From Clostridiales bacterium GWB2_37_7 (GTDB lineage: Bacteria > Bacillota > Clostridia > Lutisporales > Lutisporaceae), in assembly GCA_001797185.1 (NCBI GenBank), contig MGOS01000053.1, forward strand, positions 1-46,231: 46,231 bases of DNA, written 5' to 3'. Shown here in pieces: positions 1 to 46,231 of the stretch (position 1 is the stretch's first letter; the number at the start of each line of letters is the position of its first letter). The notes beneath the pieces were generated by a model that was given only the letters and a program-made list of their open reading frames with translations, searched no databases and was not told the DNA's origin. The position numbers were made by a program, and so were the translations under genes.

Positions 1-315
1 TTGGATAACATGTTATGGGATAGAAAGCTAATAAAGGAGCTATTTGATTTTGAATATCGGTGGGAAGTATATAAGCCTGCAGAACAGCGCCAGTATGGAT
101 ACTATGTATTGCCCATATTATATGGCAGCCGTTTTATTGCAAGGTTTGAACCTGTTTTGGATAAGGAAAATAATAGTTTGATTATAAAAAATTGGTGGTG
201 GGAGTCCGGAATAAAAGTGACAGCAAAAATGCGCAATGAGCTGCAGCTAAGCATGAAACGGTTTATGGACTTTACCGGAGCGCAAAGCATTTATCAGGAT
301 CTATCTATTTTTTAG
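1..315 (+). CDS. C-terminal part of a YcaQ-like (HTH_42 / winged-helix DNA-binding) protein, truncated by the window edge
   Basis: Translation contains YGYYVLPILYGSRFIARFEPVLD, typical of the YcaQ family C-terminus; no start region inside the window. Confidence 0.65.
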   Translation: MDNMLWDRKLIKELFDFEYRWEVYKPAEQRQYGYYVLPILYGSRFIARFEPVLDKENNSLIIKNWWWESGIKVTAKMRNELQLSMKRFMDFTGAQSIYQDLSIF

Positions 316-334
316 CTTAGCTATTATATTTTTA

Positions 335-363
335 TTGACAATGTGACCATGTGGTCATATAAT
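335..363 (+). promoter_or_regulatory. Sigma-70-type promoter TTGACA-N17-TATAAT with a palindromic operator TGACCATGTGGTCA (344-357) in the spacer; related second site TGACTAGGTGGTCG at 378-391
   Basis: Read directly: consensus -35 at 335-340 and -10 at 358-363, immediately upstream of the TetR gene. Confidence 0.8.
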
Positions 364-412
364 AAAATCAAGACATATGACTAGGTGGTCGCCTAGAAAG
401 GAGCATGAACAT

Positions 413-1042
413 ATGCCAAAGCAAACTTTCTTTAACCTACCTGAAGAGAAAAAAGAAAAGCTCATAGAAACTGCTATTGATGAGTTTTCAAAGCAAAGCT
501 TCAAAAATGCCAGCATTAATAAAATTGCTGAAAATGCGGGTGTGGCAAAGGGCAGTTTATATCAATACTTTGAAGACAAAAAGGATTTGTACAAACATAT
601 TTTCGATATTGCAGGAAGTAAGAAGCAGGAATATTTAATAGGTTGGATGCATCAATTACAGCACTTAGATTTTATAGAAATCATTAGAGAGCTGTATGTC
701 AAAGGAATTGAATTTGCTCTTGAGAATCCAAAGCTGGCAGCACTAGCCAATCATTTCATAAAGGAAAGCGATGTAAAATTTAAAGAAGAAATTATGGGAG
801 TGGGAATAGAGAAAAGCAATCTCTTTTTTGAGGAACTGATAGAAAATGCAAAGAAAAATGGTGAGGTAAGCAAGGAAATAGATACGAAGGTTGGAGCTTA
901 CATCATCACAAATTTGAATACTTCCATCATGGATTATACGCTCAATAAAATGGAATATGAGGATATTTTAAAACATAAAGAAATGCTACTAGATAATGTG
1001 GACAAAATGCTGTTTATTATTAGAAATGGGTTTAAGTCTTAG
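413..1042 (+). CDS. TetR/AcrR family transcriptional regulator
   Basis: N-terminal HTH ETAIDEFSKQSFKNASINKIAENAGVAKGSLYQYFEDKKDLY; ATG at 413 follows AGAAAGGAG. Confidence 0.9.
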   Translation: MPKQTFFNLPEEKKEKLIETAIDEFSKQSFKNASINKIAENAGVAKGSLYQYFEDKKDLYKHIFDIAGSKKQEYLIGWMHQLQHLDFIEIIRELYVKGIEFALENPKLAALANHFIKESDVKFKEEIMGVGIEKSNLFFEELIENAKKNGEVSKEIDTKVGAYIITNLNTSIMDYTLNKMEYEDILKHKEMLLDNVDKMLFIIRNGFKS

Positions 1043-1060
1043 ATAGGGGAGGTGAAAAAA

Positions 1061-1183
1061 ATGCCATTATGGGGTTGGATCATTTTATTACTGATTGTTT
1101 CTGCAATCATGCTACCCATTAAGATGAGAATATTAAAGAAGATGACTCAAAAGAAGAAACAACCATTTGATGAGGAAGAGTAA
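1061..1183 (+). CDS. Small single-TM protein, 40 aa (MPLWGWIILLLIVSAIMLPIKMRILKKMTQKKKQPFDEEE)
   Basis: ATG preceded by AGGGGAGGTG; hydrophobic N-terminus then a charged tail; lies between the TetR and ATPase genes; absent from the supplied ORF track. Confidence 0.75.
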   Translation: MPLWGWIILLLIVSAIMLPIKMRILKKMTQKKKQPFDEEE

Positions 1184-1199
1184 GAATGGAGGCATTTTA

Positions 1200-2054
1200 A
1201 TGATAAGTGTTAAGGCTTTATATCATTCTTATACAAAGGATGAAAGCTATGCAGTTAAAAATGTTAGCTTTGATATACAAAAGGGTGAAATATTTGGATT
1301 TTTGGGACCCAGTGGAGCTGGAAAATCTACTACACAAAAGATATTGATTGGATTGATATCTCTACAAAAAGGTCAGGTTGCCATAGATGGGATGGACATT
1401 AAAAAAACGAATAGAGCCTTATTTGACAAAATCGGAGTATCCTTTGAACGTGCAAATGTCTATAAAAAGCTTACAGGAGTAGAGAACTTAAAATTCTTCA
1501 GTGAAATGTTTGGTGTGCCTACGGAGAATCCTTTGAAGCTACTCAAAATGGTAGGCTTAGAGGATGCTGCAAATAAAAAAGCAGGAGACTATTCTAAGGG
1601 AATGCTCCAGAGATTGGTATTTGCCAGGTCCATGATAAGCAATCCCAAGATATGGTTCTTAGATGAACCGACCTCCGGTTTGGACCCAAATACAACCAGT
1701 ATTATTAAAGGAATTATAAAGGAAAGGCAAGAGCAGGGTACAACGATTTTTCTAACAACTCATAACATGCATATTGCTGAAGTGCTTTGTGATAGAGTTG
1801 CCTTTATAACCAATGGAGAAATTAGTGCCATTGATTCTCCTAGAAACCTGAAGTTAAAATACGGTGAAAAGCTTGCAAGCATTGAATATATAGAAAATGC
1901 CATCCTCAAGAAAGCGTATCTATCCTTGACAGATGAAGGGCATAAGAAGAAGCTCAACGACATAATATCAAGCTGCAAGGTTGAGACAATGCATACACAG
2001 GAGGCGACCTTGGAGGAGATATTTATTAAGATAACAGGCAAGGAGTTGAAATAA
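1200..2054 (+). CDS. ABC transporter ATP-binding protein
   Basis: Walker A GPSGAGKS, signature YSKGMLQRL, Walker B IWFLDEPTSGLDP. Confidence 0.92.
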   Translation: MISVKALYHSYTKDESYAVKNVSFDIQKGEIFGFLGPSGAGKSTTQKILIGLISLQKGQVAIDGMDIKKTNRALFDKIGVSFERANVYKKLTGVENLKFFSEMFGVPTENPLKLLKMVGLEDAANKKAGDYSKGMLQRLVFARSMISNPKIWFLDEPTSGLDPNTTSIIKGIIKERQEQGTTIFLTTHNMHIAEVLCDRVAFITNGEISAIDSPRNLKLKYGEKLASIEYIENAILKKAYLSLTDEGHKKKLNDIISSCKVETMHTQEATLEEIFIKITGKELK

Positions 2055-2055
2055 G

Positions 2056-3096
2056 TTGAAAAGGTTATTTGGACTCCTAAAAAAAGATTTTTTGGTAGCA
2101 TATAGAGGCTATTTCTTTCTTATCATGCTAGTGGTTGCCCTAATATTAGTTGTTGTTACCAATTGGCTTATACCTGAAAAAGCCAATTTAGATGTCAAAG
2201 TACTGTATGCAGTAGAGGGTGAAAGAACTGAAAGAATGAATTCCTTGCTTGGATTCCTGCAAGGCGCTGAAGGAAGCCAGCGTCTGGATTCTAAGTCTGC
2301 TGTCATAGAGCTTATGCAAGGAGATAAGAATACAATAGGTGTAATAATAAGAGAGGCAGCAGAAAAACCTGTTATAGAGATCGTGCTGCAGGGCTATGAA
2401 AATCAGCAGAGTAGGAATGCGTTGGCACTTTCTTTAAGTGCAGCAATAGATGCCCAAAATATTGATTACAGCAATATAGAAAATGTGACATTGCAGGCTG
2501 TGGAACAGCCGGAAATACCATTGAACAAAAGCTTTGTACCTTTGATGATACTAAATGAGCCAGTTATGTTAGGCTTTATATTTCTGGCAACCCTAATATT
2601 CATGGAAAAGGAAGAGAACACAATCAGAGCATATTTGGTATCTCCAGTGAGAATCTGGGAATATCTGTTGTCCAAGATAATCATTATGGCAGCACTTGCC
2701 TTGATTTCTACTATCTTGATTACAGTTTTTACAGTAGGAATACACGTAAATTGGATTATGCTGCTTGCTATAGTGACAGCAGGCAGTGTATTTGGAGCGG
2801 CTTCTGCAATGTTTATAGCTGTCTTTTTTGACAATTTGTCTAAAGCGATGATTTGGATAATATCAATAAGCCTCATATTTACTATACCGATGGCAGCATA
2901 CTTTATACCAAGCTTTTCTCCATGGTTTATTACAATACTGCCTACTTATGATTTAATGTTTGCCATAAGGGAAGCAATTTATCCTGCAGGAAATCCGCAA
3001 ATATTCTACCAGAGCTTTATAACATTAACGATCATAAACGCAGCTCTTTATATAATGTCAATTGCACTATATCAAAGAAGCTTACTTAGGGATTAG
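2056..3096 (+). CDS. ABC-2 type transporter permease
   Basis: Multi-TM; ABC-2 permease pattern FMEKEENTIRAYLVSPVRIWEYLLSKI; TTG start. Confidence 0.85.
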   Translation: MKRLFGLLKKDFLVAYRGYFFLIMLVVALILVVVTNWLIPEKANLDVKVLYAVEGERTERMNSLLGFLQGAEGSQRLDSKSAVIELMQGDKNTIGVIIREAAEKPVIEIVLQGYENQQSRNALALSLSAAIDAQNIDYSNIENVTLQAVEQPEIPLNKSFVPLMILNEPVMLGFIFLATLIFMEKEENTIRAYLVSPVRIWEYLLSKIIIMAALALISTILITVFTVGIHVNWIMLLAIVTAGSVFGAASAMFIAVFFDNLSKAMIWIISISLIFTIPMAAYFIPSFSPWFITILPTYDLMFAIREAIYPAGNPQIFYQSFITLTIINAALYIMSIALYQRSLLRD

Positions 3097-3110
3097 GAGG
3101 CGTAAGTGTA

Positions 3111-4106
3111 ATGAAAAGGCTATTAGCAATATTTAGACGAGATTTAAAAAGCAGCGTCAGAGAGTTTTTGCTGCTATACATTATACTGGCTCCCATTGTT
3201 ATTGTAATTGGCTTGCGCTTCTTTATTCCAAGTGTAAATGCCATTTCCTTTCAATTTGCACTAGATAAAAGCATAGGAGAAACAGTAATAGCAGAGTTCG
3301 AAAAATATGGCAGGGTAGAGCTGTTGGATGGAAGAAAAGCAATAGAAAACAGAGTAGTCAAGGCTGACGATATCTTTGGAGTTATACAGAATCAAGAGGA
3401 TGATTATGTAGTAATATCTCAGGGTAATGAAGATGAAGGTACAAGCACCATCGCTCAGCAGATAATAGGAAATATGAACAGTGAAGAGGAGGCATTGGCT
3501 GTTACCTATAGTGATATAGGTGCGAAGATGTCCTCGATAACGATATATGGAGCAAGCTCTGTCATACTTATGGCAATTATATTGGCAGGCATGGTTATAG
3601 GGCTTAATATAATTGAAGAAAAGGAAGCAAATACGATGAACGCCTTAAGTGTAACGCCTATGAGGAAATTGGAATTCATTGTAGGAAAGAGCTTAATTGG
3701 GCTAGTACTTCCAGTCGTAGAAGCACTATTTGTAGTATGGATTCTTAACTTACAAAACGTTCATATAGGGATGCTTCTGACAATGACACTTGCTAGTTCC
3801 CTAATAGCGATTATTTTCGGTTTTCTCATAGGGGTATTCAGCAGCAATCAAATAGCAGGTATTGCAAACATGAAATTCTTGCTTCTATTTGTTTCAGCAT
3901 CCTTTATTGGTGCTGTGGTCTTGCCAGCCGGTACACAGTACTTTTTATATTGGTCTCCGTTATACTGGAGCACAATAGGTCTGATCAAGGTTATAACCAA
4001 TGAAGTCACATGGCTGCAAATTTTTCAATATACCTTATGGATACTGGGCCTGACTATTTTGATATTCTTACTAAGTGCAGGTAAAATCAAAAAAGGGCTG
4101 ACATAA
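3111..4106 (+). CDS. ABC-2 type transporter permease
   Basis: Multi-TM; IIEEKEANTMNALSVTPMRKLEFIVGKSLIG. Confidence 0.85.
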   Translation: MKRLLAIFRRDLKSSVREFLLLYIILAPIVIVIGLRFFIPSVNAISFQFALDKSIGETVIAEFEKYGRVELLDGRKAIENRVVKADDIFGVIQNQEDDYVVISQGNEDEGTSTIAQQIIGNMNSEEEALAVTYSDIGAKMSSITIYGASSVILMAIILAGMVIGLNIIEEKEANTMNALSVTPMRKLEFIVGKSLIGLVLPVVEALFVVWILNLQNVHIGMLLTMTLASSLIAIIFGFLIGVFSSNQIAGIANMKFLLLFVSASFIGAVVLPAGTQYFLYWSPLYWSTIGLIKVITNEVTWLQIFQYTLWILGLTILIFLLSAGKIKKGLT

Positions 4107-4153
4107 AATGCAAGCTCCCTTAGCAGATTTTTTGACTAAGTGAGCTTGCATTT
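4106..4153. terminator. Bidirectional terminator hairpin between convergent genes
   Basis: AAATGCAAGCTCCCTTAG ... CTAAGTGAGCTTGCATTT, 18-bp stem with one mismatch. Confidence 0.8.
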
Positions 4154-4154
4154 A

Positions 4155-4535
4155 CTACAGATTTGCATTAGAATTGCTTAAATCGGATTTCTTTTTAAAT
4201 CTAATCCAGCCTCTTCTACTTAAGAATCTTAGATACACTGTCAGTCTTTCGTATACTGGCTCACAGTCCTTATCAAATTCTTTTATTAGTATCTGACCGA
4301 TTCGATATACATTATTGCTGCCATCAATCAGCTGCCAAACCCTTGTGCAAAGCTTATCAAGCCTAATATCTCTAATGGTTGGCTTTCTGGTTAGCCATGC
4401 GACAAACCTATCTATAAGATTATCATGCTTGAAGATTGGATATATAACATTATCTTTCTGCATCCAATTGCTGCGATTTTTCATCGGTATATAAAGCATG
4501 AAATTATTTTCATTCTTTTTCTTTTTAAATATCAT
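4155..4535 (-). CDS. PqqD-like protein (stand-alone)
   Basis: LDKLCTRVWQLIDGSNNVYRIGQILIKEFD...VYERLTVYLRFLSRRGWIRF resembles the PqqD winged-helix fold. Confidence 0.7.
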   Translation of the reverse strand: MIFKKKKNENNFMLYIPMKNRSNWMQKDNVIYPIFKHDNLIDRFVAWLTRKPTIRDIRLDKLCTRVWQLIDGSNNVYRIGQILIKEFDKDCEPVYERLTVYLRFLSRRGWIRFKKKSDLSNSNANL

Positions 4536-4867
4536 ATAATCACCTCGAATCAGCTGTGGTATTTTACGTTACTGAAATTTCTCAATTCAATGTAATATCT
4601 AATAATTATTATGGGTATATTTAGAATTCCTCATTTTAATAGCTTTATTCTATATATTTCGTGCTAAACAATTTACATTCGCTAAAATAGCACGAAATCT
4701 TATCCACTGTTTATAAATCGCACAAAATACTTATTCTTTCAATGTTAAAACTTTAGTGCGATTTATCTGCTTTATACAAGTTTTTATAAACAATCAACAT
4801 ACGGATTTATTTATTAAAGTTACTCCATAATAATATTAAGTGAAGATATTAATTGTGAGGTGGTACT

Positions 4868-5812
4868 ATGCTCGATATTGCTTTGCTTGGCTGTGGTGGG
4901 AGTATGCCTATGCCTGAACGATATTTATCAGCTTTGCTTTTAAACTATAGAGGAAGAAAAATACTGGTAGACTGTGGAGAAGGTACTCAGGTATCCATGA
5001 GGTTATTGGGATGGGGATTTAAAACAATTGATGTTATTTGCATCAGTCATGGACATGGTGATCACACAGTGGGATTGCCGGGACTATTATCTACTATAGG
5101 AAACAGCGGCAGGATAGCGCCTCTTACAATAATAGGACCGGAGGGAATAACTGAAATTGTTAAGGGCCTGCGTGTAGTTGCCCCCTATCTTCCCTACGAA
5201 ATAAATATAATAGAGAATCCATTGGAGCCTATAAAGCTTGGCATAAATGTAGATGGAATTGAATTGAACGGTGAATTAGTAGAATTAGATATAAGAGCAT
5301 TGAAGGTTGATCACTCAGCACCCTGTCTGAGCTATAGCTTTTATATCAGGAGAAGACCAAGGTTTGATATCAGCAAGGCGATATCAAATAAGGTACCTAA
5401 AGTTGTTTGGAATATGCTTCAAAAGACAGGAGCCGTTGAGCATGCAGGGGTACTATATACACCTGATATGGTGTTGGGAGATGAGAGGCAAGGCATAAAA
5501 ATATGCATTGTGACGGATACTCGTCCAACTGAAGAGCTTCCTGGATTTATTAGGGAGAGTGATTTATTTATATGTGAAGGGACTTATGGGGCGGAAGAGG
5601 ATCTAGATAAGGCAGTAAAAAACAAGCATATGATATTTCGAGAAGCTGCTGAATTAGCATGTTCAGGGTATGTAAAGGAATTGCTGCTCACTCATTTTAG
5701 TCCTGTTATGCAGAATCCGGAGCATTACTTATTGAATGCTGAGTCGATATTTAAAAATGTGACAATTGGTAAGGACAGACTCATAAAAACCATAAGGTTT
5801 AAAAGTGAATAA
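4868..5812 (+). CDS. rnz: Ribonuclease Z / MBL-fold hydrolase
   Basis: LGCGGSMPMPERYLSALLL...VDCGEGTQVSMR...ISHGHGDHTVGLPGLL...VTDTRP. Confidence 0.85.
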   Translation: MLDIALLGCGGSMPMPERYLSALLLNYRGRKILVDCGEGTQVSMRLLGWGFKTIDVICISHGHGDHTVGLPGLLSTIGNSGRIAPLTIIGPEGITEIVKGLRVVAPYLPYEINIIENPLEPIKLGINVDGIELNGELVELDIRALKVDHSAPCLSYSFYIRRRPRFDISKAISNKVPKVVWNMLQKTGAVEHAGVLYTPDMVLGDERQGIKICIVTDTRPTEELPGFIRESDLFICEGTYGAEEDLDKAVKNKHMIFREAAELACSGYVKELLLTHFSPVMQNPEHYLLNAESIFKNVTIGKDRLIKTIRFKSE

Positions 5813-5814
5813 AA

Positions 5815-5840
5815 AAGGTGAAGCATAATTGCTTCACCTT
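5815..5840. terminator. Bidirectional terminator
   Basis: Perfect 11-bp stem AAGGTGAAGCA-TAAT-TGCTTCACCTT. Confidence 0.85.
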
Positions 5841-5859
5841 AAACTGTTGTTTTTGTTGT

Positions 5860-7875
5860 TTAGAAATTCTTTATCTCAAAAGTTCCTGTTACAGAGGAGC
5901 TAGCGTCCATCTTGAAAGTTTGAGCATATTCTTGTGAAGAGAAGTAAATATTTCCTTCAACCTTTGTGCCTATCAACTCGAAGCCAGGAGCGGAAACATA
6001 AAGGTCACCTATGAAGGTTCCTTTTGATATATTAGCATTCGGGCTCTTTATGAAGAACTTTGGAACTGACAAGATGAAGCTGTTTGTTACATTTCTCTTA
6101 TCATCTTGAGTGTAAAGAGCAATCTTACGCTTTTCGCCTTTTGTCTTGTCATCCTTACTATAGAATATACCATCTAAAGTAAGGTCTTTTGTGAAGTACA
6201 TATCTCTAAGAGTAGAAGGAATCCAAGAACCTTCTGCACTGATTGCCTTCTCAAAAGCTGCATTAGTATCTACTATTGAAGCAGTTGCCACAGTATCAAC
6301 TACTGCGTATATCTTATTTCCAGTAATGGAGCTAGCTGCATCCATTTTGAAAGTATCCATAGCTTCTCTAGTAGTGAAAATTACATTTCCATCTACCTTA
6401 GCAGCAATTAGATTGAAGTTAGGTGCTGAAACGTAAACATCACCCTTGAATGTTCCTTTTGAAATATTAGCATTTGGGCTCTTAACAGTTAACTTTGGTG
6501 CTGTTAATGTAAATGAACGAGTTGTAACTTTTTTAGCGTCTTGAGTATAAAGAGCAATCTTACGCTTAAGACCTTTTGCCTTGTCATTCTTGTCATAGAA
6601 AACACCATCTAAAACAAGCTCTTTATCAAAAGTTAAGTCTCTAAGAGTAGAAGGAATCCAAGAACCTTCTGCGCTTATTGCCTTCTCAAAAGCTGCATTG
6701 TCACGTACTATTGAAGCAGTTGCTACAGCATCAACATCTGCAAGTATTTGCTTGCCTGTGATGGAGCTAGCAGCATCCATTTTGAAAGTGTCCTTAGCTT
6801 CTTGAGTTGTAAAAATTACGTTTCCGTCTACTTTAGCAACAATTAGATTGAAGTTAGGTGCTGAAACGTAAACATCACCCTTGAATGTTCCTTTTGAAAT
6901 ATTAGCATTTGGGCTCTTAACAATTAACTTTGGTGCTGTTAATGTAAATGAACGAGTTGTAACTTTTTTAGCGTCTTGAGTATAAAGAGCAATCTTACGC
7001 TTTTCGCCTTTTGCCTTGTCATTCTTGTCATAGAAAACACCATCTAAAACAAGCTCTTTATCAAAAGTTAAGTCTCTAAGAACAGAAGGAATCCAAGAAC
7101 CTTCTACGCTTATTGCCTTCTCAAAAGCTGCATTGTCACGTACTATTGAAGCAGTTGCCACAGCATCAACATCTGCAAGTATTTGCTTGCCTGTGATGGA
7201 GCTAGCTGCATCCATAGTGAAAGTATCCTTAGCTGCTTGAGTTGTGAAAATTACATTTCCATTAACCTTTTGACCTACTAATTTGAAGTTTATAGCACTA
7301 ACATAAATATCACCATTGAATGTTCCTTTTTCAAGGCTAGCCATTGGGCTCTTAATAGTTATTGATGGTGCTGTTAAACTGAAGCTTGCAGTTACATTAC
7401 GCTTATCGTCTTGAGTGTAAAGACCTATCTTACGTTGAATAGCATCTATTCCTGTAACCTTGTCTTTCTTACCGTTCTTGAAAACGCCATCTAGAACAAG
7501 AGCTTTATCAGTAGTAAGGTCTTTAAGTGTAGTAACAATCCATTCGCCATCTGCACTAATTCCTTTTTCAAAAGCAGCTACATTGTCTACTAATGATGCA
7601 GTAGTCACAACATCTACAACTGGCGCTGGAGCCGGTGTTGGTGCAGGCGTTGGTACTGGTGCAGGCACTGGAGCTGGCTTTGGCGCTGGAGCCGGTGTTG
7701 GTTTTGGTGTTGGTGTTGGCTTTGGAGCCGGTGCTGGTGCCGGTACTGGTGCTTCACCAGTAGCAGCAGCTACTACGTCTACCCCAGTTTGGTTCACTGT
7801 TACTGTATCAGCAGCATAAACAGCTGATGATAATAGCATTGTTGCAGCAACGGTCATAGCTAGAAGCTTTCTCAT
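5860..7875 (-). CDS. Secreted repeat protein: signal peptide, Pro/Ala/Lys-rich linker, four ~145-aa repeats
   Basis: MRKLLAMTVAATMLLSSAVYAAD signal peptide; PAPAPKPTPTPKPTPAPAP linker; repeated AAFEKxIS-xGxW...SPNANISKGTFKGDVYVSAPNFNLI...MDAASSITG. Confidence 0.85.
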   Translation of the reverse strand: MRKLLAMTVAATMLLSSAVYAADTVTVNQTGVDVVAAATGEAPVPAPAPAPKPTPTPKPTPAPAPKPAPVPAPVPTPAPTPAPAPVVDVVTTASLVDNVAAFEKGISADGEWIVTTLKDLTTDKALVLDGVFKNGKKDKVTGIDAIQRKIGLYTQDDKRNVTASFSLTAPSITIKSPMASLEKGTFNGDIYVSAINFKLVGQKVNGNVIFTTQAAKDTFTMDAASSITGKQILADVDAVATASIVRDNAAFEKAISVEGSWIPSVLRDLTFDKELVLDGVFYDKNDKAKGEKRKIALYTQDAKKVTTRSFTLTAPKLIVKSPNANISKGTFKGDVYVSAPNFNLIVAKVDGNVIFTTQEAKDTFKMDAASSITGKQILADVDAVATASIVRDNAAFEKAISAEGSWIPSTLRDLTFDKELVLDGVFYDKNDKAKGLKRKIALYTQDAKKVTTRSFTLTAPKLTVKSPNANISKGTFKGDVYVSAPNFNLIAAKVDGNVIFTTREAMDTFKMDAASSITGNKIYAVVDTVATASIVDTNAAFEKAISAEGSWIPSTLRDMYFTKDLTLDGIFYSKDDKTKGEKRKIALYTQDDKRNVTNSFILSVPKFFIKSPNANISKGTFIGDLYVSAPGFELIGTKVEGNIYFSSQEYAQTFKMDASSSVTGTFEIKNF

Positions 7876-7910
7876 TTTGTATCCCCCTTATAAATTTTTG
7901 GCTAAGCTTG

Positions 7911-8027
7911 TTATAAATTTGACTAATTAGTATACAAACTACCAAAAGTATGCCTAATTGGTTACACTTTGTGATAAAATTGACTAACTAAGATACAAAT
8001 CTATAAAGCTTGCTATAAAATGACTAA
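7911..8027 (-). repeat. Iterated motif upstream of the repeat-protein gene (plus strand: ATAAA-TTGACTAA-TA--ATACAAA)
   Basis: TTATAAATTTGACTAATTAGTATACAAA (7911-7938), GATAAAATTGACTAACTAAGATACAAA (7973-7999), TATAAAATGACTAAG (8013-8027). Confidence 0.6.
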
Positions 8028-8237
8028 GCCTAAATAATATTCGACAGAGAATTGGATTTTCCTGCATGCCAGGCTAAAACTTGTATTATATTTTTAATAT
8101 ATATGATTGAGTGGAGATATATAGAATAGTAATGTAAACTCAATAGCTGTTCAATCGCATACATAGGTGCTATACAATTTAATTTACAATATACCCCCAT
8201 TATGGTATATTCAAGAAAAAGCACTGGTGGTGTAAGA

Positions 8238-9518
8238 ATGTCTCATATTGCAGCAAAATCAGCTTATAAGAATTTAGAGGAACGAATAAATAGATTTCCA
8301 CAGGGAGCACCGCCCTCAGAAAGTCTTTACAAGATTTTGAGCATATTGTTCAGCGAAAAGGAAGCAGCTTTGGTAGCGCAGCTTCCTATTAAGCCTTTCA
8401 CAGCAAAGACTGCAGGTAGAATATGGCATATGAGTGAATTAGGAGCTCATAAAATTTTGGAAGAGCTGGCAGGCAGAGCAATTCTTTTAGATGTAGACAA
8501 CAACGGCGTTCAACAGTATATGCTGCCTCCGCCCATGGCAGGTTTTTTTGAATTTTCAATGATGAGAACTAGAAATGATATAGATCAAAAACTATTGGCG
8601 GAGCTTTTTCATCAATATTTGAATGTGGAAGAAGATTTTATAAAAGAACTCTTCTTGGCTACCGAAACACGTTTGGGAAGAGTTTTTGTTCAGGAGTCGG
8701 TGCTGACAAATGATGATGAGGTGCAGATCCTGGATTTTGAGAGAGCAAGCCATATCATCAAGACTGCAGAGCATATAGGCATAAGCACCTGTTATTGCAG
8801 ACATAAGATGGAGCACATGAACAAAGTCTGCCATGCACCTATGGATATATGTATGACCTTTGGCAGTACAGCAGCTTCGCTTATTAAGCATAATTATGCC
8901 AGGCAGGTCGATACTTCCGAAGGAATTGAACTTCTACACCTGGCCTATGAAAACAATCTGGTACAATGCGGGGAAAATGTAAGGCAGGGAGTTACTTTTA
9001 TATGCAATTGCTGCGGCTGCTGCTGTGAAGGTTTGATTGCAGCACGAAAATTTGGTATGCTGCATCCGGTTCAGACAACGGCTTTTTTACCTAGAATCAA
9101 CAATGAAAATTGTAATAAATGCGGCTTATGCATCAAAACCTGCCCTATAGGAGCCATAGATAGGGTAGAGAACCGGGACCAGTGGGGCAATGAGCATACA
9201 GAAATTAACATAAATAAAGAGGTTTGCTTGGGCTGTGGTGTTTGTGTCAGAAGCTGCTTCAAGCAAGGTATAAAATTACATCGCAGGCAGGAGAAAATTA
9301 TAACTCCGGTAAATTCTGTACATAGAGTAGTTCAGATGGCCATTGAAAAAGGACAACTCCAAGAGCTAATATTTGACAACAAGGCTTTGGGAAGTCACAG
9401 AGCTATGGCTGCAATATTGGGAGCAATCCTGAAGCTTCCCTCTGCTAAACAGACTATGGCAAGTAAGCAGCTTAAGTCAGTTTTCTTAGATAAGCTTCTT
9501 AGTAAGACCGTGAAATGA
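8238..9518 (+). CDS. 4Fe-4S ferredoxin-type protein with N-terminal winged-helix-like region
   Basis: Two CxxCxxCxxxCP-type clusters (CNKCGLCIKTCP, CLGCGVCVRSC) and a CNCCGCCCE motif; start chosen at ATG 8238. Confidence 0.8.
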   Translation: MSHIAAKSAYKNLEERINRFPQGAPPSESLYKILSILFSEKEAALVAQLPIKPFTAKTAGRIWHMSELGAHKILEELAGRAILLDVDNNGVQQYMLPPPMAGFFEFSMMRTRNDIDQKLLAELFHQYLNVEEDFIKELFLATETRLGRVFVQESVLTNDDEVQILDFERASHIIKTAEHIGISTCYCRHKMEHMNKVCHAPMDICMTFGSTAASLIKHNYARQVDTSEGIELLHLAYENNLVQCGENVRQGVTFICNCCGCCCEGLIAARKFGMLHPVQTTAFLPRINNENCNKCGLCIKTCPIGAIDRVENRDQWGNEHTEININKEVCLGCGVCVRSCFKQGIKLHRRQEKIITPVNSVHRVVQMAIEKGQLQELIFDNKALGSHRAMAAILGAILKLPSAKQTMASKQLKSVFLDKLLSKTVK

Positions 9519-9623
9519 TGATGGCAAGGCTTCTAATGCTATGGCTGCTTTGCGGAAGCAAACTCGTTCCTTGTAGAGAGAAGTATATAATACTATATAT
9601 ATAAAATAAAAGGGGGAATAAAA

Positions 9624-10928
9624 ATGTATTCAGCAACTTCAAGAGCACTTATTGACATACTCCATGCTGAGGTAAAACCAGCTTTGGGATGTACAGAGCC
9701 CGGGGCGGTGGCTTTGGCTGCCACTCGGGCGAGGGAACTCCTAAATGAAGAAGTTGAGACCTGTGAGATTTTTGTAAGTTCTAATATTTACAAAAATGGG
9801 ATGGGGGTAGGTATTCCGGGCACGGATCAGGTAGGACTTTTAGCAGCAGCCTGCATGGGAATAACGGGAGGAGAATCCTCTCTAGGTCTCAGCGCATTGG
9901 AAAGTGTGGACACATCTAGCATGAAGGAAGCATTGAAGCTCATTCAGAGTGGCATTGTAAATATTCGCGTTCATGATACCATTGATAAGATATATATAGA
10001 AGTTTGTATGCGAGGCCATTCAAATACAGCTAAGGTAATAATAAATGGAAGACATGATCAATTTGTACATATATCAAGAAATGATGAAGTATTTCTTCAT
10101 GTTGATTTAGATTATGGTGTTGAAGTAGTGAGTCACTCCGTGTTGGCAGAGTTGACAATTAAAGAGCTGATACAGGAAATAGAAACGTTAAACCACGAGG
10201 ATATATGCTTTATGCTTGAAGGTTTAAATATGAATAAGCAAATTTGCTTGGTAGGCCTAAGAAATAGAGTGGGTGCCGGTGTGGGCTATTCAATGCAAAA
10301 AGCCTTGGAAGAAGGAATGATAGGGGATGATGTCATTAATAAAGCCATTATTATGACTTCTGCAGCCTCTGATGCAAGGATGTCAGGAGCAAAGCTGCCT
10401 GTCATGAGCTCCAATGGCAGCGGCAATCACGGCCTGACTGCAATACTGCCCATCGCAGCCTATGATGAGAAATTTCCCCAAAGTGATGAGCGGCTGGCAA
10501 AGGCACTTGCCATTAGTCATTTAGTTACAGCATATATCAAGAATTATACGGGTAGGTTGTCTGCCGTTTGCGGCTGCGGAGTAGCGGCTTCCACTGGATC
10601 AGCTGCCGGAATTGCTTGGCTTATGAACCTCAACTATAAGCAGATAGAGGGAGCAATATTAAATATGATCGGAAATCTCAGCGGCATGATATGTGATGGA
10701 GCAAAGGCAGGCTGTGCTTATAAGCTGGCCAGCGCTGCAGGAGCCGCTATACAGAGCGCACTATATGTGAAGTATGGCTCGGTAATTCCTAGTCTAAATG
10801 GAATCATAGGCAGCACAGTAGAGGAAAGTATACGCAACTTGGGCATAGTCAGCGATAAAGGCATGACTATTACAGATAAGGTTATAGTAGAGGTTATGGA
10901 CTCCTCGCATTGTAAGATGATGAATTAA
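9624..10928 (+). CDS. UPF0597 / L-cysteine desulfidase-like (CyuA / L-serine dehydratase alpha-like) protein
   Basis: PALGCTEPGAVALAA and CGCGVAASTGSAAGIAWLM ... GMICDGAKAGCAYKLASAAGAA family motifs. Confidence 0.85.
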   Translation: MYSATSRALIDILHAEVKPALGCTEPGAVALAATRARELLNEEVETCEIFVSSNIYKNGMGVGIPGTDQVGLLAAACMGITGGESSLGLSALESVDTSSMKEALKLIQSGIVNIRVHDTIDKIYIEVCMRGHSNTAKVIINGRHDQFVHISRNDEVFLHVDLDYGVEVVSHSVLAELTIKELIQEIETLNHEDICFMLEGLNMNKQICLVGLRNRVGAGVGYSMQKALEEGMIGDDVINKAIIMTSAASDARMSGAKLPVMSSNGSGNHGLTAILPIAAYDEKFPQSDERLAKALAISHLVTAYIKNYTGRLSAVCGCGVAASTGSAAGIAWLMNLNYKQIEGAILNMIGNLSGMICDGAKAGCAYKLASAAGAAIQSALYVKYGSVIPSLNGIIGSTVEESIRNLGIVSDKGMTITDKVIVEVMDSSHCKMMN

Positions 10929-10934
10929 AAGAAG

Positions 10935-10964
10935 AAGGGTCAGTTCAAGGATGAACTGACCCTT
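10935..10964. terminator. Bidirectional terminator
   Basis: Perfect 13-bp stem AAGGGTCAGTTCA-AGGA-TGAACTGACCCTT. Confidence 0.85.
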
Positions 10965-10970
10965 AACATC

Positions 10971-11393
10971 TTATATTAACTGATTTAGCTTCTCAACAAT
11001 CCTTACATTTTCAATCAGCATTTCTTCGGCCAACTTCTGATTTGAGGCATCAGAAAGATTAACCATAATTTCTCCATATGCTTGAATACCTATTTCTTCC
11101 CCTGCTGCAGCAGTTTTTATTATGCTATTGTTTATATATTTTTTGGGGGTGACCTTGTGCTTAACCTCTGCCATGATGCCTGGGAGACCTGAAGTATGTG
11201 CGGGATTGCCGCCGAGCTGTTGAATTCTCTCAGAAAGCTGTATAGCATGAAATTGATGCTGCTGCTGCATATCCATTAACTTTTTCTTTGTTTCTTCATC
11301 CTCTGTATCTTTTATATAGTGGTCAAAGCTCTCGATAGCCATATGCTCGCCCTTCAAAGCTGTGTTCAATTCTCTTATATCATTACGATTCAT
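10971..11393 (-). CDS. Ferritin-like (DUF2383-type) protein
   Basis: Helical: LNTALKGEHMAIESFDHYIKDTEDEETKKKLMDMQQQHQFHAIQLSERI ... EEIGIQAYGEIM. Confidence 0.65.
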   Translation of the reverse strand: MNRNDIRELNTALKGEHMAIESFDHYIKDTEDEETKKKLMDMQQQHQFHAIQLSERIQQLGGNPAHTSGLPGIMAEVKHKVTPKKYINNSIIKTAAAGEEIGIQAYGEIMVNLSDASNQKLAEEMLIENVRIVEKLNQLI

Positions 11394-11682
11394 CTTGAAT
11401 GGCTCCTTTCTAATTTGTGTTTCAAAAACACTTCTTTCCATTATTAGTCTTTCAAATCAATTGACTTTCATTCCTTGGATTTATTTTACATATAAGGATT
11501 TGCTGATGATTGCAAAATCAATTTGTGGTAATATAATTGTGGGTCCAATAACTGATAAGCTTCTAAAAAATACATTTTATATTATGAAACTAAAGGGTAG
11601 AAACCGATTATTTCAAGGCTTAAAGTTAATAATATAATGCGCAATCGTGTCATGGATCAAAAGAATTCAACGGGAGGCTCCT

Positions 11683-13095
11683 ATGCTTTTTAGCAGTTTA
11701 ATGTTTATATTTGTTTTTCTTCCCACGGTAATATTTCTATATTATATATCACCAGCAAAGCTAAAAAACTTTGTTTTATTGATTTTCAGTTTGTTTTTCT
11801 ATGGCTATGGTGAGCCAAAAAGTCTTTTTATAATGCTTCTTTCTATATCAATGAATTATCTGTTTGGACTTTTGGTAGACAAATATAGAAGCAGCAAGAC
11901 CCAGGCCTACACCATATTAACCTTGTCAGCCATCGGAAATCTGTCAATTATAGGCTATTATAAATATACTGATTTTTTTATTGAAAACTTTAATGCGTTG
12001 TTTGGCTTGTCTGTTCCCTTGCTGCATGTCATAATGCCCATAGGAATTTCCTTTTTTACTTTTCAGGGCATGAGCTATGTTATAGATGTTTATCGAGCAC
12101 AAGGCAAGGCACAGAAAAACCCGCTGAATGTGGCATTATATATATCACTTTTTCCTCAGCTTATCGCCGGACCTATTGTTCGATATCAAACAGTGGCAGA
12201 ACAAATCAATGAACGTCATGTTGACCTTGATAAATTTGCAAGCGGTATAGAAAAATTTATTTTGGGGCTTAGCAAAAAGGTTTTGATTGCAAACAGCATG
12301 GGACTTATAGCCGATGAGGTTTTTGCATTTCCAACATCTCAGCTGTCTGTCTTATTGTCTTGGGTAGGCGTATTGGCATATACTGCACAAATATACTTTG
12401 ACTTCTCCGGTTACTCTGATATGGCAATCGGGCTGGGAAGAATGTTTGGTTTTGAATTTTTTGAGAATTTCAATTACCCATATATATCCAAATCAATTAC
12501 AGAGTTTTGGAGGCGCTGGCATATATCCCTCTGTAGTTGGTTTAGAGACTATGTATATATTCCCTTAGGAGGAAACAGGGCAAGTCGGAGTAAGTTAATT
12601 AGAAATATAATGATAGTTTGGCTGCTGACAGGCTTATGGCATGGTGCCGCATGGAATTTCATAGTTTGGGGCTTGTATTTTGCATTGCTGCTGCTGCTGG
12701 AGAAATTTTTAATAGGAAGATTCCTGCAGAAGCTGTGGCTGCCGCTGCAACATCTATATGCACTGTTATTTATAGTATTGGGATGGCTTTGGTTCCGAGC
12801 GGAAAGTCTAAGCTATGCAATTGGATATCTGACATCAATGCTTGGACTGGGAGGGCAGCCGATAATAAGTACTCAAGCACTTTATTATATTGTTGAATAT
12901 AAATTTGAGTTTATTGCTGCCATTGTTGCGTCTATGCCTATTTATCCGCTGCTGCAAGCAAAATTAAAAAATAGTGGTATTGGACTGTTCTTAAATTATT
13001 ATATTAAATATTTAGTGCTTATTGTATTATTTGGTCTTTGTATCATGTACTTGTTAAATTCTACTTTCAATCCATTCATTTACTTTAGATTCTAA
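11683..13095 (+). CDS. MBOAT family O-acyltransferase (AlgI-like)
   Basis: YIDVYRAQ, FPQLIAGPIVRY, WRRWHISLCSWFRDYVYIPLGGNR, TGLWHGAAWNFIVWG; ATG at 11683 follows CGGGAGG. Confidence 0.92.
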   Translation: MLFSSLMFIFVFLPTVIFLYYISPAKLKNFVLLIFSLFFYGYGEPKSLFIMLLSISMNYLFGLLVDKYRSSKTQAYTILTLSAIGNLSIIGYYKYTDFFIENFNALFGLSVPLLHVIMPIGISFFTFQGMSYVIDVYRAQGKAQKNPLNVALYISLFPQLIAGPIVRYQTVAEQINERHVDLDKFASGIEKFILGLSKKVLIANSMGLIADEVFAFPTSQLSVLLSWVGVLAYTAQIYFDFSGYSDMAIGLGRMFGFEFFENFNYPYISKSITEFWRRWHISLCSWFRDYVYIPLGGNRASRSKLIRNIMIVWLLTGLWHGAAWNFIVWGLYFALLLLLEKFLIGRFLQKLWLPLQHLYALLFIVLGWLWFRAESLSYAIGYLTSMLGLGGQPIISTQALYYIVEYKFEFIAAIVASMPIYPLLQAKLKNSGIGLFLNYYIKYLVLIVLFGLCIMYLLNSTFNPFIYFRF

Positions 13096-13108
13096 GGAGA
13101 TATTGAAG

Positions 13109-14314
13109 ATGAAAAGGTTCGGACAGATAATTCTCATAATTATGTTCTTGAGTATCATTTTTATTATTCCAATGCTTACAAAGCTTCAGAAGAACCAAGC
13201 TATATCACAATTCGAAAACAGAAAGCTTGCAGAAGCTCCTGTATTTACTGAGACCAGTTTGCTAAATGGAGAGTATTTCGGCAAATGGGAAACCTATTTG
13301 TCTGATCACATATATGGCAGAAACGCTTGGATCAAAAACTATATAACTATGAATATGCTGGTGCTTGGCAAAGAGAAATTGAATGATATAGTAATAGGTA
13401 AGAAAGGTTTTTTACTTCCTTTTCTCAATTATGATGATAAGTATTATTCAATTAACAAAGAGGAAAACCTAAGCAAAATGGCAGAACAGCTTAAGGAGCT
13501 TCAGGATAAGCTTGCTCAAAAGGGAGGAAGCTTCTATTTTGTGGGCGTGCCTAGCCAAGCGTCCTATCATAAAGAGGAGTATCCGAAACAGCTTCAGATT
13601 AGCAACAATCTGATGTATAAAACAGAACAACTGTTGTTCGATAAGTTAGATCAGCTAGATGTATCATATATTAATATGAATAATGTATTTCGCAATAAGC
13701 CTGAAATTGAATATTATTATAAGACAGACCATCATTATAACTTTGAAGGGGCCTATGCTACCTATTATGAGATCATCAAAACTGTTAAACAAAAGGTGGA
13801 TCAAAGAGTCCAGCCTCCCCTAGAAAAAGCAGATTTGGATATAGTCACGTTGCCGAACCCCTTTGGGGGATCGCGCAATAGGCAGATTTACTATATGTTT
13901 CCAACGCAAGAAAAAATTAAAATCGCTTACCCCAAAAACAAAATACCCTATGAGAAATTTAACAATGGCAAACCTGATAACAAGCTATACTACCTAAGTG
14001 AGAACAAAGCAGCAATGATTAATTACGGAGTATACATGGGCGGGGATTGGGCTGAAACAGTCATAAAGACAAATAATGACATGCTGCCTAATTTGCTTGT
14101 GTTTGGAGACTCTTTTACCAATGCAATTGAGCCTCTGTTGTATAACCATTTCAACGAGACAAGAATTCTAGACTTAAGGTATTACGATAAAATGAGTTTA
14201 TATGAATATATTGATAAATATAAACCGGATATAGTATTGATGCTTAGGGATGATTTAAATTATGGAAACCTTGAGGGAAACGGAAGCTTTAAGGGCAAAA
14301 ATATAAAGAATTAA
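13109..14314 (+). CDS. DHHW/AlgX-like protein, partner of the MBOAT acyltransferase
   Basis: ENRKLAEAPVF, YLSDHIYGRNAWIK, YKTDHHYNFEGAYATY, VFGDSFTNAIEPLL. Confidence 0.88.
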   Translation: MKRFGQIILIIMFLSIIFIIPMLTKLQKNQAISQFENRKLAEAPVFTETSLLNGEYFGKWETYLSDHIYGRNAWIKNYITMNMLVLGKEKLNDIVIGKKGFLLPFLNYDDKYYSINKEENLSKMAEQLKELQDKLAQKGGSFYFVGVPSQASYHKEEYPKQLQISNNLMYKTEQLLFDKLDQLDVSYINMNNVFRNKPEIEYYYKTDHHYNFEGAYATYYEIIKTVKQKVDQRVQPPLEKADLDIVTLPNPFGGSRNRQIYYMFPTQEKIKIAYPKNKIPYEKFNNGKPDNKLYYLSENKAAMINYGVYMGGDWAETVIKTNNDMLPNLLVFGDSFTNAIEPLLYNHFNETRILDLRYYDKMSLYEYIDKYKPDIVLMLRDDLNYGNLEGNGSFKGKNIKN

Positions 14315-14340
14315 TTCTATTTAATTTTGGGGGATCACAA

Positions 14341-15729
14341 ATGAAAGTGGATATGAAGCTCTGGCATACCTATGCCATTTTTGCAGCTTGCATAGCTCTT
14401 ATTGCAGCATGTGTGTTGCTGAACATTTCATTGATTTATGGCTTCGCTGCAGGGATTCTATTGTGTTGCGGCATATTTGCATATAAGGGTGTTAGGGTTA
14501 TTGAATTATTGTCCATGATGAAAAAGGGTTTGGGAGAGTGCAAAATACTATATGCCTTGATTCTGCTTATTGGAGTTACCGTATCGATTTGGATAGCCTC
14601 AGGAGTAGTGCCTTCTATGATTTACTACGGCTTCGAATACCTGAAGGAAATGAATTTTGTATTAGCAGCTTTTTTAATAATATCCATTAGTTCCATTTTT
14701 ATGGGAACCGCGGTTGGTACTGTCAGCACCATAGGTATTGCAATATTAGGCATAGGCAGAGGCTTAGGTATACCAACACCTATATTGCTGGGGGCTGTAG
14801 TATCTGGAGCCTTTGTTGCGGACAAACTTTCTCCTATATCAGGATTGATTAACTTGACTCTTTCTACAGTCAAAACAGATTACAAAACAGTCATAAAATC
14901 AATGCTAGTGACTTTTGTACCAGCAATGCTTATTAGTTCGGTAATTTATTATGCATTGGGAGTAAAATATAGTACAGGGCTGGATTTAACAAGGATTTTG
15001 GAACTGCAGAACAGCTTAAAAGAAGGTTTTTATATATCACCATGGCTGCTGCTGATGCCGCTGCTGATTGTAATCATGTCTTCTATGGGCGTTAGGATCA
15101 TCTATTCAATTATTGCAGGACTATCTGGCGGAGCGATAATAACGGCTATACTTCAGCGTTTGAGCTTTGCTGAAATAGCAAGGGCTATCATGTTTGGCTA
15201 TCGTGCCGCTACACCCTCACAGCAGTTAAATGAGCTATTGATAAGCGGTGGTGTAGTATCAATGATTGAGGTTGTTCTGATAGTAATGGGTGCTATAGCT
15301 TTAAGCAGTTTGCTTGAGGGTACAGGTCTTATTGAAAGAGTTATGAGCAGGATGATAGCTGAAACGAATAATAAGGGCAGTCTGATCATAAATACAGGTA
15401 TTATCAGCAGCACCTTGACTGTGGTAACCTGCGATCAAACCATGGGAATCGTGCTTCCAGGCAGATTATTAAGGCACAAGTTTGATGAGTTAAAGCTGAA
15501 TAGGGGGATTTTGGCGCGTACCATTTCTGATACAGGTACGATCATTGCACCCTTGATGCCATGGAATGTAAATGCGTTGATTATCACTGTAATAGTAGGT
15601 TCCTCCATAGCATATCAGCCATATGCTGTACTTTGCTATATCTCGCCAATCATCACCTTCATGGTGGGGCTGTATTATAAGTACAGGGAGAAACGGGTCA
15701 AGGGTAAGTACGCCGGGAATTATAGTTAA
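14341..15729 (+). CDS. Na+/H+ antiporter, NhaC family
   Basis: Multi-TM; GAVVSGAFVADKLSPISGLINLT; LARTISDTGTIIAPLMPWN. Confidence 0.88.
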   Translation: MKVDMKLWHTYAIFAACIALIAACVLLNISLIYGFAAGILLCCGIFAYKGVRVIELLSMMKKGLGECKILYALILLIGVTVSIWIASGVVPSMIYYGFEYLKEMNFVLAAFLIISISSIFMGTAVGTVSTIGIAILGIGRGLGIPTPILLGAVVSGAFVADKLSPISGLINLTLSTVKTDYKTVIKSMLVTFVPAMLISSVIYYALGVKYSTGLDLTRILELQNSLKEGFYISPWLLLMPLLIVIMSSMGVRIIYSIIAGLSGGAIITAILQRLSFAEIARAIMFGYRAATPSQQLNELLISGGVVSMIEVVLIVMGAIALSSLLEGTGLIERVMSRMIAETNNKGSLIINTGIISSTLTVVTCDQTMGIVLPGRLLRHKFDELKLNRGILARTISDTGTIIAPLMPWNVNALIITVIVGSSIAYQPYAVLCYISPIITFMVGLYYKYREKRVKGKYAGNYS

Positions 15730-15753
15730 GGTGTTATAACAAGATTTATTGAA

Positions 15754-15780
15754 AGTTTTTTGCACTTGTTGCAAAAAACT
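15754..15780. terminator. Hairpin with 11-bp arms after nhaC-like gene; second hairpin AACGAGGCA...TGCCTCGTT at 15795-15826
   Basis: AGTTTTTTGCA-CTTGT-TGCAAAAAACT. Confidence 0.6.
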
Positions 15781-15951
15781 ACCCAAGGCGTTTCAACGAG
15801 GCAGGGGGATATATTTTTGCCTCGTTATATTCTTTGCTCTATAATTAGTGTTTATAATATATCAAATGTTGAGTTTATTTCAAGAATAAAATATGATAGG
15901 TATATGGGGTTAAAATAGAATATAAAACAGTTGCTTTAAGGGGGTTAAGCT

Positions 15952-16851
15952 GTGACAGAAAATCGCAAGGCTCTGTTGGCATACTTGGCGGTATGCTTTT
16001 TTTGGGGCTCTACCTATCTTGCTATCAGAATTGGGGTGCAGGATTCACCACCTTTGGTGTTTGCAGGCATTCGTTTTATAATTGCAGGTAGTCTGATGCT
16101 GGGCTATTGCAAGCTAAAGGGATACACGCTTCCAAGTGAACGAGCGGACATTGTTAATATGGCAATAGTAGGGCTTTTGATGCTTCTGGGAGGAAATGGA
16201 CTGGTGGTTTATGCAGAACAGTGGGTAAGTTCAGGAATAGCTTCATTAATCATTGCTACTGTTCCGCTGTTTATGGCAGTCATTGAATTTTTCTTTCTAC
16301 GAAATGTAAAGATGGATTTTAAGTCCATAAGCGGATTGCTACTAGGTTTTGGCGGGGTTGCTTATTTGATGATAGGAGATGCAGCAGCTGTTATAGATTT
16401 AAAGGGACTAGTTACGCTGATGCTTGCCAGTATTTTCTGGGCAGCCGGTTCTGTACATTCAAAAGGCATCAAATTTAAGGGGCATATATTTGCGAATATA
16501 GGGACTCAAATGTTGGCAGGTGGAATTGGACTTACAATTGCGTCTCTAGTAAAGGGTGAATTTGCAGAGCTGCATTTTACATTAAATTCCCTATTGGCAA
16601 TATTGTATTTAATTGTTTTTGGATCCATTGTGGGCTATAGCTGCTATATATACATTTTGCAGAAATGGACGGCAGCTAAGGCAGGCACCTATGCCTATGT
16701 CAATCCAATTGTAGCAATCATGTTAGGTGCCCTGTTGCTTGGAGAGCCAATTACTCTACCTGTATTGATATCAATGGCCATCGTAATATTGGGCATCGTT
16801 TTGGTACAAAGTTCAAAATCGGAATATATTAAAATGAACAAGAAGGAGTAG
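15952..16851 (+). CDS. EamA/DMT family transporter
   Basis: Duplicated EamA units; FFWGSTYLAIRIGVQDSPPLVFAGIRFIIAG; GTG start. Confidence 0.9.
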   Translation: MTENRKALLAYLAVCFFWGSTYLAIRIGVQDSPPLVFAGIRFIIAGSLMLGYCKLKGYTLPSERADIVNMAIVGLLMLLGGNGLVVYAEQWVSSGIASLIIATVPLFMAVIEFFFLRNVKMDFKSISGLLLGFGGVAYLMIGDAAAVIDLKGLVTLMLASIFWAAGSVHSKGIKFKGHIFANIGTQMLAGGIGLTIASLVKGEFAELHFTLNSLLAILYLIVFGSIVGYSCYIYILQKWTAAKAGTYAYVNPIVAIMLGALLLGEPITLPVLISMAIVILGIVLVQSSKSEYIKMNKKE

Positions 16852-16878
16852 GACATAACATACCTACTCTTATTTTTT
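16846..16878 (+). terminator. Rho-independent terminator overlapping the EamA stop
   Basis: GAGTAGG-ACATAACATA-CCTACTC followed by TTATTTTTTATT. Confidence 0.7.
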
Positions 16879-17024
16879 ATTGCCATTTGCAAAGCAAATC
16901 CAGGCAAAAGGCGAAGGCGCTCGATGCGCCGAGACTTTTATTCGGGGACATGGGCAATAAATTGACATATTTCCCATTTGTTATACAATATATACAGGAA
17001 GTTTTTTGTTTATGGGGTGATGAT

Positions 17025-18296
17025 GTGGAAAGGACAGCAAGCTATACAATATTGATAGTGGATGACAATAGAAATAACCTTTTTTCTTTAAGAAGCTTAA
17101 TAGAGGAGCATATTGATGCTCGTGTTTTAGAAACTGAATGCGGCGACAAGGCTCTCCAAGAGCTTCTTAAGAATGAGGTAGACTTGATAATATTGGATAT
17201 ACAGATGAAAGAAATGAATGGCTTTGAAATAGCTTCTCTCATAAAACAAAGAAAGAAAACCAGAGATATCCCTATTGTTTTTCTGACTGCCTCATACACC
17301 AATGAAGAGTTTAAGAGAAGGGGGTTTGAGATAGGGGCGGTGGATTATCTAACCAAGCCTATTGATGAATATCAGCTGATAAATAGAATAAATGTTTATC
17401 TACGGATAATAGAGAAGGAAAGAAATCTTAACCTAGAGCTAGAGAGTAAGGTAAAGGAGCAAACTGCAGAGCTTCGCAAGGCAAAGGAAGAAGCGGAAGC
17501 TGCCAACGATGCAAAAAGCATGTTTTTGGCCAATATATCTCATGAACTAAGAACCCCCTTGAATATCATCATGAGCATAAACCAGATGCTTAGGTTGTAT
17601 TTAAAAAAAGATGAGTTGAACAGAGAACAAATAGAGAAGAAGGTAACGCTTCAAGTACAGAACTGTTACAGGCTTTTAAGGTTGGTAAACAATCTTATAG
17701 ATATAACAAAAATTGATTCTGGTCATTTTGAGCTTATAAAAAGAAAAGGAAATATTGTTCAGGTGGTGGAGTCTATTACCATGAGTGTTGTAGAGTATAT
17801 TGAAGACAAAGGCATAAGCTTAGTTTTCGATACAGATATAGAAGAAAAAACAATGTGGTTTGATCCGGATGCTATAGAGAGAATCGTATTAAATTTACTT
17901 TCAAATGCTATTAAATTTACTCCCATCGGAGGAGATATATTTGTTGAACTTCATAGTATGGAAGACGGAGTGCAAATATTTATAAAGGATTCAGGCATTG
18001 GAATCGATGCAGAAAAAATAAACCTTATATTTGAACGCTTCAAGCAGGTGGACGAGCTGTTGACCAGGCGTCATGAGGGCAGTGGTATAGGTCTTAGCTT
18101 AGTCAAGTCTTTGGTACAAATGCATGGGGGAAGTATAAAGGTGCAGAGCGAATACTTAAAAGGGACAGAGTTCATCATTGAGCTGCCGGAAAGCAGAGGA
18201 GCAGAAACAGAACCTTGTGCGGCAAACTCAGTTTATGATGATAAGCAAAGAGTAGTTGAGAAGATAAATATAGAGTTTTCTGATATATATTTTTAA
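17025..18296 (+). CDS. Response-regulator/histidine-kinase fusion (REC-HisKA-HATPase)
   Basis: REC: ILIVDDNRNNL...LIILDIQMKEMNGFE...DYLTKPID; kinase: MFLANISHELRTPLN, DSGIGID, GSGIGLSLVKSLVQMHGG; GTG start. Confidence 0.88.
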   Translation: MERTASYTILIVDDNRNNLFSLRSLIEEHIDARVLETECGDKALQELLKNEVDLIILDIQMKEMNGFEIASLIKQRKKTRDIPIVFLTASYTNEEFKRRGFEIGAVDYLTKPIDEYQLINRINVYLRIIEKERNLNLELESKVKEQTAELRKAKEEAEAANDAKSMFLANISHELRTPLNIIMSINQMLRLYLKKDELNREQIEKKVTLQVQNCYRLLRLVNNLIDITKIDSGHFELIKRKGNIVQVVESITMSVVEYIEDKGISLVFDTDIEEKTMWFDPDAIERIVLNLLSNAIKFTPIGGDIFVELHSMEDGVQIFIKDSGIGIDAEKINLIFERFKQVDELLTRRHEGSGIGLSLVKSLVQMHGGSIKVQSEYLKGTEFIIELPESRGAETEPCAANSVYDDKQRVVEKINIEFSDIYF

Positions 18297-18322
18297 ACAG
18301 GCAAGAACAAGGGGGGGTATTA

Positions 18323-21300
18323 ATGAAGCGCTTGACTATAAGAGGCAGACTTATAGCTGCCTTGCTAATTTTTACGACGATATTTACAAGCTTTGGGATA
18401 TTTACAATTGTAAAGATTAGGGAATTGGAAAGTGTGACAACTAGCATATATGATGATCCTTTGAAGGTCTCTTCAGCGGCAATAGAAGCTAGGGTAAATA
18501 TTATTAAAATGCAAGCACAGATAAAGGACATATTGCTTCTCACAGATCATAAGTTAATTCGAGAAAAAGATTTGCAGCGTATTATCTTGATGAACAGAAT
18601 ATATGAAAATCTTGATAATATTAGAGACCATTCTACATATGGAGAATCCCTGGATTTGGAAATTAAAACCAGAAAAAGCTTTATGAAATGGCACCAAAAC
18701 CATGAGTTGATGCTGAATGAAATGCTCTACGGAAATATGGATAAAGCCAAGGAAATAAGTATATACAATATGGAGCTGATAGATCATATAGAAGTAAACC
18801 TCAGCAAAATTGACAGCAATGCAAAACTTAGAGCAGCAGAATTGGTACAACAAGCTAATCGTGTTCAAAAAGATTTGGAGATTATGCTAATTGTACTAAA
18901 TATAGGATTGGTCGCATTTTTTACGATACTATTTACCTTTGTAATCAGGAGCATCGTTACGTCTATAAATAAACTGCAAAATATCATGAATGAAAGTGCA
19001 GTAACCGGTGTGTTGAGACCCGCGGAAATGGAAGGCGACAATGAAATTGCAGGGATTGCAAAACACTACAATGCATTAATACAAAAGCTACGAAATCAGT
19101 TTTGGTTAAAGGATGGCCAGAACTTGCTTAACCAGGAGATATCAGCGGCATCTGGCTTAAAGGATATGACGCAACGCTCCTTAAACTATATAGTTAAAAA
19201 CCTAGGAGCTGGTAAAGGGGCCTTATACCTATATAATGAGAATAACAAGCTTCTGGAGCTTCATTCATCTTATGCATATACAGAAAAGGAGCTGAGGTTT
19301 GGAAGCTATGTTTTGGGGGAGGGAATAATAGGTCAAGTTGGATTGGATGGAACCCCTATTTATATGGAGAATATTAGAGATTATGAAGGCTATATTACTA
19401 CAGGGGTAACCCTGGAAGCTGCTATCAGCATATATGCCTTTCCTTTGCTATTTGAGGATAAGCTGCATGGAGTAATTGAGCTGGCATCCTTCGAGGGTTT
19501 TGATGAATTGAAACGGGAGTTCTTGAGAGAAGCAGGAGTTATTATAGCAGCCAACATATATTCGGAGATTCAAAATCAGAAGGTTAAGAACCTATTAAAA
19601 ATATCGGAAAAAGCGCAGATGGAAGCAAGATATAGTGCGAGCCAACTCCTTAGAACAAATCAAATACTAGAGGAGCAGCAGCTTCGTTTGCAGCAGCAAA
19701 GTGAGGAATTACAGCAAACTAATTCTGAGCTGGAGGAGCAGCAGCAGCTTTTACAGCAACAAAGTGAAGAGCTGCAGCAGACAAATATGCAATTGGAAGA
19801 GCAGCAAATGTTGATGGAGGAACAAGCAAAACTGCTTAACATAAAAAATCAGCAGATGGAATCCTCCGGTCTTGAGCTTTTGAGGCACTCAAGACAGTTG
19901 GAGGCAGCAAATAAATATAAGTCTCAATTCCTTGCAAATATGTCTCATGAACTTCGTACGCCTTTGAACTCAATCATACTGCTTTCAAGACTTCTTATGA
20001 AAAATGAAAACAAACAATTGAGCAAGCATGAACTTGTAAAGCTAGAGGTTATATATGGATCGGGGCAGGAACTTTTGAGACTGATAAACGATGTATTAGA
20101 CTTATCAAAAATTGAAGCGGGCAAGATGGACGTCAACAATGAAGAGTTTCACACAAGAGATCTACTCAAGGAGCTTAAGCATATGTTTGATGGAGAGGCT
20201 CAAGAAAGAGAGATAAAGCTTCAATGCAAAGACTATGTAAATGATAAGGTTAATGGAGATTACAACAAAACCGCACAGATTGCTAGAAACTTAATTTCAA
20301 ATGCCATCAAGTTTACAAGTGAAGGCAATGTGAGCATTGATATAAGGCCACATGAAAGCAATGACATAAAAATTATAATAACTGATACAGGAATAGGAAT
20401 ATCAAAAGAGAATATTAACAAAATATTTGAAGAATTTCAACAAGGAGACGGCTCTATCTCAAGAAAATACGGTGGAACAGGCTTGGGACTGTCTATCTCA
20501 AAGAAATTAGCGGAAGTAATAAATGGAGAAATACTTGTTGAGAGTGAAGAGGGCAAGGGCAGCAGCTTCTCTCTGCTATTAAGAAATGTGAAGAAATCTT
20601 CAGATACTAAGACAGATGAATTAATGCTTGTAAGTAAATCAACGGATGAAGCTGCTGCTGCAAACGATGCGAAAAAGGTGATATTGATTATAGAGGAGGA
20701 TGTTGTTTTTGCGAACTATATCAAGGGGATTAATGATAGCATGGGCTTTTCAACTGTTATAGCAGCTACGGGTAGAGAGGGTCTTGATAGAGTAAGCAGC
20801 ACTAGAATAGACGCGATATTATTGGACTTGGTATTGTCGGATATCAGTGGAATAGAGGTTCTGCGAGAAATCAGAAGTACACAAGAGTTAAGAAATATAC
20901 CAGTACATATTGTATCGCCGAGGGATAGAAGCAATCTGCCTCAAAAAATGGGTGCTGTGGGTTGCAAGCAAAAGCCTTTAGGAAAAGAAGAAATTTCTGA
21001 AATTATATCAGGGATGGTAAATATAAAAACAAAATCGCCAAAAAGATTATTGATTGTTGAAGACAACGAGAAACAGCGGAATGCAATGAAAGAGCTATTG
21101 GAGGGTGTAGATACCATTGTAGAAACAGCAGATACGGAGGAGCTTGCCAAATCCCGAATTGAACAAAACGATTACCATGCGATCATACTTGATCTGGAAT
21201 TAGCATCAGGCAATGGTGCAAATATATGCAAATTCATGGCAATGAAGGAATATGAGATACCTGTAATTGTTTATACCGGTAAGGATTTAACAGTAGAACA

Positions 21301-21835
21301 AGAAAAGGAAATAAAAAAATATGCTGACAGCATAATAATAAAAACTGCCAATTCTGATGATCGTTTATTGGATGAGGTAACCTTGTTTCTACACAAGATA
21401 AAGAAAAATAATCCTACGCCACACTATCTTATTTCCAAAACGAATAAACAGCATGCCTTAACTTTAGAAAACAAAAAAATTCTTATTGCAGATGATGATG
21501 CAAGAAACATATTTGTCTTAGCATCTGCATTGGAGGACTTTGGAGCAGAAATATTGGAGACTGAAAACGGGAAGGAAGCCTTAGAAATATTGGAACATCA
21601 GCAAGTAGACATGGTTCTTATGGATATAATGATGCCGGTAATGGATGGGTATCAAGCCATAAAAGCAATCAGAAACAATGAAAAATACAATAACATTCCT
21701 ATTATAGCAATTACAGCTAAGTCATTGAAGGATGATAGAGACAAGTGCATAGCTGCTGGAGCAAATGACTATATATCTAAACCCGTGGACTACGATACAT
21801 TGGTGAGATTAATAAAAGCATGGATAAGCAAATAG
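18323..21835 (+). CDS. Hybrid sensor histidine kinase: TM sensor, HAMP-like, GAF, Q-rich coiled coil, HisKA-HATPase, three receiver domains
   Basis: FLANMSHELRTPLNS, DTGIGIS, GGTGLGLSISKKLAEV; three REC units with phospho-Asp contexts LLDLVL, ILDLEL, LMDIMMP. Confidence 0.9.
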   Translation: MKRLTIRGRLIAALLIFTTIFTSFGIFTIVKIRELESVTTSIYDDPLKVSSAAIEARVNIIKMQAQIKDILLLTDHKLIREKDLQRIILMNRIYENLDNIRDHSTYGESLDLEIKTRKSFMKWHQNHELMLNEMLYGNMDKAKEISIYNMELIDHIEVNLSKIDSNAKLRAAELVQQANRVQKDLEIMLIVLNIGLVAFFTILFTFVIRSIVTSINKLQNIMNESAVTGVLRPAEMEGDNEIAGIAKHYNALIQKLRNQFWLKDGQNLLNQEISAASGLKDMTQRSLNYIVKNLGAGKGALYLYNENNKLLELHSSYAYTEKELRFGSYVLGEGIIGQVGLDGTPIYMENIRDYEGYITTGVTLEAAISIYAFPLLFEDKLHGVIELASFEGFDELKREFLREAGVIIAANIYSEIQNQKVKNLLKISEKAQMEARYSASQLLRTNQILEEQQLRLQQQSEELQQTNSELEEQQQLLQQQSEELQQTNMQLEEQQMLMEEQAKLLNIKNQQMESSGLELLRHSRQLEAANKYKSQFLANMSHELRTPLNSIILLSRLLMKNENKQLSKHELVKLEVIYGSGQELLRLINDVLDLSKIEAGKMDVNNEEFHTRDLLKELKHMFDGEAQEREIKLQCKDYVNDKVNGDYNKTAQIARNLISNAIKFTSEGNVSIDIRPHESNDIKIIITDTGIGISKENINKIFEEFQQGDGSISRKYGGTGLGLSISKKLAEVINGEILVESEEGKGSSFSLLLRNVKKSSDTKTDELMLVSKSTDEAAAANDAKKVILIIEEDVVFANYIKGINDSMGFSTVIAATGREGLDRVSSTRIDAILLDLVLSDISGIEVLREIRSTQELRNIPVHIVSPRDRSNLPQKMGAVGCKQKPLGKEEISEIISGMVNIKTKSPKRLLIVEDNEKQRNAMKELLEGVDTIVETADTEELAKSRIEQNDYHAIILDLELASGNGANICKFMAMKEYEIPVIVYTGKDLTVEQEKEIKKYADSIIIKTANSDDRLLDEVTLFLHKIKKNNPTPHYLISKTNKQHALTLENKKILIADDDARNIFVLASALEDFGAEILETENGKEALEILEHQQVDMVLMDIMMPVMDGYQAIKAIRNNEKYNNIPIIAITAKSLKDDRDKCIAAGANDYISKPVDYDTLVRLIKAWISK
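19670..19858 (+). repeat. Three 21-aa (63-bp) tandem coiled-coil repeats in the linker before the kinase
   Basis: LEEQQLRLQQQSEELQQTNSE / LEEQQQLLQQQSEELQQTNMQ / LEEQQMLMEEQAKLLNIKNQQ. Confidence 0.85.
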
Positions 21836-21852
21836 AAGAAAAGGATTTAAAC

Positions 21853-22986
21853 ATGAAAATAAATCTATATTATGACGCAGAAAATATTTGCCATTTAACT
21901 GTTATGGGAGAAATCGAGAGCCTTTGTGAGGAGAAATACTTTCTAGAGTTGATAGAAGAGGTTAAATCTAAGATTTTACATATCACCTTTCTGGATGCGA
22001 GTATCCTTGGAAACAGGATTATAGAATCCCTTTATCAGCTTCAACAAAAAGATAGCCTAAAGTTGTTTATACTAAAAGCATATTTGTTTTCATATTTGTA
22101 TAGTTTGGGAATACAAAGTAAATTTATCACCAGTAAATCCTTAATAGAAAACAATACTGAGAAGCCTTACAATACGGAGAAAGAAGATGTAAAGCAGTTT
22201 TTGGAAGATATAAAAGAGCGTTATGGTTATGACTATACATTGTATCAAATCGAAAGCATTATCCGAAGAATACAAGCATGTATGCTGAAGGAAAATGTTA
22301 AAAGCTTTGGACAATTCCGACGAGCAATCTTACAAAACGAGCAATTGTTTGAGCAGCTGTTTTTACATTTTTCGGTGAATACAACAGAGTTTTTTAGAAA
22401 TCCTGAGGTATTTTATGAAATAAGAAGTAAAATTGTGCCTTACTTAAGTACTTATCCTCATATAAAGATATGGTGTGCAGGTTGTTCAACAGGGCAGGAA
22501 CCATATTCTTTAGCGATATTGTTAAATGAAACAGGACTCCTAAAAAAAACACAAATATATGCAACAGATATAAATCCCTACGTAATTGAGGAAGCCAAAA
22601 ATGGCTTATATCCTTTAAAGAGCTTGGAAAAGAATATTAAGAACTATAGACAATCCGGAGCAAATGGCAGCTTTATGGATAGCTTTACAGTTAAGGGTGA
22701 GTATATGGAGATAAATGATAATCTAAAGGAAAAAATACTGTTTTTTCAACATAGTTTGGGTGGAAATGGTATATTAAATGAATTTCAGCTTATTATGTGT
22801 AGGAATGTCTTGATATATTTTACCCCATTGCTTCAGAGGATAGTGCTTAAAAATTTCGCGAACTCTTTGGATTGCAATGGCTTTCTGGTGCTGGGAAAAA
22901 GTGAGGGCATACTGCAAAATAATGGGCATGAATTTTTCAATGATTTTAATAAGTCTTATAAGTTATACAAGAAAATAGAAAAATAA
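21853..22986 (+). CDS. CheR-type methyltransferase with an additional ~95-aa N-terminal STAS-like domain
   Basis: Catalytic region SVNTTEFFRNPEVF, IWCAGCSTGQEPYSLAILL, IYATDINPYVIEEAKNGLYP, LIMCRNVLIYF; alternative upstream ATG at 21820 overlaps the kinase stop. Confidence 0.88.
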   Translation: MKINLYYDAENICHLTVMGEIESLCEEKYFLELIEEVKSKILHITFLDASILGNRIIESLYQLQQKDSLKLFILKAYLFSYLYSLGIQSKFITSKSLIENNTEKPYNTEKEDVKQFLEDIKERYGYDYTLYQIESIIRRIQACMLKENVKSFGQFRRAILQNEQLFEQLFLHFSVNTTEFFRNPEVFYEIRSKIVPYLSTYPHIKIWCAGCSTGQEPYSLAILLNETGLLKKTQIYATDINPYVIEEAKNGLYPLKSLEKNIKNYRQSGANGSFMDSFTVKGEYMEINDNLKEKILFFQHSLGGNGILNEFQLIMCRNVLIYFTPLLQRIVLKNFANSLDCNGFLVLGKSEGILQNNGHEFFNDFNKSYKLYKKIEK

Positions 22987-23019
22987 GCAAAGGCTCTATG
23001 AGAACCTTTGCTTATTTTT
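22984..23019 (+). terminator. Rho-independent terminator overlapping the stop codon of the CheR gene
   Basis: TAAGCAAAGG ... CCTTTGCTTA followed by TTTTT. Confidence 0.75.
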
Positions 23020-23316
23020 CTAACTCAACAGACTAAAAAATTTCTACAGGCAGCTTTGAGATAAATGTGAAGATCCTTATACCCAATTGTGAAACATCCT
23101 GTGGAACATAAGGTTTATAAAAGAGCTGCTTACAAAATCTATTTGGTTATTATTAACATAAAGTATAAAGCAGATATTAACATAAAAAATCACTGAATAT
23201 GTACTTTGTACCTTGTATTTCCTATTAAAAAATAATAAAAAAGTTTTATGTGAATATTCCATTAAATATATTTTAATGTTATGATGAACTTGATTACTAT
23301 TTGGGGGGTGCTGTTG

Positions 23317-25587
23317 ATGTTTTCATTTAAGAATAGAAATCAGGGTCTTATAAGTCCTAGGATGTCTATAATCGCCCAATTCATTTCCATGCTTTTAATT
23401 TCAATTGTTGTAGCTTTGTTGGTACAGCAAAACTGGATTAAAAACCTCAACCTATATCATACAGTTCTTGAATTAGCTGGTATTTTTATTGCGCTTGCAA
23501 TCTTTATTTCAGTTTGGTTTACCTATGATAAATGCCAGGACGGCAGCTATATTCTAGGATTTGGATATCTAGCAGCAGCCATTTTTAGTGCCTTTCATGT
23601 CTATTATTATGTAAAGTTTGATCCAACAGCTATAACTTATTTAGATCTTTCTGCAAGGTTTTGGATTTTGGGTAGACTGGCAGAGTCGATAACGATTTTA
23701 TTAGCAGTAAGCTTCTGTAGAATCTTTGTTTCAAAGTACTTAAATCTGTTGATTACCTTGGCAGTAGCTGTTGGGGTATCGTATTTTGTGGTAGTTTATA
23801 ACAATATGTTGCCACTGCTAATGACAGCAGAAGGAGACACTCCCTCAAGGATATTTATTGGATATATGATTATTGTTATAAATGTCATCAGCTTGTGGGG
23901 TATGAGAGATAAATTGCATGACAAAGGTAAAATAACATATAGATATATATTTGTATCTCTTTTGTTGAGTATTAGTGCAGAAATTTGCCTTATATTATAT
24001 AGCTTGATAAACAATTTTATAGGGTCTGTTGGGCAAATATTGAAGGTTATATCTTATTTTTATTTATTTAAGGGTATATATATCAGTACAATAATATTTC
24101 CTTATGATGAGCTGGCGCTAAAGAATAAAAATATGGAAGCAGTAAATGCAAAGTTAAGTAAAATGAGCAGTACAATGAAGGATATGCTAGATGCGTTGCC
24201 CATTGCTGTGCAGAAATATGACAGTAAAGGCAGGCTAAAATACACAAATAAGAAGTTCGAAGAGCTGCTTCAATGTGATAGAAAACAATTGGAGAACTTA
24301 TCAGTGTTGGATGTAGCAAATATGTTTGCAATGGATATTTATGATGAGAATACACTAGAAGCACAGTTAAGCAAGTGTCGTACAACTAATGTCATTGAAT
24401 CTTTTAGAACATTAAAGGGTGAAACGAAACAATTATCTGTAAAATCTCAGAGCATAAGAAATGGGACTTTGCTTATGTTTAGCGACGCAAAAAAAGAGCA
24501 GGAGCTTCAGAATCTTAATATACAGGCAGAAACAATATTGAACGCCATCAACAATGGCATAATGATGATTAATGAGAGCAGGAAGATTATACTATTTAAT
24601 AAAGTTTTTGAAGATATCTATGAAATTGATAAGAAACAGATAATAGGTAGGGACATAGATTACTTAAACCAACAGACTAGCTTTGAAGCCAAGCAGCTGC
24701 CTGATAAAATGCTAAATGAGAGCATGTCAAGCCAAGCATTTGATGTTACAATCACATCCTTTAAGGGCAACAAAAAGGAGCTGAACTTCTGTGTATCTCC
24801 AATTAAAAATTTAGTGGGAGATATTATTGGAGAAATTACCATAGGGACTGATGAAACAGAAAATAAAAAAGAACAAAAAAGGATCATGCAACAAGAAAAA
24901 CTGGCACTACTAGGGCAAATGGGTGCTGGAATAGTTCATGAAACAAGGAATTTTCTTACAACTATAAAAGGAAGATGTCAGCTTATTGATATGCATACGA
25001 CAGATGAAGTTATCAAGAAACACTCAAGTAAAATAAATAGTGATGTAGAAGAGGTCAATAGAATAATGAGTGAGTTCCTATTTTTATCTAAGCCAAGGGA
25101 AATTGATCTCGTAGAGGTTTCTATACATGATGTTTTTGAGTCCATCAAAGGTATGGTGGAGGCTTCATCCTTGATAAGAGGAGTAAAGTTTGAGCTTATA
25201 CTGTGTGATGATGATAGATATCTGTTGTGCGATGAGTCACAATTAAAACAAGTGATGCTCAATATTTGCAAGAATGGTATTGATGCCATGACGAACCAGC
25301 CAAATGCTAAGCTAGTAGTAGAAACATACATAAATGAAAAAAATAATGAAGTAAATATAAGTATAAAGGATAATGGTAGGGGCATTGAGAAGGAAGAGCT
25401 AAATAAGATAGGGACACCCTTCTTTACTACTAAGAGAACAGGAACAGGACTAGGCTTAAGTGTATGCTATAAAATAATCAGAGACCACGGGGGTAGAATA
25501 GATGTGCAAAGTGAGTTGGGAAAGGGCACTTCTTTTACCATTATATTGCCCTGCATTGAATATGAAGAGCAAGAGGAAATCATATAG
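23317..25587 (+). CDS. Membrane sensor histidine kinase, multi-TM N-terminal sensor (MASE3-like) plus PAS
   Basis: 7-8 hydrophobic segments, PAS-like regions, H-box GAGIVHETRNFLTTIKGR, KDNGRGI, GTGLGLSVCYKIIRDHGG. Confidence 0.85.
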   Translation: MFSFKNRNQGLISPRMSIIAQFISMLLISIVVALLVQQNWIKNLNLYHTVLELAGIFIALAIFISVWFTYDKCQDGSYILGFGYLAAAIFSAFHVYYYVKFDPTAITYLDLSARFWILGRLAESITILLAVSFCRIFVSKYLNLLITLAVAVGVSYFVVVYNNMLPLLMTAEGDTPSRIFIGYMIIVINVISLWGMRDKLHDKGKITYRYIFVSLLLSISAEICLILYSLINNFIGSVGQILKVISYFYLFKGIYISTIIFPYDELALKNKNMEAVNAKLSKMSSTMKDMLDALPIAVQKYDSKGRLKYTNKKFEELLQCDRKQLENLSVLDVANMFAMDIYDENTLEAQLSKCRTTNVIESFRTLKGETKQLSVKSQSIRNGTLLMFSDAKKEQELQNLNIQAETILNAINNGIMMINESRKIILFNKVFEDIYEIDKKQIIGRDIDYLNQQTSFEAKQLPDKMLNESMSSQAFDVTITSFKGNKKELNFCVSPIKNLVGDIIGEITIGTDETENKKEQKRIMQQEKLALLGQMGAGIVHETRNFLTTIKGRCQLIDMHTTDEVIKKHSSKINSDVEEVNRIMSEFLFLSKPREIDLVEVSIHDVFESIKGMVEASSLIRGVKFELILCDDDRYLLCDESQLKQVMLNICKNGIDAMTNQPNAKLVVETYINEKNNEVNISIKDNGRGIEKEELNKIGTPFFTTKRTGTGLGLSVCYKIIRDHGGRIDVQSELGKGTSFTIILPCIEYEEQEEII

Positions 25588-25819
25588 CATGCAGTTTTTG
25601 GGATGGATGCAGAGAAGTATATCATAAAGCGAATATAACGAGGCTGAGGAAAATTCCTTGGCATTTTTTTTGTAAATCATTACTTTACAATCAGGGGTTG
25701 TTTATTTATCATAAAGATATGGTAAATTATTCTTAAATATGTATATATTAGTAAGGTTGGCGTTGTAAAGCTTTGGTATAAATTGTGTAAGACTATAAAT
25801 TAGCTTTGGGGGAATTAGC

Positions 25820-28543
25820 ATGAAAGCAGTTGAACAGGTATACCAGGCTCTGCTTAAGCTAGAGCAGAAAATGAATAAAGGAGTCTCTGCCAATGAAATA
25901 AGCCAAGCAATAAACACAGATAGGGCTAATGTCAGCAGATATCTAAATCGCCTTTTTGATGAGAAGAGAGTGGAACGGTTAGAGGGAAGACCTGTATTGT
26001 TTTGCAGCAAAAAGCATAATCATCAAGCTATGCTTGTATTTGATGGCGAAAGCAGTCTTGATAAAGTAGCAGCGATACAATCCAGCCTCCAAGCACCTAT
26101 CCAGCAAGCAAAGGCAGCTATAATTTATCCTCCAAAAGGTCTGCACACTTTGTTATTGGGTGAGACTGGCGTAGGGAAGTCAATGTTCGCAGAATTGATG
26201 TATCAATTTGCAAAGGAGTCACTTACTGTTAAGGAGAACGCTCCGTTCATTCGTTTTAATTGTGCAGACTATGCAGAAAATCCTCAATTGCTTGTTTCAC
26301 AGATATTCGGAGTAAAAAAAGGTGCCTATACAGGAGCGGATAGAGATCGGGAAGGATTGATTGGGAAGGCTGACGGTGGATTCTTGTTTCTTGATGAGGT
26401 TCATAGGCTTTCGCCGCAAGGTCAGGAGATGCTTTTTACCTTTATTGATAAGGGAATATTTCGCCCTTTGGGTGAAACGGAAGAATCATATAGCTCAGAG
26501 GTCAGAATCATAGCAGCAACTACAGAACAACCACAATCATATCTATTAAATACCTTTACTCGCAGAATCCCTATGATAATAGAGCTTCCTTCCTTAAAAA
26601 ATAAGGATTTGACAGAACGATATCACCTTATAGAGCTTTTTATTAAGCAAGAGTCAAAGCGTATAGGCAAGAGTATAAATGCGGAAAAAAACGCGGTAAT
26701 CTCTTTTCTATTATATGATTGTCCCAACAATATAGGGCAGCTGAAAAGCGATATACAGCTAACTTGTGCCAAGTCCTTTATAAACTATAAAGCAAAAAAT
26801 GAAGACTCAATATTGATCACTTCTACAGATTTGCCTCAACATGTGCGCAAGGGCATGTTGATGATACATGAGCACCGAAACGATATTGAGTTTCTACTTA
26901 AAAGTAAAAGTCCAACAATTAAGTTTAGTGACCAACATGCAGAGAACTATGACACAATCACTGAATCAAAGATCAATGAGGATTTCTATGATATTATAGA
27001 ACACAAGCTGGAAACGCTAAAAAGCAGTGGTATGAAAAGTGAAGAAATAAGCTATGCCATTAATATGGGTATAGAAGCGCATTTCAAGAAATACTTGGGA
27101 GATATACCTGTTGTAATGCAAAGCAAGGATCTTAGAAACATAGTAGATCAAGAGATCCTGACAGTAGCAGAGAAAGTGTTGAAATTTGCAGAACAGAGCT
27201 TGGGAAGAGTATATGAAGAGAAAATACATATTGGCTTGGCTCTGCATTTACATGGTTTTGTAGAAAGAATAAAAAAGGGAGTAAAGATATATCATCCCAA
27301 GCTCAATATGATCAGAGTAGAATATCCGCAGGAATTTATGGCAGCCATGGAAGCCGCCAAAATACTTGATAGCAGCTTTGATATACATACACCTTTGGAT
27401 GAGATCGGATATATTGCCCTGTTCTTGTTTTCCAAGCCTTATGAGGTCTACAAACAAGAAAAAAGCATCGTAGGCGTGCTTGTGATGATGCATGGAAATT
27501 CAACAGCCGACAGCATGGTACAGTTATGTAATGCGATGATAGGAGTAAATCATGCCGTCGCTTTAGATATGCCCTTAGATATGAATCCAATGATTATGTA
27601 TGAATATGCCAAGGAAAAGGTAAGACAGATGGACATGGGAAGAGGGGTAATGCTGCTAGTGGATATGGGTTCTTTGACAAGCTTTGGGCAAATGCTGCAG
27701 GAGGAAACCGGAATAATAGTAAAAACAATAGATATGACAAGCACTGCCGTTGTTATTGATGTGTGCAGGAAGGCTGTGTTAGGCAGAGATATACATTATA
27801 TTTATGATAGTATAAAGCCTGCTAAAGCTTATCATTATGCAGAAAACACCCAGGAGAATAGCTATAAAAATAACATTATAATAACAGCCTGCTTTACGGG
27901 AGAAGGAGCATCTGAAAGACTAAAGTGTATTATTGAAGAGAGCTTAAAAACTGAAGCCATCAAAATAATACCTTTAAACATCATGAATAAAAAGGAATTT
28001 TTAGCCAAGATAGAGCAATGCAGAGAAGGGAATAAAATACTAGCAATAGTCAGCACTATAGACATTGATATGGAGGGTGTACCCTTTGTGTCGGCAGCAG
28101 AGATATTGACAGGAAATGGTCTTTGCAGAATAAGGGAGATCATTGATATCGAGAAAAATTATCTTAAGATCGCAAATTCCTTGAAAAGTCATATAAGGAT
28201 AGACAGCGAAGCTTTGGTAGAATGCCTTAGAGATACTTTGGCAGCATTTGAGAGCAGATTGGGTCTATATATAAAGGAAGAGGTCAAAATTGGTATTCTG
28301 CTGCACATGTGCTTCCTTCTTGACAAGTTAAAGAGCGGAGGTAAAGAGATCTTGTTTGAAGGGTTGCAGGATTTTAGGGAACTGTATACCAAAGAGCTTG
28401 CAATAGTAAGAGGCTGCATCAAGAGTATTGAATCAAAATATAAGGTGCAGATTGGAGAGCATGAGGAAGCATATATATGCAAGATGCTGCTGTCTAATGG
28501 AGATATGCTGCAAGAAATTGTTAAAAATAATAAGACTGTGTAG
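25820..28543 (+). CDS. LevR-type sigma-54-dependent activator with PRD and PTS EIIA/EIIB-like domains
   Basis: AAA+ domain: LLLGETGVGKS, GAYTGA (sigma-54 contact loop), GGFLFLDEVHRL; C-terminal PRD/PTS regions (GVLVMMHGNSTADSMVQL). Confidence 0.9.
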   Translation: MKAVEQVYQALLKLEQKMNKGVSANEISQAINTDRANVSRYLNRLFDEKRVERLEGRPVLFCSKKHNHQAMLVFDGESSLDKVAAIQSSLQAPIQQAKAAIIYPPKGLHTLLLGETGVGKSMFAELMYQFAKESLTVKENAPFIRFNCADYAENPQLLVSQIFGVKKGAYTGADRDREGLIGKADGGFLFLDEVHRLSPQGQEMLFTFIDKGIFRPLGETEESYSSEVRIIAATTEQPQSYLLNTFTRRIPMIIELPSLKNKDLTERYHLIELFIKQESKRIGKSINAEKNAVISFLLYDCPNNIGQLKSDIQLTCAKSFINYKAKNEDSILITSTDLPQHVRKGMLMIHEHRNDIEFLLKSKSPTIKFSDQHAENYDTITESKINEDFYDIIEHKLETLKSSGMKSEEISYAINMGIEAHFKKYLGDIPVVMQSKDLRNIVDQEILTVAEKVLKFAEQSLGRVYEEKIHIGLALHLHGFVERIKKGVKIYHPKLNMIRVEYPQEFMAAMEAAKILDSSFDIHTPLDEIGYIALFLFSKPYEVYKQEKSIVGVLVMMHGNSTADSMVQLCNAMIGVNHAVALDMPLDMNPMIMYEYAKEKVRQMDMGRGVMLLVDMGSLTSFGQMLQEETGIIVKTIDMTSTAVVIDVCRKAVLGRDIHYIYDSIKPAKAYHYAENTQENSYKNNIIITACFTGEGASERLKCIIEESLKTEAIKIIPLNIMNKKEFLAKIEQCREGNKILAIVSTIDIDMEGVPFVSAAEILTGNGLCRIREIIDIEKNYLKIANSLKSHIRIDSEALVECLRDTLAAFESRLGLYIKEEVKIGILLHMCFLLDKLKSGGKEILFEGLQDFRELYTKELAIVRGCIKSIESKYKVQIGEHEEAYICKMLLSNGDMLQEIVKNNKTV

Positions 28544-28561
28544 AGTGTGTAAAGTGTGTAA

Positions 28562-28598
28562 GGGAGTGTGCAAAGGAATTGCACACTCCCTTTTGTTT
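28562..28598 (+). terminator. Rho-independent terminator after the LevR-type gene
   Basis: GGGAGTGTGC-AAAGGAATT-GCACACTCCC followed by TTTTGTTT. Confidence 0.9.
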
Positions 28599-28691
28599 CT
28601 GTTATTGATAAGTTTTAAAAATAGATCCGTGAAATAGCATGAATGCAGCAATAGGGGCTGATTCATAAATATAAATTCCAGCTGTGCAATT

Positions 28692-28707
28692 TGGCATTAT
28701 ATTTGCT
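28692..28707 (+). promoter_or_regulatory. Sigma-54 (-24/-12) promoter for the PTS operon
   Basis: TGGCAT-TATAT-TTGCT, matches TGGCAY-N5-TTGCW; ~43 bp upstream of the HPr ATG and directly downstream of a sigma-54 activator gene. Confidence 0.85.
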
Positions 28708-28749
28708 GTACTGTAGTATGTAAAACATTTGAGAGGTGTGGATACTTAT

Positions 28750-29016
28750 ATGGAAAAATTAAATGTTATAGTGGAAAGCAAATGTGGACTGCATGCTAGA
28801 CCGGCCAGCCTGGTTGTAAGTACCGCAAACAAATTTTCTTCAAATATAACCCTTAAGAAGCAGGGCAGAGCTGCCAATGCAAAAAGTATTTTGGGGGTAT
28901 TGAGTATTGCTGCTGTAAATGGGGATGAGCTTGAGGTAATTGTAGAGGGGCAGGACGAAGCGGAGGCTGTCAGCGCCTTCAAGGACCTTTTTGGTAATCA
29001 ACTATTAAATGAGTAG
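28750..29016 (+). CDS. HPr family phosphocarrier protein
   Basis: CGLHARPASLVV (His site) and NAKSILGVLSI (Ser46-type site). Confidence 0.92.
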   Translation: MEKLNVIVESKCGLHARPASLVVSTANKFSSNITLKKQGRAANAKSILGVLSIAAVNGDELEVIVEGQDEAEAVSAFKDLFGNQLLNE

Positions 29017-29100
29017 CTTGATGAGGCTTATTTAAATTATGGGGGTGAGATGGGATTATTGCATTTTTAAGCATTAATTGTAAGAAGGAGCGTGTTCACC

Positions 29101-29412
29101 TTGAAAAAAATAGTGTTGGTTTGTTCGGCAGGGATGTCCACTAGCTTATTGGTTACAAAGATGAAGGATGCTGCCAAAAGTCAGGGCATCGAAACGGAGA
29201 TAACAGCTGTTCCAGAGGTAGAGGCAAAGAACAATACAAGTGGCACAGATGTGGTGTTGTTGGCGCCTCAGGTAAGATACCTTTTGAATAGGATGAAGAA
29301 GGATTTGGAGCCTCAGGGGATACCTGTTGCAGTCATCGAGAGTATTAACTACGGCATGATGAACGGTGAGGCAGTAATAAAGCAAGCCATGGAATTAATG
29401 AAAAATAAATAA
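29101..29412 (+). CDS. PTS lactose/cellobiose-family EIIB
   Basis: KKIVLVCSAGMSTSLLVTKM phospho-Cys motif; LLAPQVRY. Confidence 0.92.
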   Translation: MKKIVLVCSAGMSTSLLVTKMKDAAKSQGIETEITAVPEVEAKNNTSGTDVVLLAPQVRYLLNRMKKDLEPQGIPVAVIESINYGMMNGEAVIKQAMELMKNK

Positions 29413-29437
29413 CTACTAAAATTAAAGGGGGATTAGT

Positions 29438-30727
29438 ATGAGAAGGTTTATGGAATTCATGGAAAGGCATTTTGTTCCAATCGCAGCCAGAATAGGAGGT
29501 CAAAGACACCTGGTAGCAATACGAGACGGTTTTGTAAGTATTATGCCCTTGATTCTGGCAGGCTCTTTTGCAGTATTGCTTAACAACACATTATTTGTTT
29601 GGCTGCCTGCATTGAACTTCTTATCAGGTATTAACGGAAATGTATGGTGGGGAACCTTCGCAATCATGACATTATTGGTAGTTTTTTCAACAAGTTACCA
29701 TCTCGCAAAGGGCTACAATGTTGACGCATTGGCAGCAGGCTTAATTTCAGTAGGAGCGTTTTTGGTAGTTACCCCTCAAGCCCATGGTGATGCAGGTTGG
29801 GGCTATATCCATTGGGGATATTTAAATGCCACCGGGCTTTTTACAGGAATTATTGTTGCACTTATTGCCACAGAAATTTTCGTTAAACTCATTAAGAAAA
29901 ATATTATTATCAAAATGCCGGACAATGTGCCTCCTGCAGTAGGAAAAGCTTTTGCAGCTGTAATACCGGGTGTTGTAACATTATTTACCTTTGGGTTATT
30001 GACATTTATCATAACAAAGCTTAATGCAAACAGCTTGTATGACTTGATTTATAATGCAATACAAAAACCTCTGCAAGGCTTTAGTCAGGGTGTAGGTTCC
30101 GCTATCGTACTTGCTATGCTGATTAATTTGTTCTGGTTCTTCGGACTGCATGGGGCAAATATAATGGATCCGATCATGAACTCCTTATATCTGCCAGCTC
30201 TTGAAGCAAATGCTGGAGCGATACAGCAGGGGCTTCAAGCGCCAAATGCTATCACAAGAGTATTCTTTGATACCTATGTTCATCTAGGAGGATCTGGTGC
30301 GACTCTTGCCTTGATACTAGCTATATATCTGGTGAGTAAAAAAAGAAGAGAGTACAAAGAAGTGGCAAAGCTTTCTACCCCGTTGGGCCTGTTCCAAATC
30401 AACGAATCAATGATGTTTGGAATTCCGATAGTTCTTAACCCATTGATGTTCATACCGTTTATTATCATACCGGGTGTATTGACCTTTACAGCTTGGTTAG
30501 CAACAGTTTCGGGATTGATCCCTCCAACTTATGTAGCAATTCCGTGGATCACTCCTGTTGGTATAGGAGCCTTCCTTGCAACAGGTGGAAGCTTCATGGC
30601 AGGATTGGTAGCCCTTGCAAACTTTGCACTGGCTACAGTAATATATCTACCCTTTGTCATGTTATCAGAGCGTATCAGTACGGAAAAAAATGAAGAAGTG
30701 AAAAGTGATAATAAGTTAAGTGCATAA
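29438..30727 (+). CDS. PTS cellobiose/chitobiose-family EIIC
   Basis: RRFMEFMERHFVPIAARIGGQRHLVAIRDGFVSIMPLILAGS; LFQINESMMFGIPIVLNPLMFIPF. Confidence 0.92.
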   Translation: MRRFMEFMERHFVPIAARIGGQRHLVAIRDGFVSIMPLILAGSFAVLLNNTLFVWLPALNFLSGINGNVWWGTFAIMTLLVVFSTSYHLAKGYNVDALAAGLISVGAFLVVTPQAHGDAGWGYIHWGYLNATGLFTGIIVALIATEIFVKLIKKNIIIKMPDNVPPAVGKAFAAVIPGVVTLFTFGLLTFIITKLNANSLYDLIYNAIQKPLQGFSQGVGSAIVLAMLINLFWFFGLHGANIMDPIMNSLYLPALEANAGAIQQGLQAPNAITRVFFDTYVHLGGSGATLALILAIYLVSKKRREYKEVAKLSTPLGLFQINESMMFGIPIVLNPLMFIPFIIIPGVLTFTAWLATVSGLIPPTYVAIPWITPVGIGAFLATGGSFMAGLVALANFALATVIYLPFVMLSERISTEKNEEVKSDNKLSA

Positions 30728-31061
30728 ATGTAATGTAGGGGCAGCTGCCTATTAGGCTGCTGATAGAGAGCATTAAAAATAAAAGCATTGTATACAGCGC
30801 AAAATATGCAGCTTGGTTGTACTTGGCTGCTTGTGAGACTAAAAAGTCCTACCTGATTCAAAGAGGCATCCTTGCCTCTGAATCAGCGTCTGGCATCGTG
30901 CCAGCCTTACGAACTTTATAGCCTCCCTTCACAGAGTACAACACAAACTGCATAACAATGCGCCTTAATACAAAATTTTTATTTTTCTTCAAATGTGTCA
31001 TCAATCTGAAGAGCATCTGACCCCATATCCTTTAAACGTTAAATTTAAGTGAGGATGTTCT

Positions 31062-32393
31062 ATGAATAATAGATTAAAAATAGTTGTTATAGGCGGCGGA
31101 AGCAGCTATACACCGGAGCTGGTGGAGGGTTTGATCAAAAGATTCCATGAGCTTCCTATAGCTGAATTGCATCTGGTTGATATTGAAGACGGCAAGCACA
31201 AGCTTGATATAATATATGACTTGACACAAAGGATGATTGCAAAGGCAGGTCTCTGCATTGAGGTTCGCAAAACTGTGAATCGACGTGAAGCCTTAAGTGA
31301 TGCAGACTTTGTAGTAACACAAATAAGGGTGGGGGGGCTTAAGTGCAGAGCGAATGATGAGAAGTTGCCTCTTAAGCATAATCTGATTGGTCAAGAGACC
31401 AATGGTGCAGGAGGCTTTGCTAAGGCTCTGCGTACAATTCCTGCAATATTGGACATATGCAAGGACATAGAGGAACTTGCGCCAAATGCGTGGCTTATTA
31501 ATTTTACAAACCCTGCCGGCATTATCACAGAGGCAGTTACTCGTTATAGTAAAGTGAAGGTTATAGGTCTTTGCAATGTACCTCTTGGCATGATAAACAA
31601 TGTGGCGCAAATATTAGAGGTTGCAAGCAGCAGGATAAATATAGACTTTGTGGGTCTGAATCATATGGTTTTTGGAAAGGATATATATCTGGATGGAAAT
31701 AAAATAACAGACCTTGTATTAAAAAGAGTATGTGATGGAGCTTATATGTCCATGAACAATATACCAGATCTGAATTGGAGTGTGGACTTTATCAAGGCAC
31801 TCAGGCTATTGCCCTGTCCTTATCACAGATATTATTTTATGACAGATAAAATGCTGGATGAAGAAAGAAAAGCCATAGAGGATGGAAGCGGGGTAAGGGC
31901 TGAGCAGGTACAGAAAATAGAGCATGAGTTATTTGAGTTATACAAGGAACCCATGCTTGATGTAAAGCCTGCTGTATTGGAAAAAAGAGGCGGAGCATAC
32001 TACTCTGAAGCTGCAGTTTCTTTGATAAGCTCTATACATAATGACAAAAAAGCGATCCATGCCGTAAATGTTCGTAATAACAGTGCCATTGCCAATTTGC
32101 CTGAAGATGTAATTGTAGAAGTAAATGCAGTAATAGGAAGAAACGGTGCAATACCAATAACAACAGGGCAGCTGCCTATTCACATAAATGGATTGATTCA
32201 AAGCATAAAGTCCTTTGAGCTGCTAACAGTCGAGGCAGCAGTATTGGGCGATTATTACAAGGCCTTGATGGCTTTGACTATAAATCCCTTGATTGGAGCT
32301 ATAGACATAGCAAAAAAGGTGTTAGATGAAATTTTACAGCAAAACATCAGCTATTTGCCTCAATTTAAAAAAGAGCTTCGGGAAAAGGAGTAA
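31062..32393 (+). CDS. GH4 family 6-phospho-beta-glucosidase / ChbF-like phospho-glycosidase
   Basis: KIVVIGGGSSYTPELVEGL; DFVVTQIRVGGL; NLIGQETNGAGGFAKALRTIP; LCNVPLGM. Confidence 0.9.
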   Translation: MNNRLKIVVIGGGSSYTPELVEGLIKRFHELPIAELHLVDIEDGKHKLDIIYDLTQRMIAKAGLCIEVRKTVNRREALSDADFVVTQIRVGGLKCRANDEKLPLKHNLIGQETNGAGGFAKALRTIPAILDICKDIEELAPNAWLINFTNPAGIITEAVTRYSKVKVIGLCNVPLGMINNVAQILEVASSRINIDFVGLNHMVFGKDIYLDGNKITDLVLKRVCDGAYMSMNNIPDLNWSVDFIKALRLLPCPYHRYYFMTDKMLDEERKAIEDGSGVRAEQVQKIEHELFELYKEPMLDVKPAVLEKRGGAYYSEAAVSLISSIHNDKKAIHAVNVRNNSAIANLPEDVIVEVNAVIGRNGAIPITTGQLPIHINGLIQSIKSFELLTVEAAVLGDYYKALMALTINPLIGAIDIAKKVLDEILQQNISYLPQFKKELREKE

Positions 32394-32398
32394 AAAAT

Positions 32399-32743
32399 AT
32401 GGATTATGAAATGAAAATATTTACAATTATTGCACACAGCGGAGAAGCTAAAAGCTCATGTATGGAAGCTATTAGCCATGCAAAACAGGGTGAATTTGAA
32501 AAGGCGGAAAAATGCATTGCAGAAGCCAACAGCAAGCTGAGATTAGCCCACGAAAGCCAAACAGCACTTATTCAGTCAGAGGCTCAGGGCAAAGAAACAA
32601 AATTGACCTTGCTTATGATACATGCTCAGGATCATTTTATGAATACTATGACAGTAAGAGATTTGGCAGGAGAGTTCATAGAAATGTACAAGTCTATCAG
32701 AAATAATACTGGCAATTATCCACAATATGAGGTAAATAAATGA
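32399..32743 (+). CDS. PTS lactose/cellobiose-family EIIA
   Basis: IIAHSGEAKSSCMEAISHAKQGEFEKAE; LMIHAQDHFMN. Confidence 0.92.
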   Translation: MDYEMKIFTIIAHSGEAKSSCMEAISHAKQGEFEKAEKCIAEANSKLRLAHESQTALIQSEAQGKETKLTLLMIHAQDHFMNTMTVRDLAGEFIEMYKSIRNNTGNYPQYEVNK

Positions 32744-33822
32744 AGAAGCTGGGAATATCGATATATCCTGAAAGAGCTGCATCGTCTGTTTGGATGGAAT
32801 ATCTTAACTTGGCAGCGAAATATGGTTACACCAGAGTATTTACCTGTTTGATATCCGTAGAAGGCGATAAGGACAAGGTGATAAAGGATTTCATAGACAT
32901 AACTTCCCATGCAAAAAAGCTTGGTATGGAGATTATAGCTGATGTAAGTCCTGCAGTATTCAAAGAACTGGGTATCAGCTATCATGATCTCAGTTTTTTT
33001 CAAAGCCTTCAGCTAACAGGACTGAGGCTGGATGAGGGATTTGGCGGAATGGAAGAAAGCATCATGACGCTAAACCCCTATGGTTTAAAGATTGAAATAA
33101 ACATGAGCAGTGGTACTAAATATTTGGATAATATTATATCCTTCAAGCCTAACAAGGATAATCTTATAAGCTGCCACAATTTCTATCCCCATCGCTACAC
33201 AGGGCTTTCTAGAGAGCACTTCCTGAAATGCTCTAGGCAATTCAAGGAACAAGGGATTAAGACGGCTGCTTTTGTGTCTTCAAAGACTGGGGAGCTTGGA
33301 CCTTGGCCAGTTCAGGAGGGTTTATGCACCTTGGAAGAGCATAGATATCTGGCTATAGGGGTTCAAACTAAAGATTTGTTTAACACAGAGCTTATTGATG
33401 ATGTTATAATTGCCAACGCCTTTGCTTCGGAGGAAGAATTGAAATGCTTGAGTAAGCTGGACAGGAATATTTTGACTTTAAATATTGAATTAGAGAGCAA
33501 TATTCCAAATATATATAGTAAAATTGTATTAGAAGAGCTTCATTTCAACAGAGGAGATGTATCAGAATATATGATACGATCAACCCAAAGCAGGGTGAAG
33601 TATAAAGGCAGTGATTTTCCACTGTTTAATCCCGCTGCAATCAAAAGAGGAGATGTACTTATCGAAAGCTCCTTGTATGACAGATATGCAGGAGAAATGC
33701 AAATTGCCCTGAGGGATATGGAGAACAGTGGTAAAACCAATATTGTAGGAAGAATTGTGCAGGAAGAAGTTTTTCTTCTGGATAAGGTACGGCCTTGGCA
33801 AAAGTTTAAGCTAAAAGTATAA
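32740..33822 (+). CDS. mupG: DUF871 / MupG-type 6-phospho-N-acetylmuramidase
   Basis: KLGISIYPE, ADVSPAVFKELGIS, TGLRLDEGFGG, NPYGLKIEIN, ISCHNFYPHRYTGLS, GPWPVQEGLCTLEEHR; overlaps EIIA stop by ATGA. Confidence 0.85.
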   Translation: MKKLGISIYPERAASSVWMEYLNLAAKYGYTRVFTCLISVEGDKDKVIKDFIDITSHAKKLGMEIIADVSPAVFKELGISYHDLSFFQSLQLTGLRLDEGFGGMEESIMTLNPYGLKIEINMSSGTKYLDNIISFKPNKDNLISCHNFYPHRYTGLSREHFLKCSRQFKEQGIKTAAFVSSKTGELGPWPVQEGLCTLEEHRYLAIGVQTKDLFNTELIDDVIIANAFASEEELKCLSKLDRNILTLNIELESNIPNIYSKIVLEELHFNRGDVSEYMIRSTQSRVKYKGSDFPLFNPAAIKRGDVLIESSLYDRYAGEMQIALRDMENSGKTNIVGRIVQEEVFLLDKVRPWQKFKLKV

Positions 33823-33829
33823 ACAGGAC

Positions 33830-34969
33830 GTGATGCTGAATATGAAAGCAATAGTAAATGGTAAGATTATTTTAAAGGATGAAATAATAGAAAACAAAGT
33901 ATTGCTGTATGACAGCAAAATTATTGCAATACAAGATGATCTGGAGCATATGCAGGGGGTAGAATTAATAGATGCTGATAGCTGCTATGTTTCACCGGGA
34001 TTTACCGATATCCACACTCATGGAGCCTTTGGCTGTGATGCCATGGATGAGGATGTTAATGCTTTAAGCACGATCAGCAAAGGTTTGTGTCAATATGGTG
34101 TAACCAGCTTTTTACCTACTACCATGTCAGCAGATAAGAAAAACCTACAAAGAGCATTGGATAATATTCGCAAAGCTGCAAGTTGGGAACCAAAAGGTGC
34201 AAAGGTTCTGGGGGCTCACATGGAGGGTCCTTTTATCAATCCCCTTCGCAAGGGCGCTCATGCGGAAAAGTTTATTATTAAGGCTGAATATGAATTGATT
34301 AAGGACTATTTAGACATTATAAAGCTAATAACCATAGCCCCTGAAATAGAGGGCAATATGGATTTTATAAATGATATGCACCGGCATAGTCATATCAGTT
34401 TTTCCATAGGTCATTCCAATGCTACTTATGAGGAAGCGTTGACTGCTATTGAGTCAGGCATCAAAAGCGCTACGCACTTATTTAATGCAATGGCTGGTAT
34501 GAATCATCGCGAGCCGGGAGTCGTAGGTGCTGTACTAAACAGCGATATCTACTGTGAACTTATAGCAGATAAAATACATGTGCATCCTGTCATGTTCAAG
34601 CTGTTGATGAAGGTTAAAGGCAGTGACAGAATAATACTCATTACAGATGCCATGAGAGCTACCTGCATGAAGCAGGGTGTTTATGACCTGGGAGGCCAGC
34701 AGGTTACTGTAAAGCAAGGTTCAGCCAGGCTGGCAGATGGAACTCTTGCAGGCAGTGTGCTGCGTTTGGATGAAGCGATTAGAAATATAATAGAAAACAC
34801 GGAGCTGTCATTGCCTGAAGCAATAGCAACAGTTACAATAAATCCAGCAAAGCTAATTGGATTGTATGATGAAATTGGAAGTCTCGAAGCAGGTAAAAGT
34901 GCAGATATCACTATTTTTGATGAAAAAATTAATATAAAAACCACTATAATTAATGGAAAGCAAATGTAG
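33830..34969 (+). CDS. nagA: N-acetylglucosamine-6-phosphate deacetylase
   Basis: SPGFTDIHTHGAFGCDAMD, GAHMEGPFINPLRKGAH, SIGHSNATYEEA, ATHLFNAMAGMNHREPG. Confidence 0.93.
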   Translation: MMLNMKAIVNGKIILKDEIIENKVLLYDSKIIAIQDDLEHMQGVELIDADSCYVSPGFTDIHTHGAFGCDAMDEDVNALSTISKGLCQYGVTSFLPTTMSADKKNLQRALDNIRKAASWEPKGAKVLGAHMEGPFINPLRKGAHAEKFIIKAEYELIKDYLDIIKLITIAPEIEGNMDFINDMHRHSHISFSIGHSNATYEEALTAIESGIKSATHLFNAMAGMNHREPGVVGAVLNSDIYCELIADKIHVHPVMFKLLMKVKGSDRIILITDAMRATCMKQGVYDLGGQQVTVKQGSARLADGTLAGSVLRLDEAIRNIIENTELSLPEAIATVTINPAKLIGLYDEIGSLEAGKSADITIFDEKINIKTTIINGKQM

Positions 34970-35014
34970 GGGCTGGTCTTTGTGCCAGCCAGTAACTTTA
35001 TCCGGAGGTACAGT

Positions 35015-35740
35015 ATGCGCATTATAACCGTAAAAGATTATGAGGAACTGAGTAAAAAAGCAGCCAACATATTGGCAAGCCAGATTACTTTGAAGCCAAA
35101 CAGCGTTTTGGGTTTAGCCACGGGCTCGACTCCTGTAGGAGCCTATAGAGAGTTGGTCCGTATTTACAAAGAAGGAGACATAAATTTTTCTGAAGTAGTA
35201 ACCTTTAATCTCGATGAGTATTATGGTTTGGACAAAGAGAATCTACAGAGTTACTATTACTTCATGCGCGATAATATATTCAAATTTGTTAACATAAATA
35301 TAAACAATATTCATATACCCGATGGTAGGGCAAAAAATATCGAGCAAGAATGTATAGGATATGAGGATAAGATAAAACAAGCAGGAGGCATCGATTTGCA
35401 GCTGTTGGGAATAGGAAGAAACGGTCATATAGGCTTTAATGAGCCGGATGTGAAGTTTGAGGCTCAGACGCATTTGGTAACCTTGGATGAGGATACCATA
35501 GAAGCAAATTCACGTTTTTTTGCCTCTATGGAGGAGGTACCGGACCAAGCCATAAGCATGGGGATAAAGACCATCATGCATTCAAGAAAGATACTTCTTC
35601 TTGCCAGTGGGGAAGAAAAGGCAGAAACGATCAATAATATGATCAATGGCAAAATCACACCGGAGTTGCCGGCGTCAGTACTGCAGCTGCATCCTGACGT
35701 AATCGTGCTGCTCGATGAAAAGGCAGCCAGCAAATTATAA
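35015..35740 (+). CDS. nagB: Glucosamine-6-phosphate deaminase
   Basis: LGLATGSTPVGAYRELV, VVTFNLDEYYGL, LQLLGIGRNGHIGFNEPD; ATG at 35015 with GGAGG RBS. Confidence 0.93.
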   Translation: MRIITVKDYEELSKKAANILASQITLKPNSVLGLATGSTPVGAYRELVRIYKEGDINFSEVVTFNLDEYYGLDKENLQSYYYFMRDNIFKFVNININNIHIPDGRAKNIEQECIGYEDKIKQAGGIDLQLLGIGRNGHIGFNEPDVKFEAQTHLVTLDEDTIEANSRFFASMEEVPDQAISMGIKTIMHSRKILLLASGEEKAETINNMINGKITPELPASVLQLHPDVIVLLDEKAASKL

Positions 35741-35748
35741 TTATGAGT

Positions 35749-35818
35749 TGTTCCGATATGTAACGTTGTTCCGTTGTGGAACATGTGATATTGCACAATC
35801 GTGTTCCATGATGGAACG
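35749..35818 (+). promoter_or_regulatory. Array of three enhancer-like inverted repeats (TGTTCC-N5-GGAACA type)
   Basis: TGTTCC-GATAT-GTAACG (35749-35765), TGTTCC-GTTGT-GGAACA (35767-35783), TGTTCC-ATGAT-GGAACG (35802-35818). Confidence 0.8.
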
Positions 35819-35910
35819 TTTTGTAATTAAATATATAACAAAATAAAGTTCATTTCATTAAAACGTTGTTTTATCATGCTTCTACGTATAAATGACGCCT
35901 CATAAATAGT

Positions 35911-35926
35911 TGGCACAGAAATTGCA
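35911..35926 (+). promoter_or_regulatory. Sigma-54 (-24/-12) promoter for the AOR gene
   Basis: TGGCAC-AGAAA-TTGCA, exact consensus; 50 bp before the AOR ATG. Confidence 0.92.
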
Positions 35927-35975
35927 ATATAAAATTGTAGAAAGATTTAGACAAAATCATTTGGGAGGTAATGTA

Positions 35976-37715
35976 ATGAACAAATTTATAAGAGTGGACA
36001 TGACAACATTGAACGTTACTACTGATGAAGTACCTGTTAAATATGTAGGACTGGGAGGGCGTGCACTTACTTCCAACTTTGTTGCTGACGAAGTCAAGCC
36101 TACTTGCCATGCTTTAGGCAAAAACAACAAAATAATTTTTGCCCCTGGTTTACTTAGTGGCACTACAGCTCCTAATTCAGGACGTATTTCAGTCGGAGCC
36201 AAGAGCCCGCTGACCGGTACAATCAAAGAAAGCAACTCTGGTGGTTCTTTTTCACAAAAGATGGCTAAACTGGGCATTAAAGCTTTAGTTATTGAAGGAA
36301 TGCCAGCCGGTGATAAGTTCTATATTGTTAAAATTGATATAAACGGTGTAACGATTGAAGAAGCCCCAGCTGAGATTCTTGGAGGCTGTGGAAACTACAA
36401 GGCTATTGAAGTGTTAAGCGCAAAATACGGCCAAAAAGTCGGTATCGCGCTAGCTGGCCCTGCAGGTGAAAATCGTCTGCCTTCTGCTAATATTTCTTTC
36501 AAAGATCCAGACGGTAATATCCGTAGTGCCGGTCGCGGTGGTTTAGGTGCAGTATTGGGTTCCAAGAAGGTAAAAGCCCTCGTTATTGACGAAACAGGAG
36601 CCGGTGCTGTTCCTATTGCAGATCCTGAAAAATTTAAAGCAGCCGCTAAAGTATTCGCTAAAGCACTTCTGGATCACCCGGTCTCGGGTCAAGGATTGGC
36701 AGCGTATGGTACTGATGTATTGGTTAATATCTTGAATGAAGCTGGCGGTCTACCAGCCAATAACTTCACAGCCGGTCGTATAGAGCATAATGACTGTATC
36801 TCCGGTGAAACTTTGAATGCCACCATTACAGAACGTGGTGGTGATGGTAAAGTATCTCATGGATGCCATCCCGGTTGTGTCATCAGATGTTCGCAGTGGT
36901 ATCCTGACAAGCAAGGAAAATACATCACTAGTGGTTTTGAGTATGAGACTATCTGGGGCCTTGGAGCTGATGCAGGTATCAAGGATTTAGATGACATTGC
37001 ATACATCGACCGTGCAATGGACGACTTAGGTATAGATAGTATAGAAACTGCTGTTGCTATCGCTACTGCAATGGAAGGCGGCCTGCTGCCTTGGGGTGAC
37101 GGTAAAGCCGTGTTGGAGGCGGTTAATCAAATTTACGAGCCTACGCCATTAGGACGAATTCTTGCTAGTGGTACATCTGTTGTAGGTAAGGTTTGTGGTC
37201 TGTTCAGAGTTCCAGTAGTAAAAGATCAAGGTATCCCTGCTTACGACCCGCGCCCAGTCAAGGGTATCGGACTGACTTATGCTACTACCCCAATGGGCGC
37301 TGACCATACTGCAGGATACTGTATCTCCGGTAACATATTAAAGGTAGGCGCTAATATAGATCCACTTAAGAAAGACGGCCAAATCGAATATGCCCGTGCT
37401 ATGCAAATCGGAACAGCTGCTGTTGACAGTACCGGTATGTGTCTATTCGTTTACTTCGGCATAGCTGACAATCCTGGTGGATACCAAGCTCTGATCGACA
37501 TGATCAATGCACAATACGGTATAGCTTTGACTGCTGTCGATGTTGACAAACTGGGTGAATCCGTTCTTAAGGTTGAGCGTGCTTTCAACAAAGCAGCCGG
37601 TTTCACTAACGCACACGATCGTCTGCCTGAATTCTTCGAATATGAGCCATGTCCTCCGCACAATGTGGTTTGGGACTTTACTCCTGAAGAAATCGACGAA
37701 GTTTACAATTTTTAA
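35976..37715 (+). CDS. Aldehyde ferredoxin oxidoreductase family tungsten (or molybdenum) pterin enzyme, 579 aa
   Basis: GGRALTSNFVADEV, SGRISVGAKSPLTGTIKESNSGG, RSAGRGGLGAVLGSKKVKA, CHPGCVIRC Fe-S ligand cluster, DSTGMCLF; ATG at 35976 with GGGAGGT RBS. The track start at 35910 lies inside the sigma-54 promoter. Confidence 0.92.
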   Translation: MNKFIRVDMTTLNVTTDEVPVKYVGLGGRALTSNFVADEVKPTCHALGKNNKIIFAPGLLSGTTAPNSGRISVGAKSPLTGTIKESNSGGSFSQKMAKLGIKALVIEGMPAGDKFYIVKIDINGVTIEEAPAEILGGCGNYKAIEVLSAKYGQKVGIALAGPAGENRLPSANISFKDPDGNIRSAGRGGLGAVLGSKKVKALVIDETGAGAVPIADPEKFKAAAKVFAKALLDHPVSGQGLAAYGTDVLVNILNEAGGLPANNFTAGRIEHNDCISGETLNATITERGGDGKVSHGCHPGCVIRCSQWYPDKQGKYITSGFEYETIWGLGADAGIKDLDDIAYIDRAMDDLGIDSIETAVAIATAMEGGLLPWGDGKAVLEAVNQIYEPTPLGRILASGTSVVGKVCGLFRVPVVKDQGIPAYDPRPVKGIGLTYATTPMGADHTAGYCISGNILKVGANIDPLKKDGQIEYARAMQIGTAAVDSTGMCLFVYFGIADNPGGYQALIDMINAQYGIALTAVDVDKLGESVLKVERAFNKAAGFTNAHDRLPEFFEYEPCPPHNVVWDFTPEEIDEVYNF

Positions 37716-37771
37716 TTAGATCTCCGCTTTTAGCCATCTTGGCTTCGTGGAGTACAATATCCTCATAAAAT

Positions 37772-37801
37772 AGCCGGACCTAGGTCCGGCTCCAAATTTT
37801 T
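37772..37801 (+). terminator. Intra-operon (probably partial) terminator after AOR
   Basis: Perfect 20-nt palindrome AGCCGGACCTAGGTCCGGCT followed by CCAAATTTTTC. Confidence 0.75.
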
Positions 37802-37873
37802 CAGTACTATCGGAGAAGTGTAGAGAATCGTTTTTACAAGGTAGGTTAGAATATTCAGAGGGGGTAAATTTGT

Positions 37874-38203
37874 ATGTCGGAACAAAGCAGAAAAACGATT
37901 GAGGTCAGAGGCTTTCTTCATTTGGATGCTGTTTTTCGAAAAAAAGGCACCATCCCTTTAATCATGGGGCTTGAGGACCCAATTACAGGTATTGAACTGG
38001 CAGCGAAACTGGAGATTACTTTGGATGAAATTGAAGTCATTTTTGTAAACGGTTTTGTCCAGGAATTAGATTATATGATTTATCCGGGCGATCGGATAGC
38101 TTTTCTACCGCCAGGCTGTCCCGGACCATATCGGATAGCTTTGGGATTTTATGGAAAAAACAAGAGTAACGAATCAAACTTTAAAATAAAGAAAAAGGAG
38201 TAG
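37874..38203 (+). CDS. MoaD/ThiS-like beta-grasp protein with a C-terminal extension and no terminal GG
   Basis: IEVIFVNGFVQELDYMIYPGDRIAFLPPGCPGPYR resembles the MoaD C-terminal fold, but ends ...FYGKNKSNESNFKIKKKE. Confidence 0.65.
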   Translation: MSEQSRKTIEVRGFLHLDAVFRKKGTIPLIMGLEDPITGIELAAKLEITLDEIEVIFVNGFVQELDYMIYPGDRIAFLPPGCPGPYRIALGFYGKNKSNESNFKIKKKE

Positions 38204-38232
38204 TTGTTCCTTAGCATCTAGGAGGATATAAG

Positions 38233-39432
38233 ATGAAAAAAGAGCTTAAGACCTTGGGAACTGAGCTTTTTGTAGTGGGTGAAAGGGTTCGGATTTCCAA
38301 GGATGGTTATATGAAGCTGCCTATACCCATGGAAGAGGAACAAGAAGCAATATTTATTTCCACAGAGGGTGGTTACCGGTTAATCCCGCTGCTGCCGGAT
38401 GCAAAAAGGATATATATCGAAGTCACCACAGAATGTAATTTTGCATGTATAACCTGTATTCGCAGTTCCTGGCATGATAGACTGCTGCACATGGAGTGGG
38501 AGACTTTTGAAAAGATACTGGAAAGTCTTAAAGAACTGCCGGAACTGGAGTCGGTACATTTTGGTGGTTTCGGTGAGCCCATGATGCATCCAAGGATTTT
38601 TGATATGCTGCGGGCAGTGAAGAAACTTGGACTCAAGGCAGAAATGATTACCAATGGTTCGTATTTAAATAAGGAAAATATTCAAAAATTGATTGATCTG
38701 GAATTGGATGTTCTCTTTACTTCCTTGGACAGTCCTGAGGAAGAGGAATATAATGAAATACGTCAAGGCGCCAATTTTCAAAGCGTTTCTCAAAGTATTG
38801 CAAATTTGCAGGCTATGAAACAGGAACGAAAGACCAGAAAGCCGGAACTAGGGATTGAGTTTGTAGCCATGAAAAAGAATTATGCCAGACTGCCGAAGCT
38901 GATCCAAATGGCTTATGATCTCAAAGCCAGTCAGATCATCATAAGCAATCTGCTGCCTTACCACGAATCCATGAAGGATGAAATTGTTTATGATATAGAT
39001 GATACAGGTTGCATGTTTGGAAAAGATTCTTTGAAGACCACTGTTTGGGCTCAGATGTCCAATATGAAGTTAAGGACGGAACGCAGCTGTAAGTTTGCGA
39101 AGGATAAATCCTTATGCATCAACTACCAGGGTAACGTCAGTCCCTGCTATGCCTTGATGCATTCCTACGAGTGCTATATCTATGGAAGAAAAAAGCAAAT
39201 GTACCCCTGCTATATGGGCAATGTCAATGAAAAGAAACTTCAGGAGATTTGGATGGATCCTGGGTATGTCAACTTCAGGCGGGCTGTCAATGAAAACCTT
39301 TTCCCTTCCTGTACGGACTGCAAATCCAGGGATGGATGCAGCTATACCGATAGCAATGAAATGGATTGCTGGGGCAACAGTCCCTCCTGTGGAGAGTGTC
39401 TCTGGGCTAGAAGGATAATCGCTTGCCCATAG
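38233..39432 (+). CDS. Radical SAM/SPASM protein, tungsten-oxidoreductase maturase type
   Basis: VTTECNFACITCIRSSW (CX3CX2C) plus Cys-rich C-terminal SPASM region; located directly in the AOR cluster. Confidence 0.85.
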   Translation: MKKELKTLGTELFVVGERVRISKDGYMKLPIPMEEEQEAIFISTEGGYRLIPLLPDAKRIYIEVTTECNFACITCIRSSWHDRLLHMEWETFEKILESLKELPELESVHFGGFGEPMMHPRIFDMLRAVKKLGLKAEMITNGSYLNKENIQKLIDLELDVLFTSLDSPEEEEYNEIRQGANFQSVSQSIANLQAMKQERKTRKPELGIEFVAMKKNYARLPKLIQMAYDLKASQIIISNLLPYHESMKDEIVYDIDDTGCMFGKDSLKTTVWAQMSNMKLRTERSCKFAKDKSLCINYQGNVSPCYALMHSYECYIYGRKKQMYPCYMGNVNEKKLQEIWMDPGYVNFRRAVNENLFPSCTDCKSRDGCSYTDSNEMDCWGNSPSCGECLWARRIIACP

Positions 39433-39480
39433 GCAATATTATTAAGTGAATCCAACCATATAATGATAAGAGGTGATTAG

Positions 39481-39705
39481 GTGCAGATAAAAGTAAAGCT
39501 CTTTGCGACACTTAGAGAAAATCGTGAGAAAGAGATGATGATGGATCTAGTACAGGGAGCGACTCCGAAGGATATCATTGAACGCCTAAATATTCGGGCA
39601 GAGGAAGCAGCAATAATAATGATCAACGGAAGAGGTGCGAATTCTGATCAGGTTTTGGAGGATAATGATACGGTGTCTATTTTCCCGCCTGTAGGAGGCG
39701 GCTAA
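39481..39705 (+). CDS. MoaD/ThiS sulfur-carrier protein with C-terminal GGG
   Basis: KVKLFATLRENREKEMMM...VFPPVGGG-type tail: IFPPVGGG*. Confidence 0.88.
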   Translation: MQIKVKLFATLRENREKEMMMDLVQGATPKDIIERLNIRAEEAAIIMINGRGANSDQVLEDNDTVSIFPPVGGG

Positions 39706-39721
39706 ACAAGTTTGAAATCTT

Positions 39722-39773
39722 AAACAGATAGAGGTTTGAGTAGAAATACGAAATTCCCGCTATCTGTTTTTTT
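39722..39773 (+). terminator. Rho-independent terminator at the end of the AOR cluster
   Basis: AAACAGATAG ... CTATCTGTTT followed by TTTT. Confidence 0.75.
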
Positions 39774-39950
39774 ATGGCAAAACAGTAAGCTTTCCGAAAA
39801 AGTATATAGCATAACTAATTATACATCTCGCATGAATATTATGCATATTGTGACCATACTAAAATACCAGAAATGGTCAAATCATGCTTTTGTTTTACCG
39901 TGATTTTGGTAATACAATTTTTTACTTTTTAATGCACAACACTAATATTA

Positions 39951-39966
39951 AGCAACATCTGTGCCA
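39951..39966 (-). promoter_or_regulatory. Orphan sigma-54 (-24/-12) promoter, minus strand
   Basis: Minus-strand TGGCAC-AGATG-TTGCT (plus strand AGCAA-CATCT-GTGCCA); exact consensus. Confidence 0.75.
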
Positions 39967-40088
39967 AATCATAAAAAATTAGGGGGTTTTATAATCGTTG
40001 AGTTACTGAGTTACATCAGAAGCATAAAAGCAATCGGTCCTGCCAAATCAAGAACGCTCTATTTTGGAGCAATTAAGTCTCATTACAG

Positions 40089-41996
40089 TTATTCTATTTC
40101 GGAACGACGTTCTGTATCGTGACAATGGATATCGTATTTTTCAAGTTTTCGATAAAGTGTATTTCTACCAACTCCTAAAATTTTAGCTGCAGCTGTAACA
40201 TTGCCATGAGATTCATTTAAAACGGTGATAATATGCTGTTTTTCCACTTGCTCCAAGCTCAAATTAATGCTTTGCTTATTAGTGTGATTTAAATTAACTT
40301 TTTTGCCAAGGAAGTTTGGTTGAACAGATTCTGTGTTGACAATTAATTCGATAACATTTTCCAATTCTCTGATATTGCCCTGCCATTCATGTTTTTTCAG
40401 AAAGTCCAAGTATTCCGGTGATATAGCTACTCTTCTTTTGTTCAACCTTTTGGAGGTTTTTTCCATGTAGTAGTCAAAAAGCAAAGGTATATCATCTGCC
40501 CGTTCTCTTAGTGGTGGTAGATATATAGGAAGTACATTTAATCTATAGTAAAGATCTTTCCTGAAATTACCTGCTGCTACTTCTTTCTTTAAATTCTTGT
40601 TGGTAGCGGCAATAATTCTGACGTTGACAGGGATCTGTCTGTGACTTCCTATTCTGGTTATTACACCTTCCTCGATTACTCTAAGAAGCTTGATTTGCAT
40701 ATCTATTGGCATTTCTCCGATTTCATCCAAGAAAATTGTACCTTCATCGGCAAGTTCAAATTTGCCTGCATTGCCGCCTCGTTTTGCACCGGTAAAGGCG
40801 CCTTCCTCGTAGCCAAATAGTTCAGACTCAATGAGTGTTCTGGGTATTGCCCCGCAATTTACCGCAATAAAAGGCTCTTCCTTTCGAATGCTGTAATTGT
40901 GAATAGATTGCGCAAAAACCTCTTTACCCGTTCCACTTTCTCCAGTAATTAAAATTGTAGAACTGCTATCGGCAATTTTTTTTGCGTACTCAATAGTTCT
41001 TAAGAATTCTTCGTTTTTTCCTATGATTTTATCAAAGGTATAAATAGCTTGACCGCTCAGTATCTTACCTGCAAGCTTTCTGCTTTTTTTAAGCTCATAG
41101 AATATGTGAATGATCTCGATAATTTCTTTGTCGGAATTGAATATGGGGGAGGCAGTAAGAGTAAACTGAATCTTATTTGCTCGTGCCTTTACGTTTACAT
41201 CCTTGTCTACATAGCTTTCTCTTGCTGTAAGCTTGACAACAACCTCATTCCAGCCTTCGATCAAATTCCATACCTTCATGTTCTTGATTTCATATTCACT
41301 ATAGCCAAACATTTTAACAATCTGCTTGTTCATAGAAGTGATGTTGCCTGATAAATCCGAGGTCAAAATACCTGAGGATACTGAATCAAATATGCTTTCT
41401 ATATGTTTTTTTGATATCGTCAATATTGAATTTATATCATTTACCTCTAACATACGTTCAATTGCATTTGCTGCTGCCACTACCATTCCCAAGGTATGGG
41501 GATGAACGTTTTCGCTGTATCCTGTTAAATCGATAATTCCGATTATTTTACCATTGGCATCCTTTATTGGTGCAGCCGAGCAGGTCCACTTGTGGTAAGC
41601 CTTGATAAAATGCTCCGCGCCTGATACTTGAACAGGCTGACCTTCACTTATAACCATGCTCATGGCATTGGTACCAATACTATCTTCATCCATATATGCG
41701 CCAGGTATCATTTTGAGCCTGTTTGCCTCTGATAGTATTTTTTCATCACCTGTGACGCTGAGGATACAGCCTTCGGCATCATTTAGTATGACAAAAAAAT
41801 CCGAGCCCCTGACAAAATCGTATAGATGCTCCAAAAAAGGAGCTGCTGTCTTTATAAGTTCTTTGTTTTGTTCAAGTTTTTGTATTAAAGTCTTGCCTTC
41901 TAATACCCTCGTGCTAAATATATTCTCCGGCTTGACTCCTTTGGTAATACACCTTACATGGGACGCTTCGATGCACTTGTTCATTTTATTCACCAT
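40089..41996 (-). CDS. AcoR-type sigma-54-dependent transcriptional activator (GAF-PAS-AAA+-HTH_8)
   Basis: ILITGESGTGKEVFAQSIH, GYEEGAFTGAKRGG, GTIFLDEIGEMP, C-terminal HGNVTAAAKILGVGRNTLYRKLEKY. Confidence 0.93.
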   Translation of the reverse strand: MVNKMNKCIEASHVRCITKGVKPENIFSTRVLEGKTLIQKLEQNKELIKTAAPFLEHLYDFVRGSDFFVILNDAEGCILSVTGDEKILSEANRLKMIPGAYMDEDSIGTNAMSMVISEGQPVQVSGAEHFIKAYHKWTCSAAPIKDANGKIIGIIDLTGYSENVHPHTLGMVVAAANAIERMLEVNDINSILTISKKHIESIFDSVSSGILTSDLSGNITSMNKQIVKMFGYSEYEIKNMKVWNLIEGWNEVVVKLTARESYVDKDVNVKARANKIQFTLTASPIFNSDKEIIEIIHIFYELKKSRKLAGKILSGQAIYTFDKIIGKNEEFLRTIEYAKKIADSSSTILITGESGTGKEVFAQSIHNYSIRKEEPFIAVNCGAIPRTLIESELFGYEEGAFTGAKRGGNAGKFELADEGTIFLDEIGEMPIDMQIKLLRVIEEGVITRIGSHRQIPVNVRIIAATNKNLKKEVAAGNFRKDLYYRLNVLPIYLPPLRERADDIPLLFDYYMEKTSKRLNKRRVAISPEYLDFLKKHEWQGNIRELENVIELIVNTESVQPNFLGKKVNLNHTNKQSINLSLEQVEKQHIITVLNESHGNVTAAAKILGVGRNTLYRKLEKYDIHCHDTERRSEIE

Positions 41997-42101
41997 CCTC
42001 TTGACACAACTGTTTATATGGATTAGAGTATAAATTCTTTATATATTCCAATAATCCTTTAAAGTAAAAGTAAACAATGAAAGTTTTTGGAATAAATCCC
42101 A

Positions 42102-42139
42102 CAAAACCTATTGACAAAGTAGGTTTTGGACATTATAAT
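42102..42139 (+). promoter_or_regulatory. Consensus promoter TTGACA-N17-TATAAT with a 9-bp inverted repeat over the -35
   Basis: CAAAACCTA(42102-42110)-TTGACAAAG-TAGGTTTTG(42120-42128); -35 at 42111-42116, -10 at 42134-42139. Confidence 0.8.
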
Positions 42140-42234
42140 TAAAAACATAGTAAACAGATAGGAATAGTCAATATGTTATCTGAAGCCAAATTTAGTACAA
42201 TAATTCTAAATCATTTAAAAATGGAGGAAGCAAA

Positions 42235-43059
42235 ATGAAAAAAAGAGTTCTACTGGTAACAGCAATCATAACAATAATGGCACTGGTATTTGTGGGTTGC
42301 AGTGCAGCAAAGCAAACAGCAGCAACAAATGAGCCTGCTGCTGAAGTAAAACAGGAGAGTTTGTTAGACAAAATAAAAGCGGAGGGCGTAATTAAGATAG
42401 GAACAGAGGGAACATATGCACCGTTTACGTTCCATGACAAAGATGGCAAGCTTACAGGCTTTGATGTTGAAATTGCAGAAGAAATAGCAAATAGACTTGG
42501 TGTAAAGGCAGAATTTATAGAAACAAAATGGGACGGTATGTTTGCAGGACTTGATGCGAAAAGATTTGATGCGGTAGTGAATCAAGTTACTATAAGACCT
42601 GACAGAATTGAAAAATACGATTTCTCTGATTCATATATAGTATCTAAGGCAGTATTAATTGTTCATGGTGACAATAATGAAATAAAGAGCTTTGAAGACC
42701 TAAAGGGCAAAAAATCAGGTCAAACACTAACAAGCAACCTGGCAGAAATTGCAACATCCTTTGGAGCAGAGCTAGTGCAGGTTGATGGCTTTAATCAATC
42801 AATAGATCTTTTGACATCAAAGAGAATAGACGCAACAATAAATGACAGCTTATCCTTCTTGGATTTTAAAACACAAAAACCAGATACTGCTATAAAGGTT
42901 GTTGCTGAGATGGACACAAAAGATGAGAACGGAATATTGTTCAACAAAGGCAATCAAGAACTTGTAGAGGCAGTTAATAAGGCTTTGGCAGATATGAAGG
43001 CTGATGGAAAATACTTAGAGATTTCACAAAAATGGTTTGGTGAAGACGTTTCAAAATAG
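42235..43059 (+). CDS. Amino-acid ABC transporter substrate-binding lipoprotein, cystine-type (TcyA/FliY-like)
   Basis: Lipobox VFVGC; GTEGTYAPFTFHDKDGKLTGFDVEIAEEIANRLGVKAEFIETKWDGMFAGL. Confidence 0.85.
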   Translation: MKKRVLLVTAIITIMALVFVGCSAAKQTAATNEPAAEVKQESLLDKIKAEGVIKIGTEGTYAPFTFHDKDGKLTGFDVEIAEEIANRLGVKAEFIETKWDGMFAGLDAKRFDAVVNQVTIRPDRIEKYDFSDSYIVSKAVLIVHGDNNEIKSFEDLKGKKSGQTLTSNLAEIATSFGAELVQVDGFNQSIDLLTSKRIDATINDSLSFLDFKTQKPDTAIKVVAEMDTKDENGILFNKGNQELVEAVNKALADMKADGKYLEISQKWFGEDVSK

Positions 43060-43079
43060 TTTTAGAAGGGTGAGTAAAA

Positions 43080-43763
43080 GTGGACGATAGAATGGTAAGG
43101 GTGATTGGAATACTTATTGACTCCTTTATCCCTCTTTTAAAGGCAGGTGTGATGTTTACAGTACCACTTACCATCATCTCGTTTATACTGGGATTGATTG
43201 TTGCCTTTACTGTTGCAATCATAAGAGTTACAAATTTTAAGCCCTTAAATGGAATTGTAAAGTTTTACGTGTGGATAGTAAGAGGAACACCATTATTGGT
43301 GCAGCTGTTTATAATTTTTTACGGACTGCCAAGCATTGGCATCATTCTGAGTGCTTTGGTATCGGCAATAATAGGTTTTACCTTAAGTGTCGGAGCTTAC
43401 GGCTCAGAAATTATAAGAGCAGCTATATTATCTGTACCTAAGGGACAGTGGGAAGCAGCTCATGCATTGGGTTTATCAAAATCTCAAACTCTACTGTATA
43501 TAATACTTCCACAGGCTATTAAAGTAGCTATACCTCCAATTGCGAATTCATTCATTAGCTTGGTTAAGGATACTTCTTTAGCAGCAGCAGTTACATTTTC
43601 GGATCTTTTTCAGGTTGCACAGCAGATTACAGCAAGGACCTATGAACCACTTTGGCTTTATATGGAAGCAGCATTTATTTACCTGATATTCTGTTCAGTA
43701 CTTACAATGATACAGTCTAAATTGGAAGTAAGATTTATGAAAAGTGGGTATTCACATGATTAG
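43080..43763 (+). CDS. Amino-acid ABC transporter permease, cystine-type
   Basis: [53 protein letters not shown] start. Confidence 0.88.
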
Positions 43764-44508
43764 ATTAGAAAATGTATATAAAAGCTTTGGAAGCTTGGAG
43801 GTTCTGAAAAATATAAACCTGACCATAGAAAAGGGAGAGGTTGTATGTATAATAGGACCTAGCGGCTCAGGCAAAAGTACTCTCTTGAGATCCCTAAATC
43901 ATCTAGAGAGAATAACAAGCGGCAAATTATATATTGATAATGAGCTTGTAGATGAGAGAGCGAATGACAGGGATATTCATAAATTTTCCCCTAAAAGGGT
44001 TTCGGAGATTTGCTCAGAGCTTGGTATGGTGTTTCAGCGATTCAACCTTTTTCCACATATGACAGTATTGGAGAATGTAATGCTTGCACCTAGGAAGGTA
44101 AGAAATCTTACCAAGAAAGAAGCTGAGGAAGCCGCTCTTGAATTAGTGGCAAAGGTGGGATTGACAGATAAGAAGGACGAATATCCTTCGAGGCTTTCTG
44201 GAGGACAGCAGCAGAGAGTAGCTATAGCCAGAGCCCTAGCTATGGAGCCGAAAATAATGCTCTTTGATGAACCAACCTCAGCGCTAGACCCTGAATTGGT
44301 CATTGAGGTGCTTGATGTTATGAAAGCTCTAGCCAGTGAAGGGATGACGATGTTGGTTGTAACCCATGAAATGGGTTTTGCAAGGGAAGTGGCTGATAGA
44401 GTTGTATTTATGGATAAGGGTGAAATCGTAGAAATTGATAGCCCTGAAAACATATTCAATAACCCTTCTCAAAATAGAACAAGAGAATTCTTAAGCAGAA
44501 TACTTTAG
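43756..44508 (+). CDS. Amino-acid ABC transporter ATP-binding protein
   Basis: [55 protein letters not shown]. Confidence 0.92.
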
Positions 44509-44553
44509 AATAACTTGTTTTTGTGGTGCCAGGCACCACAAAAACAAGTTATT
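44509..44553. repeat. Perfect 21-bp inverted repeat with 3-nt loop; palindromic core GTGGTGCCAGGCACCAC
   Basis: AATAACTTGTTTTTGTGGTGC-CAG-GCACCACAAAAACAAGTTATT. Confidence 0.9.
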
Positions 44554-44698
44554 GAGGTTTCCCTATCACCATTAAAATTTACTTGCATATACACATCAAG
44601 TGCCATATAATAGTAATGTTAGTGGCAGAGAATTTGATATTTATTTCTTATTAACTCTATCTTGCGGATAGGGTTTAGTATTTTGTGGAGGAATAGTT

Positions 44699-45007
44699 AT
44701 GAATTCCACCTTTGTTAAGATCTATGACATAGTTTCGCAGATACCTGTCGGTAAGGTAGCAACCTACGGACAGATTGCTGTATTAGCCGGCTTGCCAAGA
44801 GGTGCCAGAGTTGTGGGCTGGGCAATGAGGGCTGTTCCCGAGAATTGGGTACTTCCCTGTCATAGAGTAGTGAATAAATCAGGCAATATGGCTCCTGAAT
44901 ATGCCTTTGGCGGTCAGGAAGTTCAACGAAGTCTGTTGGAAGCAGAGGGAGTAACCTTTAATATAAATGGTTTGATAAATATGGAAGAGAATTTATGGAA
45001 ACCATAG
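44699..45007 (+). CDS. MGMT family (Ada C-terminal-like) protein, 102 aa
   Basis: IPVGKVATYGQIAVLAGLPRGARVVGWAMR...LPCHRVVNKSG; PCHRV Cys retained. Confidence 0.88.
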   Translation: MNSTFVKIYDIVSQIPVGKVATYGQIAVLAGLPRGARVVGWAMRAVPENWVLPCHRVVNKSGNMAPEYAFGGQEVQRSLLEAEGVTFNINGLINMEENLWKP

Positions 45008-45104
45008 CTTTGAAGTTAAATGACATTGATTTACGTATCGCTTATTTAATTTCAAATATGGGTTATAATACTAATGATCAATAAAAGTTGAAAGAAGGAT
45101 GACA

Positions 45105-46231
45105 ATGGAAGAAAAGAAATTTAACCAGTTAGGTTTAGGAGAGAAAGTACTAAAAGCAATTGACGATATGGGGTTTGAAGAACCCTCCCATATACAAGCT
45201 GAAATAATTCCAGTAGTGTTGGAAGGTTTTGACGTAATAGGTCAAGCGCAAACCGGTACAGGCAAGACCTTAGCATTTGGTGCACCAATTTTGACCAATA
45301 TGAAAAGGGTTGAAGGTAAAATAAGCTGTATTATACTTGCTCCTACAAGAGAGCTGGCTATACAGGTTAATGACGAGATTATCAGAATTGCAAAGCATAC
45401 AAAAGTGAGACTCTTGCCGGTATATGGCGGTCAACCAATCGACAGGCAGATTAGGGCTATTAGAAGTGGCATTGATATAATTGTAGGTACCCCAGGCAGA
45501 GTGCTGGATTTAATAAGAAGGAGAATTATAGACCTTGGGGATATTCAATTCTTGGTGCTTGATGAAGCGGATGAAATGCTAAATATGGGCTTCATAGAAG
45601 ACATTGAGGAAATAATTAAGAACTGCAGCAAAGAAAGACAGACAATGCTTTTCTCTGCTACAATGCCAGATGAAATCAGGAAGCTATCAAAGAAGTACAT
45701 GAAGGCAGATACAAAGCATGTATCAATTGTAAAGAGTACTATGACAGTTTCTACAGTTGAGCAGTTTTACTTTGAAGTGAAGCAAAATAACAGGTTTGAA
45801 TCATTCTGTAGAATTTTAGATGTAGATGAGCCTGCAACAGCTATTATTTTCTGTAAGACCAAAAAAGGTGTTGATGAGCTGGTTGAGTCCATGCAAGCAA
45901 GAGGCTACAATGTAGAGGGCATGCACGGAGATATGAATCAGAGTCAAAGAATGAACACCCTTAGAAAGTTTAAGGAAGGGAATTTAGAATTCCTGGTAGC
46001 TACGGACGTAGCAGCAAGAGGGATAGATGTTGAGGACATTACTCATGTAATAAACTATGATTTGCCTCAGGATATTGAGTCTTATGTTCATAGAATAGGC
46101 AGAACAGGCAGAGCCAACAAGACAGGTACTGCTTATACGCTGGTTACAGCTAGAGAATACATGACTCTTAAGCAAATAGAGAAGATGACAAAGAGTAAGA
46201 TTAAGAGAAAAGATATACCTACAATTGATGA
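45105..46231 (+). CDS. DEAD-box RNA helicase, truncated at the window end
   Basis: Own translation from ATG 45105: MEEKKFNQLGLGEKVLKAI, AQTGTGKT, PTRELAIQ, LDEADEMLNMGF, FSATMP, VATDVAARGID, YVHRIGRTGRA; missing from the ORF track because it runs off the edge. Confidence 0.95.
   Translation, partial: MEEKKFNQLGLGEKVLKAIDDMGFEEPSHIQAEIIPVVLEGFDVIGQAQTGTGKTLAFGAPILTNMKRVEGKISCIILAPTRELAIQVNDEIIRIAKHTKVRLLPVYGGQPIDRQIRAIRSGIDIIVGTPGRVLDLIRRRIIDLGDIQFLVLDEADEMLNMGFIEDIEEIIKNCSKERQTMLFSATMPDEIRKLSKKYMKADTKHVSIVKSTMTVSTVEQFYFEVKQNNRFESFCRILDVDEPATAIIFCKTKKGVDELVESMQARGYNVEGMHGDMNQSQRMNTLRKFKEGNLEFLVATDVAARGIDVEDITHVINYDLPQDIESYVHRIGRTGRANKTGTAYTLVTAREYMTLKQIEKMTKSKIKRKDIPTID

Follow-up and report, generated by a model that had tools for sequence, protein, structure and literature searches.

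Enhancer-binding proteins of the class discussed here sit as dimers on sites upstream of a promoter and use a ring of AAA+ domains to remodel the sigma-54 form of RNA polymerase. One such activator, AorR, was predicted together with sigma-54 to act on aor-moaD through TGT-N10-12-ACA sites in Clostridium and Geosporobacter (Nie, Dong and Yang 2019; PMC6615313). The action of AorR on aor is a prediction in that paper, and the sigma-54 gel shifts described in its main text took in no aor promoter; a literature search found no paper with experimental work on AorR. AcoR is listed in the main text of the same source among the groups with a distinct site motif. Both AcoR and DhaR share the GAF-PAS-AAA+-Fis layout of AorR but have different targets. 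At norVW of Escherichia coli, NorR needs its three enhancer sites, which serve as a scaffold for its oligomer (PMC2941729). NorR resembles AorR in being a GAF-containing sigma-54 activator and in having three enhancer sites ahead of a single promoter; it differs in sensing nitric oxide and in acting on another target, and the part played by three sites in the case of AorR is a proposal made by analogy.

The window analysed here is a stretch of 46,231 nucleotides from Clostridiales bacterium GWB2_37_7 (contig MGOS01000053.1). Like the AorR regulon as described in the main text of PMC6615313, it holds a sigma-54 activator, a -24/-12 promoter, multiple sites of the TGT-N10-12-ACA type and an aor-moaD target. 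The target lies by the activator gene, here in convergent orientation, with TGT-N11-ACA sites upstream of aor and the -24/-12 element between these sites and aor. The window differs from that description in its AOR subfamily, a radical SAM maturase gene, the convergent activator and a relic control region. The pairing of activator and AOR is already predicted in related bacteria, and the window adds a further case. The main text of PMC6615313 states neither a spacing rule nor a target replacement, so that the array spacing and the evidence for target replacement are new relative to it. Our reading is that positions 35749-35926 form the enhancer and promoter of the AOR operon and are worked by AorR, whose classic target was replaced and left a relic. 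Drawn from motifs, their spacing, co-occurrence with AorR, synteny and the relic, all of them features of the DNA itself, this reading is given a probability of about 0.86.

The AOR operon and its control region

The operon lies on the plus strand. Its first gene (35976-37715) encodes an aldehyde:ferredoxin oxidoreductase (AOR) of 579 amino acids with the Pfam domains AFOR_N and AFOR_C, and its best solved relatives are AORs, among them the Pyrococcus furiosus enzyme (1aor). Two AOR subfamilies are distinguished here under labels coined in this analysis, type A and classic, which share ∼35% identity. Type A carries CxxxCxxxC as cluster ligands and MGADHTAGY in the active-site stretch, as opposed to CxxCxxxC and RGGCHVRGY in classic AORs, while the last cysteine (DSxGxC) is retained. 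Assignment to the classic, 1aor type was rejected for the window's enzyme because CxxCxxxC is changed to CxxxCxxxC and RGGCH to MGADH. The type-A signatures CxxxCxxxC and MGADH are common to the AORs of genomes G010, G017 and G003 and to remoter AORs.

Downstream of AOR are a small MoaD/ThiS-like protein of 109 amino acids (37874-38203) that is kept in type-A operons, a tungsten cofactor oxidoreductase radical SAM maturase (38233-39432; TIGR04317, 421 bits against a cut-off of 380) and a second MoaD-like protein of 74 amino acids with a GGG end (39481-39705). The first MoaD-like protein has no Pfam or NCBIfam match and carries PPGCPGPYR at the position of MoaD's GG end. The AFOR domains and the adjoining dedicated maturase are those of a tungsten AOR system, and the enzyme is probably tungsten-dependent, a metal assigned from its family. 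Between AOR and the first MoaD-like gene lies a perfect 10-bp inverted repeat (37772-37791, plus strand; AGCCGGACCT/AGGTCCGGCT) followed by a short T run, which could be a leaky terminator holding the maturation genes below the level of AOR.

Upstream of AOR, three predicted AorR sites precede a sigma-54 promoter on the plus strand. The distal site, UAS1 (TGTTCCGATATGTAACG, 35749-35765), matches the consensus dyad TGTTCC-N5-GGAACA, itself a TGT-N11-ACA sequence, at 10 of 12 arm bases with two mismatches; the middle site, UAS2 (TGTTCCGTTGTGGAACA, 35767-35783), starts 18 bp past the UAS1 start and matches at all 12; the proximal site, UAS3 (TGTTCCATGATGGAACG, 35802-35818), starts 35 bp past the UAS2 start and matches at 11, with its mismatch in the right arm. 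The promoter (TGGCACAGAAATTGCA, 35911-35926) is a perfect -24/-12 consensus that starts 109 bp past the UAS3 start, with 49 bases between it and the AOR ATG at 35976. The three dyads thus start 109-162 bp upstream of the -24 element, and the outer sites are 53 bp apart, ∼five helical turns. The first-pass annotation had reported one perfect, one singly mismatched and one degenerate copy of this dyad, an exact -24/-12 box ahead of the AOR start codon and a convergent activator with GAF, PAS and AAA+ domains and a GAFTGA loop at 40089-41996; the motif positions were recovered as described, and the activator by domain search and sequence.

On a motif derived from the window itself, the array scores 33 out of 36 (arm matches summed over three dyads at a spacing of 18 + 35). 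Single dyads are not commoner than chance, as 10 with up to three mismatches occur in the whole window against 14.7 expected. In 10 Mb of sequence simulated by a first-order Markov process with the dinucleotide make-up of the window, dyads matching at 11 or more of 12 positions arose 15 times and 12/12 dyads never; arrays spaced 18 + 34/35 reached a score of 25 or more once and of 26 or more not at all. Set against the score of 33, the simulation marks the cluster, not the single dyads, as the exceptional feature. A chance origin of the cluster in AT-rich intergenic sequence would account for single weak dyads, which are common by chance, but it fails on the simulated arrays and is refuted by the recurrence of the arrangement at most AorR-linked loci (below), leaving it a negligible probability.

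Elsewhere in the organism's own genome, a pattern search returned two more 11/12 dyads (C6:15526 and C127:494), both single and without an array; one of them has a 10/11 promoter-like match close by. The idea of a riboswitch in the leader of AOR was rejected, as Rfam gave no match anywhere in the window. A further sigma-54-like promoter (TGGCATTATATTTGCT, 28692-28707, plus strand) is flanked by the gene of a LevR/DagR-type PRD activator (25820-28543) and by a PTS operon and is probably part of another sigma-54 system in the window.

AorR and the AOR genes linked to it

The convergent activator (40089-41996, minus strand) is a protein of 635 amino acids with the order GAF, PAS, sigma-54 AAA+ domain with GAFTGA, and Fis-type helix-turn-helix (HTH), as expected of the AorR regulon. 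Matches found with it include proteins of C. ljungdahlii, C. ragsdalei and two Geosporobacter species, and its 52-64% identity to the C. ljungdahlii, C. ragsdalei and Geosporobacter proteins identifies it as an AorR orthologue. The orthologues of C. ljungdahlii and C. ragsdalei adjoin aor, and AorR orthologues mostly adjoin an AOR gene across Clostridia and Spirochaetota metagenome-assembled genomes. The description of the activator as AcoR-type holds for the domain layout and not for the identity, which by locus and motif is AorR. DhaR, the best NCBIfam match (NF008485), was rejected at 437 bits, below the cut-off of 551; AcoR or DhaR identity was also rejected on the target, which is AOR and not an acetoin or dihydroxyacetone operon. 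The homologues L152-L154, L156, L158 and L160-L162 are 51-53% identical to AorR and have no AOR or array nearby; they are possibly a sister group with a different target.

The distribution of the array was compared between 34 AOR genes linked to AorR, whether as neighbours or in trans within one genome, and 16 without a linked AorR. A -24/-12 element scoring at least 10/11 precedes all 34 linked genes and none of the 16 unlinked ones, the latter being mostly of other AOR subclades, with only L053 a moderately close type-A AOR (59% identical). When spacing was left free over 360 combinations and the best three-site array was taken, this array fell at 18 + 33-35 bp in 29/34 linked and 0/16 unlinked genes; the linked loci are mutually related, and significance values overstate their independence. 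The spacing fails in the five others, mainly Clostridium species including C. ljungdahlii and C. ragsdalei. A separate count of pairwise dyad distances in the first set of loci peaks at 18, 34-35 and 52-53. Conservation of the repeats at orthologous loci had been named beforehand as a check on the first-pass annotation, and these counts bear it out; together with the near-invariant recognition helix described next, they support the pairing of activator, array and AOR.

A single RpoN is encoded in the genome, with several further sigma-54 activators, and fifteen groups of enhancer-binding proteins share TGT-N10-12-ACA motifs in the main text of Nie et al. (PMC6615313). Both observations leave room for a real array and promoter worked by another of these activators, with AorR a mere neighbour. 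The recognition helix RNTLYRK, near-invariant among AorR orthologues, is absent from the other sigma-54 activators of this genome, whose HTHs are at most 46% identical. The arrays track AorR genomes even where AorR is not adjacent, and AorR homologues without a linked AOR have no array plus promoter nearby, except for a relic-like site at the aorR locus of genome G193. Control by another activator is accordingly rated very improbable, and AorR is retained as the predicted regulator.

Cases in which AOR and aorR are far apart bear on the same point. In Geosporobacter ferrireducens, the type-A AOR is ∼330 kb from aorR and still has array and promoter; its aorR (L078, 7944-10623) has no adjoining AOR and is directly followed by a ThiF/HesA-like gene. 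The type-A AOR of G193 lies ∼260 kb from the aorR orthologue and likewise retains both elements, with a second AorR-like gene ∼70 kb from AOR, which gives two candidate activators there. G. subterraneus also has array and promoter at its type-A AOR, with no activator in the 14 kb read around the gene. As judged from these loci, the sites go with the AOR gene and not merely with the neighborhood.

Evidence for target replacement, and the relic behind aorR

A second, decayed enhancer array occupies the minus strand at 40055-40124, overlapping the 3′ end of aorR. Its sites start at 40124, 40106 and 40071, keep the 18 + 35 spacing and match at 8, 9 and 8 of 12 positions. It is followed by an orphan sigma-54 promoter (TGGCACAGATGTTGCT, 39951-39966, minus strand) with an exact -24/-12; neither the decayed array nor this promoter figured in the first-pass annotation. 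In a genome of the same genus, G004 (L065), the AOR promoter behind aorR has the identical sequence. There, the genes behind aorR encode a classic AOR, a MoaD protein and a ThiF-like protein, and the array overlaps the end of aorR. G004 and the window have the same flanks, an ABC transporter on one side and nagB plus nagA on the other. The window lacks the classic AOR and has instead a type-A operon that faces the other way, its own array standing beside nagB. The relic aligns with the G004 control region, and homology ends just past the -12 element. Genome G002 has the same new operon and has lost the relic. This assembly alone shows the junction of nagB, array and AOR; the G002 contig of the same arrangement breaks off inside AOR. 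The trees also disagree: the window's AorR groups with those of G002, G004 and G008, and its AOR with those of G010 and G017.

The perfect -24/-12 of the relic, the kept spacing and an array score of 25, level with the weakest arrays at AOR promoters (25-26), would fit a living element. On that view both promoters would answer to AorR, and a short transcript from the second would run towards the 3′ end of the AOR operon, to which it would be antisense. Each relic site is nonetheless down three to four consensus bases, homology stops right past the -12 element, no gene follows the promoter on the minus strand, and G002 dispensed with the region while keeping the operon; a functional second promoter is considered unlikely. 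Taken as a relic, the region joins the G004 synteny, the alignment of the relic, its array and the conflict between AorR and AOR trees in supporting target replacement. Comparison of these sequences is evidence that the activator's target enzyme was replaced by an AOR of a different subfamily, the old switch surviving as a decaying remnant. Recent copying of the window's active array from the relic is unsupported, their 66% identity falling within the 57-75% of other control regions.

The window's AOR shares 91% identity with its Geosporobacter counterpart against 74% for RpoB, and 88% with that of G193 against 79% for RpoB. The excess of AOR over RpoB identity suggests that the type-A operon was acquired by transfer, the presumed direction being into this lineage. 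In G193, the aorR locus (L138, 7699-8333) keeps array and promoter while the AOR gene is missing and MoaD and ThiF-like genes alone follow. The array at its type-A operon is 78% identical to the one behind aorR, with spacer sequence in common, and both copies stand 77 bp from the promoter, as against 107-110 bp at other type-A promoters. On this identity, shared spacer and distance, the type-A control region of G193 was likely copied from the native aorR locus.

Proposed mechanism and significance

We infer AorR binding, ring assembly and effector sensing as follows. Dimers of AorR would occupy the three dyads, whose fixed spacing of 18 + 35 bp would probably make the array a scaffold for the AAA+ ring; the analogy with NorR suggests that a fixed array scaffolds the AorR oligomer. 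The N-terminal GAF/PAS part would sense a signal, and the ring would loop onto sigma-54 RNA polymerase at the -24/-12 element, where the GAFTGA loops would remodel the closed complex using ATP. AOR would then be made along with the cofactor-maturation genes for the MoaD-like protein, the radical SAM maturase and MoaD.

In the ancestral state, AorR would have lain just upstream of a classic AOR, with the array overlapping the end of aorR. This lineage would have lost the classic AOR and gained, at the same locus, a type-A operon that faces the other way and carries its own array. AorR would now act on that operon from its opposite side, and the relic would be what is left of the earlier array and promoter. 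In a broader proposal, to which we give even chances, AorR and its array (18 + 33-35 bp) form a portable regulatory code: the type-A operon would have moved between clostridial families and, in three or more lineages (this genus, Geosporobacter and G193 among them), supplanted the classic AOR next to aorR, remaining under AorR control through an array that was its own or, in G193, seemingly recopied.

In gas-fermenting clostridia, AOR converts acid to aldehyde on the route to ethanol. The predicted regulator, its sites and their strict spacing are mapped finely enough for direct mutation. The locus presents an activator that appears to have retained its DNA code through the exchange of its target enzyme for one of a different subfamily, with the old enhancer and promoter still readable, and it would let one test how enhancer spacing limits regulatory rewiring.
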